Shown here piece by piece: positions 1 to 64,000 of a stretch of 64,000 nt of DNA (its first letter is position 1; each line of letters starts with the position of its first letter). The stretch comes from Bacteroidaceae bacterium (GTDB taxonomy: Bacteria > Bacteroidota > Bacteroidia > Bacteroidales > Bacteroidaceae). The notes beneath the pieces were generated by a model, which worked only from the letters and a program-made list of their open reading frames with translations, ran no database searches and was not told the origin of the DNA. The stretch covers positions 46,979 through 110,978 of the forward strand of contig JAFRNY010000026.1 in the NCBI GenBank assembly GCA_017429945.1, read 5' to 3'. The position numbers were made by a program, and so were the translations under genes.

Positions 1-36
1 TTTGGGAAATGAAAAGTGGAAAGTGAAAAGTGAAAA

Positions 37-1224
37 ATGAATAATCCTAAAGATATGGCAAAGACAAGTAAATTGGCAATCATCCCCGTGATGCTCTGCT
101 TCTTCTGCATGGGCTTCGTGGACTTGGTGGGCATCGCCTCCAACTATGTGAAAGAAGACCTCGGACTGACCGACAGCGTGGCCAACATCTTCCCGTCGCT
201 CGTCTTCTTCTGGTTCCTCATCTTCAGCGTGCCCACAGGCATGCTGATGAACAAGATCGGTCGCAAGCAGACCGTGCTGCTCTCGCTGCTCGTCACCGTC
301 GTCTCGCTCGTGCTGCCCCTCTTCGGAGAGTCGTTCGGCGTGATGCTCGTGGCCTTCTCGCTGCTCGGCATCGGCAACGCGCTGATGCAGACTTCGCTGA
401 ACCCGCTCGTATCCACCGTCATGGGCGGCGGTAACCTGGCCTCCACGCTCACCTTCGGACAGTTCGTCAAGGCCATCGCCTCGTTCTCGGCCCCCTATCT
501 GGCCATGTGGGGCGCCACGCAGGTCATCCCCGAACTCGGCCTGAACTGGCGCGTGCTCTTCGCCATCTTCCTCGTCGTAGGCGCGCTCTCCACGCTGTGG
601 CTGTGGCTGACGCCCATCGAGGAAGCGCCCATCGAGGGCAAGCCCTCCACGTTCGTCGAGTGCTTCAAGCTCCTCGGCACCCCCATCGTCCTCCTCTCGT
701 TCCTCGGCATTATGTGCCACGTGGGCATCGACGTAGGCACGAACACGACGGCTCCCAAAATCCTGATGGAGCGCCTCGGCATGACGCTCAATGAAGCCGC
801 CTTCGCCACCTCGCTCTACTTCATCTTCCGCACCATCGGCTGCCTCACGGGCTCCTTCTTCCTGCGCGTGTTGCGCATGCGCACGTTCTTCATCATCTCC
901 GTCTGTATGATGGCTTTGTCGATGTGCGGCCTCTATTTCGGTCAGACCAAGCTAGTGCTCTACGCCGCCATCGCCCTCGTGGGCTACGGCAACAGCAACG
1001 TCTTCTCGATGTGCTTCGCCACCGCCCTCGAATCCATGCCCGAGAAGCAGAACGAGGTCAGCGGCCTCATGATCATGGGCCTCTTCGGCGGCACCGTGTT
1101 CCCGCTGCTCATGGGCGTCATGAGCGATGCCATGGGCCAGGCCGGCGCTGTGCTCGTCATGGCCGTAGGCGTCATCTACCTGTTCACCTATATCAAACAA
1201 CTCAAAACTCGTATAGGAAGTTAA
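37..1224 (+). CDS. MFS sugar permease, FHS (fucose permease-like) family
   Basis: A 395-aa integral membrane protein with about 12 hydrophobic segments, of the fucose/glucose/galactose:proton symporter type. The MFS loop motif between helices 2 and 3 is visible as GMLMNKIGRKQT near residue 70. It should import a monosaccharide across the inner membrane. A PfkB-family kinase follows on the same strand about 245 bp downstream, the same pairing as the fructose permease and fructokinase in Bacteroides fructan loci, so fructose is the likeliest substrate (inference). The first ATG lies inside an A-rich GTGAAAAAT-type repeat; ATG 55 (MAKTSK) is an equally good start. Substrate is not proven by sequence alone. 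Confidence 0.88.
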   Translation: MNNPKDMAKTSKLAIIPVMLCFFCMGFVDLVGIASNYVKEDLGLTDSVANIFPSLVFFWFLIFSVPTGMLMNKIGRKQTVLLSLLVTVVSLVLPLFGESFGVMLVAFSLLGIGNALMQTSLNPLVSTVMGGGNLASTLTFGQFVKAIASFSAPYLAMWGATQVIPELGLNWRVLFAIFLVVGALSTLWLWLTPIEEAPIEGKPSTFVECFKLLGTPIVLLSFLGIMCHVGIDVGTNTTAPKILMERLGMTLNEAAFATSLYFIFRTIGCLTGSFFLRVLRMRTFFIISVCMMALSMCGLYFGQTKLVLYAAIALVGYGNSNVFSMCFATALESMPEKQNEVSGLMIMGLFGGTVFPLLMGVMSDAMGQAGAVLVMAVGVIYLFTYIKQLKTRIGS

Positions 1225-1468
1225 AGGGAAGTTATGTGGCCTGCGGCCACGGAAGTTAAAGGGACGATTGTCTTGAGAACTGCTTCCCGATAGCTAGCTC
1301 GCTTTGCTCTGCGAAGAACTCCCCTTTAAGTCCAACAATAGACAGAAGTATCGTCCCTTTATCTCCCCTTTATCTCCCCTTTCGCTCGAGCTCTGCTCGC
1401 TTCGCTTGCGAAGAACTCCCTTTTAACTTCCAATAAATTATTCAAACAACTCAAAACTGCATAAGACT
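1225..1468. repeat. Intergenic palindromic repeats between permease and kinase
   Basis: No gene is visible. A perfect hairpin GTGGCC-TGC-GGCCAC lies at 1236-1250, flanked by GGAAGTTAAAGGG-like repeats. Two copies of a second motif follow, at about 1292-1327 and 1384-1425, each with a GCTCGCTTTGCTCTGCGAAG-like core and then AACTCCC. Relatives of this motif occur near 18606 and 30640. They may affect read-through from permease to kinase. Confidence 0.6.
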
Positions 1469-2353
1469 ATGAACGAAAAACGTTATGTCGTAGGCCTGGG
1501 CGAAGTCCTGTGGGACGTTCTGCCCGAAGGCAAGAAACTCGGCGGCGCACCTGCCAACTTCGCTTACCATGCCGGACAGTTCCTCGGTTCGGACAACACC
1601 ATCGCCATCAGCGCTCTCGGCGAGGACAAGCTGGCCGACGAGACCATCGAAGCCCTGCGCGAACACAACCTCAACGACCTGCTGCCCCGCGTGCCCTACC
1701 CCACGGGCACCGTGCAGGTGACGCTGGCCGAAGGCGGTATCCCCACGTACGACATCAAGGAGAACGTGGCTTGGGACAACATTCCCTTCGACGACGATAT
1801 CGCCTCCATCGCACGCTCGTGCCGTGCCGTATGCTTCGGCTCGCTCGCACAGCGCAACATCGTAAGCCGCACCACCATCCAGAAGTTCCTCGACGCCACG
1901 CCCGACGATTGCCTCAAGATCTTCGACATCAACCTGCGCCAGCAGTTCTACACCAAGGAGATCATCCAGGAGAGCATACGCCGCTGCAACATCCTCAAGA
2001 TCAACGACGAGGAACTCGTGCTCATCGGCCGCATGTTCGGCTATCCCGGCCTCGACATCGAGAACAAGTGCTGGCTCATACTGGGCAAGTACAACCTCGA
2101 CATGCTCGTGCTCACCTGCGGCACCAACGGCTCCTACGTCTTCACACCCGGCAATGTCTCGTTCCAGGAGACGCCGAAAGTCACCGTGGCCGACACCGTA
2201 GGCGCGGGCGACTCGTTCACAGGCTCCTTCGTAGGTAGCATCCTGGGTGGCAAGAGCGTGGCCGAGGCCCACCGCACAGCCGTCCGCGTCAGCGCATACG
2301 TCTGCACGCAGAACGGCGCCATGCCCGAAGTGCCCGCCGAGCTGAAGGCCTGA
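1469..2353 (+). CDS. PfkB-family carbohydrate kinase (fructokinase-like)
   Basis: A 294-aa cytoplasmic ribokinase-family sugar kinase that phosphorylates a monosaccharide with ATP. The N-terminal signature GGAPANFAYH (about 25-34) and the C-terminal DTVGAGDS signature (242-249) with catalytic-base Asp248 are intact, and length is normal for fructokinases. It sits directly downstream of an FHS-type permease, so the two probably import and trap the same sugar, most likely fructose. The repeat-rich 245-bp gap leaves it open whether they share a transcript. Confidence 0.9.
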   Translation: MNEKRYVVGLGEVLWDVLPEGKKLGGAPANFAYHAGQFLGSDNTIAISALGEDKLADETIEALREHNLNDLLPRVPYPTGTVQVTLAEGGIPTYDIKENVAWDNIPFDDDIASIARSCRAVCFGSLAQRNIVSRTTIQKFLDATPDDCLKIFDINLRQQFYTKEIIQESIRRCNILKINDEELVLIGRMFGYPGLDIENKCWLILGKYNLDMLVLTCGTNGSYVFTPGNVSFQETPKVTVADTVGAGDSFTGSFVGSILGGKSVAEAHRTAVRVSAYVCTQNGAMPEVPAELKA

Positions 2354-2415
2354 GCCCTGCCATACAACACAAGCACTGCAGCTGATCACCCTGCATTCAG
2401 CGTAGAAACTTAAAC

Positions 2416-2450
2416 CGCCGCCAACCCTGCTGCAAGAGAGGTTGGCGGCG
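2416..2450 (+). terminator. Hairpin after the fructokinase-like gene
   Basis: A perfect 11-bp stem, CGCCGCCAACC (2416-2426) pairing with GGTTGGCGGCG (2440-2450), with a 13-nt loop, 60 bp after the kinase stop codon. No strong T-run follows, so it may be an RNA-stabilising 3' end rather than a classical intrinsic terminator. Confidence 0.5.
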
Positions 2451-2585
2451 ATGCCATTTATAACCTTGCCCACGCTCAGGCGAATGAAAGGTCCATGCTT
2501 CAATGCCCTTACACGCTCTTAGGGCTAATGCTTTAAACACCAATTAAAAAGACAGCCATGACATACCGCGCATTTTGAGCGTACG

Positions 2586-3647
2586 TCAACAGGATTCTGA
2601 AAACAATCTCTTTATACCCATCAATACTTTGTAGGTCGGTTCTACTGATGTAATATCAGAGAGGACGCCTGAATGGCCGTGTTCAATAGATGTTATGAAA
2701 GAAAGTATCTCGCTGTAGTAGCCTTGCGAAAAGATTTGGTTGTTAGGAAGTGTGGGAGCAGCGTTGTTGCGGGCATAAAGGTATTCTATGTTTTTGTTGT
2801 GTTTGCAGACCTTCTCGCAGGGAATACCAAGGAGGGAGGAGAGCTTTGGCTCGAAGGTCAACTGCTCCATCTGAGAGAGGCGGTAGATTCCTTTTGACGT
2901 ACAGACCTTCAGCGTTTCCTCGGCAGATGTCCAGGCGTAGGCGGTGGATAGTTCGAGAGAGCCGACGATGTGGGGATGACGTAGCATGAGGATATAGGAC
3001 GCCGGGGATACTTGCTGGCAGGCTATGATTTCGGGTTTGCCAAAGAGGAAACAAACGAGGTCGAGGGGATGGATGTAAAGGTCAAGCAATGCATCGCCCT
3101 CTGGATAGTTGCCAGTGAGGTAATGGAGGTCGTAACTAATAAGATGCTCTTTGCATAGACGTTTTTGAAGGATTTGCACGGCAGGGGCATAGCGTTTCTG
3201 CAAGCCTACCACGACTAAGGGCGAGCGATGCTCGGGAATGCCATAAAGACGCTGCTGGTCTATGAGGGCTTTCAGCTCCTGCAGCGATTGGCAGGGTGGC
3301 TTCTCAATGAACAGCGACTTGCCGCTTTGCACAACACGCGAGGCAATGGAGAAATGAGCAGAGGGCGAAGCGGAAACAAATACGCCCTTCACTTCTTCGT
3401 CTTTCAATATCGTGTCAAGTGAGGTCGTTGCTTTCACATGAGGAAACTTCCGTTCTATCAGTCTGGCCTTCCTTTCCGATGTGACACAGATATATTTCAG
3501 AGGTACGCCGAGATAGTGAAGAACAGGATAGAGATTGGTCAGCGAGTGTTGTCCCATGCCCACGAAGGCATAAGAATATTTGTACTTTTGGTCGAGGAAT
3601 CGCTCTGTACGCATCCGTTTGTATCGGTTGATTATTTCCTGTATCAT
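2586..3647 (-). CDS. Gfo/Idh/MocA family oxidoreductase
   Basis: A 353-aa NAD(P)-dependent sugar or small-molecule dehydrogenase-like protein. The Rossmann start reads YAFVGMGQHSLTNLYPVL, degenerate against the usual GxGxxG, and the family's EKPP motif follows the second Rossmann half (LFIEKPPCQS). I place the start at ATG 3647: it overlaps the stop of the upstream radical SAM gene as ATGA, a translational-coupling arrangement, while the longer frame would run back into that gene. The pairing with a radical SAM/SPASM protein suggests a two-step modification of an unknown metabolite. Substrate unknown. Confidence 0.8.
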   Translation of the reverse strand: MIQEIINRYKRMRTERFLDQKYKYSYAFVGMGQHSLTNLYPVLHYLGVPLKYICVTSERKARLIERKFPHVKATTSLDTILKDEEVKGVFVSASPSAHFSIASRVVQSGKSLFIEKPPCQSLQELKALIDQQRLYGIPEHRSPLVVVGLQKRYAPAVQILQKRLCKEHLISYDLHYLTGNYPEGDALLDLYIHPLDLVCFLFGKPEIIACQQVSPASYILMLRHPHIVGSLELSTAYAWTSAEETLKVCTSKGIYRLSQMEQLTFEPKLSSLLGIPCEKVCKHNKNIEYLYARNNAAPTLPNNQIFSQGYYSEILSFITSIEHGHSGVLSDITSVEPTYKVLMGIKRLFSESC

Positions 3648-4702
3648 TGTATTGCTTTTAGATGGTTGCGATAGGTCTGCTGAGGGTCTGCCGTCCACTG
3701 GTATGGTCCGTAGAACTTTTCAATAAGCCATTTGGGCAACAGCCGCTCAAAGTTACGCACGAGGATGATATCATACTTACGATGGAAGTTGATCCAGCAG
3801 TCGTTACAGTTCTTGGAATAGTGGCATTGCGTCTGGCAGGTTGTAGCACCGTTGAAAATCTCGTCGAGCGATTGGCTACGGATGTTTCCCAACACCACAT
3901 CAAGATTCTGGCAGAGCGGCACATCGCCGTTGCTGTGAACGACGAGGCAACTCATGATGCTCCGGCAGTGCAGGCGAAGATGCCCATTTCGCCATTCATC
4001 ATAGAGCGCTACGAAGTCGTAGTTCTCCTGCGTCTGGTGGATGCTTTTGGGTATCTGCTTCACGAAGTCCGATGTCGAGAGCAGTTCGCTCGTTGTATCG
4101 AAGAAAGCCATCGTCCCATAGATGCCAATACGGACATCTATGCCGTAGTACTTGGCAACATCAATAACAAACGCCATGTCATCGAAGTCGTTCCACGGCG
4201 AGAGGCAGAACATCAGCGACAGGGGCACTTCATCTTTCAGGGCCTCAACTACCTCAATCACGCGGTCGTAGCCGTTGCAGCCCCGCATCCGCTGGTAAGT
4301 CTCGCGCCCGCCATCGAGAGAAACGTACAGATGCCGAGGCTGATAGCGGCGGACGACATCGATAACCCGACGGGGCGCGAGACAATTGGAAAGCAGCGTG
4401 TAGTTAGAATGGTGCTCATGAAACCACGCCATGATCTCCTCAGCCTGTGGATGAAGGATGAACTCGCCGCCCTCCAGTCCTATGGTAGTCCGTTTGGTGA
4501 CGCATCGGCTATGCATGATTCGCTTGATGTCTTCGAGAGACAGATGTTCCACCTTCTTCTGCCAGATATTGCAGCGCTTGCAGCGCGACTGACAAGACGT
4601 GGTCGAATAAATCATCAGTTGCGACAGCCGCTTGTGCCGTGGCCTCATGATGTTGTTCAGATAGAGAAGCCCGTTGTAGGCGTAATCGTAAATCGTGTAC
4701 AT
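3644..4702 (-). CDS. Radical SAM protein with SPASM-like C-terminal cysteines
   Basis: A 352-aa radical S-adenosylmethionine enzyme. The 4Fe-4S motif CxxxCxxC appears as CQSRCKRC near residue 40. GLEGGEFILHP and LYVSLDGG follow as the usual SAM-barrel landmarks. A cysteine-rich C-terminal part (SCLVVHSNGDVPLCQN, then TCQTQCHYSKNCNDCW) looks like a SPASM/twitch auxiliary cluster domain. The start is ATG 4702; the frame opens five codons earlier at a TTG. Its stop overlaps the start of the Gfo/Idh/MocA gene by four bases. SPASM proteins modify peptides or small molecules; no precursor peptide is visible beside it. Confidence 0.82.
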   Translation of the reverse strand: MYTIYDYAYNGLLYLNNIMRPRHKRLSQLMIYSTTSCQSRCKRCNIWQKKVEHLSLEDIKRIMHSRCVTKRTTIGLEGGEFILHPQAEEIMAWFHEHHSNYTLLSNCLAPRRVIDVVRRYQPRHLYVSLDGGRETYQRMRGCNGYDRVIEVVEALKDEVPLSLMFCLSPWNDFDDMAFVIDVAKYYGIDVRIGIYGTMAFFDTTSELLSTSDFVKQIPKSIHQTQENYDFVALYDEWRNGHLRLHCRSIMSCLVVHSNGDVPLCQNLDVVLGNIRSQSLDEIFNGATTCQTQCHYSKNCNDCWINFHRKYDIILVRNFERLLPKWLIEKFYGPYQWTADPQQTYRNHLKAIQ

Positions 4703-4774
4703 AAAAAATCGTTGCAATTTTGTTTCTAATTATAAAGTCCAAAATTGCAACGAATGACTGCACAGGGCGGTAGG

Positions 4775-5335
4775 TTATTTTATCAGTTTGCCATTGCTTT
4801 CCAGGTATTTCAGGAACGCTTCCCATTGCGGGGCGCGGCGTTGGCGATTGGCCTTTACACGCTCATCGTCGATGAACTGAGGGGGATAACAGTCGTAGAG
4901 ATAGTAGCGGCCATCGTCGATGACCTCGTCGTCGATCTTTCCGCAACAGAGTACGAGGTCATCGAACATCTGGCTATTGATGAGACCGACGTAAGTAGCC
5001 CCGCCAGAAAAAAGGTATTCGTCATCGAGATAGAAGTCTATCTCTGTAGTCAACGGAATCTTCTCACGTAATGGCTCCATCGTGTCGCGGAAGCGTAGTT
5101 CGCGGGTGACGGGGTCGAACCATTCGATGTCATTATCGGTGAAAAGAACTCCTTCTGCGTCAGCATCGGAGCGTGTTCTAGGCTCACCGATTCCAATGGC
5201 AAAGAGCGCAGCTTTTTCTACAGGACAGGTCGTAAAAGGCTTCTCGGGTTCGTTACCGTCAAGGCTGCAGGCTGTCGTCGCTGTGCCGGCAATGGCTATC
5301 GCCATCATCCAGGCAAGAGGGCTGTAATGTTTCAT
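4775..5335 (-). CDS. Putative lipoprotein, unknown function
   Basis: A 186-aa protein with an N-terminal hydrophobic stretch and a lipobox ending ATTAC, so probably lipid-anchored. The mature part is acidic (DADAEGVLFTDNDIEWFD) with no family I recognise. It starts 70 bp downstream of the sigma factor-barrel fusion on the same strand and may be co-transcribed with it, possibly as a target or partner. It lies upstream of the radical SAM pair but is separated from it by about 70 bp. Confidence 0.6.
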   Translation of the reverse strand: MKHYSPLAWMMAIAIAGTATTACSLDGNEPEKPFTTCPVEKAALFAIGIGEPRTRSDADAEGVLFTDNDIEWFDPVTRELRFRDTMEPLREKIPLTTEIDFYLDDEYLFSGGATYVGLINSQMFDDLVLCCGKIDDEVIDDGRYYLYDCYPPQFIDDERVKANRQRRAPQWEAFLKYLESNGKLIK

Positions 5336-5405
5336 ATTCCTTAGAGCTTAAAATATTGGACTATCTATTTATATAGTCCTTTGAAGCATGAAAAGACTGC
5401 ACAGA

Positions 5406-7127
5406 TTACCAAGTAAATCTGATTCCCAGCGGCAGGGAGAAGTTGAACGGATGCTCCGTGCGGTAGGTCTCAATGTCAGTCCTCATCGGGATATAATATC
5501 GCAGGCTTGGTTCGGCGAAGAAACCAATGCTGGGTGTCAGGTTGTATTGCAGGCCCAGACCAGTTCCGAGTGACCACTGCCATGGAGCACGGATGGTGGT
5601 CTTGTCGGTAGCCTCCAACAGGCCATGCAGGTAGTAACTTGTGTTGAGTGGCGAGTAGAGAGGAATCTCCGTGGTAACGCCGATACTTCCGTAGAGGCTC
5701 CACGCCTTTCTATTATATATATTGCAGATGCCCTTCACGGGGATGCCGAGGTAGTGTATGATCTGCTGTTCATTGATGGTATTACCGTTTGAACCCATCT
5801 CAAATTCCGACTTCAGCCTGCTGTAGCTCAGTCCGGTTTCCAGCGCGAAGCGATGATTCAACTGATACTTCAATGCCAACGAGAAGCCCGCGGGCATGTA
5901 GTGGTGGCTCTTGCGGACAATCTTGTCTGTGCCTGTTCCAAAGGCATCACCGGCATTGTTCAGAGCGATGTTCATAATGACGCTGCGAGTCTTGTCGCTC
6001 ACCGCGCTTGGATGAGTTGACAGATAGACGGCATAATCCGACCAGTTGTCAATGCTGCTCGGGATAATCGGAGTTGGTGACGGTCCTGGCGTCGACTGTG
6101 CAGCTGACGGTGCGGGCTTAAAGCTGAACGGCTGGCTATAGCGGTTCTGTTCATCAAACTGACTATTGTATGCCAGTTCTAACGACCATTTCTTATCGTT
6201 ATTTGTACTGACGGTTGACTTTTCGGGGAACAAGTCAGCTATATCATTATGTGGAATTTCCATATTGTGTATCACCTTTGTTGTATCGCCCGATATTGTG
6301 TCGGCATCTGTCTGCTCCTGCGCAACCATATTTGTCAAAGAGTCTGGCATAATGGAATCAAGCGCTTGAGCAATGAAAGACTGTAGTTTGTCAATCGGGG
6401 TATGATGCATGGGGATATGAACGACGACAGGCTTCTGGGGATGCTCTTCCGAGGATTCACTTGTATGTGCATTTAGCTTTGGTGTATCCATCTGCTTGGC
6501 AATGACGGGCTTTGACGCATGGTGCTCACCTACGCCTTTTTTCTTGAACAAAAAGAAAGTGAGCGGTATGAGCAGCAACAGAAGTACGGCTACCCTATAC
6601 TGCCGCATCATCTTGCGGAGCATCTTCTTAGCCCGCGACAGTTGCGAGGATGACGAATGTGGCTCGATGCCCAGCGTATCGGCAATCTCCTTGTGCGACA
6701 ACCCTTCGAACACAGAGAGTCGGAACACCTTGCCATAGCCCTCCGGCAGACGGTCAATGAGCTGCTGCACATCGTCCCATGGCACGCCTCTAACTTCGCT
6801 CTCTCCTCCAGGTATCTGCAAATGCTCAGCTTCCTCTAGTTGCACAAAAGTCATCTTTGCCAGATGGTCTTTATATTTCGATGCAACATTTCTCGTTATC
6901 GACATCATCCATGCCTCTGCTTTCCTGTCATCGCGCAGTTTGTCAAAAGAGGTAAAGATAATCACGAACGCGTCATGCAATACATCGCTGATGGCTTGTT
7001 CATCGCTGACATACCGACGGCATACACCCCTCATCCGTTGGGCGTATGCCTTATACAGAGCTCCGAGGGCATCCGCATCCCCCTGTCTGCACCGTTCTAT
7101 CAACCGTGTTATCTCCATCGAAAACAT
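5406..7127 (-). CDS. ECF sigma factor fused to a membrane helix and C-terminal outer-membrane barrel
   Basis: A single 573-aa frame joining parts normally on separate proteins. Residues about 5-75 are sigma-70 region 2 (ISDVLHDAFVIIFTSFDKL). Residues about 118-172 are region 4 with the helix-turn-helix LSHKEIADTLGIEPHSSSSQ. One hydrophobic helix follows (about 178-194, VAVLLLLLIPLTFFLF), then KKK. A Pro/Ser/Thr-rich linker runs from about 200 to 405. The remainder has alternating beta-strand character (MPAGFSLALKYQLNHRFALE and YGSIGVTTEIPLY) and ends in RFTW, the aromatic C-terminal pattern of outer-membrane barrels. There is no internal stop. In Bacteroidetes an ECF sigma gene is often followed by a separate TM-plus-barrel gene; fusion with it is the simplest origin. 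The protein may be a membrane-tethered or proteolytically released sigma factor spanning the envelope. Confidence 0.85.
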   Translation of the reverse strand: MFSMEITRLIERCRQGDADALGALYKAYAQRMRGVCRRYVSDEQAISDVLHDAFVIIFTSFDKLRDDRKAEAWMMSITRNVASKYKDHLAKMTFVQLEEAEHLQIPGGESEVRGVPWDDVQQLIDRLPEGYGKVFRLSVFEGLSHKEIADTLGIEPHSSSSQLSRAKKMLRKMMRQYRVAVLLLLLIPLTFFLFKKKGVGEHHASKPVIAKQMDTPKLNAHTSESSEEHPQKPVVVHIPMHHTPIDKLQSFIAQALDSIMPDSLTNMVAQEQTDADTISGDTTKVIHNMEIPHNDIADLFPEKSTVSTNNDKKWSLELAYNSQFDEQNRYSQPFSFKPAPSAAQSTPGPSPTPIIPSSIDNWSDYAVYLSTHPSAVSDKTRSVIMNIALNNAGDAFGTGTDKIVRKSHHYMPAGFSLALKYQLNHRFALETGLSYSRLKSEFEMGSNGNTINEQQIIHYLGIPVKGICNIYNRKAWSLYGSIGVTTEIPLYSPLNTSYYLHGLLEATDKTTIRAPWQWSLGTGLGLQYNLTPSIGFFAEPSLRYYIPMRTDIETYRTEHPFNFSLPLGIRFTW

Positions 7128-7580
7128 GATGTCTCTATCTCTTATGTCCGAAAATTATGAAAAGACTGCATGGAATAGTAGCTTTTTTCCAATGAAACCT
7201 CATTATGGCTCCGCTTTGCGGGTGCAAAGGTAGTCTTTATTCTGCATAACACGTTTCTTTTCCCATAGGATAGGACTTAACTTCAGACAAGATTTGCATA
7301 AATCGCACGTGCGAAACATCGGATTCGTACGATGGCATGCTGGTTCACGCCCTGGGCATCGGCAGCACCGCGCGACCAAAGCAAACGATTTTGCGGTGAT
7401 TTCTGAAAAAAATGCAGCCCAACTGATTTTTATCGCCTGATTATTTGGCCAGTACGAGATTTTTCACTACTTTTGCAGCGCAAACGTGAGGAAGCGAGGG
7501 GCCGCCAAGGTTCTTCGCTTCTCGCTTAAAAGACCTTACACATCAAAAAATTATTATACCTTTTTTGTAAGTAACCTGAC
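7128..7580. promoter_or_regulatory. Divergent intergenic region between the sigma fusion and rimP
   Basis: About 450 bp without a gene. Facing left, a TACCTTTG -7 element (CAAAGGTA at 7225-7232 on this strand) precedes the sigma-fusion start by about 100 bp; no clear -33 partner is seen. Facing right is the rimP promoter described separately. The middle, about 7260-7440, shows no other recognisable structure. Confidence 0.5.
7445..7476 (+). promoter_or_regulatory. Bacteroidetes-type promoter of the rimP-nusA-infB cluster
   Basis: A -33 TTTG at 7445-7448 and a -7 TACTTTTG at 7469-7476, separated by 20 nt, match the consensus TTTG-N19-23-TAnnTTTG. Transcription would begin just downstream and give a leader of roughly 95-100 nt before rimP. 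Confidence 0.75.
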
Positions 7581-8048
7581 ATGATCGACAAGCAAAAAGT
7601 GAATGAGCTCGTAGAGCAATGGCTCGAAGGCAAAGATTATTTCCTCACCGACCTCACGGTGACGCCCGACAACTGCATCACCGTGGAGATAGACCACGCC
7701 GACGGCGTATGGATCGACGACTGCGTGCAGCTCTCGCGGTTCATCGAGGACCACCTCAACCGCGACGAGGAGGACTACGAACTCGAGGTGGGCAGCGCCG
7801 GACTGGGACAGCCGTTCAAGGTGCTGCGCCAGTGGCAGAACCACGTGGGCAAGGAAGTGGAAATCGTCACACGCGACGGCCGCAAGCTCAAAGGCACGCT
7901 CAAAGCGGCCTCGGCCGACGCCGTAACGCTCGTCACGCGCCAGAAGGTGACCCTCGAAGGCAAGAAGCGCCCCGTGCTGCAGGACGTCGACATCGACCTG
8001 CCCATGGCCGACATCAAGAGCGGGCGCTACATCATCGACTTCAAATGA
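7581..8048 (+). CDS. rimP: Ribosome maturation factor RimP
   Basis: A 155-aa protein needed for 30S subunit maturation. RimP landmarks are visible: the alpha/beta N-terminal domain with CITVEIDHADGVWIDDCVQLSR, then YELEVGSAGLGQPFKVLRQW at the domain junction, and a C-terminal SH3-like part with GRKLKGTLK. Length is normal for Bacteroidetes. It is the first gene of the conserved rimP-nusA-infB order, which confirms the call. A GC-rich inverted repeat separates it from nusA. Confidence 0.95.
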   Translation: MIDKQKVNELVEQWLEGKDYFLTDLTVTPDNCITVEIDHADGVWIDDCVQLSRFIEDHLNRDEEDYELEVGSAGLGQPFKVLRQWQNHVGKEVEIVTRDGRKLKGTLKAASADAVTLVTRQKVTLEGKKRPVLQDVDIDLPMADIKSGRYIIDFK

Positions 8049-8050
8049 CA

Positions 8051-8230
8051 GACCCACCCCCGGCCCCTCCCGTGAAGGGAGGGGAGAGCCTGCGGGGCGA
8101 GACTAAATAACAGGAAGCCCCACCGGGGCGAAACAATGAAATAATTAATTCACAATAAAGAATGACCCTATAATCTCCGTTAAGCGCCCGGCGCTCCCCT
8201 CCCTTCACGGGAGGGGCCAGGGGGTGGGTC
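8051..8230. repeat. GC-rich inverted-repeat element between rimP and nusA
   Basis: Two almost perfect inverted arms of about 36 bp, at 8051-8086 and 8194-8230, flank about 107 bp of unrelated sequence. Each arm is itself a hairpin (CCCTCCC-GTGAA-GGGAGGG type). Nearly the same arm occurs inside the porin gene at 49421-49455, so this is a dispersed family. It splits the rimP-nusA transcript and its right arm reaches almost to the nusA start. Confidence 0.8.
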
Positions 8231-8238
8231 TTATACTC

Positions 8239-9528
8239 ATGGCAAAGAAACAAACCAACGCTCTCATCGACTCCTTCGCAGAGTTCAAAGAGACAAAGAA
8301 CATCGACCGCGCCACGCTCGTGAGCGTGCTCGAAGAGAGCTTCCGCAACGTCATAGCCAAAATGCAAGGCTCTGACGAGAACTACGACGTCATCGTCAAC
8401 CCCGACAAGGGTGACTTCGAAATCTACCGCAACCGCACCGTGGTAGAGGACGACGAGGTCGAAGACCCCAACATGCAAATCGGCCTGAGCGAAGCGCGCC
8501 AGATTGCCGACGACTACGAAGTGGGCGAGGACGTCTCGGAGCCCGTCGACTTCTCGAAGTTCGGCCGCCGAGCCATTCTTACGCTGCGCCAGACGCTGGC
8601 CTCACGCATCCTCGAGCTCGAGCACGACGCCCTCTACAACAAGTACAAGGACATGGTCGGCGACATCATCTCGGCCGAGGTCTATCAGGTGTGGCACAAG
8701 GAAGTGCTGCTGCTCGACGAGGAAGGCAACGAGCTGCTGCTGCCCAAGGGCGAGCAGATTCCCGGCGACTTCTTCCGCAAGGGAGAGCCCGCACGCGCCG
8801 TAATAGCACGCGTGGACAATAGCACCGGCAACCCCAAGATCATCCTCTCGCGCACAAGCCCCGTGTTCCTGCAGCGACTGCTCGAGGCCGAGGTGCCAGA
8901 GATTGCCGAAGGCATCATCGCCATTCGAAAGATCGCACGCGTGCCCGGCGAGCGCGCCAAGATTGCCGTTGAGAGCTTCGACGACCGCGTGGATCCCGTA
9001 GGAGCCTGCGTCGGCGTGCGCGGCAGCCGCGTCCACGGCATCGTCCGCGAGCTGCGCGGCGAGAACCTCGACGTCATACAGTGGACCAGCAACCCGCAGC
9101 TGCTCATCGCACGCGCACTCGGCCCCGCAGAGATCAACAGCATCAACCTCGACCAGGAGCAGAAGCACTGCGAGGTATATCTCGACCCCGACCAGGTAAG
9201 CCTCGCCATCGGCAAGGGAGGCCTGAACATACGCCTCGCATCTATGCTCACCGACACCGTCATCGACGTCTATCGCGAAGTCTCTGGCAGCGAAGAGGAG
9301 GACCTCGAGGACGACATCCATCTCGACGACTTCAAGGACGAGATTGACGAGTGGGTGATCGAAGAGCTCAAACGCAACGGCTGGACAACGGCACGCTCGG
9401 TGCTCGAAGCCCCGCGCGAGATGCTCATCAAGAACGCCGACCTCGAGGAAGAGACCGTCGACGAGGTGCTCCGCATCCTCAAGGCCGAATTCCCCGACGA
9501 GGAAGAGGAGAATGAAAGTGAAAAATGA
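8239..9528 (+). CDS. nusA: Transcription termination/antitermination factor NusA
   Basis: A 429-aa RNA polymerase-associated factor acting in pausing, termination and antitermination. The N-terminal domain (ALIDSFAEFKETKNIDRATL), an S1-like segment (VGDIISAEVYQVWHKEVLLL) and KH domains (VGVRGSRVHGIVRELRGENL; VSLAIGKGGLNIRLAS) occur in the expected order, followed by an acidic tail. The start is ATG 8239 (MAKKQ); five upstream codons in frame come from the neighbouring repeat. The last residues (NESEK) are encoded by the beginning of the next intergenic repeat, so the stop codon lies in a GTGAAAAAT-type tract. Confidence 0.95.
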   Translation: MAKKQTNALIDSFAEFKETKNIDRATLVSVLEESFRNVIAKMQGSDENYDVIVNPDKGDFEIYRNRTVVEDDEVEDPNMQIGLSEARQIADDYEVGEDVSEPVDFSKFGRRAILTLRQTLASRILELEHDALYNKYKDMVGDIISAEVYQVWHKEVLLLDEEGNELLLPKGEQIPGDFFRKGEPARAVIARVDNSTGNPKIILSRTSPVFLQRLLEAEVPEIAEGIIAIRKIARVPGERAKIAVESFDDRVDPVGACVGVRGSRVHGIVRELRGENLDVIQWTSNPQLLIARALGPAEINSINLDQEQKHCEVYLDPDQVSLAIGKGGLNIRLASMLTDTVIDVYREVSGSEEEDLEDDIHLDDFKDEIDEWVIEELKRNGWTTARSVLEAPREMLIKNADLEEETVDEVLRILKAEFPDEEEENESEK

Positions 9529-9642
9529 AAGAGTGAAAAGTGAAAAATTAATGTCACTCACACCCTTTGTTTCACTCTACACACTCTATAGTTATATATA
9601 TTTTTCACTCTTTCACTTTTCACTTTTCACTAAAATATAATC
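9508..9642. repeat. Inverted tandem-heptamer element between nusA and infB
   Basis: The left arm is a run of GTGAAAAATGAAAGAGTG-like units overlapping the nusA stop. The right arm, at about 9600-9633, is its reverse complement (TTTTTCACTCTTTCACTTTT). They could pair into a long hairpin in the nusA-infB mRNA. Confidence 0.7.
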
Positions 9643-9643
9643 T

Positions 9644-12532
9644 ATGCCCATAAGAATAAATAAAGTAACAAAAGAATGTAGCGTGGGACTACAGACCCTC
9701 GTAGATTTCCTCAACAAAAAAGGATTCACCGAGGTAGAGCCTAACCCCAACGCCACGATCACCGACGAGCAGTACGCCCTCGTCCAGGCTGAGTTCAATA
9801 AGGACAAAGGCATAAAAGCCGCCGCACAGCAAATCTCCTCTGCGCGCAAAGCCAAGGAGAAGAAAGAGACTATCGTGCTCACCGAGGACGATAAGGCCCT
9901 GCCACTGACCGAGATCAAGAAGCCCAAAATCGTAGGCCACATCGACCTCGACGCCAAGCCCAAGGCCGCTAAGCCCGCGGCCGAGGAGCCCAAGAAGGCT
10001 GCAGCCCAGGCCGAAGAGAAGCCTGCAGTACCCAAGGCCGAAGAGAAGCCCGCAGCACCCAAGGCCGAAGAGAAGCCCGCAGCACCCAAGGCCGAAGAGA
10101 AGCCCGCAGCCCCCGTAGCCGAGAAGGCCGAGCAGACCGCAGCTCAGACTGCCGAGAAGCCCGCCGAGCCCGCAGCACCACAGGCACCAGCCGCCGAAGC
10201 TCCGGCAGCAGAGCCGGCAGCGGCCACCACCGAGGCTCAGCCCAAGAAGAAAAAAGGCGGTGTAGAACTCGAGGAGGTCGACGGCGTATTCCGCGTGAAA
10301 GGGCCCGATGAGCCCGCACTGACGCTCAACATCAAAGGCCACATCGACCTCGACGCCATCAACCAGAGCACTCGCCCGCCACGCTCCAAGAAGCGCGGCC
10401 GCGGAGGCGCAGCAGCCGCCGGCGGACAGCAGGGCGGCCGCAACAAGAAGAAAGGCGAGCGCGTCGACATCAAAGCCGAAGCAGCCAAACAGCAGAACCA
10501 GGGCGGAGGCCAGCAGTCGAAGAAGAACAAAGGCAACCAGCAGGCACAAGCCAACCAACAGGCACAGGGCAGCAAGCGCAAGCGCAAGAACCAGCCCAAG
10601 GAGGTGGTGCTGCCCGTAGAACAGAGCGACGAGGAGATTGCCAAGCAGGTGCGCGAGACGCTCGCACGCCTCACCTCGGGCAAGAACGCCTCGCTCGGCA
10701 AGGGCGCCAAATACCGCCGCGAGAAGCGCGAGAACATACGCGCCGGCATGGAGGCCGAGCTCGAGCAGCAGGAGCAGGAGTCAAAGATCCTGAAGCTCAC
10801 CGAGTTCGTCACCGCCAACGAGCTGGCAAGCATGATGAACGTGCCCGTGACACAGGTCATCGGCACGTGCATGAGCCTCGGCGTCATGGTGAGCATCAAT
10901 CAGCGCATGGACAAGGAGACCATCGACCTCGTAGCCGACGAGTTCGGGTTCCAGACCGAATACGTCAGCGCCGACGTCAGCGAAGCCGTGCACGAAGCCG
11001 AGGACGACGAAGCCGACCTCGTGCCGCGCGCCCCGATCGTCACCGTCATGGGTCACGTCGACCACGGTAAGACTTCGCTGCTCGACTACATCCGCAAGAC
11101 AAACGTCATCGCAGGCGAGGCCGGAGGTATCACACAGCACATAGGCGCATACAACGTCAAGCTCGACGACGGCCGCCACATCACATTCCTCGACACCCCC
11201 GGTCACGAAGCCTTCACAGCCATGCGTGCCCGCGGCGCACAGGTGACCGATATCGCCATCATCATCATCGCGGCCGACGATGACATAATGCCGCAGACGA
11301 AGGAAGCCATAAACCACGCCGTGGCTGCCGGAGTGCCCATCGTCTTTGCCATCAACAAGATAGACAAGCCCGCCGCCAATCCCGAGAAAATCAAGGAGCA
11401 CCTGGCACAGATGAACTTCCTCGTCGAGGACTGGGGAGGCAAATATCAGAGCCAGGACATCAGCGCCAAGAAAGGCATCGGCGTGCCCGAACTGATGGAG
11501 AAAGTGCTCCTCGAGGCCGAGATGCTCGAGCTCAAAGCCAACCCCAACCGCAAGGCCACGGGCTCGATCATCGAGTCGTCGCTCGACAAGGGACGCGGTT
11601 ACGTCGCCACCGTCCTCTGCTCAAACGGAACACTGCATCAAGGCGACATACTGCTCGCCGGCACCAACTACGGCCGCATCAAAGCCATGTTCAACGAGCG
11701 CGGACAGCGCATCAAGGAGATAGGCCCCGCACAGGCCGCCACCGTCCTCGGACTCAACGGCGCGCCGCAGGCCGGCGACACCTTCCACGTCATGGACAGC
11801 GACCAGGAAGCACGCGAGATTGCCAGCAAGCGCGAACAGCTGCAGCGCGAACAAGGCATCCGCACGCAGCACCATCTGACGCTCGACGAGATAGGCCGCC
11901 GCATCGAGCAGGGAGGATTCCAGGAGCTCAACGTCATCGTCAAGGGCGACGTCGACGGCTCCATCGAAGCCCTCTCCGACTCACTCATCAAGCTCTCGAC
12001 AGAGAAAATCGCCGTCAACGTCATACACAAGGCCGTCGGTCAGATCTCTGAGAACGACGTCTCGCTGGCTGCTGCATCCGACGCCATCATCGTGGCCTTC
12101 CAGGTGCGTCCCTCGGCTCAGGCACGCAAGGCCGCAGAGCAACAGGGCGTGGAAATCCGCACCTACAGCATCATCTACGACGCCATCGAGGAGGTGAAGG
12201 AAGCCATGGAAGGTATGCTCGCGCCCGAGCTGAAGGAGGAAGTAACCGCGCAGCTCGAAGTACGTCAGGTATTCCATATCTCCAAAGTCGGAACCGTGGC
12301 CGGTGCTTACGTCATCGACGGAAAGGTCAGCCGCACTAACAAGGCGCGCGTCATTCGCGACGGCATAGTAATCCACACCGGAGCCATCGACGCACTAAAG
12401 CGCTTCAAGGACGACGTCAAGGAGGTCAGCACAAACTTCGAATGCGGTATTTCGCTCGTCAACTACAGCGACATTCGTGAAGGCGACACCATCGAGACCT
12501 TCCAGGAAATCGAGGTAAAGGCAAAACTCTGA
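9644..12532 (+). CDS. infB: Translation initiation factor IF-2
   Basis: A 962-aa GTPase that recruits initiator tRNA to the 30S subunit. The N-terminal IF2N-type segment (residues 1 to about 55) is followed by a long low-complexity Ala/Lys/Pro/Glu region. That region includes four tandem 9-residue AEEKPAAPK units (27-bp DNA repeats, 10010-10117). The G domain begins near residue 470 with [12 protein letters not shown], then DTPGHEAF and NKID. Domains II-IV follow and include the conserved [10 protein letters not shown] segment. It sits in the normal operon position. The repeat number in the N-terminal linker is probably variable between strains. Confidence 0.97.
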
Positions 12533-12539
12533 CCACGTT

Positions 12540-12660
12540 AACAAATTATCAAATTAACAGATTGACAGATTAACAAATTCACGGATTAACCAATTTGCAA
12601 ATTGACACGTTAAGACGTTGACACGTTAATTTGTTAATCTGTTAATTCGTTAATCTGTCA
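12540..12660. repeat. Inverted tandem-octamer element before cvpA
   Basis: The left arm (about 12541-12590) is built from ATTAACAGATTGACAG-like units. The right arm (about 12612-12660) is the reverse complement (GTTAATCTGTTAATTCG) and runs directly into the cvpA start codon. A large hairpin could form just before this ATG. Confidence 0.7.
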
Positions 12661-13170
12661 ATGAGCGAAGCAAATGAAATGAATGGTTTTGATATAGTAT
12701 TTCTAGTAGTGCTCGCCCTCGGAGCATGGAAGGGCTGGAGCAACGGACTGCTCAAAGAAGTGCTCGGACTCGTAGGCGTATTCGTGGGACTATACGTCGC
12801 CTATCTCCTCTACGAACAAGTGGGCTACCAGCTGGCGCCGCACATCGGCACATCGCCAAGCATCGCAAGCATCATAGCCTTCGTGCTCATATGGATTGGC
12901 GTGCCCGTCATACTCAGCCTCCTCGGCTCACTACTCACCAAAGTCATGGAGTGGGTGGGCCTCGACGGCATCAACGGCATGGGCGGCGCCTTCATAGGCC
13001 TCATCAAGTATGCCCTCATACTCGGCATCTGCTGCAACGTCCTCGCAATCACCCACCTGGTGAAAGAAGAGTCGCAGCACAACTCATTCCTCTTCGAGCC
13101 CCTGCGCCAGACAACCTCTATAGCCTTCGACCTGGCCAAGAGCCAATGGCGGGCCGCACACGAGGACTAA
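12661..13170 (+). CDS. CvpA family membrane protein
   Basis: A 169-aa protein with four predicted hydrophobic helices and the CvpA-family opening FDIVFLVVLALGAWKGWSNGLLKEV. The family is linked to colicin V production and envelope integrity; the molecular role is unclear. It is the last gene of the rimP-nusA-infB cluster, as is common in Bacteroidales, and a strong terminator follows. The start may be ATG 12661 or ATG 12679 (MNGFD); the first is embedded in the upstream repeat arm. Confidence 0.85.
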   Translation: MSEANEMNGFDIVFLVVLALGAWKGWSNGLLKEVLGLVGVFVGLYVAYLLYEQVGYQLAPHIGTSPSIASIIAFVLIWIGVPVILSLLGSLLTKVMEWVGLDGINGMGGAFIGLIKYALILGICCNVLAITHLVKEESQHNSFLFEPLRQTTSIAFDLAKSQWRAAHED

Positions 13171-13247
13171 GCATGACGAACACACCCGTGCAGGCTGACA
13201 GGCCGATCCTTGCGGACAAATAAGCCGATCCTTGCGGACAGATATAG

Positions 13248-13290
13248 AAAGACGACCGGTAGCATCCAAGGATGCTACCGGTCGTCTTTT
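13248..13290. terminator. Strong intrinsic terminator after cvpA
   Basis: A perfect 20-bp inverted repeat, 13248-13267 with 13270-13289 (stem contains GACGACCGGTAGCATCC), ends in TTTT and begins after AAA, so it could work in both directions. It closes the rimP-cvpA operon. Just before it, a GCCGATCCTTGCGGACA unit is repeated twice. Confidence 0.85.
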
Positions 13291-13340
13291 AAAAGTTGTT
13301 TACACAACAAGCCCAGGGGCTGGGGCTCTTTTGTGCCTGC

Positions 13341-13406
13341 TTACTTCAAGCCCATCTTAATCATGCAAGCAATAATGATGATTGCACAAATCCAGTTTCC
13401 TACCAT
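13341..13406 (-). CDS. Possible 21-aa single-helix membrane peptide
   Basis: An ATG-to-TAA frame of 21 codons encodes a very hydrophobic peptide (MVGNWICAIIIIACMIKMG, then LK). It is preceded by an A-rich stretch (CCCTAAAAATAAACG) of the kind that serves as a ribosome-binding region in Bacteroidetes. It lies alone in the 13.17-13.6 kb gap, where no other gene is visible. No family is recognised. Such a short frame could be chance; the hydrophobic composition and clean start are the only support. Confidence 0.3.
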   Translation of the reverse strand: MVGNWICAIIIIACMIKMGLK

Positions 13407-13601
13407 GGTCGTTTATTTTTAGGGGTTAGACATTTTGTACTTAATAGATAGTGCCAAGATTGGCGCGCAAGGCGTTGTAAAGCGCAAGCTTATGGGCGAA
13501 GGTTGTTAAGACCATCAAGATAGTTTTCGATGTATGCTTCGGCCTTGAAATTCCATTTCCCCCTCTTTGAAAGAGAGATGGTTATGGGGTTAGTTTTTTC
13601 C

Positions 13602-14570
13602 TCACACATCCCTGTTGACAACGTAATCAATATACAACTGCAGGGCCTGCGCCACAGCAGCGTCATTGAGGCCGTCGAGCAGAGCCACGGCCTCGCCTCG
13701 CAGGCGAAGCATCTCGCTCTCGGCATAAGCCACTCCGCCGCTGGCAATAGTGAAATCTACGAGCTCCTGCACCTCGAGCCTCGTGGCCTCGTGCGAGCGT
13801 ACGCGCAGGGCGAGGTGGTGGTAGCGTGCGTTGCTGCTGGCGTTGAGGGCGTGGATTACAGGCAACGTCAACTTGCCCTCATGCAAGTCGTTGCCCTTGG
13901 GCTTGCCGGCGTTAATACTCTCGTCGAGGTCGAAGAGGTCGTCGCGCAGCTGAAAACAAAGCCCCACGAGCTGCCCGAAGCGCTCGAGGCGCGCACGCTT
14001 GTCGGCATCGGCGCCGGCGAGCAGCGCTCCCAGGAAGGCGCAGGTGGAGAAGAGCGCCGCCGTCTTCTTGTCGATGACCTCGTAGTAAGCCTGTTCGCTG
14101 AAGAGAGTGCTCTGCGTGTTGTTGAGCTGCAGCAGCTCGCCGTCGGCCAGCGTCTGCCCGAGCCAAGCCATGCGCTGCACGGCTTCGAGCGAATGAGTCT
14201 GCGCCACCTCGGAGAGCGCTTTCGAGGTTATGAAATCCCCCACGAGCACAGCAGCCTTATTGTCGAAGAGCGCATTCACCGAGCGCTGGCCGCGACGCAT
14301 ATCGCTCTCGTCGACGACGTCGTCATGAACGAGACTTGCCGTGTGAAGCATCTCCAAGCCCGCAGCGGCGTGCAGCGCTTCGGCCGTCACCTCACCTGCC
14401 TCGCGCGCGCATAAGAGTAATAATGTGGGGCGCATCATCTTGCCCAACCGGCGCGTAAGATGGTTGAGAGCGGCTGACAGCAGCGGGTTGCCCGACTGCA
14501 GCGACGCGCGGAAGAGCTCCGTGTAGCGCTGGAGCTCAGAGGCTATGGGCTGTTGAATCTTATCTAACAT
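13602..14570 (-). CDS. Polyprenyl diphosphate synthase (IspB-like)
   Basis: A 322-aa trans-isoprenyl diphosphate synthase making the long prenyl chain of menaquinone or a related lipid from IPP and an allylic diphosphate. Both aspartate-rich motifs are intact: DDVVD at 83-87, followed by MRRG, and DDLFD at 210-214. GNDLHEGKLTLP is also typical. The start at ATG 14570 is chosen because a full promoter lies at 14581-14612, so an in-frame upstream start at 14618 would be outside the transcript. Chain length cannot be read with certainty. Confidence 0.9.
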   Translation of the reverse strand: MLDKIQQPIASELQRYTELFRASLQSGNPLLSAALNHLTRRLGKMMRPTLLLLCAREAGEVTAEALHAAAGLEMLHTASLVHDDVVDESDMRRGQRSVNALFDNKAAVLVGDFITSKALSEVAQTHSLEAVQRMAWLGQTLADGELLQLNNTQSTLFSEQAYYEVIDKKTAALFSTCAFLGALLAGADADKRARLERFGQLVGLCFQLRDDLFDLDESINAGKPKGNDLHEGKLTLPVIHALNASSNARYHHLALRVRSHEATRLEVQELVDFTIASGGVAYAESEMLRLRGEAVALLDGLNDAAVAQALQLYIDYVVNRDV

Positions 14571-14580
14571 AATCTGCGTG

Positions 14581-14612
14581 CAAAGGTAGTGTTTTTTATG
14601 CTCCTCAACAAA
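14581..14612 (-). promoter_or_regulatory. Promoter of the polyprenyl synthase gene
   Basis: Read on the minus strand, TTTG (14612-14609), a 20-nt spacer and TACCTTTG (14588-14581) match the Bacteroidetes consensus exactly. The -7 element ends only about 10 bp before the start codon, so the mRNA leader would be just a few nucleotides long. Confidence 0.75.
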
Positions 14613-14683
14613 AAACAAGTGAAAAATGAAAATTGTAGAAAGAAAAATCCTCCTTTCGCAGCCCTTTATAACCTTTTTCTGAC

Positions 14684-14691
14684 TAACTTTG
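14684..14691 (+). promoter_or_regulatory. Putative -7 element for the radical SAM gene
   Basis: TAACTTTG at 14684-14691 fits TAnnTTTG. It is followed by TAATCTGAG- and TTAATCTGTTAA-type tandem repeats up to the start codon. No good -33 element was identified. A similar TAATCTGAATAATCTGAG tract recurs at 58919-58960. Confidence 0.45.
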
Positions 14692-14788
14692 CGGAGAAAT
14701 ATCGGAGTAATCTGAATAATCTGAGTAATCTGAGTATTCCGATTAATTTGTTAATTTGTTAATCTGTTAATCTGTTAATCTGAAAAAT

Positions 14789-15568
14789 ATGAGCACAACA
14801 ATCTATTCCTCCCCTATCTTCGGCCCCGTACACAGCCGCCGCCTCGGCCTCTCTCTCGGCATCAACCTCATGCCCGACGACGGCAAGGTCTGCACCTTCG
14901 ACTGCATCTACTGCGAATGCGGCCTCAACGCCGAGCGCAGGCCACACCACCACCGGCCCTCACGCGAAGAGGTGGCGGCAGCCCTCGCATCACAACTGCA
15001 GCAGATGCATGAGACCGACGTCCACCCCGACGTCCTCACCTTCGCCGGCAACGGCGAACCGACGGCGCACCCCGATTTCCCCGGCATCATCGACGACACC
15101 ATCAGCCTGCGCGACCGCTTCTGCCCCGAGGCCCGCATCAGCGTGCTGTCAAACGCCACGCAAATTCTCAAGCCCGCCGTTCACGCTGCGCTTATGCGCA
15201 TAGAAAATAATATTCAGAAACTCGACACCGTCGACGTGGACTACATCCGACGCGTGGACAGGCCTACGGGCCACTACGACCTCGAGGCCCTCATCGAGGG
15301 CCTCGTGGCATTCGACGGACACGTAATCATTCAGACAATGTTTATGCGCGGCAGCGACGCCGATGGCGCCGACGTAAGCAACACGTCTGAAGCATTCGTC
15401 GCACCATGGCTCCAGGCCCTTGAGCGCATCCGCCCTGAGAGCGTCATGATCTACACCGTAGCGCGAGAAACGCCCATTTCATCGATTGCAAAAGCTCGTC
15501 CAGACGAGCTCGACGCCATTGCCGAACGCGTGCGCGCCGCAGGGCTTAACTGCTCGGTAGCTTACTGA
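14789..15568 (+). CDS. Radical SAM protein (COG0731-like Fe-S oxidoreductase)
   Basis: A 259-aa radical SAM enzyme with the 4Fe-4S motif CxxxCxxC as CTFDCIYC (Cys35, 39, 42) and the downstream TFAGNGEPTAHPDFPG motif that binds SAM. The opening GPVHSRRLGLSLGINL is typical of a widespread single-domain family whose substrate is not established; some relatives act in wybutosine-type tRNA modification. It is divergent from the polyprenyl synthase gene and followed by a repeat-rich gap, so it is probably monocistronic. Confidence 0.82.
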   Translation: MSTTIYSSPIFGPVHSRRLGLSLGINLMPDDGKVCTFDCIYCECGLNAERRPHHHRPSREEVAAALASQLQQMHETDVHPDVLTFAGNGEPTAHPDFPGIIDDTISLRDRFCPEARISVLSNATQILKPAVHAALMRIENNIQKLDTVDVDYIRRVDRPTGHYDLEALIEGLVAFDGHVIIQTMFMRGSDADGADVSNTSEAFVAPWLQALERIRPESVMIYTVARETPISSIAKARPDELDAIAERVRAAGLNCSVAY

Positions 15569-15886
15569 GCCTCAGCCCCAAAAAGCCCCCTTCCCCTCTC
15601 TCTCTATCAAAGAGGGGGGAAGCCCCGGAGCTGAAACCCTCATTTCTCACTTTTCATTTTTCACCTCTCATTTTTCACCTTTCACTTTTCATTTTTCACT
15701 TTTCATTTTTCACTTTTCATTTAACATCACGGCCACCGGCCGTCCTGCTCTTTACTCATTTTTTGGTCTTTTACAAAAAAAACGGAGGAAATCAGTCTGA
15801 TGTTTAAGAAAAAATAGTATCTTTGCCGCGGAAAAGAGGTAGAAACGGGCAATAAGACGGCCCGTAATTACGTTAATATAGATGCG
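15569..15886. repeat. Repeat-filled gap upstream of the type IX secretion cluster
   Basis: No gene. A pyrimidine/purine palindrome (CCCTCTCTCTCTAT...AGAGGGGGGAAG) lies at about 15590-15620. A long TTTTTCACTTTTCATT tandem tract follows at 15650-15720, with a CGGCC-ACC-GGCCG mini-hairpin just after. A -7 element TATCTTTG at 15818-15825 probably drives the secretion genes. Confidence 0.6.
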
Positions 15887-16831
15887 ATGAGCTATCTTAA
15901 AGCCCTCTGTATGGCAGTAATGCTGGGCGTAACCTGCAGGTTAACAGCCCAGTATGACCCAGCGTTCAACCACTATTGGGCGCTGCAGACGTTGTATAAT
16001 CCCGCCGCTGCCGGTTTGCTCGAACAGGTGAACGTGCAGGGCGCTTATGCGCTGCAGATGATGGGCTACACTCACGCACCCCAGACCATGGTCGTCACGG
16101 CCGACCTGCCCCTGTGGATGATCAGCCGGGCACACGGCGTGGGCGCAGGTTTTGTCAACGATAAACTCGGACTCTTCGAACACAAGAAGTTCTACATCGA
16201 ATACGCCTACCACCAAAAACTGTGGGGCGGGCGCCTCAGCGCCGGCGTGCGCGGAGCACTGCTCGCCGAGTCGTTCGACGGCACCGGCCTCGACGTCATT
16301 GACTCGGGCGACCCCGCATTCCCATCATCGGAGGTCAACGGCACCGCATTCGACTTCGAAGCCGGACTGCGCTACGACGGCCGCGACTGGTATGCCGGAC
16401 TCTCGGCACTGCATGTGCTGCAGCCCACGGTGAAGCTCGGCGACAGCAAGTCCAACGAATTTGTGGTGCCTCGAACGTATTATTTGACAGGCGGATACAA
16501 TATTCGGCTGAAAAATCCGTTATTAAAAGTGCAGACCTCTGCTATCTTGAGATCTGACCTCACAGCCTGGCGAGGCGACGTCACGGCACGATTGGCTTAC
16601 GATGGCCCCAAAGGTAAGATGTACCTTGGCGTGGGCTACAGCCCAACGGTCTCGGCATCGGTGCTCATTGGAGGCAACTTCCACGGAGTGCAGCTCGGTT
16701 ACGCCTACGAAATCTACACCTCTGGCGTTGGAGCCCTCCAGGGCAGCCACGAGATGACCATCGGTTACACCACCGACCTCGACCTCTTCAAGAAAGGCAA
16801 GAACCGCCATCAGAGCGTGAGGATTCTGTAG
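15887..16831 (+). CDS. porP: Type IX secretion outer-membrane protein, PorP/SprF family
   Basis: A 314-aa protein with a signal peptide (to about residue 21, TAQ), then the family opening YDPAFNHYWALQTLYNPAAAG and a barrel-like alternation to the end. PorP/SprF proteins associate with the type IX secretion machinery at the outer membrane; some act with attachment or gliding substrates. It heads the order porP-K-L-M-N as in Porphyromonas gingivalis, which makes this the core copy rather than one of the many paralogues. Confidence 0.92.
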   Translation: MSYLKALCMAVMLGVTCRLTAQYDPAFNHYWALQTLYNPAAAGLLEQVNVQGAYALQMMGYTHAPQTMVVTADLPLWMISRAHGVGAGFVNDKLGLFEHKKFYIEYAYHQKLWGGRLSAGVRGALLAESFDGTGLDVIDSGDPAFPSSEVNGTAFDFEAGLRYDGRDWYAGLSALHVLQPTVKLGDSKSNEFVVPRTYYLTGGYNIRLKNPLLKVQTSAILRSDLTAWRGDVTARLAYDGPKGKMYLGVGYSPTVSASVLIGGNFHGVQLGYAYEIYTSGVGALQGSHEMTIGYTTDLDLFKKGKNRHQSVRIL

Positions 16832-16919
16832 AATGACGAGTGACGAGTGATGAATGACGAATGACTAATTACGGATGATGAATGACAAATTTTGAAAAAT
16901 CATATATTTAAGCATATAA

Positions 16920-18413
16920 ATGAAAACAAACATGCAAATAATGGAAAGCAAAGGACGGAGAAGCGAGAGAAACTTGTATCTGTCGCTCCTCACACTTGCG
17001 CTTTTCACTTTACTGCTCGCGGCTTGCGCCGGAGCCAAGTCCGGGGCCATGGCACAGGGCGGTGAGATCACGGGCGTGCGCGGCACGGCCTACTCCGAAT
17101 CGACCCCCTTCGGTATGGTCGCCGTGCAGAAAGGCTCGCTCAAGGTGGGCTTCGAAGAGGGCGACACACTCTGGGGCGCCGGCTTCCCCTCGCGCGACAT
17201 CTCCGTCGACGGCTTCTGGATGGATCAGACGGAAGTCTCCAACGCCAAGTACCGCCAGTTCGTCATGTGGGTGCGCGACAGCATCATACGTGAGCGCTTG
17301 GCAGACCCCGCCTATGGCGGCGATGAGACGTTCAAGATCGAGGAGGACAAAGAGGGCAACCCCATCACCCCGCGCCTCAACTGGAGCAAAGCCATACCCT
17401 GGCGCAAGGCCACCGAGGACGAGGCCCGTGCCCTCGAGAGCGTCTACGTCACTCACCCCATCGACGGCACCAAGATGCTCGATGCCAGCCAGATGAACTA
17501 TCGCTTCGAGATCTTCGACTATGCAGCAGCAGCTCTGCGCAAGCACCGGCTTAACCCCGAAGAGCGCGACCTCAACACCGACCACGAGGTCTCGACGGCC
17601 GACGTCATCATCTCCAAGGACACCGCCTACATCGACGACGACGGCAAGATCGTCCGCCAGACTATCACACGCCCTCTCTCCGGACCGTGGGACTTCCTGA
17701 ACACATATTTAGTAAATATATATCCCGACACCACCTGCTGGGTCAACGACTTCCAGAACGCCGAGAACGAGCGCTACATGCGACTCTATTTCTCAAACCC
17801 CGCCTACGACGATTACCCCGTAGTGGGAGTGTCGTGGGAGCAGGCCATGGCGTTCTGCCGCTGGCGCACCGAGTTCCTGGCCAAAGGCCTCGGAGCCAAT
17901 GTGGCCGACGTGCAGCCCTACCGCCTGCCCACCGAGATTGAATGGGAATATGCCGCCCGCGGCAAGGAGGGCACACCCTTCCCCTGGGAGGCCCCCGACG
18001 TCAAGAGCGACAAGGGCTGCTTCTACGCCAACTTCAAGCCCGACCGCGGCAACTACACCAAGGACGGCTCGCTCATAACGTCGAAATGTGGAATCTTCTC
18101 GGCCAACAGTAACGGGCTCTATGATATGGCCGGAAACGTGGCAGAATGGACGTCAACAGTCTTCACCGAGGCCGGCGTAGAAGCCATGAGCGACCTCAAC
18201 CCCGAGCTGCGCTATAATGCCGCCAAGGAGGACCCCTACCGCCTGAAGAAAAAGAGCGTGCGCGGCGGCTCGTGGAAGGACCCCGAGTCGATGATACGTT
18301 CGGCCTGGCGCACCTACGAATACCAGAACCAGCCCCGCTCCTACATCGGCTTCCGCTGCGTCCGCTCCATGGTGCGCGATGCCTCGGGAATCAAGAATAA
18401 AGGAAAGAAATAA
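16920..18413 (+). CDS. porK: Type IX secretion lipoprotein PorK/GldK
   Basis: A 497-aa lipoprotein: hydrophobic helix followed by lipobox LAAC with Cys36. The body is a formylglycine-generating-enzyme-like (SUMF1) fold: FWMDQTEVSNAKYRQFV near the N-terminus, PVVGVSWEQAMAFCRWR, RLPTEIEWEYAARG, and C-terminal VRGGSWKDPESMIRSAWR and FRCVRS. PorK forms a periplasmic ring with PorN under the outer membrane. The first of several possible N-terminal Met codons is used here; MQIMESKGRR is an alternative. Confidence 0.94.
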   Translation: MKTNMQIMESKGRRSERNLYLSLLTLALFTLLLAACAGAKSGAMAQGGEITGVRGTAYSESTPFGMVAVQKGSLKVGFEEGDTLWGAGFPSRDISVDGFWMDQTEVSNAKYRQFVMWVRDSIIRERLADPAYGGDETFKIEEDKEGNPITPRLNWSKAIPWRKATEDEARALESVYVTHPIDGTKMLDASQMNYRFEIFDYAAAALRKHRLNPEERDLNTDHEVSTADVIISKDTAYIDDDGKIVRQTITRPLSGPWDFLNTYLVNIYPDTTCWVNDFQNAENERYMRLYFSNPAYDDYPVVGVSWEQAMAFCRWRTEFLAKGLGANVADVQPYRLPTEIEWEYAARGKEGTPFPWEAPDVKSDKGCFYANFKPDRGNYTKDGSLITSKCGIFSANSNGLYDMAGNVAEWTSTVFTEAGVEAMSDLNPELRYNAAKEDPYRLKKKSVRGGSWKDPESMIRSAWRTYEYQNQPRSYIGFRCVRSMVRDASGIKNKGKK

Positions 18414-18709
18414 CTCTCAACCCGCCCGGGCCCCCTCCCAGCACTCACGGGCAAAGCTCGCCCGCTCGACCCTGGTCGCTCCATACTCGGAGAGCCCGCA
18501 GCCCCATCAGAGAGAGAGTGAGTGGTCACCATCAAGAAGTGAAATTCAGCCCAGTCCTGGGTTCAGTGGCCGGCAGTCCGTCCGCCGGCGCCCATCCTCA
18601 ACCCTCCGCTCGGCTTTGCCGCTTCGCTAGCGAAGAACCCTCCCCCCTCCCCTCGCTTAACATCTTAAAGAACCTTCAACCTTCAACTACGGCCGCAGGC
18701 CGTGAATAC
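18414..18709. repeat. Repeat-rich gap between porK and porL
   Basis: About 296 bp with no gene. It contains a CCGCTCGACCCTGGTCGC-type element at about 18467-18490, a CGGCTTTGCCGCTTCGCTAG-type element near 18610, and a CGGCC-GCA-GGCCG hairpin at about 18691-18703 immediately before the porL start. An in-frame extension of porL across this region exists but is repeat-derived. Confidence 0.6.
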
Positions 18710-19696
18710 ATGAGTAAATTCAGCCTTATAGCACGTCTGCAGCACTGGATGGATTCCGTGCCCGGTCAGACCTTTATGAACTACGCCTACTCGTGGGGCG
18801 CAGCCGTCGTTATCCTCGGCACACTTTTTAAACTGACGCACATCCCCGGCGCCAACCTCATGCTGTTCATCGGTATGGGCACCGAGGTCTTCGTGTTCTT
18901 CATCTCCGGTTTCGACCGTCCCTTCGATGCCAAAGCCGATTCTGAGCTCGCCGAAGAGTTCGTAAGCCTCGAGGAGGCGGAGGCCCTGAAAGCTGCCGCT
19001 CAGGCTGCGGCGGCTGCCGGCGGACAGACTGTCGTTGCCGGCGGAGCACCAGTCGTTGCCGGCGAAGGAGCTGTGGGCGGCCCCGTAGTTGCCGGTGGCA
19101 CAGGTGGCGGCACCGTCATCATCGGTGGCGGAGCACCTGCCGGAGGCACAGTAGTAATCGGCGGAGGCGCTGCTGCCGACGCAGAGGCCGCTGAAGGCGG
19201 CACTACCGTCGTAGGCGGTGGCAGCGTCATCAGTGGAGGAATCATCGGAGGCGGAGGCCCGGGCCTCTCGGCCGAAGATGCCGCCAACCTCGCTGCGGCC
19301 GCTCAGGCTGCGGCCAACGTGGGCGCCACGCTCAGCCAGGATGCACAGGGCATGCTCGCCAACGCACAGGCGGCCAACGCCCCCGAGGTGGAGGACGCCA
19401 TCGAGGCTTACGTCGACCAGCTCTCGCAGCTCACCGAAGTGCTCGGCAAGGTGCGCGAGCAGGCCAGCCGCATGACGCAGGAGAGCGAGGAGATGGTGAA
19501 CCTCAACCGCACGCTCACAGGCATCAACACCATCTACGAGATGCAACTGAAGAGCATCAGCCAGCAGGTAGGCACCATCGACCAAATCACCGACCAGACC
19601 CACAAGATGGCCAAGAACATCGAGGAACTCAACGGCGTATATGCCCGCATGATCGAGGCCCTCACGGTGAATATGCCCAAGGCACCGCAGGTATAA
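18710..19696 (+). CDS. porL: Type IX secretion motor protein PorL/GldL with glycine-rich insert
   Basis: A 328-aa inner-membrane protein. Two transmembrane helices (about 28-41 and 51-67) carry a membrane-embedded glutamate (Glu59 in GTEVFVFF), matching the glutamate in GldL helix 2 linked to proton flow. With PorM it forms the proton-driven motor of the type IX system. The start is ATG 18710 (MSKFSLIARL); the upstream extension is repeat sequence. Residues about 104-185 are an unusual Gly/Ala/Val stretch built from GGTVVIGGGA-like units, between the membrane part and a helical C-terminal domain. Confidence 0.93.
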   Translation: MSKFSLIARLQHWMDSVPGQTFMNYAYSWGAAVVILGTLFKLTHIPGANLMLFIGMGTEVFVFFISGFDRPFDAKADSELAEEFVSLEEAEALKAAAQAAAAAGGQTVVAGGAPVVAGEGAVGGPVVAGGTGGGTVIIGGGAPAGGTVVIGGGAAADAEAAEGGTTVVGGGSVISGGIIGGGGPGLSAEDAANLAAAAQAAANVGATLSQDAQGMLANAQAANAPEVEDAIEAYVDQLSQLTEVLGKVREQASRMTQESEEMVNLNRTLTGINTIYEMQLKSISQQVGTIDQITDQTHKMAKNIEELNGVYARMIEALTVNMPKAPQV

Positions 19697-19734
19697 ATTG
19701 TAAATCGTAAATCGTCAAATTGTAAATTACGATT

Positions 19735-21300
19735 ATGCCCGTTAAGAAAAGACCAGTCTCTCCTCGCCAGAAGATGATCAACCTGATGTACGTCGTCCTT
19801 ATGGCTATGCTCGCGCTGAACGTGTCGAGCGACGTGCTCAATGGTTTTTCGCTCGTCGATAAGAGCCTGCAGACGACCACTAAGAACGCATCGGCCGTCA
19901 ACGCCGGCATCTACGACGACTTCGAGGAGCAGATGAAAGCCAATCCGAAAAAGGTGAAGGAGTGGTACGACAAGGCACAGGTGGTGCGCCAGATGTCCGA
20001 CTCCCTCTTCAATTTCGCCGAGGAGCTGAAAGAGCTCATCGTGAAGAAAAGCGACGGCAGCGACGGCGACGTCACCGACATACAAAACCGCGAGGACCTC
20101 GAAGCAGCCACCAGCGTCATGCTGGCTCCCGGCACGGGGCGCGGCAAAGCCCTCTACGAAGGCATCAACAACTATCGCGAACGCATCGTGAAGATGGTGA
20201 CCGACTCGGCCCAGCGCCGTATCATAGCCTCCAACCTCAACACCGAGGTGCCGCAGAGCGTGCGCACACTGGGCAAGAACTGGCAGGAGTATATGTTCGA
20301 GTCGATGCCTACAGCTGCTGCCGTGACTCTTCTCACCAAACTGCAGAGCGACGTGCGTTATGCCGAGGGTGAAGTGCTCCACGGCCTGGCATCAAACATC
20401 GGCGTCAAAGATATCCGCGTCAACGAGCTCAATGCTTATGTGATACCATCGTCGCAGACGGTAGTGCAGGGTGGAAAGTTCTCGGCACAGATATTGATGG
20501 CTGCTGTAGATACCACCAACCGCCCGACTATCTATATCGGCGGTCAGAAGATAAACAGCGACCGCGGCATCTACGAAACCGTTTGCTCGCGAACCGGCGA
20601 CTTCAACCTCGTGGGCTATATCGAGATGATGAATGCTCAGGGCGAACTCGTCCGCCGCAACTTCGAGCAGAAATACACTGTCGTGGCTCCCTCCGCCACC
20701 GTCTCGGCCGACCTGATGAACGTGCTCTATGCCGGTTACGACAACCCCATGTCGGTCAGCGTGCCTGGCGTGCCTACCAATAAGTTACAGGTGTCGATGA
20801 GCGGCGGCGGACTCACGCCCAAAGGCGAAGGCAAATACGTGGCACGGCCCACGCAGGTGGGCGGCGAAGCCGTCATCACCGTGGCCGCACAGACCGAAGG
20901 GCGCGTGCAGGAGATGGGCAAGTTCACATTCCGCATACGCAAGCTGCCCGACCCCACGGCCTTCATCGCATACTCCGACGGTCAGGGCGGCGAGAACCGC
21001 TTCAAGGGTGGCAAGCTCTCGAAGCAAGTGCTCATGGGCACCGATGCCCTCGGCGCTGCCGTCGACGACGGCCTGCTCAATATCCCCTTCCGTGTGACAG
21101 GCTTCGAGACGGTGTTCTACGACAATATGGGTAACGCTATCCCCGAGGTTTCGAACTCAGCAGAATTCACTGCCCGACAAAAAAATATGTTCCGCAGCCT
21201 CTCGCGCGGTAAACGTTTCTTCATTACGCGTATCAAAGCAATAGGACCTGACGGTGTGGAACGCACTTTGGATGGCGCCATGGACGTGACGGTGAATTAA
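19735..21300 (+). CDS. porM: Type IX secretion motor protein PorM/GldM
   Basis: A 521-aa protein with one N-terminal transmembrane helix (MINLMYVVLMAMLALNVSS) and a large periplasmic part. The helical domain (about 35-220) leads into beta domains with VTVAAQTEGRVQEMGKFTFRIRKLPDPTA near the end, typical of GldM. It rotates or transmits force from the PorL motor to the PorK-PorN ring. Gene order and length match the family. It lies 38 bp after porL, in a small AAATCGTAAATCGTC repeat. Confidence 0.95.
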   Translation: MPVKKRPVSPRQKMINLMYVVLMAMLALNVSSDVLNGFSLVDKSLQTTTKNASAVNAGIYDDFEEQMKANPKKVKEWYDKAQVVRQMSDSLFNFAEELKELIVKKSDGSDGDVTDIQNREDLEAATSVMLAPGTGRGKALYEGINNYRERIVKMVTDSAQRRIIASNLNTEVPQSVRTLGKNWQEYMFESMPTAAAVTLLTKLQSDVRYAEGEVLHGLASNIGVKDIRVNELNAYVIPSSQTVVQGGKFSAQILMAAVDTTNRPTIYIGGQKINSDRGIYETVCSRTGDFNLVGYIEMMNAQGELVRRNFEQKYTVVAPSATVSADLMNVLYAGYDNPMSVSVPGVPTNKLQVSMSGGGLTPKGEGKYVARPTQVGGEAVITVAAQTEGRVQEMGKFTFRIRKLPDPTAFIAYSDGQGGENRFKGGKLSKQVLMGTDALGAAVDDGLLNIPFRVTGFETVFYDNMGNAIPEVSNSAEFTARQKNMFRSLSRGKRFFITRIKAIGPDGVERTLDGAMDVTVN

Positions 21301-21337
21301 TTGATAATTGGAAATTGAAAATTGGTAGATTGAAGAT

Positions 21338-22435
21338 ATGAAACGAATCTGTATATTGCTAACAGTGCTCACGTGCGCAGTGGGACTGAGCGCTCAGCCC
21401 GCAAAGCGTCGCGTAGTCTCGCCCAACAACAGCCGCACGACAGCCACGCAGAAAGCCGCTGCAACGGAGAAGAAAGCCGACCGCGCTTCGCTCTCGTTCC
21501 CAACCTCGGCAGAGATGCCCGAGGACGTAGTCTGGCGCCGCGACATTTACCGCCAGCTCGACCTGCTGAAGGACGCCAACGCTCCGCTCTACTACCCCGT
21601 GGAGCCGCGCGGCAAAGAGCAGAACCTGTTCACATACCTCTTCCGTCTCTTCGTGTCGGGGCGCATCAACGCCTACGAGTATAAGCTCGACGGCAACGAG
21701 TCGTTCGACGCCAAGGACAAGGCCAACGTGAAGGACCTGCTTGAGAAATTCCGCATCTATTATGAGGAGTCAGGCGGCAAGATCACAGTACCCGAGAGCG
21801 ATATCCCATCGGCACAGGTCACACGCTTCTATATGAAGGAAAGCAGCTATTTCGACCAGCGCTCAGCCACATATAAGACGCGCGTCACGGCCCTCTGCCC
21901 CGTGCTTATGGAGGGCGATGAGTTCGAGTCGATCGACAACGAACCGGGAATGGCAACACCCAAGCCCCTGTTCTGGATCAAGTACGACGACGTGGCGTCC
22001 TATCTCTCGCGCATGCCCGTCATGGCCTCGAACTTCAACAACGTCACCAACATGACCGTCGACGACTACTTCACCATGAACCGCTACGAGGGAAAGATCT
22101 ATAAGACCAACAACCTCCAGGGGCGTGTGCTGGCCAACTATGCCAAGACCGACTCCGCCATGACGGCCGAGCAGAAGCGCATCGAGCAGCAGCTCGTAGA
22201 CTTCGAGAACAGCATCTGGCATCAGGAGATCAAGGTGGACAGCACCGACAGCGTGGCCATCGACAGCAAGGCAGAAAAGAAGACCGCGCGCCGCGCCAGG
22301 AGCGGCAGCGACGACAAGAAGGAGAAAGTGTCGGCCCGCAGCTCGCGACGCAACAGCGCTGCGAAAGAGCCCAAGCAGGCCAAGGTCAGCTCCGGCTCCG
22401 CACCGCGCGTCTCTGCCCGCCGCCAGCGCCGCTAA
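21338..22435 (+). CDS. porN: Type IX secretion periplasmic ring protein PorN/GldN
   Basis: A 365-aa secreted protein with a signal peptide (to about residue 19, LSAQ). The conserved body begins VVWRRDIYRQLDLLKDANAPLYYP and includes VTRFYMKESSYFDQRSATYK, as in GldN. It partners PorK in the ring complex. The C-terminal ~65 residues are a Lys/Arg/Ser-rich tail (KKTARRARSGSDDKKEK), likely disordered. It is the last obligatory gene of the cluster. Confidence 0.94.
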   Translation: MKRICILLTVLTCAVGLSAQPAKRRVVSPNNSRTTATQKAAATEKKADRASLSFPTSAEMPEDVVWRRDIYRQLDLLKDANAPLYYPVEPRGKEQNLFTYLFRLFVSGRINAYEYKLDGNESFDAKDKANVKDLLEKFRIYYEESGGKITVPESDIPSAQVTRFYMKESSYFDQRSATYKTRVTALCPVLMEGDEFESIDNEPGMATPKPLFWIKYDDVASYLSRMPVMASNFNNVTNMTVDDYFTMNRYEGKIYKTNNLQGRVLANYAKTDSAMTAEQKRIEQQLVDFENSIWHQEIKVDSTDSVAIDSKAEKKTARRARSGSDDKKEKVSARSSRRNSAAKEPKQAKVSSGSAPRVSARRQRR

Positions 22436-22474
22436 GCTCTTCACCCGCAGCCACAACTCAAAAACCGTATAGTT

Positions 22475-23065
22475 ATGAAACGCTTGACCATTCTCCTTGC
22501 AGCAATGTTCGCATTTGCAACCTTTGCTGCCGCACAAACGCAATTCGGCCTTGAGGCTGGCGTGGGAATAAAGAAAATGTCGTTCTCGAAGGACGTCTAC
22601 AAGTCCGACAACTTCGCAGGATTCTTCGTCGGACCAAAAATTAAGGCCAAGATACCTGTTGTGGGACTCGGCGTCGACGGCGCACTGCTCTACGCCCTCG
22701 ACAAAGCCAAGATCGACGACTCCAAGACAAAACATATGAGCTACGTCCGGCTGCCGCTGAACCTGCGGTGGGACATCGGCACCAGCTTCCTCGGCGTCTA
22801 TGCCGCCACGGGTCCGCAGTGGGAATGGCTCATAGGCAACTCCGACCTCACCACCCGCGAGGGCTTGCATGCGACGTTCGAGCACCACGTCTTCAACTGG
22901 AACGTCGGCGCAGGTATTATGTTTGCCAACCACATAGAGATAGGCGCCAGCTACAGCATACCTATCGGCAAGGCCGGCTCGGTCAGCGGCGTCTACGACA
23001 CCGTAAAGGATAATATCAGCATCAAGAACAAAGAGTGGCAGATACGCCTCAATTACTATTTCTAA
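22475..23065 (+). CDS. PorT-like outer-membrane beta-barrel protein
   Basis: A 196-aa protein with a cleavable signal (AAMFAFATFAAAQ) and alternating strands ending in LNYYF, the aromatic C-terminus of an outer-membrane barrel. It belongs to the small PorT-family/outer-membrane barrel group common in Bacteroidetes. Its position 40 bp behind porN suggests co-transcription with the secretion genes, but it lacks features that would let me name it PorT itself; many paralogues exist. Confidence 0.75.
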   Translation: MKRLTILLAAMFAFATFAAAQTQFGLEAGVGIKKMSFSKDVYKSDNFAGFFVGPKIKAKIPVVGLGVDGALLYALDKAKIDDSKTKHMSYVRLPLNLRWDIGTSFLGVYAATGPQWEWLIGNSDLTTREGLHATFEHHVFNWNVGAGIMFANHIEIGASYSIPIGKAGSVSGVYDTVKDNISIKNKEWQIRLNYYF

Positions 23066-23083
23066 AACAAAGCGCATGAGCTG

Positions 23084-25126
23084 ATGGCAGCGTTCGTCGA
23101 CGTCATCATTCCAGTGCCTCTACAGGGACTGTTCACATACGCCCTGCCCGTGAGTTTGCAGCAGCAAGCACAGGCAGGGTGCCGTGTCATTGTGCCGTTC
23201 GGCAACAAACGCAGCACTACGGGCCTGATTGTGAGGCTTCACGACACGCCGCCCGCCGACCCCGACGTCAACGTGAAGGACGTCATGGAGGTCGTCGACG
23301 AAGAGCCCTGCATACTGCCCTCACAGCTCAGCCTCTGGCAGTGGATTGCCGACTACTACGTCTGCTCGATCGGCGAAGTCTTCAAAGCTGCCATGCCGGC
23401 TAAACTGAGAGCCCCCTCCCAGCCCCCCCGAGGGGGGGCGCTCATGTCCTCGGGTGTCCCAACGGAAACGGACTCCCCCCCTCGGGGGGGCTGGGAGGGG
23501 GCTACTCCCACACTCTCCACAGCCCAGGCTGCCGCCCTCGCCTCAATCAAAGCCGGCTGGCAGACGCACCCCGTATGCCTGCTTCAGGGCGTCACCTCCT
23601 CGGGCAAGACCGAGATTTACATTCATCTCATCGCTGAGGCCATAGCCCAGGGCAAGCAGGTGCTCTACCTCCTGCCCGAGATTGTGCTCACCAGCCAGCT
23701 CACCGACCGCCTGCAAGCCGTCTTCGGCGACCACCTGGGCGTTTACCATAGCAAATTCACCGACGCGCAACGCTCGCGCGTGTGGCATCGGCAGCTGTCG
23801 CAGCAGCCCTTCGACATCATCGTGGGCGTGCGCTCATCCGTCTTCCTGCCTTTCCAGCGGCTCGGCCTTGTCATTGTCGATGAGGAGCACGAGGTGAACT
23901 TCAAGCAACAGGAACCTGCGCCCCGCTACAACGCACGGAACGTGGCACTACTCATGGCCGCACGCGCAAAGGCACTGACGCTCCTCGGCACCGCCACACC
24001 ATCGTTCGAGAGCTACTACCTGGCCCGCACCGGCAAATATGCGCTGGTGCAGCTCAAAGAGCGCTACGGAAAGGTGCAGCTCCCACGCATAGAGATTGTC
24101 GACGTCAAGGAGCAGCGCCACAAGCGCCTCATGAACGGAGCCTTCTCGCAACGGCTGCTCGAGGAGATACGCGCGGCACTCGACAGCCACCAGCAAGTCA
24201 TACTCTTCCAGAACCGCAGAGGCTTTGCCCCGCAGGTGCAGTGCCACGTCTGCGGATGGGTGCCTACCTGTCCGCGCTGCGACGTGCCGATGACCATGCA
24301 CGCCCGCTCGGGCATGATGACCTGCCACTACTGCGGCTACACCGTGCCCGTGCCCAGTCAGTGCCCAGCCTGCGAGAACAAAGACCTGCGGCAGCACGGC
24401 TTCGGCACCGAGCGCATCGAGGACGACATTCAGAAACTCTTCCCCGAAGCGCGCGTCGTGCGCATGGACCTCGACACCACCACCACGCGCCAGGCCTACG
24501 AACAGATCATCCACGACTTCGCAGCCGGCCAGACCGACATACTCGTAGGCACACAGATGGTCACGAAAGGCTTGGATTTCGAGAACGTCAGCGTCGTTGG
24601 CATTCTCTCGGCCGACACGATGCTCAACCAGCCCGACTTCAGGGCCTTCGAACGCTCATTCCAGATGATGTCGCAGGTGGCAGGGCGCGCGGGCAGGCGC
24701 AGTCTGCAAGGCACCGTCATCCTGCAGACCATGAATCCCCAACTGTCGCTCATCAAGCAAGTCGTAGAGGCCGACTACGACGCAGCCTACCACGAACAGA
24801 TGCTCGAGCGGCGCCAGTTTGCCTACCCGCCCTTCACGCGCATGATAACCGTCTACTTCAAGCACCGCCAACTCGCTACCATCGAGACACTTGCGCGCGA
24901 AGCAACCATAGAGCTGCGGCAACTGCTCGGCACGCGCGTGCTCGGGCCCGACGAGCCACCCGTAGGGCGCGTGCAGAACCTCTTCATACGCCGCGTCATC
25001 CTTAAGCTCGAGAGCCGTCTGCCTATCGCAGAAATAAAGAAACAGCTGCTCGAAATCCGCAGGAAGCTTCTCATGCAGAAACAATACGCCGCCGCACACA
25101 TATATTTCGACGTCGACCCGCTTTAG
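23084..25126 (+). CDS. priA: Primosomal replication protein PriA with in-frame palindromic insert
   Basis: A 680-aa superfamily 2 helicase that restarts stalled forks. The N-terminal 3'-DNA-binding domain (to about residue 105) is followed by Walker A GVTSSGKT (169-176), DEEH, and the eight-cysteine zinc region (CHVCGW to CPACEN). ATQMVTKGLDFENVSVVG-like helicase motifs and the C-terminal domain follow. Residues about 109-141 (RAPSQPPRGG, a spacer, then SPPRGGWEGA) are encoded by a perfect 28-bp inverted repeat and have no place in the family. They fall in the linker between the DNA-binding and helicase domains, where an insert may be tolerated. Confidence 0.95.
   Translation: MAAFVDVIIPVPLQGLFTYALPVSLQQQAQAGCRVIVPFGNKRSTTGLIVRLHDTPPADPDVNVKDVMEVVDEEPCILPSQLSLWQWIADYYVCSIGEVFKAAMPAKLRAPSQPPRGGALMSSGVPTETDSPPRGGWEGATPTLSTAQAAALASIKAGWQTHPVCLLQGVTSSGKTEIYIHLIAEAIAQGKQVLYLLPEIVLTSQLTDRLQAVFGDHLGVYHSKFTDAQRSRVWHRQLSQQPFDIIVGVRSSVFLPFQRLGLVIVDEEHEVNFKQQEPAPRYNARNVALLMAARAKALTLLGTATPSFESYYLARTGKYALVQLKERYGKVQLPRIEIVDVKEQRHKRLMNGAFSQRLLEEIRAALDSHQQVILFQNRRGFAPQVQCHVCGWVPTCPRCDVPMTMHARSGMMTCHYCGYTVPVPSQCPACENKDLRQHGFGTERIEDDIQKLFPEARVVRMDLDTTTTRQAYEQIIHDFAAGQTDILVGTQMVTKGLDFENVSVVGILSADTMLNQPDFRAFERSFQMMSQVAGRAGRRSLQGTVILQTMNPQLSLIKQVVEADYDAAYHEQMLERRQFAYPPFTRMITVYFKHRQLATIETLAREATIELRQLLGTRVLGPDEPPVGRVQNLFIRRVILKLESRLPIAEIKKQLLEIRRKLLMQKQYAAAHIYFDVDPL
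23411..23502. repeat. Palindromic element inside priA
   Basis: Perfect 28-bp inverted arms at 23411-23438 and 23475-23502 (arm contains CCCTCCCAGCCCCCCCGAGG) around a 36-bp spacer. The frame stays open through both arms and the spacer. Confidence 0.9.
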
Positions 25127-25224
25127 CAATTCATAATTCATTATTTAGAATTCATTATTTGCAATTCATAATTCATAATTAGTAAAAACATTTGCAATCC
25201 TTTTTCTATTTAAAAAAAACATAC

Positions 25225-25232
25225 TAATTTTG
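25225..25232 (+). promoter_or_regulatory. Putative -7 element of the CoA-transferase gene
   Basis: TAATTTTG at 25225-25232 fits TAnnTTTG, about 60 bp before the start. Upstream, AATTCATAATTCAT-type repeat arms fill 25127-25185. The best-spaced -33 candidate is only a T-run at 25201-25204. Confidence 0.5.
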
Positions 25233-25292
25233 CACGCGCAAATCGAGGGTAACCCCTACTTAGACAAAACATTAAAACTATAAATACAACTT

Positions 25293-26801
25293 ATGATCAA
25301 GCGTATCACTGCTGCTGAAGCTGCAGCACAAATCGAGAACGGCCACACCATCGGCCTCTCGGGCTTCACACCTGCCGGAACGGCCAAGGCCGTCACCGCC
25401 GAACTGGCTAAGAAGGCTCATGCCGAGCACGAGGCCGGCCGCCCCTTCAAGGTAAACATCTTCACCGGTGCCTCCACCGGCCAGAGCTGCGACGGTGCCC
25501 TCGCCAACGAGCAGGCCATCGGCCTCCGTGCGCCCTACACCACCAACCCCGACTTCCGCAAGCACGTCAACCTGGGTGAGATTCGCTACACCGACCTCAA
25601 CCTCTCCAATATGGCCACACAAATCCGCCAGGGCTACCTCGGCGACATCGACTGGGCAATCATCGAAGCCTGCGACGTCGAGATTCACGGCAGCAAGGCT
25701 CATATCTACCTGACAGCTGCCGGCGGCATATCGCCCACAGCCTGCCGTCTGGCCAAGCGCGGCATCTTCGTCGAGCTCAACGCTTTCCACAGCCCCAAGA
25801 GCAAGGGCCTGCACGACGTCTATGAAATCGGCTACCACCCCAACCGTGTGCCCGTGCCCATCTGCCATCCTAACGACCGCATCGGCAAGCCCTACGTAGA
25901 GGTCGATGCCGACCGCATCCTGGGCATCGTGGAGTGCAATATCCCCGACGAGGCACGCTCCTTCAAGGATCCCGACCCCATCACCACCAAGATAGGTCAG
26001 AACGTGGCCGACTTCCTCGTACAGAACATGCGCGAGGGCAAGATTCCTCCCACGTTCCTCAACCTCCAGTCGGGCGTAGGCAGTGGCGCCAACGCCGTGC
26101 TCGGAGCCCTCGGTCACAGCACCGAAGTGCCTAACTTCAACATCTACACCGAGGTGCTGCAGGATGCTCCCGTGCAGCTGATGCGCGAGGGCCGCGTCCT
26201 CTCCGCCTCCGCTTGCTCGCTCACCGTCACCAACGAGTGCCTCAAGGGCATCTACGACGACATCGACTTCTTCAAGGACAAGCTCGTGCTGCGTCCCTCC
26301 GAGATCTCAAACAACCCCGAGGTCATCGCACGCATCGGCGTATGCTCGCTCAACACCGCCATCGAGGCCGACATCTACGGTCACGTCAACTCCACCAAGA
26401 TCTGCGGCACCAAGATGATGAACGGTATCGGAGGCTCGGCCGACTTCACCTGCAACTCCTACCTGAGCATCTTCACCTGCGGCTCAACCACCAAGGGCGG
26501 CGCCATATCCTCGATCGTGCCTTTCGCCAGCCACATCGACCACACCAGCCACTTCGTCGATGCCGTCATCACTGAATACGGCGTTGCCGACCTGCGCGGC
26601 AAGTGCGCCATGGAGAAAGCCGAGGAGCTCATCAAGGTGGCTCACCCCGACTACCAGCCCCTGCTCCGCGACTATCTTAAGTACGCCGAAAAGTACAGCG
26701 GCCACACACACCACTGCCTCAGCGCTGCCTTCGCCATGCACGACACCTTCCTGCGCAAGGGCGATATGCGCCTGACCGACCTCGCCGAGTACGTCAAGTA
26801 A
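25293..26801 (+). CDS. Acetyl-CoA hydrolase/transferase family, succinate CoA-transferase
   Basis: A 502-aa class I CoA-transferase of the Cat1/ScpC type. Features are GLSGFTPAGTAKAV at the N-terminus, the VGSGANAVLGAL segment, and the catalytic glutamate in YTEVLQDA (Glu287), with GGSADF downstream. It transfers CoA between succinate and acetate or propionate, fitting the succinate/propionate fermentation of Bacteroidales. It is flanked by its own promoter-like sequence and a strong terminator, so it is monocistronic. Acetate versus propionate as partner cannot be decided here. Confidence 0.92.
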   Translation: MIKRITAAEAAAQIENGHTIGLSGFTPAGTAKAVTAELAKKAHAEHEAGRPFKVNIFTGASTGQSCDGALANEQAIGLRAPYTTNPDFRKHVNLGEIRYTDLNLSNMATQIRQGYLGDIDWAIIEACDVEIHGSKAHIYLTAAGGISPTACRLAKRGIFVELNAFHSPKSKGLHDVYEIGYHPNRVPVPICHPNDRIGKPYVEVDADRILGIVECNIPDEARSFKDPDPITTKIGQNVADFLVQNMREGKIPPTFLNLQSGVGSGANAVLGALGHSTEVPNFNIYTEVLQDAPVQLMREGRVLSASACSLTVTNECLKGIYDDIDFFKDKLVLRPSEISNNPEVIARIGVCSLNTAIEADIYGHVNSTKICGTKMMNGIGGSADFTCNSYLSIFTCGSTTKGGAISSIVPFASHIDHTSHFVDAVITEYGVADLRGKCAMEKAEELIKVAHPDYQPLLRDYLKYAEKYSGHTHHCLSAAFAMHDTFLRKGDMRLTDLAEYVK

Positions 26802-26828
26802 GAATCTCAAACAACATCAATAGATTAG

Positions 26829-26863
26829 AAGCTATGCCGGCAACCCCGGCATAGCTTTTTTTA
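26829..26863 (+). terminator. Intrinsic terminator of the CoA-transferase gene
   Basis: A 12-bp stem AAGCTATGCCGG/CCGGCATAGCTT (26829-26840 and 26846-26857) with a 5-nt loop and a T-run at 26856-26863. Confidence 0.93.
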
Positions 26864-26882
26864 TTCCCTTCACTTCAACACA

Positions 26883-26932
26883 GAAAAAAAATTTTTTTGT
26901 TCAAACAAGACTACAGACTACAGGGGCCTGCT
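26883..26932. repeat. Boundary repeat, left copy
   Basis: AAAAAAAATTTTTTTGTTCA continues into CAAGACTACAGACTACAGG. It is the reverse complement of a sequence at 30968-31006 and of a third copy at 39124-39162. The first two lie in opposite orientation on either side of the AT-rich accessory block. Confidence 0.7.
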
Positions 26933-27021
26933 TCCACTCTGTTTCCACCCCGACAGCTATAATCTCACTTTTTTCTTAAAAAAAACTCATTTATCGCTTA
27001 CCGTATCATTTAATTCACTAA

Positions 27022-27327
27022 TTTTGCATTGAAAAGAGTTCGAAACATATTGACTTAAGCAATATAGGCAACTTAAGGAAAGTATCGAAAACAGATAAGT
27101 TCCCAAAATCTATCAATCAACTAGAGAAAGATGTTGAAAAGGGGAGAGCTCCAAAGACAATAAAGCGTTTTGACAGGGCTCATAGTCCCGATGGTCAGGA
27201 ACATGTTCATTTCAAAGAACCAAAAAGTGCATTGAATATGGATGGTTCGTGGAAAGATGGCGAACCTTTTCTGATAGACAAAAAAACAAAAGAATATTTG
27301 AAACGAAATGGCTGGAAAATCGATTAA
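27022..27327 (+). pseudogene. Orphan C-terminal toxin-module fragment (Rhs/polymorphic toxin type)
   Basis: An open frame of 101 codons begins right after a stop at 27019 and has no start codon near its beginning. The end reads like the tip of a polymorphic toxin: RFDRAHSPDGQEHVHFKEP, ALNMDGSWKDGE, and KEYLKRNGWKID at the stop. The pattern of an H-V-H-F core, ALN-x-DGxWK and a YLxxNGW end is one I associate with Rhs-type C-terminal toxin domains, but I cannot name the family or activity. It lacks any Rhs N-terminal part. The base composition is AT-rich, unlike the surrounding core genes. Confidence 0.5.
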
Positions 27328-27778
27328 AAGGAAAGAATTAGAGAGTTGGATTTATAAATATGCCACCTCGCAGATAGTATGTAGCGAAGAGCGACATATA
27401 GATTCCTTCATATACAACACCGTTAAAGAAGAAAGGTGGGTGGATTTATTGTGGAAGATGTTCTATAGGGGAAATTCATACATAAATAAAATTAATGCTG
27501 ACGTCAAAATCGGTATATATGCATGTATAAAACTAAATCAGAACAAAGTAAATAATCCAAATAAAGAGGACTTTCATTTTTCATTTGATCTTAAACGCAT
27601 GCCTCCTAGTCTATGGCTATATCGAGGCCTTGCAAAAGATAATTTATTTAAAGATGTCTTTTTCTCAGAGCAAATAGCCAATTTGTATGGAATGCAAGCT
27701 TGGTTGCACCATTGGAGTGATGACCCCCACAATGTTTACTATCTATATCTAACAAATGATCGTAAGGAAAGCAAATGA
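27308..27778 (+). CDS. Hypothetical protein, possible immunity protein
   Basis: A 156-aa soluble protein, rich in Lys, Asn, Tyr and Trp, overlapping the end of the toxin-like fragment by 20 bp. No motif is recognised. The position directly behind a toxin tip is that of a cognate immunity protein, and AT-rich codon use suggests horizontal origin. The overlap would couple its translation to the toxin frame. Immunity function is inference from position only. Confidence 0.5.
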   Translation: MAGKSIKRKELESWIYKYATSQIVCSEERHIDSFIYNTVKEERWVDLLWKMFYRGNSYINKINADVKIGIYACIKLNQNKVNNPNKEDFHFSFDLKRMPPSLWLYRGLAKDNLFKDVFFSEQIANLYGMQAWLHHWSDDPHNVYYLYLTNDRKESK

Positions 27779-27840
27779 AGACAATGACAGAATAGAGAAT
27801 TCGGTACTACTTATCAGTTTTATATTTGGAGGTCAAAGAA

Positions 27841-28305
27841 ATGAAAAAGGGAAAATATAAGTATTTCATCATATTATCAATAGTTATAATAGCCTTATTA
27901 GTGCTCAATCATTATATGTCGTACAGCATGAGAATTGGCAACACTCGTTTCTTTCTTGTGGAAACGATGGCGAATTCAAAAGATGGTGAACCTTTATTAG
28001 GGCTATATTGCAAAGTTATGGATGGCGGATATAAAGGAGTGGATATGTGTGGATTCCCAAAAATTGTTTTATGGAATGACAAATATATCATTTCAAAAAA
28101 TCAAAATGGAAAGGATACTACTATTATCAGTTATGTAATAATCAATCAGGATAGTGTCAACGCTTCAGATGGTGACGTCGCTGATCTCCATGTTTTTAAT
28201 ACAGAAACGGAATATAGTAATTACATAAATATAATAGGGCTTTCTGAAAGAGAAATGAAGCAGATTGATTGTCATATATTATGGTGGGAATTGTTGTTCA
28301 AATAG
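27841..28305 (+). CDS. Small membrane-anchored hypothetical protein
   Basis: A 154-aa protein with one N-terminal membrane helix (YFIILSIVIIALLVLNHYM) and an extracytoplasmic domain containing IVLWNDKYIISKNQ and ISYVIINQD. The start is ATG 27841; the frame opens at a TTG five codons earlier. A segment of the same shape, DDKYIV...YYIINKS, recurs in the protein encoded at 28520-29053, suggesting distant relatives. Both lie among toxin fragments and could be membrane-bound immunity proteins. No family is named. Confidence 0.5.
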   Translation: MKKGKYKYFIILSIVIIALLVLNHYMSYSMRIGNTRFFLVETMANSKDGEPLLGLYCKVMDGGYKGVDMCGFPKIVLWNDKYIISKNQNGKDTTIISYVIINQDSVNASDGDVADLHVFNTETEYSNYINIIGLSEREMKQIDCHILWWELLFK

Positions 28306-28387
28306 AAGATAAATAGCAATATGTTAGGTAACACATATCCGTTAAATGTATGGAGCATACAGATGGAATTATTCCGTGGCATTTACA

Positions 28388-28506
28388 TCTATAAAAGGGA
28401 AACGACAGTTTCGCCAAATGTAACATTGTAGCTGGTCGAGGAAAGGGCTATCCAATTTATTTCTATGGGAAGCAACAATTAAAAAAGAAAAAAACTCATT
28501 ACCCTT
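28388..28506 (+). pseudogene. Second truncated toxin-like fragment
   Basis: A short frame opening after a stop near 28387, without a start codon, encodes FAKCNIVAGRGKGYPIYFYG then a Lys-rich tail. It looks like the broken end of a larger exported or Rhs-linked protein just upstream of another putative immunity gene. The call rests on context and is weak. Confidence 0.25.
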
Positions 28507-28519
28507 AATCATTAAAACT

Positions 28520-29053
28520 ATGAAGTTTTGGAAAATATTGATAAGCATCATAGCTTTTATTGCATTTGCTGCAATAATTATGCTGTTTAGTTCGGAATGG
28601 CTCTTTCCTGAATGGAATGGTTCTTACTCGTTAGGGAATGGAATTTACATGATGGAATGGGATGGACCAGGTCGCATCATAGTTCGTGGAAGTAATATTC
28701 ATGGTCGGACATGTTATGGTGGTTCTATCATCATCCCGACCAATGAAGATGAATGTGATTCTACGGGTCACTTTACAGAATGGGTCGTTGACGCAACATT
28801 CGACGATAAATACATTGTAGCCTACTCTTACAATAACATCCTCAAAGGCTACAAATATTATATTATTAATAAGTCCTTCGCCTTAAATTTGCCATCAGAA
28901 CGCATAGTAAATGAATACAGAGAAGTCTTTTTAAGCGAAGACTCCTTCATGCAAGCCTGTGACTTAAAAGGGATAAAGGTCAATTTGAATATCAAAGATA
29001 TTACCGAATATAAAAAATGGTTGTCTTTGGAGTTTCCTCTTAATAGTAACTGA
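28520..29053 (+). CDS. Membrane-anchored hypothetical protein, possible immunity paralogue
   Basis: A 177-aa protein with an N-terminal hydrophobic helix (ISIIAFIAFAAIIMLF) and an extracytoplasmic domain with GIYMMEWDGPGRIIVRG and ATFDDKYIVAYSYNN. The DKYIV...YYIINKS stretch resembles that in the 27841-28305 product. It directly precedes an Rhs core fragment. Function unknown; a membrane-bound immunity protein is the contextual guess. Confidence 0.5.
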   Translation: MKFWKILISIIAFIAFAAIIMLFSSEWLFPEWNGSYSLGNGIYMMEWDGPGRIIVRGSNIHGRTCYGGSIIIPTNEDECDSTGHFTEWVVDATFDDKYIVAYSYNNILKGYKYYIINKSFALNLPSERIVNEYREVFLSEDSFMQACDLKGIKVNLNIKDITEYKKWLSLEFPLNSN

Positions 29054-29065
29054 TATAACAGATAA

Positions 29066-29413
29066 ATGCATAATCACCAACACTTCTACATACTCTATCA
29101 GGCTCTCGACCATCAGGGAAACAACCAGGTTGTTGTTAATCAATCTGGAAACGAAAGTCAAATAAATGAATACTACCCCTATGGCGGCCCTTGGGGCAAT
29201 GCTTCTACCAACCAGGGTTTCCAGCCCTTCAAATATAATGGCCGCTCGGCGCTCTGCGACGCTTCATACTTGAAGAAGGAACTTGACCGCGTGCATGGCC
29301 TCGATTGGTATGACTACGGCGCAAGAAGATATGACCCAGCCTATTGTCTCTTCACCCAGATTTCTTTCTACAGATTTTTTAATTTTCACCTTCACCGTCA
29401 CTTTTGTCCGTAA
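29066..29413 (+). pseudogene. Rhs core fragment with in-frame repeat insertion
   Basis: A 115-codon remnant of an Rhs-repeat protein. LDHQGNNQVVVNQSGN, NEYYPYGGPW, FKYNG and KELDRVHGLDWYDYGARRYDP are the classic Rhs-associated core. Between FKYNG and KELDR, normally adjacent, lie about 11 extra residues (RSALCDASYLK) encoded by a copy of the CGCTCGGCGCTTGCGACGCT repeat. After RRYDP the frame runs into a palindromic repeat and ends, so both the N-terminal filaments and the toxin tip are missing. Confidence 0.7.
29243..29275. repeat. In-frame repeat copy inside the Rhs fragment
   Basis: CGCTCGGCGCTCTGCGACGC, then TTCATACTTGAAG. It matches the dispersed element at about 55174-55203 (CGCTCGGCGCTTGCGACGCT) and interrupts the Rhs core without shifting its frame. 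Confidence 0.65.
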
Positions 29414-29670
29414 CTCTCAATAGATTAATGCATTAATGGCAGTGTAGGTGAATTTTCACCTACACTGTTTTCACACTCATACGGTCAAACAGGCGTAAAC
29501 GGCTGGGAGTGTTGGGCTATACGACCGGTTAAGTCGAAGTAAAACAAGTTGTTTTACCTCGATTCGGCCAGCTGAATGTGAGTGTAGGTGAAATTTCACC
29601 TACACTGACTATAAGATGTTATCGTTCAAAGCGTTGCAAGGAAAAGTGAAGGTGACAGTGAATTTCAACT
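29380..29670. repeat. Nested palindromes truncating the Rhs fragment
   Basis: Two copies of the palindrome AGTGTAGGTGAA/TTCACCTACACT lie at about 29443-29470 and 29581-29606. Outside them are TTTTCACCTTCACCGTCAC at 29382 and AAAAGTGAAGGTGACAGTG at 29641, which are inverted relatives. A GTAAAACAAGTTGTTTTAC palindrome lies between. The layout resembles a MITE-like insertion of about 290 bp. Confidence 0.6.
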
Positions 29671-29742
29671 TTTCTTGAGAAGTGTCTGACAAAATAGTAA
29701 GCATTCATTGAAATACACGTTGTAGCAGTTGTAGTTCTGTTG

Positions 29743-29750
29743 TACCTTTG
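29743..29750 (+). promoter_or_regulatory. Orphan promoter-like element
   Basis: TACCTTTG with TTG about 20 nt upstream (29720-29722) is a good Bacteroidetes promoter, but no gene follows for over 1 kb, only repeats. It may be a leftover of a deleted gene or start an unannotated transcript. Confidence 0.4.
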
Positions 29751-29974
29751 CCCCGCAATAGTGATAGGGCACGTGGGCGGAGACGACAGGGGGCATTAAT
29801 GAAGAGTGAAGAGTGAAGAATGAATGACTGCTGCGCAGTCGCACAGAGCACTCAGAGAAGACAGAGGACACGGAGGGGCGCGGCGGAGCCGCTAATTAAT
29901 AGTGAAGAATGAAGAGTGAAAAATGAAAAATGACGGGTGGTTGCATCGGGGGATGCGGCCGGCCGTTTCTATAT

Positions 29975-30124
29975 GCAATAGGGCGCGTGGGCGGATGCGA
30001 CAGGGCGAATAGGCCGATGCAATAGGGCGCGTGGGCGGATACGATAGGGCGAATAGGCAGATCCAATAGGGCGTGCAGGCCGATGCGATAGGGCGTGCAG
30101 GCCGATGCGATAGGGCGCGTCGAT
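29975..30124. repeat. 22-bp tandem repeat array
   Basis: Six full 22-bp units and a truncated seventh, typified by GCGATAGGGCGTGCAGGCCG then AT. The unit length is not a multiple of three, and the frame that opens across it on the minus strand is not a believable gene. A GC-rich hairpin ending ATGCGGCCGGCCG precedes it at about 29940-29966, as near the other 22-bp array at 38936-39023. Confidence 0.9.
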
Positions 30125-31031
30125 AATTTTTTTTTCGAAGATTGACGATTGATTGACGTGGATTGACGTCTTAATCACAGGGGATATGGACGCTTTATTC
30201 AACGTTTTTATTGGACGTCAATCGACGTCAATCTGAACGTCAATCTACATCTGTTTCATTCAAGTTTCGGATGTTTTAAACCAGAACTTTCAATTATTTA
30301 TATATCAAGAATTAGAGCGCTCGACCTTGGTCGCTTCTTGAGGTATCAAGCGTCACCCTTCGGGATACCGAGCGGACACTTCAAGAATTAGAGAATTTAA
30401 CTCATGGAAATGAATTAGCGAGAATCAAAAGAAGGTTTTTGCCTTGCAAAAACTTTTCTCCAATTCTTAATAATTCAATGTTTGCCTGCTTTGAAAAATT
30501 CTTGAATTCTTGAATTCTTGATATAAATAATTACATCAGAAACTTGAATAATTGCGGCAGGGCGGGTCGCTCCACACTCACAAGACTTTTGCCCATAACT
30601 CTTAAGACTTTCGCCAAGAACTCTTAAGACTTTTGCCCAGCGCTCGACGCATGCGTCGCTTTGCTTTGCAAAGAACTCTTAAGACTTCTGCCCGACGTTT
30701 GAGCCCCTTCAGGAACAAGCGTAAGCCTGCGGGATGACTTCACGAATGACATGTGCGGTAGAAACGAAACAAAATTTTTTGTTTTATTTCTACCGCACAT
30801 GTCATCTGAGAATGATGCCTTCGCTGAGAATCAACGACTTACAATGTAAGATGAACCCTTTTTTGAAAAACTTTTCAAAAATCACTCTGAATCCATCCAT
30901 TTTCATTACGGCATCGGCCGTTCCCTCTCCGTGTCCTCTGTCTTCTCTGTGCCCTCTGTGCCTGCGAAGCAGGCCTGTAGTCTGTTTTGAACAAAAATTT
31001 TTTTTGCTCTGAGGTGGATTACCCGGGCGCG
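30125..31031. repeat. Gene-free repeat region
   Basis: No gene is supported. It holds inverted GATTGACGT-type arms (about 30139-30171 and 30215-30246) and a CGCTCGACCTTGGTCGCTTC-type element at about 30318. There are three AACTCTTAAGACTTTTGCC units around 30590-30690. A 19-bp perfect inverted repeat lies at 30746-30764/30787-30805 (arm ATGACATGTGCGGTAGAAA). The right boundary repeat CTGTAGTCTGTTTTGAACAA lies at 30968-31006. Confidence 0.7.
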
Positions 31032-31679
31032 TCACTTTTGGCCATTGCCTGGCAGGTGATTGGCATTCTTGTTTTGCAGCTTTTTCATTTCAGCCTGCGT
31101 CTTCTCGACTTCAGCCCTGATGGTCGTATCATTGTGCACGGCAACCTTTAGCGTGTCCATGTGCACAGCGATCTGCGTGCGCGAGAGGCGGTGCTTGGAG
31201 AGGTAGATGCTGTCTTCCTGCCAGTAAGGGGCGAGGTCGGCCTCGTCGTCGGAGAAGCCGAGGTTCAGTACGGGCTTCTCGCGCTTGGGAGTATAGACGA
31301 AGGGCACGTGGCCGGGGGTGTAGGGCGTGATCTCCACCGGTCGCCAACCATAGTGTATGATGTCGAGCTGGCGTGCTGCAGCGCGCGAGAGGTCGATGAC
31401 GAACTTGCGCGAATAGGGTCCGCGGTCGGTCACGCGCACTACGACTTCGCGGCCGTTGGTGATGTTGCGCACCTTCAGCAGGGTGCCCAGCGGGTAGTGG
31501 AGGTGGGCGCAGGTCATGCTGTCGCGATGGTACTTCTGTCCGTTGCTCATGGTGCGGCCGTGGAAGTAGTCGGCGTAGTATGATGCGTTGCCTTTCTGGG
31601 GCTGCAGGCGCTGTGCCGAAGCGGTGGCTGTGAGCAGTGCCGAAAAGGCTATCAGAGTCATTAATGCTTTGACGTTCAT
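31032..31679 (-). CDS. RlpA-like septal ring lytic transglycosylase family protein
   Basis: A 215-aa secreted protein with a signal peptide (to about residue 22, ASAQ) and a double-psi beta-barrel domain (about 30-120): GNASYYADYFHGRTMSNGQ, LGTLLKVRNITNGREVVVRV, TDRGPYSRKFVIDLSRAAA. RlpA proteins cleave or bind glycan strands lacking stem peptides at the division site. The usual SPOR domain is absent; instead there is a ~90-residue C-terminal tail. Upstream, TACCTTGC on the minus strand at about 31704-31711 may be a degenerate -7 element. Confidence 0.85.
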   Translation of the reverse strand: MNVKALMTLIAFSALLTATASAQRLQPQKGNASYYADYFHGRTMSNGQKYHRDSMTCAHLHYPLGTLLKVRNITNGREVVVRVTDRGPYSRKFVIDLSRAAARQLDIIHYGWRPVEITPYTPGHVPFVYTPKREKPVLNLGFSDDEADLAPYWQEDSIYLSKHRLSRTQIAVHMDTLKVAVHNDTTIRAEVEKTQAEMKKLQNKNANHLPGNGQK

Positions 31680-31811
31680 AGGCTAATCATAGAGGTTTGG
31701 GGGCGCAAGGTAGTGATTTTAGCCTTGCCGACCAAGAATTTTTGCATTTTTATGTCTTTCATTGAAGTAAATTGCGTAACTTTGCACGCAAATTATCAAT
31801 AGTTTTCACTC

Positions 31812-34172
31812 ATGGACATAAAAAACGCAGAAGAATTGCGCGAAGCGGAGGATATGCTCTCGCTACGCGATATTCTCGACATCTTCACCGCTCATTGGAA
31901 GTGGTTCGTAGCTTCGGTAATACTGTGCCTCGTGCTGGGGCGGCTCTACCTGGCCAAGCAGCCGCGCATCTACAAGCGCTCGGCAGTGATGCTCGTCAAG
32001 GACGACGGCACATCGGGCAGCCGCAGCCGCAGCGGCACCGACGCCCTCATGCAGCTCAACGGCGTAGTCATGGGCTCGAGCGTCAAGAACGAGGTCTACA
32101 TCATCCAGAGCCATCAGATCATGAAAGAGGTGGTGCGGCAGCTGCACCTCGACGTCACCTACGGCTTCAAGCAGCGCCTGCGCTACATCAACCTCTACGA
32201 CGTGAAGCCCTTCACGGCGCAGTTCGACAGCGCCGAGTGCGAACGCCCCTTCCGCTTCACGGCCAAGGTGGCGGGCGACAAGGTGCACGTCTACGACGTC
32301 GTGACGGCTGACGGCGAGCAGGCCTATGACAAGTTCATCCCCATGGACAAGAAGGTGAAGACGCCCTTCGGCAACATCACCTTCGTGGCCGACGACCGCT
32401 ACGTCAAGCAGTTCGAGGGTAAGGAGATCTACATCTCGCGCCGCACCATAGAGGCTGCCGCCGTGGCCTACGGCGGACCGCTCAACGCCTCGGAGATCGA
32501 CAAGGAGAGCACGCTGGTAGGCATCACCTACACCGACCACAACATCCGCCGCGCCGAGGACATCCTCAACGCCGTGCTCGAGGCCTACAAGCGCAATATC
32601 ATCATCGACAAGAACCTCATTGCCAAGAGCACGGCAGAGTTCATCGACGAGCGCATACAGATCATCGCCAAGGACCTCAGCCGCGTCGAGGGCGAGCTGG
32701 CCACCTACAAGCAGGCCAACCGCCTCACCAGCCTCAAGGAGGATGCCAACGCCTTCCTGCAGCAGAGCGCGGCAGCGCGCCAGCGCAGCATACAGCTTGA
32801 GTCGCAGGTGGGCGTGGTGCAGTTCCTGCTCGAGGACCTTCGCAACAACGCCCAAGGCTTCCGCCTGATTCCTACCCTCGGCGGCCTCACCGATGCCGGC
32901 ATCCAGAGCCAGATCATGAAGTACAACGACGCTATGCTCGAGCGCAACCGCCTCGTGGAGAGCGCAGGCGAAGCCAGCGTCAAGGTGCAGCAGCTCGAAG
33001 CCGCCCTCAACCAGATGCGCGCAGCCATCATTTCCTCTACGAGCGCCTACCTCAGCTCGCTCAACGTGCAGCTAGGGCGCGCTAAGCAGGAGGAAGCCGG
33101 CCTGAGCTCGAACCTCGCCGCCGTGCCACAGAAGGAGAAAGACATCATCGACATCTCGCGCCAGCAGAACATCAAGGAGACGCTCTACACCTACCTCCTC
33201 AACAAACGCGAGGAGACGGCGCTGCAGCTCGCCATCACCGAGGCCAACATACGCGTCATCGAGACGCCCTTCGGCAGCAACGCGCCCATCTCGCCGCGCT
33301 CGAAGGTCATCATGCTCGTGGCACTGCTCATAGGTCTCATACTGCCTTTCGCATATTTCTACATCCGCAACCTCCTGAACATGACCGTGCGCGGGCGCAA
33401 GGACATCGAGGAGTTCACCTCCATTCCCATCGTGGGCGAGGTGCCCCATCGCAAGGAGGGCGCCGACGACTCCGAGATTATCGTGGGCGACCAGAAGACC
33501 GACCCCATCAACGAGGCCTTCCGCGTCACGCGGTTCAACCTCGGCTTCATCAACAAGGATGCCAAGGTGCTCATGTTCACCTCCACCTTGGCCGGCGAGG
33601 GCAAGACGTTCGTCTCGCGCAACTTCGCCGTGACGCTGGCCCTCTCGGGCAAGAAGGTGATCCTCGTGGATGCCGACATTCGCAAGCGCACACAGTCGCG
33701 ACTCTCTGGCAACCGCCACAGCCACGGACTGACGTCGTACCTCCAGGGCGGTGTCACCGACATCGACCAGCTCATCGTGCACGACGCCGCCAACTCCAGC
33801 GTCGACCTCCTGCCCGCCGGCGCCACGCCTCCCAACCCCTCTGAGCTGCTGCTGAGCGAACGCCTCGAGCAACTCATCGAGGAGCTGAAGAAGCGCTACG
33901 ACTACGTCGTCATCGACAGCGTGCCCGCACAGGCCGTGGCCGACGCCGGCATAGTAAACCGCGTGACCGACCTCACCATCTACGTCGTGCGCGAAGGCAA
34001 GGTGGACCGCCGCTTCCTCCCCGAGCTCGAGCGTATGTACAAGGACAAGAAGTTCTCGCACCTCTGCATACTTCTCAACGATGCCCACATCAACAAGAAG
34101 CAGTACGGCTACGGCTACGGCAACTACAGCTACGGCTATGGCTACGGCAACGAGAAGAAGAAGAAGAAATGA
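31812..34172 (+). CDS. Wzc-like polysaccharide co-polymerase and tyrosine autokinase
   Basis: A 786-aa inner-membrane protein. The N-terminal Wzz domain begins with a membrane helix (HWKWFVASVILCLVLGRLYLA). Coiled-coil periplasmic segments follow (about 270-450). A second helix, VIMLVALLIGLILPFAYFYI, precedes the cytoplasmic BY-kinase with Walker A SSTLAGEGKT-type (about 591-600), ILVDADIRKR (Walker A') and YDYVVIDS (Walker B). It ends in a Tyr/Gly cluster (YGYGYGNYSYGYGYGN) and poly-Lys, the autophosphorylated tail. Such proteins control capsule or exopolysaccharide chain length, but no export genes are adjacent. TAACTTTG at 31777-31784 is a likely -7 element. Confidence 0.92.
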   Translation: MDIKNAEELREAEDMLSLRDILDIFTAHWKWFVASVILCLVLGRLYLAKQPRIYKRSAVMLVKDDGTSGSRSRSGTDALMQLNGVVMGSSVKNEVYIIQSHQIMKEVVRQLHLDVTYGFKQRLRYINLYDVKPFTAQFDSAECERPFRFTAKVAGDKVHVYDVVTADGEQAYDKFIPMDKKVKTPFGNITFVADDRYVKQFEGKEIYISRRTIEAAAVAYGGPLNASEIDKESTLVGITYTDHNIRRAEDILNAVLEAYKRNIIIDKNLIAKSTAEFIDERIQIIAKDLSRVEGELATYKQANRLTSLKEDANAFLQQSAAARQRSIQLESQVGVVQFLLEDLRNNAQGFRLIPTLGGLTDAGIQSQIMKYNDAMLERNRLVESAGEASVKVQQLEAALNQMRAAIISSTSAYLSSLNVQLGRAKQEEAGLSSNLAAVPQKEKDIIDISRQQNIKETLYTYLLNKREETALQLAITEANIRVIETPFGSNAPISPRSKVIMLVALLIGLILPFAYFYIRNLLNMTVRGRKDIEEFTSIPIVGEVPHRKEGADDSEIIVGDQKTDPINEAFRVTRFNLGFINKDAKVLMFTSTLAGEGKTFVSRNFAVTLALSGKKVILVDADIRKRTQSRLSGNRHSHGLTSYLQGGVTDIDQLIVHDAANSSVDLLPAGATPPNPSELLLSERLEQLIEELKKRYDYVVIDSVPAQAVADAGIVNRVTDLTIYVVREGKVDRRFLPELERMYKDKKFSHLCILLNDAHINKKQYGYGYGNYSYGYGYGNEKKKKK

Positions 34173-34174
34173 CG

Positions 34175-34474
34175 GATTACTAATTGCAAATTGCAAATTT
34201 CAAAAGACAAATTATTAATTGCAAATTGCAAATTATTAATTGCAAATTGCAAATTATTAATTGCAAATTACTAATGACAAATTACTAATTACGAATGACG
34301 AATCAGAATTAGCATCACACAAAAGACAGTAACTCTCATTCGTCATTAGGAGGCTAAGCCGACATTCGTCATTTGTCATTCGTCATTCAAAAACATTTGC
34401 AATTTGCAATTCGCAATTTGTAATTTGAAATTTGAAATTTGTCATTTGAAATTTGTCATTAAAAAACTACCGCT
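34175..34474. repeat. Large inverted tandem-repeat element upstream of the beta-galactosidase
   Basis: The left arm consists of AATTGCAAATTGCAAATT units (34177-34270). The centre carries ATTACGAATGACGAATCA, AGGAGGCTAAGCC and CATTCGTCATTTGTC (34273-34389). The right arm is AATTTGCAATTCGCAATTTG (34393-34460). The central block recurs inside the adjacent gene at 36581-36676. Confidence 0.8.
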
Positions 34475-37400
34475 ATGAAATATCTTGCATTAACACTTGC
34501 CTTATGTGTCGCCACGGCAGCACAAGCCGCTGACATAACTACAACAAAAACTACACCCTCATCGCTCGAGGGCTTCGCCTACGCTACGACACCGGCAGCG
34601 CCCACGGGCAACGAATGGCAGTCGCCCGGCTCGCTGGCGCTGAACAAAGAACAACCCCGCGCATGGGGCTTCCACTTCCCCACGGAAGAAGCTGCACGCG
34701 GCGTCCTGCCCGAGCGCGGAGCCTACTGGCTGAGCCTCGACGGCACGTGGAAGTTCCACTGGTGCCGCACGCCCGAGGAGCGCGCCCGTGGTTTTGAAGC
34801 CCCGGCCTACGACGTCACCGCATGGGACGATATCGAGGTGCCGGGCTGCTGGAACGTGCAGGGCATAAGGCCCCTCTCTGACTCCCCCCGTGGGGGGGAG
34901 AACTCCCTATCCTCCCAAAAGGATGCCAACGGCTCTGCGGCTCTCCCCCCCACGGGGGAAGCAGGGAGAGGGGCTTTCAAGTACGGCTTGCCCATCTACG
35001 TAAACCAGAAAGTCATCTTCGAGCATCAGGTGGCCGTCGACGACTGGCGCGGAGGCGTCATGCGCAAGCCCCGCAACGCGCAGTGGACCGTCAACAAGTA
35101 CCCCAACGAAGTAGGCTCCTACCGCCGCACATTCACCGTGCCCGCCGATTGGAACGGGCGCGTGGTCTATATCAACTTCGACGGCGTTGACAGCTTCTTC
35201 TACCTCTGGATCAACGGCCACTACGTAGGCTTCTCGAAGAACTCGCGCAACACTGCCTCGTTCGACATCACACGCTTCCTGAACCCGAAGGGCGAGAACG
35301 TGGTGGCAGTGGAGGTGTACCGCAACTCTGACGGCAGCTTCCTCGAAGCGCAGGATATGTTCCGCCTGCCGGGCATCATTCGCTCAACCTATCTCACCAG
35401 CGTGCCCGAGGTGGAGATTTCAGACCTCATCGTGCGCACCACAGAGCTTAACGTTGATTGCAACATTGGAGAAACTGATGCCGACATTTGCGTAGAGTCG
35501 GAAATCCGCAATCATAGCAAGAAGGCAAAAGCACTTCCTAAGGGGCTCTCCGTGGAATATAAGACCTATCCCTTACAGCTTTATACTGACGAACTGGCAC
35601 CTGCGGCTCTGAACTTGGATGCAACGCCAGCCGTAGGCACCCCTGCCGCTCAGGCTACACAAACCCTGTCGGCTCTCGGCGATGGCGCTTTCGCGCATAC
35701 CTCAGCAACGCTCAGCTACCATGGCGCGCAGACGTGGTCTGCCGAGACGCCTTATCGCTACGTCCTCACAGCCACGCTGAAGGACGCCCGCGGCCGTGTG
35801 CTCGACGTCCGCAGCACCTATTTCGGCATCCGCACCGTGGAGATACGCGACACCCCTGCCGAGCAGGATGAGTTCGGGCTCGCAGGCCGCTATTTCTACG
35901 TCAACAACCAGCCCGTGAAGCTCAAGGGCGTAAACCGCCACGAGACCAACCCCTGGCGCGGCCACGCCATCAAGCCCGAGCAGATGGAGCATGAGATCTT
36001 CCTCATGAAGCGCGGAAACATCAACCACGTGCGCAACTCGCACTATGCCAACGACCCGCGCTGGTACTACTACTGCGACCGCTACGGCATCTATCTCGAG
36101 GACGAGGCCAACATCGAGAGCCACGAGTACTACTACGGCGACGCATCGCTCTCCCACCCCATCGAGTGGCGGCCGGCACATATAGCACGTAACATAGAAA
36201 TGGTACGCGCGCACGTGAACGCGCCCTCCATCGTCATCTGGAGCCTCGGCAACGAGGCCGGACCGGGCAAGAACTTCGTAGCTGCCTACGACGCCATCAA
36301 GGCCTTCGACCGCTCGCGCCCCGTGCAGTATGAGCGCAACAACGACATCGTAGATATGGGCTCAAACCAGTACCCATCAGTAGGCTGGGTGCAGTTCGCA
36401 GCACGCGGCGGCAAGGGCCCCAAATATCCATTCCACATCAGCGAGTACGCCCACTCCATGGGTAATGCCGGCGGCAACCTCATCGACATCTGGCAGGCCA
36501 TCGAGACTAGCAACTTCATCTGCGGAGGCGCCATCTGGGACTGGGTGGATCAAGCTATCGCCATGCCGCAGGCACAGCGTAATGACAAATTACGAATTAC
36601 GAATGACGAATCAAGTAAGGAAGGTTCATCTTATTCGTCATTCGGAGGCGAAGCCGACATTCGTCATTCGTCATTCTACTATGGCGGCAACTTCGGCGAC
36701 CTGCCCAACGACGGCATGTTCTGCATGAACGGCGTCATGCTGCCCGACCTTCAGCCCAAGCCCGAGTATTTCGACGTAAAGCACGTATATCAGAACGTCG
36801 GCGTAACGCTCGACAGCATCTGGACACGCACCCTGCCGAGCGGTAAGGAGCTGACCTTCGTGCGCATGCTCGTGACCAATAAGAACTACTTCGTACCGCT
36901 CCACTACGTCGACATCAGCACCGTGCTCATGCGCGACGGTTTCGACATAGGACGAAGCACCATCCCCCACGACCCGCAACACGGCATGCGCCCCATTGCC
37001 CCGCGCAAGACCGAGCCCATCGTGCTCCCCCTCAATTTCGCCGACAATGACGACCGCGACGCACACTGCTACAACCTGCGCGTGGAATTCCTCCTGCGCA
37101 GCGATATGCCGTGGGCCAAGAAAGGCTACGTGCAGATGAGCGAGCAGCTGCACCTATGGGGCACCGGCGATGTCACGCCCATCTACGAACCTTCAAAGGG
37201 TCAGCCTAAGCTCAGCGTCAGCCAAAGTGAGGCCGATCACCGAACGATTATCCGCCCGAAGTCTGTGGGGCCCGACTCGAAGCCCTTCCTCGTCACCTTC
37301 GACGATGCCCAAGGTACAATCCACTACTACGGCGTGGGCGGCGAAGCCTGCGACGATGCTGATATGACCGACCTCATAGAACCTGGCTGCGGGCCCGTCA

Positions 37401-38917
37401 TCGACGCCTTGCGCGCTCCTGTCGACAACGACAACTGGTTCTATCAGTCGTGGTACCAGAACGGCCTGCACAACCTGCGGCACAAAGTGCTCAGCCGCAC
37501 CGTCTACACACGCAAGGACGGCGCCGTAGTCCTCAACTACACCGTAGAAAGCCGAGGCACGAAGGGACAGATCAGCGGCGGCAGCAGCGGCCACTACACC
37601 ATCAAGGACCTCACCCCCACGGAGGGAGCTGGAGAGGGGCTCGCCGACTTCGCCTTCACCTCAAACATCGTTTGGACCGTATATCCCGACGGCACCATCG
37701 AGAACGAGAGCGCCATCACGGGCTCCAACCCGAAGGCAATACTGCCGCGACTGGGCTTCCTCTTCAAGTTGCCAACTCGCTTCGAGGCCGACGGCTCGCG
37801 CATGAGCTACTTCGGCTGCGGCCCGCAGAACAACTACGCCGACCGCATGAGCGGAATGTTCAGCGCCGTCTATGAGACAACGGTCAAGGATCAGTTCGTA
37901 CACTTCCCCAAACCACAGGATATGGCCAACCGCGAGGGCGTGCAATGGCTCGCACTAACCGACGCCACCGGCAACGGACTCGTCTTCGGCAGCCTGACAG
38001 GCGCCATGAGCACAAGCGTGCTGCCGTGGAGCGACCTACAGCTGACCTTCGCCCCACACCCCGCTGACCTGCCCGAGAGCGACCACGTCTACGTCCACCT
38101 CGACGCCAAAGTCACCGGCCTCGGAGGCACCAGCTGCGGACAGGCACCACCCCTCGAGCGCGACCGCGTCTATGCCGATGCCCACTGCTTCGGATTCTTC
38201 TTCCGCCCCACAGCCACAGCCGACCCGCACGCCATCAGCGAGAAGAACTTCCCCGTCATCCACTGCGGCGACCTGCCTCTGGCCCTCACACGCGATGCAC
38301 GCGGACAGGTGACCATAGTCTATAACGAGTTCAACGGCGAGGGCGTCAGCTACAGCATCACCCCGGCCGGCGGAAAAGCAAGCAAAGCCAAGATATATGC
38401 CGGCGAGCCCATCGACCTGCGACAGGGCGGCACCATCACCACATGGCACACCGACAATCCCAAGGTTCGCATCAGCCGCACCTACACGCGCATCGAGAGC
38501 GTGCCCATCACCGTCGTCGACTGCAGCAGCGAAGAGCCCGGCGAGAATGCCAGCCGACTCGTCGACGGCAAGACGGAGACCATCTGGCACACAGCCTACG
38601 GCGTCACCGTGACGAAGTACCCCCACACCGTCGATTTCGACTGCGGCGACGTTCTGGCCATCAAAGGCTTCACCTACCTGCCCCGCCAGGACGGCGGTGC
38701 CAACGGCAACATCAAGGCCTACCGCGTGCAGCTCTCCGACGACGGCAAGACATGGTCTGCGCCCGTGGCCGAAGGACAGTTCGAGCGCTCGGCAAACCTC
38801 CAGCGCGTGATGCTCCAGCAGCCACAACGCGCACGCTACCTCCGCTTCACCGCCCTCTCCTCGCAAAACGGCCTCGACTTCGCCTCCGGCGCCGAGTTCA
38901 ACATCCTGGCCGAATGA
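34475..38917 (+). CDS. GH2 beta-galactosidase with discoidin-like C-terminus and repeat inserts
   Basis: A 1480-aa secreted enzyme (signal to about residue 18, AQA) hydrolysing terminal beta-galactosides. It shows the LacZ domain order: sugar-binding, Ig-like, TIM barrel, DUF4981-like and small-chain domains. Acid/base Glu594 lies in SLGNEAG and nucleophile Glu657 in FHISEYAHSMGN. A C-terminal discoidin-like module follows (about 1345-1480: VDGKTETIWHT, HTVDFDCGDVLAIKGFTYLP, ARYLRFTAL). Three stretches look like repeat-encoded inserts: about 132-167 (SDSPRGGENS ... LPPTGEAGRG), about 703-735 (RNDKLRITNDESSKEGSS) and about 1045-1056 (TPTEGAGEG). The frame remains open through all three. Confidence 0.93.
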   Translation: MKYLALTLALCVATAAQAADITTTKTTPSSLEGFAYATTPAAPTGNEWQSPGSLALNKEQPRAWGFHFPTEEAARGVLPERGAYWLSLDGTWKFHWCRTPEERARGFEAPAYDVTAWDDIEVPGCWNVQGIRPLSDSPRGGENSLSSQKDANGSAALPPTGEAGRGAFKYGLPIYVNQKVIFEHQVAVDDWRGGVMRKPRNAQWTVNKYPNEVGSYRRTFTVPADWNGRVVYINFDGVDSFFYLWINGHYVGFSKNSRNTASFDITRFLNPKGENVVAVEVYRNSDGSFLEAQDMFRLPGIIRSTYLTSVPEVEISDLIVRTTELNVDCNIGETDADICVESEIRNHSKKAKALPKGLSVEYKTYPLQLYTDELAPAALNLDATPAVGTPAAQATQTLSALGDGAFAHTSATLSYHGAQTWSAETPYRYVLTATLKDARGRVLDVRSTYFGIRTVEIRDTPAEQDEFGLAGRYFYVNNQPVKLKGVNRHETNPWRGHAIKPEQMEHEIFLMKRGNINHVRNSHYANDPRWYYYCDRYGIYLEDEANIESHEYYYGDASLSHPIEWRPAHIARNIEMVRAHVNAPSIVIWSLGNEAGPGKNFVAAYDAIKAFDRSRPVQYERNNDIVDMGSNQYPSVGWVQFAARGGKGPKYPFHISEYAHSMGNAGGNLIDIWQAIETSNFICGGAIWDWVDQAIAMPQAQRNDKLRITNDESSKEGSSYSSFGGEADIRHSSFYYGGNFGDLPNDGMFCMNGVMLPDLQPKPEYFDVKHVYQNVGVTLDSIWTRTLPSGKELTFVRMLVTNKNYFVPLHYVDISTVLMRDGFDIGRSTIPHDPQHGMRPIAPRKTEPIVLPLNFADNDDRDAHCYNLRVEFLLRSDMPWAKKGYVQMSEQLHLWGTGDVTPIYEPSKGQPKLSVSQSEADHRTIIRPKSVGPDSKPFLVTFDDAQGTIHYYGVGGEACDDADMTDLIEPGCGPVIDALRAPVDNDNWFYQSWYQNGLHNLRHKVLSRTVYTRKDGAVVLNYTVESRGTKGQISGGSSGHYTIKDLTPTEGAGEGLADFAFTSNIVWTVYPDGTIENESAITGSNPKAILPRLGFLFKLPTRFEADGSRMSYFGCGPQNNYADRMSGMFSAVYETTVKDQFVHFPKPQDMANREGVQWLALTDATGNGLVFGSLTGAMSTSVLPWSDLQLTFAPHPADLPESDHVYVHLDAKVTGLGGTSCGQAPPLERDRVYADAHCFGFFFRPTATADPHAISEKNFPVIHCGDLPLALTRDARGQVTIVYNEFNGEGVSYSITPAGGKASKAKIYAGEPIDLRQGGTITTWHTDNPKVRISRTYTRIESVPITVVDCSSEEPGENASRLVDGKTETIWHTAYGVTVTKYPHTVDFDCGDVLAIKGFTYLPRQDGGANGNIKAYRVQLSDDGKTWSAPVAEGQFERSANLQRVMLQQPQRARYLRFTALSSQNGLDFASGAEFNILAE
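34868..34975. repeat. Palindromic element inside the beta-galactosidase gene, copy 1
   Basis: Imperfect inverted arms of about 33 bp at 34868-34900 and 34943-34975 (cores CCCCCCGTGGGGGGGAG and CTCCCCCCCACGGGGG). It is read in frame as Pro/Gly/Arg/Ser-rich residues between the N-terminal and sugar-binding blocks. Confidence 0.85.
36581..36676. repeat. Intergenic-type repeat inside the beta-galactosidase gene, copy 2
   Basis: AATGACAAATTACGAATTAC, then GAATGACGAATCA, a spacer, ATTCGTCATTCGGAGGCGAA, GCCGACATTCGTCATTCGTC. The same order occurs upstream of the gene at 34273-34389. Here it is translated in frame within the barrel domain region. Confidence 0.85.
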
Positions 38918-38935
38918 TGAAGTAAGGATACACCC

Positions 38936-39023
38936 GCATGCATCCGCCTATCCATCTGCATGCATCCGCCCATACACCCGCATGCATCCGCCCATACATC
39001 TGCATGCATCCAACCATACACTA
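38936..39023. repeat. Second 22-bp tandem repeat array
   Basis: Four 22-bp units beginning GCATGCATCC (type GCATGCATCCGCCCATACAT then CT), plus a decayed fifth. The array lies between the beta-galactosidase stop and a hairpin related to the one beside the 29975 array. Confidence 0.9.
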
Positions 39024-39045
39024 AATCGCATCCACCCTATCGTGC

Positions 39046-39087
39046 AAAAAAAAACGGCCGGCCGCATCCCCCGATGCGACCGGCCGT
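39046..39087 (-). terminator. Intrinsic terminator of the BtuB-like/DUF1893/S-component run
   Basis: On the minus strand a 15-bp stem (ACGGCCGGTCGCATC pairing with GATGCGGCCGGCCGT, one G-T pair) has a GGGG loop and is followed by a run of nine T. It is well placed to end transcription coming from 39262. It is also a member of a dispersed hairpin family. Confidence 0.8.
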
Positions 39088-39123
39088 CCCACGCTAAACG
39101 ATAAACGATAAACGATTATCACT

Positions 39124-39240
39124 CCTGTAGTCTGAAGTCTTGTTTGAACAAAAAATTTTTTTGGAATATGTGCGTACCCAATTGATGCACACATATTCCA
39201 TCTGTTCATTCGCGGCACTTGCTGCTACCGCAAATGAACA
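39124..39240. repeat. Boundary-type repeat (third copy) and two hairpins
   Basis: CTGTAGTCTGAAGTCTTGTT then GAACAAAAAATTTTTTT (39124-39162). It is followed by inverted arms GGAATATGTGCGT/GCACACATATTCC and TGTTCATTCGCGG/CCGCAAATGAACA. The same kind of sequence bounds the accessory block at 26.9 and 31.0 kb. Confidence 0.65.
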
Positions 39241-39261
39241 TCTACACTTTTGTGTCTTAAG

Positions 39262-39771
39262 CTACTTCTTCAAGAGATAGCGGATGACAAAATAGCCGCC
39301 GAAGACTTGAAGGAACATGCCGGGGATGCCCAGGCGGAAATCGGTGAAACCGACAGCCAGTGAGCCTGCCATCAGTGATTCGATGAGGCTCCCCACGACC
39401 TGATAGAGCAGGACGACAGCGAAGAGCAGAGGTATGCTCACCGACTGGGCACGACGGGCTACGCAGGCTGCACTGAGGGCCAACACAACAGATTTGACGA
39501 GGATGCTGGGCAGTACTGCAGGCGCAGGCATGCCAAAGAGGGCTGAATTGACCATCGGCGAGAGGATGGCAGTGAGCAGACCTACCTGCCAGCCATACTT
39601 GTATGCTGCTACGAGCGTAAAGAAATAGATGGGCAACAGCATGTGACCGCCATTGGGGATGAGATGGCAGAGCTGTGGCAAAGCGATATTGCCGATGACA
39701 AACAGTGCCGCAAAGAGGAATGTGCGGCTCTCGCGCCAAGTGAGCGAGTAAAGGTTGATTGTTGCGTTCAT
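39262..39771 (-). CDS. ECF-type transporter S component (predicted)
   Basis: A 169-aa integral membrane protein with about five to six hydrophobic helices: TFLFAALFVIGNIALPQLCHLIPNGG, LLPIYFFTLVAAYKYGWQVGLL, and others. It looks like the substrate-binding subunit of an energy-coupling-factor vitamin transporter of a Bacteroidetes-specific type. The start ATG 39771 (MNATINLYSL) is chosen because the in-frame extension to 39885 is encoded by a dispersed repeat. With the TonB-dependent receptor upstream it may form an outer-plus-inner-membrane uptake route for a cobalamin-like or other cofactor. Substrate is inferred. Confidence 0.7.
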   Translation of the reverse strand: MNATINLYSLTWRESRTFLFAALFVIGNIALPQLCHLIPNGGHMLLPIYFFTLVAAYKYGWQVGLLTAILSPMVNSALFGMPAPAVLPSILVKSVVLALSAACVARRAQSVSIPLLFAVVLLYQVVGSLIESLMAGSLAVGFTDFRLGIPGMFLQVFGGYFVIRYLLKK

Positions 39772-39884
39772 TTTACTGAGAAGTTGATTATTTTGAGAAG
39801 TTAATGAATTAAGGGAGTTCTCCAAGTATGGAGCGAACCGCTCGACACTTGCGACGCTTGGAACAAAGACATTAGTAATCCTCA

Positions 39885-39958
39885 TTCGTCATTCATCATT
39901 CATCATTCGTCACTCATCATTCGTCACTCGTCATTCATCATTCATCACTCGTCATTCG
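39885..39958. repeat. ATTCGTCATTCATC tandem tract
   Basis: A one-armed tract of degenerate heptamers (ATTCGTC, ATTCATC, ACTCGTC) in the gap between the DUF1893 gene and the S-component gene. Next to it, 39790-39880 carries a CGCTCGACACTTGCGACGCT element of the same family as that at 55174. Confidence 0.7.
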
Positions 39959-40381
39959 TCACTCGTCATTCGTCATTCGTCTAAAGTGCTGCCGCAGGAG
40001 AGCCTCGGCCTCGTAGGCAGTCTGCGCGTCACCCACTATCTGCTCGAGCGGACAGCGGTTGTCGCCCTCGGGAATGACGATAGCATCCACCATCTGAGAG
40101 CAAGTATATTCCATGCCCGATGCCTCGAGCAGGGAGAGGGCACGACGGCTCAGCACGTCGGCATAGGCCTCAACGACCCCTCCTTGCACGAGCAGTGCTG
40201 CGGCAGCCTTGCCAATCACCTTGTCGGCGATGTGTGCGCCTCGCAGGCGGTCGGGTTCGTTGTCGAGCAGCCAGATGAGATCGCGCACGCCGGGCTTGTT
40301 GTAGGTTGTCAGCCTACCGTCGGCAGCGCGCACTACGAGCGAGCAGGCTTCGCGGTGCAGTATGTCGATGAGTTCTTGCAT
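39959..40381 (-). CDS. DUF1893 family protein
   Basis: A 140-aa cytoplasmic protein of the DUF1893 family, related to a Thermotoga protein with a deaminase-like fold. Typical segments are MQELIDILHREACSLVVR, GRLTTYNKPGVRDL, ADKVIGKAAAALLVQGGVVEAYADVLS and DGxCPLEQIV-like NRCPLEQIV. The start is ATG 40381, 19 bp after the receptor stop, so the two are probably co-transcribed. Biochemical function is not known. Confidence 0.8.
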   Translation of the reverse strand: MQELIDILHREACSLVVRAADGRLTTYNKPGVRDLIWLLDNEPDRLRGAHIADKVIGKAAAALLVQGGVVEAYADVLSRRALSLLEASGMEYTCSQMVDAIVIPEGDNRCPLEQIVGDAQTAYEAEALLRQHFRRMTNDE

Positions 40382-40400
40382 TGTCGTTACGTTGTTTCGT

Positions 40401-42314
40401 TCAGAATGTGACGCGCACGCCACTCATGAACGTGGCTTTGGGCATAGGGAAGCCTTTGTTGATTTCGTACTTTTGTGCCAACAGGTTCTCGCCGCGCACC
40501 CATAGCTTCACCTGCGGCAGCAGACGATAGGCAGCACCGAGGCTGAGCAGTGTGAATTGTTCCTTGGCATCGTCAGCGATGTCGGTGCACAAACCGCTGA
40601 CGTGCTGCAGGCCGGCATTCAGTTCGAGGCCCTGCACGCGATATTGCGCTCCGAGATAGCCTTTGTATTCAGGAGCCGCGAGGATAGCCTTCTGCGTGTG
40701 AAGATAGCTGTGGTTGGTGGTGAGGCTCCAATGGCTGTTGACGCGGAAAGCTGCCTCGAGCTCGCCACCGTAGTGCTCTGTCTCGCCGGTGTTGTAGTTA
40801 GCATTGCGTCCGAGCGACTCCACCATCATCGTGCCGATGAGGTTGTCGGCCTTCATGTAGAAAATGTTTATGCCGTATGTGAAGCGGCCTCCAGCTATGC
40901 GTTGCTTCCACGCCGCCTCGTAGTTCCACAGGCGCTCAGGCTCCAGGTCGGGGTTGGCCACACCGTAGAGATACATTTCCTTGAGGTTTGGCACGCGGAA
41001 GCCCTTGCCTGCCGTGAGCTTGAGCTCGCCATTCTGCAAAGGTCTGAACACGAAACCGCCCTGCGGTATCCATTCTCCGCCGGCCTCGGAATGGTTGTCG
41101 TAGCGCACGCCGGCCTCCACCGTCCACCACGACGCGATGTCCTGGCGCACGTTGACGTAGCCGGCTACTTCCGTCAGGTCCTTGTCCAAGGGATAGTGCA
41201 TGTTCTGCTCCATCTTACGGTTGAGCCGCTCGTTGGTGACGATGTCGGCGTTCCAGGCCTCGCCGTGGATGTTCTGATAGTCGAAACCCAGCGTAATCCA
41301 GCTGCCTTGCCACAGCCCGAAGCCTTGATGCGCGCTGACCCCTGTGAGGGCGTCCTTCGAGCGGAACAGATAGTCGCGTGCGGCAGCCGATGCCACGTGA
41401 CCGTCGTTAATCTTGTGGCGCCCGAAGTTGTGGTACACGCTGACGGCACCGCTGGTGCGGCCATAGCGGTTCTCCACAGCTGCCTCCACCACCCCACGGT
41501 TGATCCATTGCCGCGCATCGAGGAGCGGAGCGCTCACAGGCCCCGGGTTCGACGCAGCGAAGTGCGTGAGGTTCAGAGCGCCCCACGCCCGCCAATGCGA
41601 CGAGAAGTCGAAGCCCACCTTGGCCAGACCGCCATATTGATAGAAACCCATGTCGGCACGATGGTTGTCGCTGCGCTGGTAGTTGAGGGCTACATCGCTG
41701 AACCAGCGGCCCTTGCGTACGCTATTGGCCACTTCGGCCTGCAGGCTGTTGTAGGACCCAGCGCCTATGTTTATAGATGTGTTCACGGCATCTTCGCCGG
41801 CGCCAAACCCACCGGTCAGGCCTTGCTTAGTGATGATGTTCACCACGCCGCCCATGGCGTTGGAGCCGTAGAGCACCGACGCCGGGCCGCGCACCACTTC
41901 GATACGCTCGGCAAGCATGGTGTGGTAAGCGTCGGAAATAGGGTGACCGAAGATACCTTGGTACTGCGGATGTCCGTCGACGAGCACCATCACCTGACCC
42001 GTGCCGCCGCTGAGGCCGCGCACGCTGATGGCTCCCGCGGCTCCGCCGCTGACGCCGTAGCCCATCACTCCACGTTGTGTCACGAACATATTAGGCACCA
42101 GCTCTGTGAGCGTAGGCAACACACTCACGCGCTCGAGCTGCGACAACTGGCGCTTGTCTATTGCTGTGATGGTTGGCGTGATGGCGCGCTCCGATGCCGG
42201 CGTGCGCGTGCCCGTAACCACCACTTCGTGCAGCGAAAGCGTGTCGGCCTCCTCTGCACATACAAGATTGCCCGCAGCCAAGGCTACGAACAAAGGCAGC
42301 AATCTGCTTGTCAT
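40401..42314 (-). CDS. TonB-dependent receptor, BtuB-like
   Basis: A 637-aa outer-membrane receptor with signal peptide, plug domain and 22-stranded-type barrel. The plug shows LHEVVVTGTRTPASERA, ISVRGLSGGTGQVMVLVDG, RIEVVRGPASVLYGSNAMGGVVNIIT; the end is FMSGVRVTF. The closest well-known shape is BtuB/vitamin receptors rather than SusC. The start is ATG 42314 (MTSRLLPLF); the longer frame crosses a repeat element. No cobalamin riboswitch is visible upstream, but a 20-bp palindrome lies just before the start. It leads a short run with DUF1893 and an S component. Confidence 0.88.
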   Translation of the reverse strand: MTSRLLPLFVALAAGNLVCAEEADTLSLHEVVVTGTRTPASERAITPTITAIDKRQLSQLERVSVLPTLTELVPNMFVTQRGVMGYGVSGGAAGAISVRGLSGGTGQVMVLVDGHPQYQGIFGHPISDAYHTMLAERIEVVRGPASVLYGSNAMGGVVNIITKQGLTGGFGAGEDAVNTSINIGAGSYNSLQAEVANSVRKGRWFSDVALNYQRSDNHRADMGFYQYGGLAKVGFDFSSHWRAWGALNLTHFAASNPGPVSAPLLDARQWINRGVVEAAVENRYGRTSGAVSVYHNFGRHKINDGHVASAAARDYLFRSKDALTGVSAHQGFGLWQGSWITLGFDYQNIHGEAWNADIVTNERLNRKMEQNMHYPLDKDLTEVAGYVNVRQDIASWWTVEAGVRYDNHSEAGGEWIPQGGFVFRPLQNGELKLTAGKGFRVPNLKEMYLYGVANPDLEPERLWNYEAAWKQRIAGGRFTYGINIFYMKADNLIGTMMVESLGRNANYNTGETEHYGGELEAAFRVNSHWSLTTNHSYLHTQKAILAAPEYKGYLGAQYRVQGLELNAGLQHVSGLCTDIADDAKEQFTLLSLGAAYRLLPQVKLWVRGENLLAQKYEINKGFPMPKATFMSGVRVTF

Positions 42315-42322
42315 AAAATACT

Positions 42323-42342
42323 TATTAATCCGGATTAGTAAT
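42323..42342. promoter_or_regulatory. Palindrome directly before the receptor start codon
   Basis: TTATTAATCCGGATTAGTAA is a 20-bp inverted repeat with one mismatch pair and a perfect 12-bp core (TAATCCGGATTA, 42326-42337), centred about 18 bp upstream of the ATG. Its size and placement fit a repressor operator; the regulator is unknown. Confidence 0.4.
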
Positions 42343-42406
42343 GTTATTATCTTGTGTGTGTATTCTAATGACACGACTAGCAGGGAAAGGTTTAAATTAT
42401 TGAATA

Positions 42407-42650
42407 TCCGCAATCGTACCACCAAGACGCTGCAAGCGTCATCGCTCAATAACCGGGGTGTGCGCAGCACCCCCGGATGACAGCCAGCATCGGAATCGAC
42501 CCTGGAGGGGTCGCCCTCTTGGAATGATGGGGCACTCTTCCAGAGTGCATATTCCATGATTGTATGCCAACCGGGGGTGCTCGCTACGTTCGTACCCTCG
42601 GTTATTAAGCGAAGACCGCGTTGCGGTCTCTTTGGTGGTAAGATTGCGGA
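42407..42650. mobile_element. MITE-like element with 19-bp terminal inverted repeats
   Basis: Terminal repeats TCCGCAATCGTACCACCAA (42407-42425) and TTGGTGGTAAGATTGCGGA (42632-42650) match at 18 of 19 positions. Inside are nested hairpins (GACGCTGCAAGCGTC, CTCAATAACCGGGGTGTGCG and its partner, GGAATGATGGGGCACTCTTC with GAGTGCATATTCC). There is no coding capacity. It sits between the glycosidase and the receptor gene. Confidence 0.7.
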
Positions 42651-42730
42651 TTATCATTTAAATTATTATCCCGAAGCCCTGGAATGCCCGAAAGGCTCCA
42701 CCCGATGACGGAAGGGGCAGGGCTGTCGCA

Positions 42731-44728
42731 TCATTTAACCTTGAATATCGTTGTGGGCGCCGTACTGTCTTTTACGACGCGGCCTTGCCTGATGAGCTGG
42801 ACGTGAAGGCGCTGCTTCGCGTCGCGATAGGCACGTAGGTCGAAGAGGGCGCCGCAGAGGTGCACGTTGCGCAGAGTCATCTCAGGCCAGGCTTGTGGCA
42901 GGCGCGGCGCTACGCTGAAGCTGCGGAGACCTGTGGGTCGGATGCCGAAGAGACCTTCTGTGATGATGCGGGCGTAGAGTGCGCTCTCGGCCGAGAGGTG
43001 GCGCTGGTTGCCCTCGGGCCACGCCTCGATGGCATAGGGCACATGGCTGCCCAGGAGTCGCGTGCGCGAATAATACTGCAGGAAAGGTAGGGTGCGCTCG
43101 GTGTCGCCCGCCATGAGTGCGCCGCGCAGGGCATAGAGCGTGGAGCGGTCCCAGAACGTCTCGCTGCCCGCCTGAGTGAGCATGCCGTCGTTGGTCCAGA
43201 GGCGAGGTGAATAGAGTGCGTCGATTGTGCCTTTGGCCCTCTCGAAGATGCCCATGGTCAGCGGTATGCAGATCCACGAGCGCAGCACGGTGTTGCCGTC
43301 GTAGTAGCGATATGTGTCGAAACCTTCGACCTGCGCGTGGAAGAAGCTGTCGATGGCCTTGCGCAGACGGCGGGCCTGCTGCTCGTAGGTCTTGGCCACG
43401 GTGGCGGGTTTCTTAAGGTCGCGCGCCAGATAGGCTGCGGAGAGGAGTGCGTCGTAGTAGAGCGACGATGTGCAGAGGTTGGCATCGCCCGAGGGGAAGC
43501 GCCCTTCCAGCTCATCGCGGTCGGACCGCACTACGCCGGCGTCGTTTATCTGGCGGCGACAGTACTCCAGCGTCCACTGTATCAAGGGCCATAGCTGCTC
43601 GGCCTCGCTGCGGTCGCCACGTGCCAAGGCATAGCGCGAGGCCCCGTAGGCTATCATGGCGGCATCGCCGCGGTCGCCGGCGCCGTTCCAGTAGTCAGTG
43701 CCCTCGGCGATGATGCTGCTGGGGATGGGGCGCCACTCGGCGTTCATCCATTGTGCGAACATGCGCCATGAGTTCATGGCCGAGGCGTTGGCATAGTCAT
43801 AGCCGGTGAAGGGGAAGAAGGGGTTGGCGTATTCAGCCTGGTCGTTGGCCCATATGGCAGCGTAGTAGCGCTCGCCGCCGGGGCCGTGCATGGGGCCGTT
43901 CTTGGTCTGGAAGATGCTCTCGCAGGCCCTGATTTTAGAGAACGCAAACATGCGGTTGAGCACGCTGTCGGGCGTTTCCAACACGAGGTTGTGCTGCCAC
44001 TGCTCCACGAGTGCGCGGCGCTCTGCTAACTCCTTGGCGGCGGTGCACACCAAGGGTTGCTCGCTGGCGCGACGGGCACTGACGACAGCCGAGAACGTGA
44101 GGCTCTGCTGCGGCTCCAAACGGAACGAGCCCGTGCCGTAGAGCCGCTCTTCGACCACGTAGGCGCCATCGACGCCCTTTGCGGCATCGCTCGTCAGGCG
44201 GTGCTCGGTAGGTTCTATGCTTAATGCCACGGGCTTGTCGCCGAGGTTTGTCAGTTCATATTCCTCGACCAATGCGGGCTGCGTGGGCGAAGGACTCAGG
44301 GTGCGCCGCACGCCTATCGTGGCGAAGCGGCTGACAACGGACATCATACCCTTGAGCGAGATCTGCTCCACCTGTTCCTTGCGGTCGACGAGGCGGCCCT
44401 GCCCTACGAGCACGCTGGCCAGAGGTTCCCAGTCGACATAGCGTATGAAACTGGCGTGCGTGTCGTTGGGGATAGTGCGCAGCATTGGGAACACCAGGTG
44501 GCGCTCACACGTGAAGCGGCCTTCCGGTGTGATGCCATAGTGGAGGACGACAGCCATCTGCCGGCCGGCCATCTCGATGTGGTCGGTGTGGGCGCGCCCG
44601 TCGTTGGTCCAGGTGATGCCTCCCTCGCCGTTGAGGGCCCAAAATGATTGCTGCTCCTGCGCACGTGCACGAGGAATAAATAATGTGGCTGCCAGCGCTA
44701 AGGCGCACAGTAGATGCGATACTTTCAT
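42731..44728 (-). CDS. Six-hairpin (alpha/alpha)6 glycosidase-like protein
   Basis: A 665-aa secreted protein (signal to about residue 23, ARA). An N-terminal beta-sandwich of about 250 residues is followed by an alpha/alpha barrel with AIWANDQAEYANPFFPFTG, YWNGAGDRGDAAMIAYGASRYAL, SDRDELEGRFPSGDANLCTS and GSETFWDRSTLYALRGALM. The acidic residues in these segments suggest an active hydrolase. It probably trims oligosaccharides in the periplasm or outside; the linkage is not evident. Upstream lies a long octamer repeat, so it is probably monocistronic. Confidence 0.75.
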   Translation of the reverse strand: MKVSHLLCALALAATLFIPRARAQEQQSFWALNGEGGITWTNDGRAHTDHIEMAGRQMAVVLHYGITPEGRFTCERHLVFPMLRTIPNDTHASFIRYVDWEPLASVLVGQGRLVDRKEQVEQISLKGMMSVVSRFATIGVRRTLSPSPTQPALVEEYELTNLGDKPVALSIEPTEHRLTSDAAKGVDGAYVVEERLYGTGSFRLEPQQSLTFSAVVSARRASEQPLVCTAAKELAERRALVEQWQHNLVLETPDSVLNRMFAFSKIRACESIFQTKNGPMHGPGGERYYAAIWANDQAEYANPFFPFTGYDYANASAMNSWRMFAQWMNAEWRPIPSSIIAEGTDYWNGAGDRGDAAMIAYGASRYALARGDRSEAEQLWPLIQWTLEYCRRQINDAGVVRSDRDELEGRFPSGDANLCTSSLYYDALLSAAYLARDLKKPATVAKTYEQQARRLRKAIDSFFHAQVEGFDTYRYYDGNTVLRSWICIPLTMGIFERAKGTIDALYSPRLWTNDGMLTQAGSETFWDRSTLYALRGALMAGDTERTLPFLQYYSRTRLLGSHVPYAIEAWPEGNQRHLSAESALYARIITEGLFGIRPTGLRSFSVAPRLPQAWPEMTLRNVHLCGALFDLRAYRDAKQRLHVQLIRQGRVVKDSTAPTTIFKVK

Positions 44729-44742
44729 GCCGTCGGTAGGTT

Positions 44743-44988
44743 AGGTTGTGAGGTTGTGAGGTTTTGAGGTTGTGAGGTTGTGAGGTTGTGAGGTTTTGAG
44801 GTTGTGAGGTTGTGAGGTTGTGAGGTTGTGAGGTTTTGAGGTTGTGAGGTTGTGAGGTTTTGAGGTTGTGAGGTTGTAAGGTTGTGAGGTTGTGAGGTTG
44901 TGAGGTTGTGAGGTTGTGAGGCGAAGCAACCTTATAACCTTATAACCTCATAACCTCATAACCTTATAACCTCATAACCTTACGAAAC
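44743..44988. repeat. Octamer tandem array with inverted partner
   Basis: About 180 bp of GAGGTTGT/GAGGTTTT units (44743-44920), a short centre GAGGCGAAGCAACC, then about 60 bp of ATAACCTT/ATAACCTC units (44934-44988), which are complementary to the first arm. A minus-strand frame through it (LTTSQPHN repeats) is not a gene. Confidence 0.9.
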
Positions 44989-45012
44989 TGGAGCTTGCGA
45001 AAGTTAAGAAGG

Positions 45013-46332
45013 TTATTCGTAGATGAGGGTGGTGAGGCGATCGGGATCGAAGACGTCGAGGGCGATGTCGTGGAGCTGTGCCGGCGTCAGCGCGTCGAGC
45101 TGCTTGAAGCGCTCGGCGAGGGTGTAGGTGCGGCCGGTGTGGAGGTATTGCTTGCCCATGGCGAGGGCGCTGTTCTCGAGGTTGTCGGCAGCGATGGCCA
45201 TCTGCCCTTTCAGCTGCCGGCGGGCGGCATCGAGGGTGCGCTGCGGGAGAGGTTTGTCGACGAGTCGCGAGAGCTCGCGGCGCACGAGGCGCAGGCAGCG
45301 ATGCACATCGGCGTGGTCGCACCCGAAATATACGGCCCACACACCGGTGGCGGTGTAGGGCGTGAGGCTGCTCTCCACGGTGTAAACGAGGCCTGTGCGC
45401 TCACGCAGGGCGAGCGAGAGGCGCGAGTTCATGGCCGGGCCGCCAAGGATGTTGCTCAGCAGAGCGAGCCCCAAGTGGCGCGGGTCGCTGAGGGCATAGG
45501 CACGAGCGCCGAGCATGACGTGAGCCTGGTGACAGTTCTTTTTGATGATGGTAGAAGACTCTCCCCCCGAAGAAGACTCTCCCCCCGCCCTCCCTGCTAG
45601 GGAGGGAGCGGTTACCTTTGAGTATGAGGGCACGCAGCTGACAAAGCATTCTGCTCCCTCCCTCGCTCGGCTCGAAGAGACGCTTGATCCTTCAAGAACA
45701 GGGAGGGCGGGGGGAGAGTCTTTTTCGGGGAGGCACTTCCTCACCTCTTTCTCTGTGACGTTGCCTTTTACGAAGAGCACGGCGCGGGCGGGGCTGTAGA
45801 GGCGGCTCGTGAAGGCCTGCAGGTCGGCACTGGTGTACTGCCGCAGGCGCTCTTCGCGGCCCAGAATGTTGCGCCCGAGGGGATGGCCGGGGAAGAGGAG
45901 TGCTTCGAAATCGTCGTAGATGAGTTCGGCTGGCGAATCGCGATAGCTCTCTATCTCGTCGATTACCACCTCGCGCTCCTTCTCGAGCTCGGCCTGCGGA
46001 AAAGTGCTATGAAAGACTATGTCGAGAAGCAGGGGCAGTGCGCGGCGCAGGTGTTGGCGCAGGAAGACGCTGTAGTAAACGGTCTCCTCCTTGCCAGTGT
46101 AGGCGTTGAGATCACCGCCTACACTCTCCATGCGATTCAGGATTTGCACTGAGCTTAGGCGTGGCGTGCCCTTGAAGCTCATGTGCTCCACGAAATGCGC
46201 CATGCCGCTCTCGCTGTCGAGCTCGTCGCACGTGCCTGCTGCCACGGCGATGCCGGCATAGACGACGTTCTCTGAAGCCTCGTCGTCGAGGATTACACGC
46301 AGACCGTTATCGAGGTTGAAACAATGACGCAT
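45013..46332 (-). CDS. M16 family zinc peptidase with in-frame palindromic insert
   Basis: A 439-aa processing-peptidase-like protein of the inverzincin clan. The HxxEH motif is HFVEH (His46, Glu49, His50), with the third ligand at Glu126 in EREVVIDEIESY. The C-terminal half (VMLGARAYALSDPRHLGLALLSNILGG, LRERTGLVYTV) is typical. Between them, residues about 205-262 (SPPALPVLEG ... SLAGRAGGESS) are encoded by a nested inverted repeat and have no counterpart in the family. No signal peptide is seen. It follows the Rid-fold gene by 14 bp and closes the long minus-strand run. Confidence 0.9.
   Translation of the reverse strand: MRHCFNLDNGLRVILDDEASENVVYAGIAVAAGTCDELDSESGMAHFVEHMSFKGTPRLSSVQILNRMESVGGDLNAYTGKEETVYYSVFLRQHLRRALPLLLDIVFHSTFPQAELEKEREVVIDEIESYRDSPAELIYDDFEALLFPGHPLGRNILGREERLRQYTSADLQAFTSRLYSPARAVLFVKGNVTEKEVRKCLPEKDSPPALPVLEGSSVSSSRAREGAECFVSCVPSYSKVTAPSLAGRAGGESSSGGESSTIIKKNCHQAHVMLGARAYALSDPRHLGLALLSNILGGPAMNSRLSLALRERTGLVYTVESSLTPYTATGVWAVYFGCDHADVHRCLRLVRRELSRLVDKPLPQRTLDAARRQLKGQMAIAADNLENSALAMGKQYLHTGRTYTLAERFKQLDALTPAQLHDIALDVFDPDRLTTLIYE
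45575..45720. repeat. Nested palindromic element inside the M16 peptidase gene
   Basis: Outer perfect 22-bp inverted arms at 45575-45596 and 45699-45720 (arm GACTCTCCCCCCGCCCTCCC then TG). Inner perfect 11-bp arms AGGGAGGGAGC (45599-45609) and GCTCCCTCCCT (45653-45663). The frame is preserved throughout. Confidence 0.9.
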
Positions 46333-46346
46333 GGCAAGCAGTAGGG

Positions 46347-47486
46347 TCAGAAGTCGCGGAAGTCGGGATTATTGCACTGGCGTATGGCCACGCACTCCAT
46401 CTCGATGAGCCATGTGGGGCGGCACACGGGTGCGAGGGTGATGACGTAAGGCGTCGAAGGGAATTTCTGGGCAAACATTCGGCTCACGCAGTCGTAGTCG
46501 GCGAAGTCGCGAAGATAGACGATAATCTGTGCCACGTCGTCGAAGGTGGTGTCGGCCTCAGCGAGCAGGGCCTCAACGTTCTCCCACATGCGCTCGGTCT
46601 GGCGCACGATGTCGCCCACGTGGACTACTTCGCCACGGTTATTGATCGAGGCTGTGCCACTGATGTAGACATGGCGGCGGTCGCCGTAGTCCATGCGAGT
46701 GCCGCGCTCGAAGGTGACGCCATACTCGTAGGTGGAGTTGAGGTGTGTGCGGGCGTAGAGGTAGCACTGCTGCGCGGGCTGGAATCCTATGAGGGCGTAG
46801 GTTCCGAGCTGCACAAGTGCGCGGGTGTCGGCAGGCAGTCCTCCGATGCCTGTTGACGAGATGTAATGAGTTTTTTCAGTGAGGCCCTGCTGTATGAAGT
46901 TCTCGCGGCGGGCGCGCACCATGCCGGCATACTGGGTATCGACATCGCGGACGTAGAACCACGTGCGGATGCAGTTGTCGGCCAGCGTAGCGCCGAAGCG
47001 CTGCAGCAGCTCTTCGTAGGCAGTGAGGAGGTTCTCGGTCTGGCAGGCGCTGTCGCCGCTGTGCTCGTGCATGCCCATTTTCCAAAGGTGCTGGTAGCCA
47101 TTGTGGCGGGCTATGACGAGGCCGTCGTGGTTCTCGACGCTCATATCGTGTACGAGGTAGAGCCAGGCTGCCACCTTTGAGCCGTCGAGCGGCGGCTGTT
47201 GAATGCACGAGACGGAGCAGTCGCGGTCGATGCTCACGAGCGGCTGCTGGTTGGCAGCGTCGCTGAGGAAATAGCGCTTGAAGATGGTCTGCGAACCGGC
47301 GCACTGCGGCGTGGCCAGCAGTGCTTGTTCGGCACGATAGATGCGGTCGAACTGTCCGACAAAGAGCTCGCCGCGCGGCTCCACATGGAGTATGGCGTGC
47401 TGCTCCTTGATCTTGCCTTCAGGGGCGAAGGTCGAGATTTCGGCCGTAACTCCCAATTCTGAAAATATAATCTTTTCGGTGATCAT
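46347..47486 (-). CDS. Rid/chorismatase-fold protein
   Basis: A 379-aa cytoplasmic protein. The C-terminal third is a YjgF/Rid-like domain (HVYISGTASINNRGEVVHVGDIVRQTERMWENVEALLAEA, then DDVAQIIVYLRDFADYD). The N-terminal part resembles FkbO/Hyg5-type chorismatases, including NCIRTWFYVRDVD and GLPADTRALVQLGTYALIGF. It may hydrolyse chorismate or an enamine/imine; the reaction is not clear. It starts 6 bp after the cytochrome c lipoprotein stop and so looks part of the same transcript. Confidence 0.75.
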   Translation of the reverse strand: MITEKIIFSELGVTAEISTFAPEGKIKEQHAILHVEPRGELFVGQFDRIYRAEQALLATPQCAGSQTIFKRYFLSDAANQQPLVSIDRDCSVSCIQQPPLDGSKVAAWLYLVHDMSVENHDGLVIARHNGYQHLWKMGMHEHSGDSACQTENLLTAYEELLQRFGATLADNCIRTWFYVRDVDTQYAGMVRARRENFIQQGLTEKTHYISSTGIGGLPADTRALVQLGTYALIGFQPAQQCYLYARTHLNSTYEYGVTFERGTRMDYGDRRHVYISGTASINNRGEVVHVGDIVRQTERMWENVEALLAEADTTFDDVAQIIVYLRDFADYDCVSRMFAQKFPSTPYVITLAPVCRPTWLIEMECVAIRQCNNPDFRDF

Positions 47487-47492
47487 TTATCT

Positions 47493-48206
47493 TTATTCAG
47501 TAATCAATCCATTAATCCAGTTGTCGATGAGGGCGATGGAGGTTGTTTCTTTTATCATGTTGGCATGGTCGAAGCGGACGCCGGCATCAGGGTCGCCGTG
47601 GATGACCTTGTGGAGGAGGCTCTCGTCGGCATTGCCGGGAACGACGCGCAGACCATTCTCTGGCAGGCGTGCGGGGTGGTTGACGAGTTGGTCGTAGCTC
47701 TGCCCTTCGACGAGGGTGAGCGAGCCTGCCGGCGTGGCACCGAGTCCGTGGCAGCGTGCACAGGTGCCAGTGAAGACGAGGTCTTGTATGGCTTTGTACA
47801 TTCCCACGTCAACGCTACCTGCCTCGAGGCGTATGGTGTCGCCCTCGAGCTGACTTACAGGCACGCTGGCGAAGGTGACGACGCGCTCGCGCAGACGGTT
47901 TGTGGCGCATAGTTCTATGGTGGCGATGTCGTCGCTGGTGAGGCTGAGGTCGGTGGCAAACGGTTCGCCATCAGTGGCCTGCAGCTTCTTCTGCACCACG
48001 GCATACGTGCCGCCTTCGGCAAAGCCTGCGAGAACGATGCTGTACTGCGAACTCCACGAGTCGAGGCCTGTGAGCGTGGCGCTGAGCGTCGCAATCTTTC
48101 CCTCGGTCGTCACGGCGTCGTCGCTGTCGATGATGTCGCCTTCGTCGCAGGCTGTGAGCGTCAACAGCGCCAAAAGCGTTGCAAATATAGTGCTGTTTTT
48201 GAACAT
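47493..48206 (-). CDS. c-type cytochrome domain lipoprotein
   Basis: A 237-aa lipoprotein (lipobox LTAC, Cys20). A beta-rich N-terminal region is followed by one haem-binding CxxCH motif, CARCH at 149-153, and LPENGLRVVPGNADESLLHKVIHG, a typical small cytochrome c signature. It lies between the second porin and the Rid-fold gene in a run that also encodes a di-haem oxidoreductase and imelysin, so it may pass electrons in an iron- or peroxide-related periplasmic system. Confidence 0.8.
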   Translation of the reverse strand: MFKNSTIFATLLALLTLTACDEGDIIDSDDAVTTEGKIATLSATLTGLDSWSSQYSIVLAGFAEGGTYAVVQKKLQATDGEPFATDLSLTSDDIATIELCATNRLRERVVTFASVPVSQLEGDTIRLEAGSVDVGMYKAIQDLVFTGTCARCHGLGATPAGSLTLVEGQSYDQLVNHPARLPENGLRVVPGNADESLLHKVIHGDPDAGVRFDHANMIKETTSIALIDNWINGLITE

Positions 48207-48255
48207 TCTATATATCCTTTTGGAATAATTAACAAAAAGCGTTGCTTAATCTCCT

Positions 48256-49530
48256 TCAGAACGAGTACTGGAGCATGACGACGGCGCGATGAGTGGCTAC
48301 GCCGAGGTCGTCGATGTCGCGGTCGAGCTGACGGTCGTGACCCCAGCGGCCCACGTACTCGTACATGCCCGAGAGCTTGAGGTTGCACGATGGGATGAAG
48401 TAGTTAAGGCCAATGGCCGGTGCGTTGAGGAAGCCTCCCGTGCCTGTGGCTCCGAAGCCGTTGCGGTCGAAGAAATCGTAGCGCAGTGCGGGCTGCAGAT
48501 GCTTCGTGACGAAATAACCTGCCTGTACGTAGGCTCCGAGGTAGTTGTACTCGTTGTGGATTTTCTGCCGCTTCGTGAAGTCAACTTGCATATAATACAG
48601 CTCTGCGGCGAGATAAAGGCGCTTCCACAGCATTGCAAATTCGGCTCCGATGCGCAGGTCGTTGGTCGACTCGCTCTCGCTCTCGACGTTGTAGTTAGCC
48701 GACAGGCCAACAAGCATCTTCTTCTCGTTCAAGAGTTTGGGATTACCTTGCGAGGCAGGCATGGCGCCGAAGGGCTGATAGGTGAGGCGGCCGGCATAGA
48801 GGAGCGAAGGCAGATGAACATCGTCGGAGAGCGTCTTCGACGCGGTGTTGACGTTGATGCCTGTGCCATTGAAGAGGCCAAGCTCATAACCTATGTTCTT
48901 CTTCGTCATGCCGTGAAACTCCACGCCGAGGTCGAAACCTGTGGCAAAGGCTGGCGTGACGGCATTGAGCGAGTAAGGCAGAATGACGGCCTGCGTCATG
49001 GAGTTTGGCAGCGAGGGCATAAGCGTCTCGCCGAGTGTGGTGAGGTAGGCGTGGGAGAAGGGCGTCTTGAACTTACCTACACGGAAGTGTGCGGCGGGGG
49101 AGATACCATAGTCGATCCATGCCTGCTGGAGTATGGCAGCTCCGGAGGCTGCGGCGTTGATGCAGAGGTTGTAGTCGATCTTACCAAAGGCGCGCCCCGT
49201 GAAGCCGAGGATGGCGTTGGGGATGGCAAAGCCGCTGTTGGCCACGTTGTCCTGGTTGTAGGCTTTATCGAGGCCCTCGCTGTCGTACCAGTTGAAATTG
49301 CCCGAGGCCTGCAGCATCAGATAGGGCTTGAAAACGAAGCGGCCGTCCTTGCTCTGGAGCGTGAATCCGCGGTTGTCGGCGATGGGGACGACGCCGTTGT
49401 CCATGTCGAGGGTAGAGGAAGACCCACCCCCGACCCCTCCCGTGAGGGAGGGGAGAGAGGTATCTTCTGCTAATATGGGACTAGTTGATAGTGCGAGAGA
49501 TAAAAGGAATAGGAAATGTTTATGGGTCAT
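48256..49530 (-). CDS. Phosphate-selective porin O/P-like protein with repeat-encoded N-terminal segment
   Basis: A 424-aa outer-membrane protein (signal to about residue 21, ILA). The barrel contains FKPYLMLQASGNFNWYD, FRVGKFKTPFSHAYLTTLGE, YDFFDRNGFG and ends MLQYSF, as in OprO/OprP-like porins. Right after the signal peptide, SLPSLTGGVGGGSSS is encoded by a 35-bp repeat arm (49421-49455) nearly identical to the arm between rimP and nusA. It lies in the imelysin gene run, so metal or redox-related transport is plausible; the substrate is unknown. Confidence 0.85.
   Translation of the reverse strand: MTHKHFLFLLSLALSTSPILAEDTSLPSLTGGVGGGSSSTLDMDNGVVPIADNRGFTLQSKDGRFVFKPYLMLQASGNFNWYDSEGLDKAYNQDNVANSGFAIPNAILGFTGRAFGKIDYNLCINAAASGAAILQQAWIDYGISPAAHFRVGKFKTPFSHAYLTTLGETLMPSLPNSMTQAVILPYSLNAVTPAFATGFDLGVEFHGMTKKNIGYELGLFNGTGINVNTASKTLSDDVHLPSLLYAGRLTYQPFGAMPASQGNPKLLNEKKMLVGLSANYNVESESESTNDLRIGAEFAMLWKRLYLAAELYYMQVDFTKRQKIHNEYNYLGAYVQAGYFVTKHLQPALRYDFFDRNGFGATGTGGFLNAPAIGLNYFIPSCNLKLSGMYEYVGRWGHDRQLDRDIDDLGVATHRAVVMLQYSF
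49421..49455. repeat. GC-rich repeat arm inside the porin gene
   Basis: GACCCACCCCCGACCCCTCC then CGTGAGGGAGGGGAG. It differs from 8051-8086 by one substitution and one base of length. It is read in frame on the minus strand just after the signal peptide. Confidence 0.85.
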
Positions 49531-49655
49531 GATGAAAATGAGTATGATGAATAGGTTATTGCATTATAATGATTAGTAGTTATGATAGGTATATGGAAAT
49601 ACTTTTCTTGATGGTAACCTCTCTTCCCCTTGAGGGGGAGCGGGGAGGGGGTCCG

Positions 49656-51098
49656 TTACAACGACTCGAGGAACCTTATGAGTGCGTGGCGGTCGTCGCG
49701 ACTCATGTTTTTGAACTTATTCTTCGAGGCCTCGCCCTCGCCGCCATGCCACATGATAGCTTCGGTGAAGTTGCGTGCGCGACCGTCGTGGAGGAAGTAG
49801 GTGTGGCCGTTGACTTTCTCCTGCAGGCCAATGCCCCAAAGGGGCGTCGTACGCCACTCGTTGCCGCGGGCCAAGCCGCTGACATAGTTGTCGTTGAGGC
49901 CTACGCCCATAATCTCAGAGCCCATATCGTGAAGCAGGAAGTCGCTGTAGGGATGTATGGTCTGGCGGCCGAGCCATGGCAGTTGTGTGCCGTTGAGGAG
50001 CGTGGTGCCGCGTGCTCGGGTGTGAAGCGTGGCGGCGTGACAGAGTCCGCAGCCTGCCTGGTAGAAGAGGTCTTGTCCGCGGCGCACAGTCTTGTTGTTG
50101 ACATTGCGGCGGGCAGGCACTCCGAGGCACTGGAGGTAGAGGTCGACGTCCTCCATATCTTCGGTGGAGATATCAAGCTGGTCGTAGAGGAGTCCCATGA
50201 GCGAGCCCTGCTCCATCTGCCGCTGACCCTCGCAAATCTCTTCGGGATAGCGGCTGTTGGTGACGCCCATATCGCTCGAGAAACCGAGCTCTACGGTGAG
50301 GTCGGCATGCTGTGCTTTGTTGCCGCCGACGCCGAGGCGTCGCTGTCCGCGCTCGTTGATATAGTTGCAGCGGCCACTGATGCCCCATTCGGGGTAGTTG
50401 CTCTTGCGCGCCAGAGCCTCAATCTCAACGGGGTCGAGGGCCATGATCTGGCCCATGCCTACGTGGCGCAGCGGAATGCGCACCGAGCAGAAGAGGTCCT
50501 CGGGCCGAATGCTGTCGGCATACCACTCGCTGATACTGTATTCGGGGTAGCAGAGCTCGTACTCCTCGCCGTCGGGGAACTGAAATTTCTGGTAGTGTTT
50601 CGTGACGTGGATCTTGCCTTCGGGCTCCACGCCGTAGATGGCTTGGTCGTGAATTACGCGGCCGTAGTCCTGAAAAAAGACACCGTTCTTGCGCGTAACG
50701 TAGACGAGCATCGACGAGAAGCCGTAGGAACCACTGCCCTCGGCATCCTCCCACAGCGCAGGCTTCGTGCGGCCGGCGTTGCGGTGGCAGCTGCCACAGC
50801 TGTAGCCGGCATAGACTGGACCGAGGCCTCCGCCGTAGCCGTTGGAGCTTGTGCGTGCGTCGTCATAGAGCTTGTCGCCGCGCATGAACCGTTTCTTCAG
50901 GTCGCCCGTGACCCAGTCGGCCTCGCTGTCGAAGGCGAATGACGAGGTGGAGAAGATTGTCGAGGTGCCGGCCGAGAGTGCGTAGCCTGTGGGCACCTCG
51001 AAATCGGCCTCGGTAAAACCTTCCTCATCGACGTCGCAGGCAGCAAGTGCTATGGTCGCAAGCGGGAAAAGGAAAATGTGTTTCAGATTGATTTTCAT
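49656..51098 (-). CDS. Di-haem oxidoreductase family lipoprotein (putative peroxidase-like)
   Basis: A 480-aa lipoprotein (LAAC, Cys21) with two haem-attachment motifs, CGSCH at 101-105 and CGLCH at 350-354, and the family segments LPWLGRQTIHPYSDFLLHDMG, RGNEWRTTPLWGIGL and FLHDGRARNFTEAIMWHGGE. These are the marks of the di-haem oxidoreductase (thiol oxidoreductase/MauG-like) family often encoded beside imelysins in iron-acquisition loci. It probably handles electrons in the periplasm during metal capture. A GC-rich half-repeat lies just beyond its stop. Confidence 0.9.
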   Translation of the reverse strand: MKINLKHIFLFPLATIALAACDVDEEGFTEADFEVPTGYALSAGTSTIFSTSSFAFDSEADWVTGDLKKRFMRGDKLYDDARTSSNGYGGGLGPVYAGYSCGSCHRNAGRTKPALWEDAEGSGSYGFSSMLVYVTRKNGVFFQDYGRVIHDQAIYGVEPEGKIHVTKHYQKFQFPDGEEYELCYPEYSISEWYADSIRPEDLFCSVRIPLRHVGMGQIMALDPVEIEALARKSNYPEWGISGRCNYINERGQRRLGVGGNKAQHADLTVELGFSSDMGVTNSRYPEEICEGQRQMEQGSLMGLLYDQLDISTEDMEDVDLYLQCLGVPARRNVNNKTVRRGQDLFYQAGCGLCHAATLHTRARGTTLLNGTQLPWLGRQTIHPYSDFLLHDMGSEIMGVGLNDNYVSGLARGNEWRTTPLWGIGLQEKVNGHTYFLHDGRARNFTEAIMWHGGEGEASKNKFKNMSRDDRHALIRFLESL

Positions 51099-51216
51099 CG
51101 TGATAATATAGCTTAATGAGAAGCATTCTCTTTAGACGCCAAAGAAGCAAAGGCCGGCACGCGCAGTGCCAGAGCCTTCACTTCTGAAGCTTTAGTCTAG
51201 TATGTCGTCGAGGTGA

Positions 51217-52383
51217 TTAATCCTCGTCGATCTCGTGGCTGAGGAAGAGGTCCTTGTAGGCCTTGCCACCCTCGTAGCTCTTGGTCCAAGCATCGTAGAG
51301 CTCGGTAGCGTCCTGCTGCAGGAGGTAGCCCACCTGCACCATATAGTTGCCCCACGACTTGGCATTCTCAGATGTGTAGTCGAGGTCGGCAGCATCGGTG
51401 CTGGTGCCATCGGTGAGCGTGCGTGCCTTACCGTCCTTAAAGATAAGGAACTCCATGGTGTGGAAACCACGTACGCTCTGCACTGCCTCGATATCATCGT
51501 CGCTGTCGCCATCGCTCCAGCTGAGGTTGTCGAACTTGCCCGAGTTGAGGATGTTCACGATAGCCTCCTGATCAAGTGGCCAGCTGTCCATATTGGGGTC
51601 GAGGCCGAGGGCATCGACGGGCCCGAAGAGGAAGGCCTCGCTGGTCTCCCAGGGTTCGCGGGCATCGAACCAAGCCTCGCAGGCTGCAGCGAAGTTGGCG
51701 TCGCTGGGATTTGCCGCGAAGGTCTGTGCAGCGCGGTAGAGTGCAGTGTTGGCGTCGACGAGAGCCTTGTAGGTGGGCAGGACGACGGCGTTGACATAGG
51801 TCGTGAGGATGGGCTGCAGGGCGGCGTCGGTGTTGACGGCGGCAGTGCGCTGCAGATAGCCTTTGAGGTTGCCCAGCACGTCCTCGAGTTCGTTGCAAGC
51901 CTGCATTGCCGTCTGCACCTCAGGCGCTCCGATATTGTTGCGGAAGGGAGCGGGGATGGCCTGGATGGCGTCGTAGGCTGCGGTGATAGCCTGGCGCACC
52001 TGCTGATCGAGCGTGGGGTTGTTAGCCTCGAGGAGTGTTGCCAGCGAGTTGGTAGCTTTCTTGCCGTCGCGCGTGCCGAAGTAGGCGTTGCGGATGGAGA
52101 GGATGTTGTTGCTGTAGTCGTCGATACTGTGCCAGCTGTACCACGACTCAACGGCGTAGAGGGCTTCGGTGGTGCGACCGGCCTTGTAGAGGTCGTAGGG
52201 GTCGCCGATCTTGGCGTTGCCTACTTCGTTGGCGATGTCCATACAGCCGTCGATGATCTGCTCTACGCAGACGAGCGCGGCCTGGCTGTCGTCGACGACA
52301 ACTTCGGGGTCATCCTCGCCACAGGCTGTGAAGCCCAGGGCTGTCGTCAGCATCAGTGCTGACATAAAGAGATACTTTTTCAT
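51217..52383 (-). CDS. Imelysin family lipoprotein (iron-regulated, EfeO/IrpA-like)
   Basis: A 388-aa lipoprotein (lipobox FTAC) of the imelysin family. The GxHxxE motif is GFHTME (306-311), preceded by the conserved REPWETSEAFLFGPVDALGLDP block. Imelysins bind metal, and many belong to iron-uptake systems; they are not proteases despite the name. The start is ATG 52383 (MKKYLF). It is second in a run headed by a porin and followed by the di-haem oxidoreductase, a familiar imelysin neighbourhood. Confidence 0.9.
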   Translation of the reverse strand: MKKYLFMSALMLTTALGFTACGEDDPEVVVDDSQAALVCVEQIIDGCMDIANEVGNAKIGDPYDLYKAGRTTEALYAVESWYSWHSIDDYSNNILSIRNAYFGTRDGKKATNSLATLLEANNPTLDQQVRQAITAAYDAIQAIPAPFRNNIGAPEVQTAMQACNELEDVLGNLKGYLQRTAAVNTDAALQPILTTYVNAVVLPTYKALVDANTALYRAAQTFAANPSDANFAAACEAWFDAREPWETSEAFLFGPVDALGLDPNMDSWPLDQEAIVNILNSGKFDNLSWSDGDSDDDIEAVQSVRGFHTMEFLIFKDGKARTLTDGTSTDAADLDYTSENAKSWGNYMVQVGYLLQQDATELYDAWTKSYEGGKAYKDLFLSHEIDED

Positions 52384-52438
52384 TTTTCCTATCAATTTTA
52401 GTGGTTATAGATTTGTTTCGTTGATTGATTGTTCCTTT

Positions 52439-53740
52439 TTATTTCTGCCAGAACCATGCGGTGTAGGCCACGCCTATGGAGAATTCGTTCTCGCGGTTGT
52501 AGCGGCTGTGGCCGAAGACGCGCGAGGTGCCCACCTTACGTGTGGACCAGTCGGCCTTGACGACGAGGTTAGGCAGTGCAAACCAGTTGACGCCTCCGGT
52601 CCACTTGCTCACCTGGCAGCGCGGGTCGATGAGCTGCGTGCCCTCGCCGCGCTCCTGCGGATTGTAGTATTCGTAGCGCCCGAAAGGATAGATGACGGGG
52701 CAGCGCGTCGAGGCCGCAAAGGCGCTCAGGTTGAGGCCTGCCTCTACGCCATAGGAGAGGGCGTTCTTGGCCGTGCGGCGCATGGCGCCGTGGTGATAGT
52801 TCGAGAGGTTGGAGAGCGACACGCCGCTGAGCTTCTGCGAGTTGGAGATCTGTCCCCACAGCACGTTGGCGCGGGCCGTGACGTAGCGGTTGCGGTACTG
52901 CGCGTCGGCCGAGAGGATGTTTACGCTTACGCCGTCGAGGCTGGAGTATTTGAAGCGCTTGTCGGCATTGGCCGTGGCGTCGTTACAATAATAATACGAC
53001 GCGCCCACGCGCAAGCCCGGCACGCCTTCGTAGTCGAGGCGCACGGTGTAGGCGGGACTGGTGAAGTTGTCGGTCTCGAAGAGGCCCTGTTTGCCGTCGG
53101 CCACCCAAGCGTCGCGTCCGAAGCCGTCGGCATTGAGGCCAGTGGTGACGTAAGCCTCGTAGCTCACGCGGCTGTAGTCGCGCCCGAGTCGTCCGAAGAT
53201 GCTGAGTCCTGTCTCGTGCCAAGTCGAGGGAATAAAGGTAGTCTCGGCCTCAGGACGAATGGTGCCGAAGAAGAGGATGGGCTCGTGGTGGGCGTTGGTG
53301 AGACCTACGGGCAGCACCATATGTCCGGCACGCACATGGAAGGCGCGGTTGAGAGTGTAGGTGACATGAAACTGCTCGAGGGCCACCTCGCCGCCTTTCT
53401 CCATCTCGGTCTCATACTCGCCGTTCTCCGAGGCTTCCATCTCTGTTTCAAGACCTACACCTCCGGCCTCGAACTCGATCTCGGCGCCGAGCTGCCAATG
53501 ACGGTTGAACTTGTAGTCGCCTGCAATGACGAAGCGTGGGATAGCGATGCTGTTGCGGCGCTCGTAGGTGTTGCCCGCAGACGTGCCGTTGAAGCGACTT
53601 GTGCCGTAGCCTTTGAACGAGGCTACCATCTCGCCGTAACCGCCGATGCGGAAACGCTCATAGCTGTCGTCCTGAGCCAGCGTTGTCGCAGCACAGCCTA
53701 TAGCGAGTGCTGCAGTAAGATATATTCCTTTGATATTCAT
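52439..53740 (-). CDS. Porin family outer-membrane protein heading the imelysin cluster
   Basis: A 433-aa barrel protein with a signal peptide (to about residue 22, TLAQ). It opens with RFRIGGYGEMVASFKGYG, includes HVRAGHMVLPVGLTNAHHEP and FIPSTWHETGLSIFGRLG, and ends near SIGVAYTAWFWQK, like OprO/P-type or related 16-stranded barrels. It is the first gene after a good promoter and is followed after 55 bp by imelysin. It may admit the substrate of the imelysin system, possibly iron or copper complexes. Confidence 0.82.
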   Translation of the reverse strand: MNIKGIYLTAALAIGCAATTLAQDDSYERFRIGGYGEMVASFKGYGTSRFNGTSAGNTYERRNSIAIPRFVIAGDYKFNRHWQLGAEIEFEAGGVGLETEMEASENGEYETEMEKGGEVALEQFHVTYTLNRAFHVRAGHMVLPVGLTNAHHEPILFFGTIRPEAETTFIPSTWHETGLSIFGRLGRDYSRVSYEAYVTTGLNADGFGRDAWVADGKQGLFETDNFTSPAYTVRLDYEGVPGLRVGASYYYCNDATANADKRFKYSSLDGVSVNILSADAQYRNRYVTARANVLWGQISNSQKLSGVSLSNLSNYHHGAMRRTAKNALSYGVEAGLNLSAFAASTRCPVIYPFGRYEYYNPQERGEGTQLIDPRCQVSKWTGGVNWFALPNLVVKADWSTRKVGTSRVFGHSRYNRENEFSIGVAYTAWFWQK

Positions 53741-53795
53741 TCTAAATAAACGTTTTTACTTGAGCTGACAGCCCTGCCATGGGCTTTTGCGGCTG

Positions 53796-53826
53796 CAAAA
53801 GTAATAGATCTTTATGTCTGCCACAA
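53796..53826 (-). promoter_or_regulatory. Promoter of the porin-imelysin cluster
   Basis: Minus-strand TACTTTTG (53803-53796) with CTTG (53826-53823) 19 nt upstream fits the Bacteroidetes consensus. It is about 55 bp before the porin start codon. Confidence 0.6.
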
Positions 53827-53948
53827 GACCCTTTTAACAAAATACCCACAATTATGTACTACAGCCTCGACGTCAATACCTAAAAACCATTAGTCGACAT
53901 CGGAGAGTAGGTATTGTCGGCTGTTTAAGATTTTTTTAATCGTTTTGC

Positions 53949-53979
53949 TTGGCGCAAAAGGATTTTATGCCTACTTTTG
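53949..53979 (+). promoter_or_regulatory. Promoter of the small lipoprotein gene
   Basis: TACTTTTG at 53972-53979 with TTG at 53949-53951, 20 nt upstream. It gives a leader of about 35 nt. Confidence 0.6.
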
Positions 53980-54019
53980 CCGCCGGAATTCAATCGTTTA
54001 ACACATAAACACTCTTAAA

Positions 54020-54451
54020 ATGAAGAACATTTGGAAAATCATGGCAGCACTGCTCGTCGTAGCACTGCCTTTCGTCGCCACCGCCTGCGGCGATGATGAG
54101 AAAGAGACTGGTCCCCAGACTTACACCTACACTTGGAGCCTGCAGAACACCAACCTGCCCTCCAGCGCCACCACCGCTGAGAAGGCTGAGGCTCTCGTGG
54201 CTGAGACGACCGTCAACGGCCTGTTCGCTACCGCTTTCAAGGCTCAGGGCTTCACCGTAGATGCCAACAAGCAGCAGTTCACCATCCTGACCGAGGACGC
54301 CATCTCTACCTTCGACAACAAGGTTAAGTCGGCCGTATATGCCGTAAAGAGCACCGAGGCTCTGTCCGTAGCCGCTCAGAAGCTGCCCGAATCAGCCAAG
54401 ATTCAAATCAAGCGCGGCAACACTACCATCATCACCGAGAGCCTGCGCTAA
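54020..54451 (+). CDS. Small putative lipoprotein, unknown function
   Basis: A 143-aa protein with a hydrophobic leader and lipobox VATAC, followed by an acidic spacer (GDDEKE) and a mixed alpha/beta domain (TYTWSLQNTNLPSSATTAEK, FTILTEDAISTFDNKVKSAV). No family is recognised. The codon choice is strongly core-like, the promoter is good and a strong terminator follows, so it is probably well expressed and monocistronic. It is divergent from the porin-imelysin cluster. Confidence 0.75.
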   Translation: MKNIWKIMAALLVVALPFVATACGDDEKETGPQTYTYTWSLQNTNLPSSATTAEKAEALVAETTVNGLFATAFKAQGFTVDANKQQFTILTEDAISTFDNKVKSAVYAVKSTEALSVAAQKLPESAKIQIKRGNTTIITESLR

Positions 54452-54477
54452 TATTCACGCACTCTAACTAGAAACAC

Positions 54478-54513
54478 AAAAGCCTGACCTCACACACTCG
54501 AGGTCAGGCTTTT
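54478..54513 (+). terminator. Intrinsic terminator of the small lipoprotein gene
   Basis: A 14-bp stem AAAAGCCTGACCTC/GAGGTCAGGCTTTT (54478-54491 and 54500-54513) with an 8-nt loop, ending in T residues. Confidence 0.92.
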
Positions 54514-54593
54514 GTATTTATGAACACATTTGCAACTGCTTATTATTGGGCAACTATATACAATTTGGCTCTAAGCAGCCTGTAAGGCTAGCA

Positions 54594-54973
54594 AGCAGTT
54601 AGCCCAGGGCAGCGCCCTGGGTTAGCTTGTTAGCAATATACGCGCCCTGACAGGGCAAAAGCATTAAATAATTGGAACTTAAATCTTCCTTAAATCTTAA
54701 CTTAAATCCCTGCTGACTGTACAGCTCGTGTGCCTAATCGGCCACACGAGAGGCTACGGCTCCACGGAGCCTACGCAGGGCAGGCACGAGCGAGTAGGCC
54801 GTATGCGGCCGTAAACTTCTGAGGCGATAAGCCGAAGAAGCCTTATGAAAAGATTTAAGGTGAGATTTATGTAAGATTTAAGTTCTACATATCTGTATGC
54901 AATAGTGCTTTTGCCCCGTCAGGGCGAGTATACTTTTGTGGCTGGTTACCCAGGGCTTCCTGGGCTAACTGCT
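54594..54973. mobile_element. Compound inverted-repeat element (MITE/REP-like)
   Basis: Perfect 15-bp ends AGCAGTTAGCCCAGG (54594-54608) and CCTGGGCTAACTGCT (54959-54973). Inside, paired blocks mirror each other: GCCCTGACAGGGCAAAAGC with GCTTTTGCCCCGTCAGGGC, and GGAACTTAAATCTTCC with AAGATTTAAGTTC. Smaller hairpins (CGTGTGCCTAATCGGCCACA, GGCTCCACGGAGCC, GGCCGTATGCGGCC) fill the middle. It has no coding capacity. Confidence 0.7.
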
Positions 54974-55019
54974 CATTGCCCCTCCGGGGCGTTTGGCTAT
55001 CTATTATGAGGCCGATATA

Positions 55020-55502
55020 GTTGCCTAATGTTTGATAGATTTTCGAAAAAGATTTTTTTGAGATTTTGAGGCCGTAGGCCGACCTAGGGCGTAATTAGGA
55101 ATGAAGAATTAAGAGTTAAGAATTAAGAATAAAGAATAGTTTAGCTTTTAGCGCTTAGGGGTCGCTTCGCTCCGCTCGGCGCTTGCGACGCTTCTTGAGG
55201 TATCAAGCGTCACCCTTCGGGATGCCGAGCGGACACTTCAAGAATATCATTCAAAAATCCAATAAAAAAATCTCACAGCACAATGTTTGATAGATTTTCG
55301 AAAAAGATTTTTTGAGATTTTGAGGCCGTAGGCCGACCTAGGGCGTAATTAGGAATGAAGAATTAAGAGTGAAGAATTAAGAGTGAAGAATGAGAGTGAA
55401 GAGTGAAGAATGAGAGTTCCATAAACCATAAACCATAAACCCTAAACGAATTTTTCGCTTTTCATTTTTCACTTTTCATTTTAAATAGTACCTTTGCGGC
55501 GG
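55020..55502 (+). repeat. Left copy of a large inverted duplication, including a promoter
   Basis: Modules in order: AATGTTTGATAGATTTTCGA with GGCCGTAGGCC; a CCGCTCGGCGCTTGCGACGC element with CAAGCGTCACCCTTCGGGAT; the first module again; GAATGAGAGTTCCATAAACC; and finally a promoter ending TAGTACCTTTGCGGCG (-7 TACCTTTG at 55489-55496). The same series lies in opposite orientation at 60595-61310. Confidence 0.85.
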
Positions 55503-55532
55503 AAACGTCAACAACAAGTCCATACATAAGCT

Positions 55533-56519
55533 ATGCATTTCACAGAAAGCGCTCACATGAGCGACCTCATCCACGACGACTATCGCCTGCTGCAAGTGAT
55601 CTCGCGCTTCGGCGTCTCGCTGGGCTTTGGCGACAAGAGCATCCGCGAGGCCTGCACGGCCAGCGGCGTCGACACGGGCACGTTCCTGGCCGTCGTCAAC
55701 TTTATCCAGAGCGAGGGGCGCCTGCCCGTCGAGGAGCTGGCCGAGGAGGTCAGCGTGGCGGAACTTATGCGCTACCTGCAGCGCTCCCACTCCTATTTCA
55801 TCGATTTCCGCCTGCCCTCAATCCGCCGCAAGCTCATCGAGGCCGTAGACTGCTCGGCCAAGAACCAGATCGCCTTCCTCATCCTGAAGTTCTACGACGA
55901 GTATGCCTCCGAGGTGCAGCGCCACATGGACTATGAGAACACGCACATCCACACCTACGTAGAACAGCTGCTCGAGGGTAAGGTGCCAGGCCGCCATGCC
56001 AGCTACAGCGAGCTCGCACACCAGCACCACGACAACCACTCCAGCCTCAGCAAGAGCAGCCACGAACTGAAGTCCATCATCATCAAATACTACCCTAGCG
56101 ACAGCGACACGCAGCGGCTCTACGACGCGCTTATGGATATATATATCATGGAAGAGGACCTCTTCTCGCACTGTCATCTCGAGGACACGCTCTTCGCCGA
56201 GGCCGTGCGCTCACTAGAGAACGAGGTGCGCTGCAAGGTGCGACAGGGCGACGGCGCGTCGGCAGACGGCCAGGCCGCGGGGCGCAGCGACGCCACTGAC
56301 ACCTCGGGCGAGCTGTCGGACCGCGAGAAGGAGGTCATCTGCCACGTCGTACGCGGCCTCTCTAACAAGGAGATAGCCGAAAAGATGTTCATCTCGGCCA
56401 ACACCGTGATGACGCACCGCCGAAACATAGCGCGCAAGACCCAGATACACTCACCTGCCGGTCTTACCATCTTCGCCATAGTCAACGGCCTCATCAACCT
56501 CGACGAGGTGAAACTTTAA
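55533..56519 (+). CDS. YtfE/RIC-like di-iron hemerythrin domain fused to LuxR-type DNA-binding domain
   Basis: A 328-aa protein. Residues about 15-60 resemble the ScdA/RIC N-terminal domain (ISRFGVSLGFGDKSIREACT). A hemerythrin-like bundle carries candidate ligands His86, His131, Glu135, His169, His213 and Glu217. Their spacing matches the YtfE di-iron ligands closely, with two HxxxE motifs HMDYE and HCHLE. Residues 260-328 are a LuxR/FixJ helix-turn-helix (ELSDREKEVICHVVRGLSNK, EIAEKMFISANTVMTHRRNI). It probably senses NO, oxygen or iron-sulfur stress and controls transcription directly; no receiver domain is present. ATG 55557 is an alternative start. Confidence 0.85.
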   Translation: MHFTESAHMSDLIHDDYRLLQVISRFGVSLGFGDKSIREACTASGVDTGTFLAVVNFIQSEGRLPVEELAEEVSVAELMRYLQRSHSYFIDFRLPSIRRKLIEAVDCSAKNQIAFLILKFYDEYASEVQRHMDYENTHIHTYVEQLLEGKVPGRHASYSELAHQHHDNHSSLSKSSHELKSIIIKYYPSDSDTQRLYDALMDIYIMEEDLFSHCHLEDTLFAEAVRSLENEVRCKVRQGDGASADGQAAGRSDATDTSGELSDREKEVICHVVRGLSNKEIAEKMFISANTVMTHRRNIARKTQIHSPAGLTIFAIVNGLINLDEVKL

Positions 56520-56619
56520 GGGGAATTCTCAATTCATAATTCACAATTCTCAATTCATAATTCATAATTCATAATTTGCGGCACCCCGCATCCCTAAACC
56601 CTAAACTAATTCTTCATAA
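56520..56619. repeat. AATTCATAATTC tandem tract before ruvB
   Basis: Degenerate octamers (AATTCATAATTCACAATTCT) and a short GCGGCACCCCGC hairpin fill the gap between the regulator and ruvB. Confidence 0.6.
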
Positions 56620-57687
56620 TTGGACCAAGAACTAAACAACCTCATACATTCCACTTCGCTCCCTCAGAGAGAGAGCGAGGGGAAAGGCTCCGTCTCCGAC
56701 CGCGACTTCGAGCAGGCGCTGCGCCCGCTGCGCTTCGAGGACTTCGCCGGGCAGGACAAGCAGGTGAGCAACCTGAAGGTGTTTGTTGAGGCCGCACGCT
56801 ACCGCGGCGAGCCCCTCGACCACACGCTGCTCCACGGCCCACCAGGCCTGGGCAAGACTACGCTCTCAAACATCATAGCCAACGAGCTCGGCGTAGGCTT
56901 CAAGGTCACCAGCGGCCCCGTGCTCGACAAGCCGGGCGACCTCGCCGGCATACTCACCTCGCTGGAGCCCCACGACGTGCTCTTCATCGACGAGATACAC
57001 CGCCTCTCGCCCGTCGTAGAGGAATATCTCTACTCGGCCATGGAGGACTACCGCATCGACATCATGATCGACCGCGGACCCTCGGCACGCTCCATTCAGA
57101 TCGACCTCAACCCCTTCACACTCGTAGGCGCCACCACACGCTCCGGCCTGCTCACAGCACCACTGCGCGCACGCTTCGGCATCAACCTCCACCTCGAATA
57201 CTACGACGCACGCACGCTCACAGGCATCGTCCGCCGCTCAGCCTCAATCCTGGCGCAGCCCATCGACGACGAGGCAGCAGCCGAGATAGCCGGGCGCTCG
57301 CGCGGCACGCCACGTATAGCCAACGCACTGCTGCGCCGCGTGCGCGACTTCGCACAAGTGAAAGGCAACGGGCGCATCGACCTCGGGATAGCGCGCTACG
57401 CCCTCGAAGCACTCAACATCGACCGCCACGGCCTCGACCTCATCGACCGCAAGATCCTGCTGGCCATCATCGACAAGTTCAAGGGCGGACCCGTAGGCGT
57501 AGGCACCATTGCCACAGCCATAGGCGAAGACCCGGGCACCGTGGAGGAGGTCTATGAACCGTTCCTCATAAAAGAAGGCTTCATCAAGCGCACGCCCCGC
57601 GGCCGCGAGGTCACCGACCTGGCCTATCAACATTTAGACCGCAGCCGCTTCAAGCCCGCCGACGGGCAACCTAGTTTGTTTGACTGA
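56620..57687 (+). CDS. ruvB: Holliday junction branch migration helicase RuvB
   Basis: A 355-aa AAA+ motor. Walker A is GPPGLGKT (73-80), Walker B LFIDEIH (about 121-127), with [18 protein letters not shown] (sensor I/arginine finger region) and the C-terminal winged helix [15 protein letters not shown]. No ATG lies near the expected N-terminus and a stop precedes it, so TTG 56620 is the best start. The N-terminal segment [11 protein letters not shown] is encoded by a CGCTCCCTCAGAGAGAGAGCG palindrome-like stretch absent from typical RuvB. It is followed after 2 bp by sufS. Confidence 0.94.
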
Positions 57688-57689
57688 TT

Positions 57690-58910
57690 ATGCTTGACAT
57701 TCAAAACATACGCGCCGACTTCCCCATCCTCTCACGTGAGGTCTACCGTCGGCCGCTCGTCTATCTCGACAACGCCGCCACGGCGCAGAAGCCGCGCTGC
57801 GTGGTCGATGCCATGACGGAGGAGTACTTCAACGCCAATGCCAACGTACACCGCGGCGTACATTTCCTCTCGCAGCAGGCCACCGACCTCCACGAGCAGG
57901 CGCGCGAGACGGTGCGCCGCTTCATCAATGCACGCTCCACGGCCGAAGTCATCTTCACCCGCGGCACCACCGAGAGCATCAACCTCGTGGCCTCCTCATT
58001 CGGACAGGCCTTTATGGCAGAGGGCGACGAAGTGATTATCACCGAGATGGAGCACCACTCCAACATCGTGCCCTGGCAACTCTTGCGCGAGCGCGCGGGC
58101 ATAAAGATTAAGGTATGCCCCATCACCGACGACGGCCGCCTCGACATCGAAGCCCTCGTCAGCCTCTTCACGTCGGCAACGCGCCTGGTCAGCGTCACGG
58201 CCGTGAGCAACGTCCTCGGCACCGTCAATCCCCTGAAAGAGATTATCGCCATAGCCCACGCCCACGACGTGCCCGTGCTCGTAGATGCCGCACAGGCAGC
58301 AGCCCACGCGCCCATCGACGTGCAAGCTCTCGACTGCGATTTCCTCGCCCTGAGCGGCCACAAGGTCTATGGCCCCACGGGCATCGGCGTGCTCTACGGA
58401 CGTGAGGCCCTGCTGGAGCAGATGCCGCCATACATGGGCGGCGGCGAGATGATTGGCAAGGTGACCTTTGAGCACACCACCTACAACGAACTGCCCTATA
58501 AGTTCGAGGCCGGCACGCCCGACTACATAGCCACCACGGGCCTCGCGCGCGCCATTGACTACGTCAGCGACCTTGGCTTCGACGCCATACAAGCCCACGA
58601 GCGCGACCTCACGGCCTACGCCCTCAGGCAGCTCGCCGAGATACCGGAGATGCGCATCTTCGGCCCTGCCGACGCCGCCGTGCACGACCCCGTCATCTCA
58701 TTCCTCGTAGGGCAGATCCACCACCTCGACCTCGGCACACTGCTCGACCGCCTCGGCATAGCCGTGCGCACGGGCCACCACTGCGCCGAGCCCCTCATGC
58801 ACCGCCTCGGCATCGAAGGCACCGTGCGCGCCAGCTTCGCACTATACAACACACGCGACGAAGTCGACGCTCTCTGCGCCGCCATTCGCCGCGTGGCTAC
58901 AATGTTCTGA
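57690..58910 (+). CDS. sufS: Cysteine desulfurase SufS
   Basis: A 406-aa PLP enzyme of the group II desulfurases, supplying sulfur for Fe-S cluster assembly. Schiff-base Lys225 is in LSGHKVYGPTG, catalytic Cys365 in RTGHHCAEP, and the N-terminal YLDNAATAQKP and EHHSNIVPWQ motifs are intact. It begins 2 bp after ruvB and is probably co-transcribed with it. It is separated from other suf genes, which are not in the window. Its closeness to nadB and to a hemerythrin-like regulator hints at a shared Fe-S theme. Confidence 0.94.
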   Translation: MLDIQNIRADFPILSREVYRRPLVYLDNAATAQKPRCVVDAMTEEYFNANANVHRGVHFLSQQATDLHEQARETVRRFINARSTAEVIFTRGTTESINLVASSFGQAFMAEGDEVIITEMEHHSNIVPWQLLRERAGIKIKVCPITDDGRLDIEALVSLFTSATRLVSVTAVSNVLGTVNPLKEIIAIAHAHDVPVLVDAAQAAAHAPIDVQALDCDFLALSGHKVYGPTGIGVLYGREALLEQMPPYMGGGEMIGKVTFEHTTYNELPYKFEAGTPDYIATTGLARAIDYVSDLGFDAIQAHERDLTAYALRQLAEIPEMRIFGPADAAVHDPVISFLVGQIHHLDLGTLLDRLGIAVRTGHHCAEPLMHRLGIEGTVRASFALYNTRDEVDALCAAIRRVATMF

Positions 58911-58983
58911 ATGCTCGGAGTAATCTGAATAATCTGAGTAATCTGAATAATCCGATTGGGTTGCTCAGATTTTGATACTCACG

Positions 58984-60573
58984 TTATTTCTGGTCGTAGG
59001 CGTGCTTGGGATAGTCCACGGTGTAGTGCAGGCCGCGGCTCTCTTTGCGCTCTATGGCCTGGCGGGTGATGAGGTAGCCCACGTTGACCATATTGCGTAG
59101 CTCGCAGATATCCTTCGAAGCCTTTACGCGCTTGAAGAGTTCTTCGGTCTCCTCGTAGATGATGTCGAGGCGCGTCCAAGCTCGGTGGAGGCGCAGGTCG
59201 GAGCGCACTATGCCTACGTAGTTCGACATGATCTGCCCCACCTCGCGCATGTCTTGCGCTATCAGCACCTTCTCCTCGTTGGTCATCGTGCCCTCGTCGT
59301 TCCATTCGGGCACCTGGTCGTTGAACTGGTACTCGTCGATGTGAGCTATGGAGTGCTCAGCGGCCTTGTCGGCATAGACGACGGCCTCGATGAGCGAGTT
59401 CGATGCCAGGCGGTTGCCGCCGTGGAGGCCGGTGCACGAGCATTCGCCTACGGCGTAGAGGCGGTGGATGGTGCTCTCGGCGTTGAGGTTCACCTTGATG
59501 CCGCCGCACATGTAGTGTGCGCAGGGCACTACGGGAATCATCTGCTTGGTGATGTCGATGCCTATGGAGAGGCACTTGGCGTAGATGTTGGGGAAGTGGT
59601 GGCGCGTCTCCTCGGGATCTTTGTGCGTCACGTCGAGACATACGTGGTCGAGGCCGTGGATCTTCATCTCCTTGTCGATGGCGCGGGCCACGATGTCGCG
59701 CGGTGCTAGCGAGAGGCGCTTGTCGTACTTCTGCATAAACTCCTCGCCGTTGGGCAGGCGAAGGATGCCGCCGTAGCCGCGCATGGCCTCGGTGATGAGG
59801 TAGGCGGGGTGTGTCTCGGCAGGGTTGAAGAGCGCTGTGGGGTGGAACTGCACGAACTCCATGTCCTTGACGATGCCTTTTGCACGATAAACCATTGCTA
59901 TACCGTCGCCGGTGGCGATGTTGGGGTTGGTGGTCGTGGCATAGACGGCACCCGTGCCTCCGGTGGCCATGAGTGTGACGCGCGAGAGGAAGGTGTCGAT
60001 TTTCTGCGTGTCGGGGTCGAGGACGTAGGCGCCGTAGCATTCGATGTCGGTCATGTGGCGGTTGACCTCGCGGCCGAGGTGGTGCTGCGTGATAATCTCC
60101 ACGGCGAAGTGGTTCTCGAGCACGGTGATGCGCTTGTCGGCGCGCACGGCACGGATGAGGCCCTGCTGGATCTCGTGGCCTGTGTCGTCGGCGTGGTGGA
60201 GGATGCGGAACTCCGAGTGGCCGCCCTCGCGATGGAGGTCGAACTCGCCGTCCTCGTTCTTGTCGAAGTTGACGCCCCACTTCACCAGGTCGGCGATGCC
60301 TTTGGGGGCGTTCCGAACCACTTGCTCCACGGCGGCGGGGTCGGAGATGAAGTCGCCGGCCACCATAGTGTCGTGGATGTGTTTTTCGAAATTATCCACC
60401 TTGAGATTTGTGACGCTGGCCACGCCGCCTTGTGCTTTGTCGGTGTTGGCCTCGTCGATTGTTGTCTTGCAGATGAGGGCCACTTTACCCTTACCGCTCT
60501 GCGCCACCTTGAGCGCATAGCTCATCCCGGCTACGCCCGAGCCGATGATGAGGAAATCGAATTTACGTATCAC
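58984..60573 (-). CDS. nadB: L-aspartate oxidase NadB
   Basis: A 529-aa flavoprotein oxidising L-aspartate to iminoaspartate, the first step of NAD synthesis. FAD-binding IIGSGVAGMSYAL (8-20), GGVASV, the REGGHSEFRILH active-site segment, FVQFHPTAL, and GGNRLASNSLIEAVVY near residue 400 are typical. The start is GTG 60573. nadA and nadC are not adjacent. Its promoter region is an inverted near-duplicate of that upstream of the hemerythrin-LuxR gene, including TACCTTTG (60612-60605), so the two genes may share regulation. Confidence 0.93.
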   Translation of the reverse strand: MIRKFDFLIIGSGVAGMSYALKVAQSGKGKVALICKTTIDEANTDKAQGGVASVTNLKVDNFEKHIHDTMVAGDFISDPAAVEQVVRNAPKGIADLVKWGVNFDKNEDGEFDLHREGGHSEFRILHHADDTGHEIQQGLIRAVRADKRITVLENHFAVEIITQHHLGREVNRHMTDIECYGAYVLDPDTQKIDTFLSRVTLMATGGTGAVYATTTNPNIATGDGIAMVYRAKGIVKDMEFVQFHPTALFNPAETHPAYLITEAMRGYGGILRLPNGEEFMQKYDKRLSLAPRDIVARAIDKEMKIHGLDHVCLDVTHKDPEETRHHFPNIYAKCLSIGIDITKQMIPVVPCAHYMCGGIKVNLNAESTIHRLYAVGECSCTGLHGGNRLASNSLIEAVVYADKAAEHSIAHIDEYQFNDQVPEWNDEGTMTNEEKVLIAQDMREVGQIMSNYVGIVRSDLRLHRAWTRLDIIYEETEELFKRVKASKDICELRNMVNVGYLITRQAIERKESRGLHYTVDYPKHAYDQK

Positions 60574-60594
60574 GGTTTTTAGTGTATTGTTTAA

Positions 60595-61304
60595 GTTGAC
60601 GCCGCAAAGGTACTATTTAAAATGAAAAGTGAAAAGTGAAAAGTGAAAAATTCGTTTAAGGTTGAGGGTTTATGGTTTATGGAACTCTCATTCTTCACTC
60701 TTCACTCTTAATTCTTAACTCTTTATTCTTAATTCTTAACTCTTAATTCTTCATTCCTAATTACGCCCTAGGTCGGCCTACGGCCTCAAAATCTCAAAAA
60801 AATCTTTTCGAAAATCTATCAAACATTGCGCTGTGAGATTTATTATTGAACTTTCGGATGTTATATTCACCACAGATTACACGGATTACACGGATTTCCT
60901 TGCCGTTAACTATCGATTTTGTACTATATTTCACAGATTTTAGAGCGAAAGGCTGCGCAACTTTCGAGTGTCATGCTACAAGCGCGACAGTCAGCACCTG
61001 CGTAGCGTGCTGCTCAGTAATCTGTGCAATATCAGATAAAAATTTCTTAACCATAGGGTTCATAATCTGTTTAATCTGAGAAATCTGTGGTGCAATAAGC
61101 TTGCGAAAGTTGAGTTTATTATCAAACGCCTTTGAATGATTTTTAATTAGATTTTTGAATGATATTCTTGAAGTGTCCGCTCGGCATCCCGCAGGGTGAC
61201 GCTTGATACCTCAAGAAGCGTCGCAAGCGCCGAGCGGAGCGAAGCGACCCCTAAGCGCTAAAAGCTAAACTATTCTTTATTCTTAACTCTTAATTCTTAA
61301 CTCT
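60595..61304 (-). repeat. Right copy of the large inverted duplication
   Basis: Reverse complement of the 55020-55502 series: promoter (CAAAGGTACTATTTAAAATG at 60605), GGTTTATGGAACTCTCATTC, the GGCCGTAGGCC/TTTTCGAAAATCTATC module (60745-60835), and the CGCTCGG/GCGACGC module (61150-61255). It carries about 230 bp of extra middle sequence (60840-61140), including GGATTACACGGATTACACGG. No gene is visible in it. Confidence 0.85.
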
Positions 61305-63836
61305 TCATTTCCTAAACTCCACCCCTTCAACGTGGTTGCCTACGAAGATGGGAACGTAGTCGGCCGTGGAGTACCAGCGGGGCTTGCCAGGCATATCGTC
61401 GTAGATGAGCTGCCCGTTGATTTTCAGCCCTTCGAAGGTTATGCCCCGCACGCAGCGCTCCTCGCTCCACCCGTTGATTATCGAGGTGTAAGGTCGCTGA
61501 CCGTTGTAGCGAATATTGCGGAAAGTGACGTTCTCCACGCCCATACCTGGCGCGGCGCAGTATTTCGAGTTGAAAGCGACCTTCACCTGCAGCAGGCAGC
61601 CGCGGTCGATGTTCTCCACACGGATGTTGTCGAACGTGATATTGCGCACGAGGTTGTTGTCGCCGGCGTTGATGGCCATGCACCCTTGGTAGTCCACCTG
61701 CGGCTCGCTCTGGCAGATGATGTCGATGTTCTCATACGTGAGGTTCTCCATGGTGTCGCGCAACTCGGGGTTGGGCCCTGCGGCAGCTCCGTGCAGACCT
61801 ATGAAGATGGGGTGAGCCACGTCGGCCCACAGCGTGGAATTGCGCATACGCACATTGCGCACCGAACCGCTGAAGCCCTTGCGCGTGGCGTAGGCCGTGG
61901 TGCAGTCGTCGCTGTTGCGGCAGAAGACGCGGTCGAAGAGAATGTCGCTGGAGCCTCCGAAGACGTTGAGGCCGTCGCCCCACCCGGGATAGGAGATACT
62001 GCGCACATCGTGGAGCGTCACGCTGCGGCTCTCGCCTATGGGGCAGGTGTTCAGGACGAGTCCGTCGATGACGACGTTGCGCGAGCGGCGGACGTGGCAG
62101 CCTTCGAAGCCGTCGGCAGGACGAGCTATGCCACGCCCTAGAATGCTCACGTTCTCGGCATCCTCGATGGCGAAGGTACCTGCGAAATATGCCCCGCCGT
62201 CGAGATAGACGGTGGTGTTGGAAGGGATGCGCAGTTCGTAGCCGTGGATGTCGCGACCTTTCGTCCTCAGCATAGAGGCCAGCTGGCGCGAGCCTTTGTC
62301 TGCCCACGCTCCCGAGAGACGGCCTCCCTCAGGCAAGGGTCTGTAGCCCGCCGGGATATAAATGAACTTGCGGCCTTCGGCCTTGGCCTGACGCTCGGCC
62401 TGCTGGCGCGTGACGGGTGGCTGTGAGGTGAAGACGAGCAGGTTGTCGGTGACATCGCCATCGAACTCCACGCTGACGTTCTCAGGTTGGAAGAGCAGGA
62501 ACTCCACCGTGCTATCGTTCAGTACATTGGCTATGGTGCCGCGGTAGTCGGGACGTACGCGCGCCTGCTGGAACTTCTTCTTCTTCGTCACTACGCGCAC
62601 AAGCACGTCGCCCGTAAAGTCGAACATACAATAGGAAATCTCCGTTACCTTATGCCCCGTGCCCTCAGGCAGGCGCCCATTGTCCATTGTCCATTCTCCA
62701 TTGCCCCTTGCCCCTTGCCGCACGGGTGCATTCACCCGTGCCATGTAAGTGTCAATCTTCGTCCACTCCTTCACGTCGCGCGGACGAATGAAAACGTCGT
62801 AGTCAGTCTTCAGCGGTGCGCCTTCGGGCGCATGATAGGTCACAATGGAATGTAGTTTCTTGCCTTCGCTGACGCCCTCAACGGTAAAGCGGTTGGCCTC
62901 GGGGTTGAGCGTCAGCGTGCCGCGCTCGGTGGCCTCCTGCTGCAGCTGCAGCACACGTTTGGTGTAGGGCATCTCAAGTCCGAGACGGCCTACGTAGTGG
63001 TTGTAGGGCTGGTCATAGATAGTGCGTATGGTTCCACGTGCCATGGCGCCCGGCACAGTCCAGTTGGAGTAGAGTCCTGTGCAGTCGGTCCAGCGCTCGA
63101 AGGGCACGTCGTAGCCCAGGTTGTAACGCGCCGTATATTCTATGCCGCGCATAAGGCGGTTGTCGAGGGCGCCCCAGAGGTCGTCGCCCTGCTCCCACGC
63201 CATCTCGCACGTCTCGCAGAGTGCTCCGAGGCCGAGTTGTGCGTGGGCCTGGTCGCGCCCCGTCTCCTGGCATTGTCCGCTCTCGCCCACGTAGCGCGGC
63301 AGGGCACCGTTGTCATTGGCATTGAGATAGTAATCTTTGGCATGGGCATAGAGAGCACTATCGGCCAAGAAGATAGCTGCCGCCATACGACAGCGGTTGA
63401 CGATGGCGCCCCAGTTGCCGTTGGCATAAGGACTGGCAGCCTCAAAGCCCTCTATGGTTGGAAGCACGGCGCGGCGCACCATAGCCTCCCAGGTCGCGGG
63501 TGCAGTATCGCCTTTCTCAATCATCATAGCACGAAGCAACCAATAAGCCTGGATAAGGCACAGCGGCGCATCGTGACCCTCGAAGCGCTGAAGCGTAGAG
63601 GCGTAGGCGTCGATTATCTCACGCGCCTTATCATGATGACCGCCGAGAGCGCACTGCCACGCGGTCCACATATCGCGCTCGCTGCCGCCTTTGGTGCGGG
63701 CATGCGCGCCGTCGCGCGCCACAATCTCATAAGGCCCGGCCATCTTGTAGTTGGCATAATCGGTCTGTGACCAGGCGGCTGTCAGCGAGGCTACCACAAG
63801 GCATAAGGCTGCAAAAAATCTACTTGGATAATTCAT
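61305..63836 (-). CDS. Alginate lyase-like plus right-handed beta-helix polysaccharide-degrading enzyme
   Basis: An 843-aa secreted protein (signal to about residue 23, AWSQ). The N-terminal half (about 25-330) is an alpha/alpha fold like the alginate lyase family: RDMWTAWQCALGGHHDKARE, ASPYANGNWGAIVNRCRMAA, ESGQCQETGRDQAHAQLGLG. The C-terminal half (about 480-843) is a beta-helix with GH28/dextranase-like repeats: TVYLDGGAYFAGTFAIEDAE, NVFGGSSDILFDRVFCRNSDD, CMAINAGDNNLVRNITFDNI. Residues about 370-385 (GARGNGEWTMDNGR) come from a CCATTGTCCATTCTCCATTG repeat read in frame. The start codon lies inside an AATTCATAATTCAT repeat arm. It acts on an unidentified, perhaps uronate-rich, polysaccharide. 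Confidence 0.8.
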   Translation of the reverse strand: MNYPSRFFAALCLVVASLTAAWSQTDYANYKMAGPYEIVARDGAHARTKGGSERDMWTAWQCALGGHHDKAREIIDAYASTLQRFEGHDAPLCLIQAYWLLRAMMIEKGDTAPATWEAMVRRAVLPTIEGFEAASPYANGNWGAIVNRCRMAAAIFLADSALYAHAKDYYLNANDNGALPRYVGESGQCQETGRDQAHAQLGLGALCETCEMAWEQGDDLWGALDNRLMRGIEYTARYNLGYDVPFERWTDCTGLYSNWTVPGAMARGTIRTIYDQPYNHYVGRLGLEMPYTKRVLQLQQEATERGTLTLNPEANRFTVEGVSEGKKLHSIVTYHAPEGAPLKTDYDVFIRPRDVKEWTKIDTYMARVNAPVRQGARGNGEWTMDNGRLPEGTGHKVTEISYCMFDFTGDVLVRVVTKKKKFQQARVRPDYRGTIANVLNDSTVEFLLFQPENVSVEFDGDVTDNLLVFTSQPPVTRQQAERQAKAEGRKFIYIPAGYRPLPEGGRLSGAWADKGSRQLASMLRTKGRDIHGYELRIPSNTTVYLDGGAYFAGTFAIEDAENVSILGRGIARPADGFEGCHVRRSRNVVIDGLVLNTCPIGESRSVTLHDVRSISYPGWGDGLNVFGGSSDILFDRVFCRNSDDCTTAYATRKGFSGSVRNVRMRNSTLWADVAHPIFIGLHGAAAGPNPELRDTMENLTYENIDIICQSEPQVDYQGCMAINAGDNNLVRNITFDNIRVENIDRGCLLQVKVAFNSKYCAAPGMGVENVTFRNIRYNGQRPYTSIINGWSEERCVRGITFEGLKINGQLIYDDMPGKPRWYSTADYVPIFVGNHVEGVEFRK
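62680..62722. repeat. In-frame heptamer tract inside the last glycosidase gene
   Basis: TTGTCCATTGTCCATTCTCC then ATTGCCCCTTGCCCCTTGCC. Tandem 7-mers of the intergenic kind are translated as a Gly/Arg/Asn/Trp-rich loop. Confidence 0.6.
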
Positions 63837-64000
63837 AATTCATAATTCACAATTCATTCTTCACTCTTCATTCTTCACTCTTCATTCTTCATTACGACCT
63901 AGGTCGGCCTACGGCCTCAAAATCTCAAAAAATCTTTTCGAAAATCTATCAAACATTGCGCTGAATGATTTAATATCAAACGCCTTTGAATGATTTTAAA
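63837..64000. repeat. Further copy of the AATGTTTGATAG/GGCCGTAGGCC repeat
   Basis: After AATTCATAATTCACAATTC and TTCATTCTTCACTC tracts, the module CTAGGTCGGCCTACGGCCTC with TTTTCGAAAATCTATCAAAC (63898-63955) recurs in the minus orientation, ending with CAAACGCCTTTGAATGATTT as near 61128. Confidence 0.8.

Follow-up and report, generated by a model that had tools for sequence, protein, structure and literature searches.

The window analysed here, a stretch of 64 kb, comes from a genome of 2.96 Mb in 92 contigs that is 82.4% complete. It carries a minus-strand gene whose frame opens with an ATG at 7127, closes with a stop at 5406 and encodes 573 residues with zero internal stops, so that the single uninterrupted frame holding all parts of the protein, as claimed in the first-pass annotation, is borne out; that annotation gave no strand for it. 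The gene joins an ECF sigma factor through a membrane helix and a tether to an outer-membrane barrel, and is followed in the same direction by genes for a small lipoprotein-like protein, a radical SAM/SPASM protein and an oxidoreductase, with three promoter-like sites and a conserved hairpin between them (Table 1). The genes on the divergent side, which we take to be rimP and nusA, have a synteny match in none of 80 relatives' loci, 14 of which hold less than 1 kb of upstream sequence.

Table 1. Features of the fusion locus (positions in the window; residues are those of the fusion protein)
Feature	Position	Strand	Basis
Promoter-like site 1, TGCAGTCTTTT-N10-GGAC, ending 18 nt before the ATG of the fusion	7146..7170	-	motif search
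Dma3-type sigma-TM-tether-barrel gene, 573 aa	5406..7127	-	frame, Pfam, relatives, hydrophobicity
ECF sigma part with regions 2 and 4, residues 4-176	6600..7118	-	Pfam; PDB profile matches to ECF sigma factors; dN/dS 0.117
Membrane helix, about residues 177-195	6543..6599	-	hydrophobicity, conservation
Periplasmic tether, about residues 197-312	6192..6539	-	conservation, dN/dS, composition; boundaries estimated
Outer-membrane barrel, about residues 313-573, long first loop	5409..6191	-	Pfam 415-547, conservation; start at 313 estimated
Promoter-like site 2, TGCAGTCTTTT-N11-GGAC, between fusion stop and lipoprotein	5376..5401	-	motif search
Small lipoprotein-like protein, 186 aa, probable target	4775..5335	-	no Pfam/NCBIfam match at E 1
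Promoter-like site 3, variant TGCAGTCATTC, before radical-SAM gene	4737..4762	-	motif search
Conserved hairpin, -10-like half of site 3 in loop	4708..4754	-	covariation over aligned sequences
Radical SAM/SPASM protein, probable target, 4702 being the likelier start	3644..4717	-	Pfam
Gfo/Idh/MocA-type oxidoreductase, next same-direction gene	2586..3698	-	Pfam

The two ends of the protein are recognized by Pfam above the cut-off (Sigma70_r2 at 24–85, Sigma70_r4_2 at 119–170 and OMP_b-brl_2 at 415–547), and the sigma part also exceeds the NCBIfam cut-off for sigma70-ECF, which together identify it as an ECF sigma factor. Past the sigma part, the most hydrophobic 19-residue stretch begins at about residue 176, with a mean Kyte–Doolittle value of 2.01 (frame offset 9), and the helix includes a proline, P188, that is conserved in at least 90% of 48 aligned rows. 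The C-terminal residue, W573, is invariant in these rows, and the fusion protein ends RFTW. When the 48-row profile was compared with solved chains at an E-value of 0.01, 15 matches were obtained, all on the sigma side, and none of them covers the barrel half; Pfam and conservation support the identification of the latter as a barrel. The claimed sigma regions 2 and 4, membrane helix and C-terminal barrel thus gain Pfam and hydrophobicity evidence, with the barrel standing apart from any solved-chain match.

The first-pass annotation placed a Pro/Ser/Thr-rich linker of ∼200 residues between helix and barrel. A tether is present, but two details of that description hold less well. A strand-like conserved stretch at 313–323, in which W314 and A319 are invariant across the 48 rows, suggests that the barrel begins near residue 313 and has a long first loop; because this stretch stands ahead of the loop, the tether is probably ∼115 residues long (197–312). 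Its enrichment in proline, serine and threonine is also weak, at 25% compared with 13% in the sigma part and 26% in the barrel. No periplasmic anti-sigma domain was found after the helix by Pfam at E 1, where barrel families matched instead, and the protein is thus not of the IutY type (ECF243). Judged by sequence, the helix, long tether and C-terminal barrel are those of a Dma3-type protein, and both Pfam and the solved-chain profile matches show that this chain begins with the sigma domain.

Could two adjacent genes have been joined through a sequencing or annotation error? The first-pass annotation had proposed a search for homologues of the same full-length architecture and had named a frameshift or stop between the halves as grounds for abandoning the idea. 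Among the best 80 of 108 relatives, 75 are full length in one frame; two (L023 and L083) carry one in-frame stop each, and three are partial, L062 and L071 lying at contig ends and L066 missing the first 48 residues. These relatives are mostly metagenome-assembled genomes from the rumen or other ruminant gut, assigned to Prevotella, Prevotellaceae, Bacteroidaceae or Bacteroidales. Median pairwise dN/dS is 0.117 for the sigma part, 0.165 for the TM segment, 0.241 for the linker and 0.13 for the barrel (585–660 pairs kept after identity and saturation filters, with the three partial relatives omitted), and all four parts of the fusion are under purifying selection. A joined sigma–barrel frame is also present in at least 22 of 121 sampled genomes of the window's family (matches at E 1e-20). 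Since the architecture recurs in one frame and dN/dS is low throughout, we exclude a frameshift artefact and assign this explanation a vanishingly small probability.

The family sample also contains incomplete and irregular cases. Two genomes have the gene cut by a contig end (G272 and G295), one has a short N-terminal match only (G305), and in two (G059 and G269) the halves lie in different frames. A split of this kind between the sigma-TM part and the barrel, which may reflect decay, error or frameshift, is recorded at L153 (1859–3411) and L176 (1498–3206), in two genomes that belong to a single other genus. Three genomes (G206, G255 and G247) carry two fused genes each. Eight further candidate fusions (G105, G109, G103, G250, G302, G254, G268 and G232) were rejected as read-through frames, in which adjacent sigma and barrel genes are parted by a stop.

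The window's own genome encodes a two-gene version as well (L002), a separate pair of Dma/Das layout in which a 169-aa sigma factor overlaps a 485-aa helix and barrel protein whose barrel is 38% identical to that of the fusion. The fusion is the only one of 10 own-genome matches to the fusion query (E 1e-3) that lies on its contig, C12, and it has no separate cognate sigma gene beside it, as in the Dma3 type. The fused and separate forms differ at the point where the helix begins. In every frame classed as fused, the helix starts −2 to +6 residues from the end of the sigma domain, whereas in 35 separate partner frames it starts at residue 45–101 of the stop-to-stop frame. The segment ahead of the helix in the separate partners is mostly alike by eye (YSEP.P..LW..LE..L), with the own-genome partner departing from the pattern. 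The fused form lacks this cytoplasmic (anti-sigma) segment, its helix following directly after region 4, and so the N-terminal anti-sigma segment of the Dma1/Dma2 type is absent from it. A second difference lies ahead of the main barrel match: a W..Y..YL-like pattern, chosen after the window had been seen, is present there in 16 of 25 fused frames versus 0 of 37 barrel-only frames, two of the latter being split fused-type genes.

In a tree of the sigma domains built from the genome-search loci, 28 fused-type rows (24 joined frames and four cut or split rows that we assigned to this type) fall on one side of a branch and 51 others on the other side, with support of 100/100. Five long-branch single sigma factors were omitted from this tree after they had been seen in a first one; with them included, the 28 rows still group, with support of 90. 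The fused-type sigma domains thus form one clade. A single origin is not what the barrel tree shows: its fused rows are not one group, and it implies five changes, at least three of them forced by starred branches and some arising from two split rows labelled as separate. These data bear on the idea that the halves act apart after constitutive cleavage and share a polypeptide only to be made in equal amounts. L153 and L176, which encode the halves in different frames, could be read this way. However, the tether is under purifying selection, the fused-type sigma parts are one clade and the separate pairs are arranged otherwise, with the cytoplasmic segment on the barrel protein; we regard constitutive cleavage as improbable.

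The DNA around the gene carries a shared promoter-like motif, defined in its strict form as TGCAGTCTTT-N9-13-GGAC. Within the window, TGCAGTCNTT occurs only at the three sites of Table 1. A GCAGTCTT-like stretch is found in 75 of 76 upstream regions (the window and 75 relatives) at a nearly constant distance from the ATG, 42–44 nt in 69 of them and 51–52 nt in six whose start was called further in, and is followed by GGACT and then by A/T-rich sequence with AGA. The 80 relatives' loci (744,649 bases, both strands) hold 117 strict sites, 62 of them within 70 nt before the fusion and the other 55 between 60 nt upstream and 1500 nt downstream of its stop, mostly 3–4 nt past it, although many of these loci are close kin and the counts are not independent. 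The strict motif occurs nowhere else in the 744,649 bases, and the reversed control gave none.

A similar restriction is seen in whole genomes. The window's own genome has two strict matches, both at the fusion locus, with none in the control; the variant at site 3 falls outside the strict pattern, and a looser pattern gives four matches (two at the fusion locus) versus five in the control, which is background level. In 121 family genomes, 17 strict matches comprise 11 at fusion loci and six away from them, compared with one in the control. Four of the six were inspected, and three of these (L227, L228 and L229, the last inside a long open frame) were set aside as having no clear sign of function. 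The fourth, at about position 1019 of L226 (G310:C38), is a complete copy that includes the A/T-rich part but has no clear gene behind it; it may be what is left of a second fusion locus.

The family sample includes 23 fused loci, five being of the window's own type; 19 of the 23 have an upstream site, 17 have a site within 70 nt after the stop and 14 have both. GGAC is present at both places in four of these 14 and an ATCT core, by eye, in eight, with no close match in L198 and L199. The −10-like half is thus not the same in other genera, and in most cases the two places differ in concert, as would be expected if the fused sigma factor reads both sites. One of the 23 loci (L191) has neither site, and three (L170, L172 and L194) gave no upstream match. 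A TGCAGTCTTTT copy is found ∼1.36 kb upstream at L191 (G270:C7), before a lipoprotein-like frame of 425 aa. Of the 29 sigma frames at L153–L203 that have no barrel, three being cut or split fused-type genes, 13 have TGCAGTATTT upstream instead. At the separate sigma/barrel pair of the window's own genome (L225, contig C92), the 250 nt before the sigma gene contain no TGCAGTNTTT and one TGCAGTTCGG lies ∼220 nt away.

The positions of the downstream sites point to particular genes. Of the 59 loci in which a lipoprotein frame was called, 53 have a strict site downstream of the fusion, versus two (L013 and L081) of the 21 without such a frame, and L013 does contain a tblastn match to the lipoprotein. 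In three relatives (L042, L050 and L052) the lipoprotein gene has shifted and taken the site along; in four others (L049, L051, L067 and L073) it stays behind the fusion, with the called lipoprotein start 135–310 nt away if the starts are right. A relaxed site lies within 150 nt before the radical-SAM gene at 55 of the 66 starts found, and relaxed sites in the relatives total 182 over all places, compared with two in the reversed control. Among the listed relatives that lack the lipoprotein, starts similar to that of the oxidoreductase come after the radical-SAM gene. Given these placements, the lipoprotein and radical-SAM genes are probable targets of the fused sigma factor. In some genera (L173, L174, L190 and L196), the second motif copy is succeeded, immediately behind the fusion, by a different gene where others have the radical-SAM gene; by eye its start reads like that of a methyltransferase.

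The hairpin at site 3 has 12 pairs, with 96.6% of cells paired over 34 sequences, and five pairs have changed on both sides (24 cells); its pairing score was reached by none of 500 shuffles. The alignment comprises the window and 33 of 46 distinct sequences, the other 13 having been dropped, six of them because the pattern caught an inner GCAG. The register was taken from a slid control, and a register one column off scored no better than its shuffles. In the other seven of the 13 dropped sequences (L011, L013, L028, L029, L072, L081 and L087) the hairpin is cut, replaced or absent. It is perhaps the terminator of the preceding gene, or an attenuator.

We propose, with a probability of roughly 0.65, that the fusion is a Dma3-type, one-protein trans-envelope switch that is freed by proteolysis and activates itself and its neighbours. 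The sigma part would lie in the cytoplasm, anchored to the inner membrane through the helix that follows it, and the barrel would lie in the outer membrane; the idea of one protein spanning this distance, put forward in the first-pass annotation, is supported alongside the architecture. A signal at the barrel, or failed barrel assembly, would expose the tether to a periplasmic protease, after which an RseP-type site-2 protease would cut within the helix, where P188 would break the helical structure. The freed sigma part would then activate its own promoter and the lipoprotein and radical-SAM/oxidoreductase genes. The window's own genome encodes one M50 and five S41 peptidases, families that are general, the controls being positive in 14 of 14 genomes for M50 and in 10 of 14 for S41.

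Alternatively, the sigma factor may work while anchored, the barrel altering its activity by pulling or twisting the helix, in the manner of membrane-bound regulators such as ToxR and CadC. The sigma part is complete and constrained and the cleavage site is only putative, both of which are compatible with this arrangement. However, the helix begins immediately where region 4 stops, which should hinder −35 binding, and IutY needs cleavage in the accounts excerpted from PMC5411451 and PMC8999054. Activity in the anchored state is therefore unlikely in our estimation, if less so than constitutive cleavage. Release by proteolysis in two cuts is plausible by analogy with IutY. A more far-reaching version of the proteolytic switch, which we advance tentatively and at somewhat short of even odds, is that the sigma factor serves as its own receptor and its own inhibitor: having no anti-sigma domain, it would be kept silent solely through the attachment of its DNA-reading end to the inner membrane, and on release by an outer-membrane event would fire a small local regulon (itself, the lipoprotein and the radical-SAM operon) with co-evolved promoters. 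The missing anti-sigma segment thus poses the question of whether a membrane helix is enough to keep a sigma factor silent while a single chain allows it to be switched from the outer membrane, and the shared motif provides a concrete regulon that is open to testing.

The fusion was first presented as the novelty of this locus, a claim that does not hold: Dma3 of Bacteroides thetaiotaomicron, encoded at bt_2778-2779, is described in the excerpted text of PMC13088901 as a Dma protein that carries a sigma domain of its own. Like the window protein, Dma3 has, according to that excerpt, an N-terminal sigma domain, a membrane helix, a disordered tether and a C-terminal barrel, with no cognate sigma gene adjacent; the likeness is one of description, and the fusions analysed here come from other genera, probably rumen-type Prevotellaceae kin. 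Deletion of dma3 in dma1 and dma2 mutants left vesicle production unchanged (PMC13088901, same excerpt). Iron-stimulon tables in the portion of PMC10434189 available include BT_2778 as a sigma-70 factor (2.3-fold) and give it as present in B. thetaiotaomicron only, in a comparison of three species that included Prevotella intermedia; from the sigma-70 annotation we infer that BT_2778 is the Dma3 gene. Searches of the literature (general, ECF21 and promoter motifs of this kind, with the founding Dma paper outside their scope) returned no description of the motif. Because the fusion is known as Dma3 and the motif was not found described in the literature searched, the regulon prediction from the surrounding DNA is what is added here, together with the fused-type sigma clade and the lack of an anti-sigma segment.

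Comparison with other systems, as far as the excerpted sources describe them, places the fusion among several partial likenesses. The Dma1/Das1 and Dma2/Das2 sigma/anti-sigma pairs, with ECF21 as the class used for Das proteins (PMC13088901), share its helix–tether–barrel half, but their sigma factor is separate and their barrel protein has the N-terminal anti-sigma segment that the fused form lacks. IutY of Pseudomonas putida (ECF243) similarly joins a sigma factor, one membrane helix and a periplasmic part in one protein, but the periplasmic part is a C-terminal anti-sigma domain, the outer-membrane receptor is separate and there is no barrel (PMC5411451). Its sigma domain is freed by Prc and RseP (PMC5411451), and a 2022 review names it as the only ECF sigma factor whose proteolytic activation had been characterized by experiment (PMC8999054). 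ECF52 (SCO4117) of Streptomyces coelicolor resembles the fusion in its order of sigma factor, membrane helix, proline-rich part and outer domain, but has zinc-finger (anti-sigma) and carbohydrate-binding domains in place of a barrel (PMC8999054).
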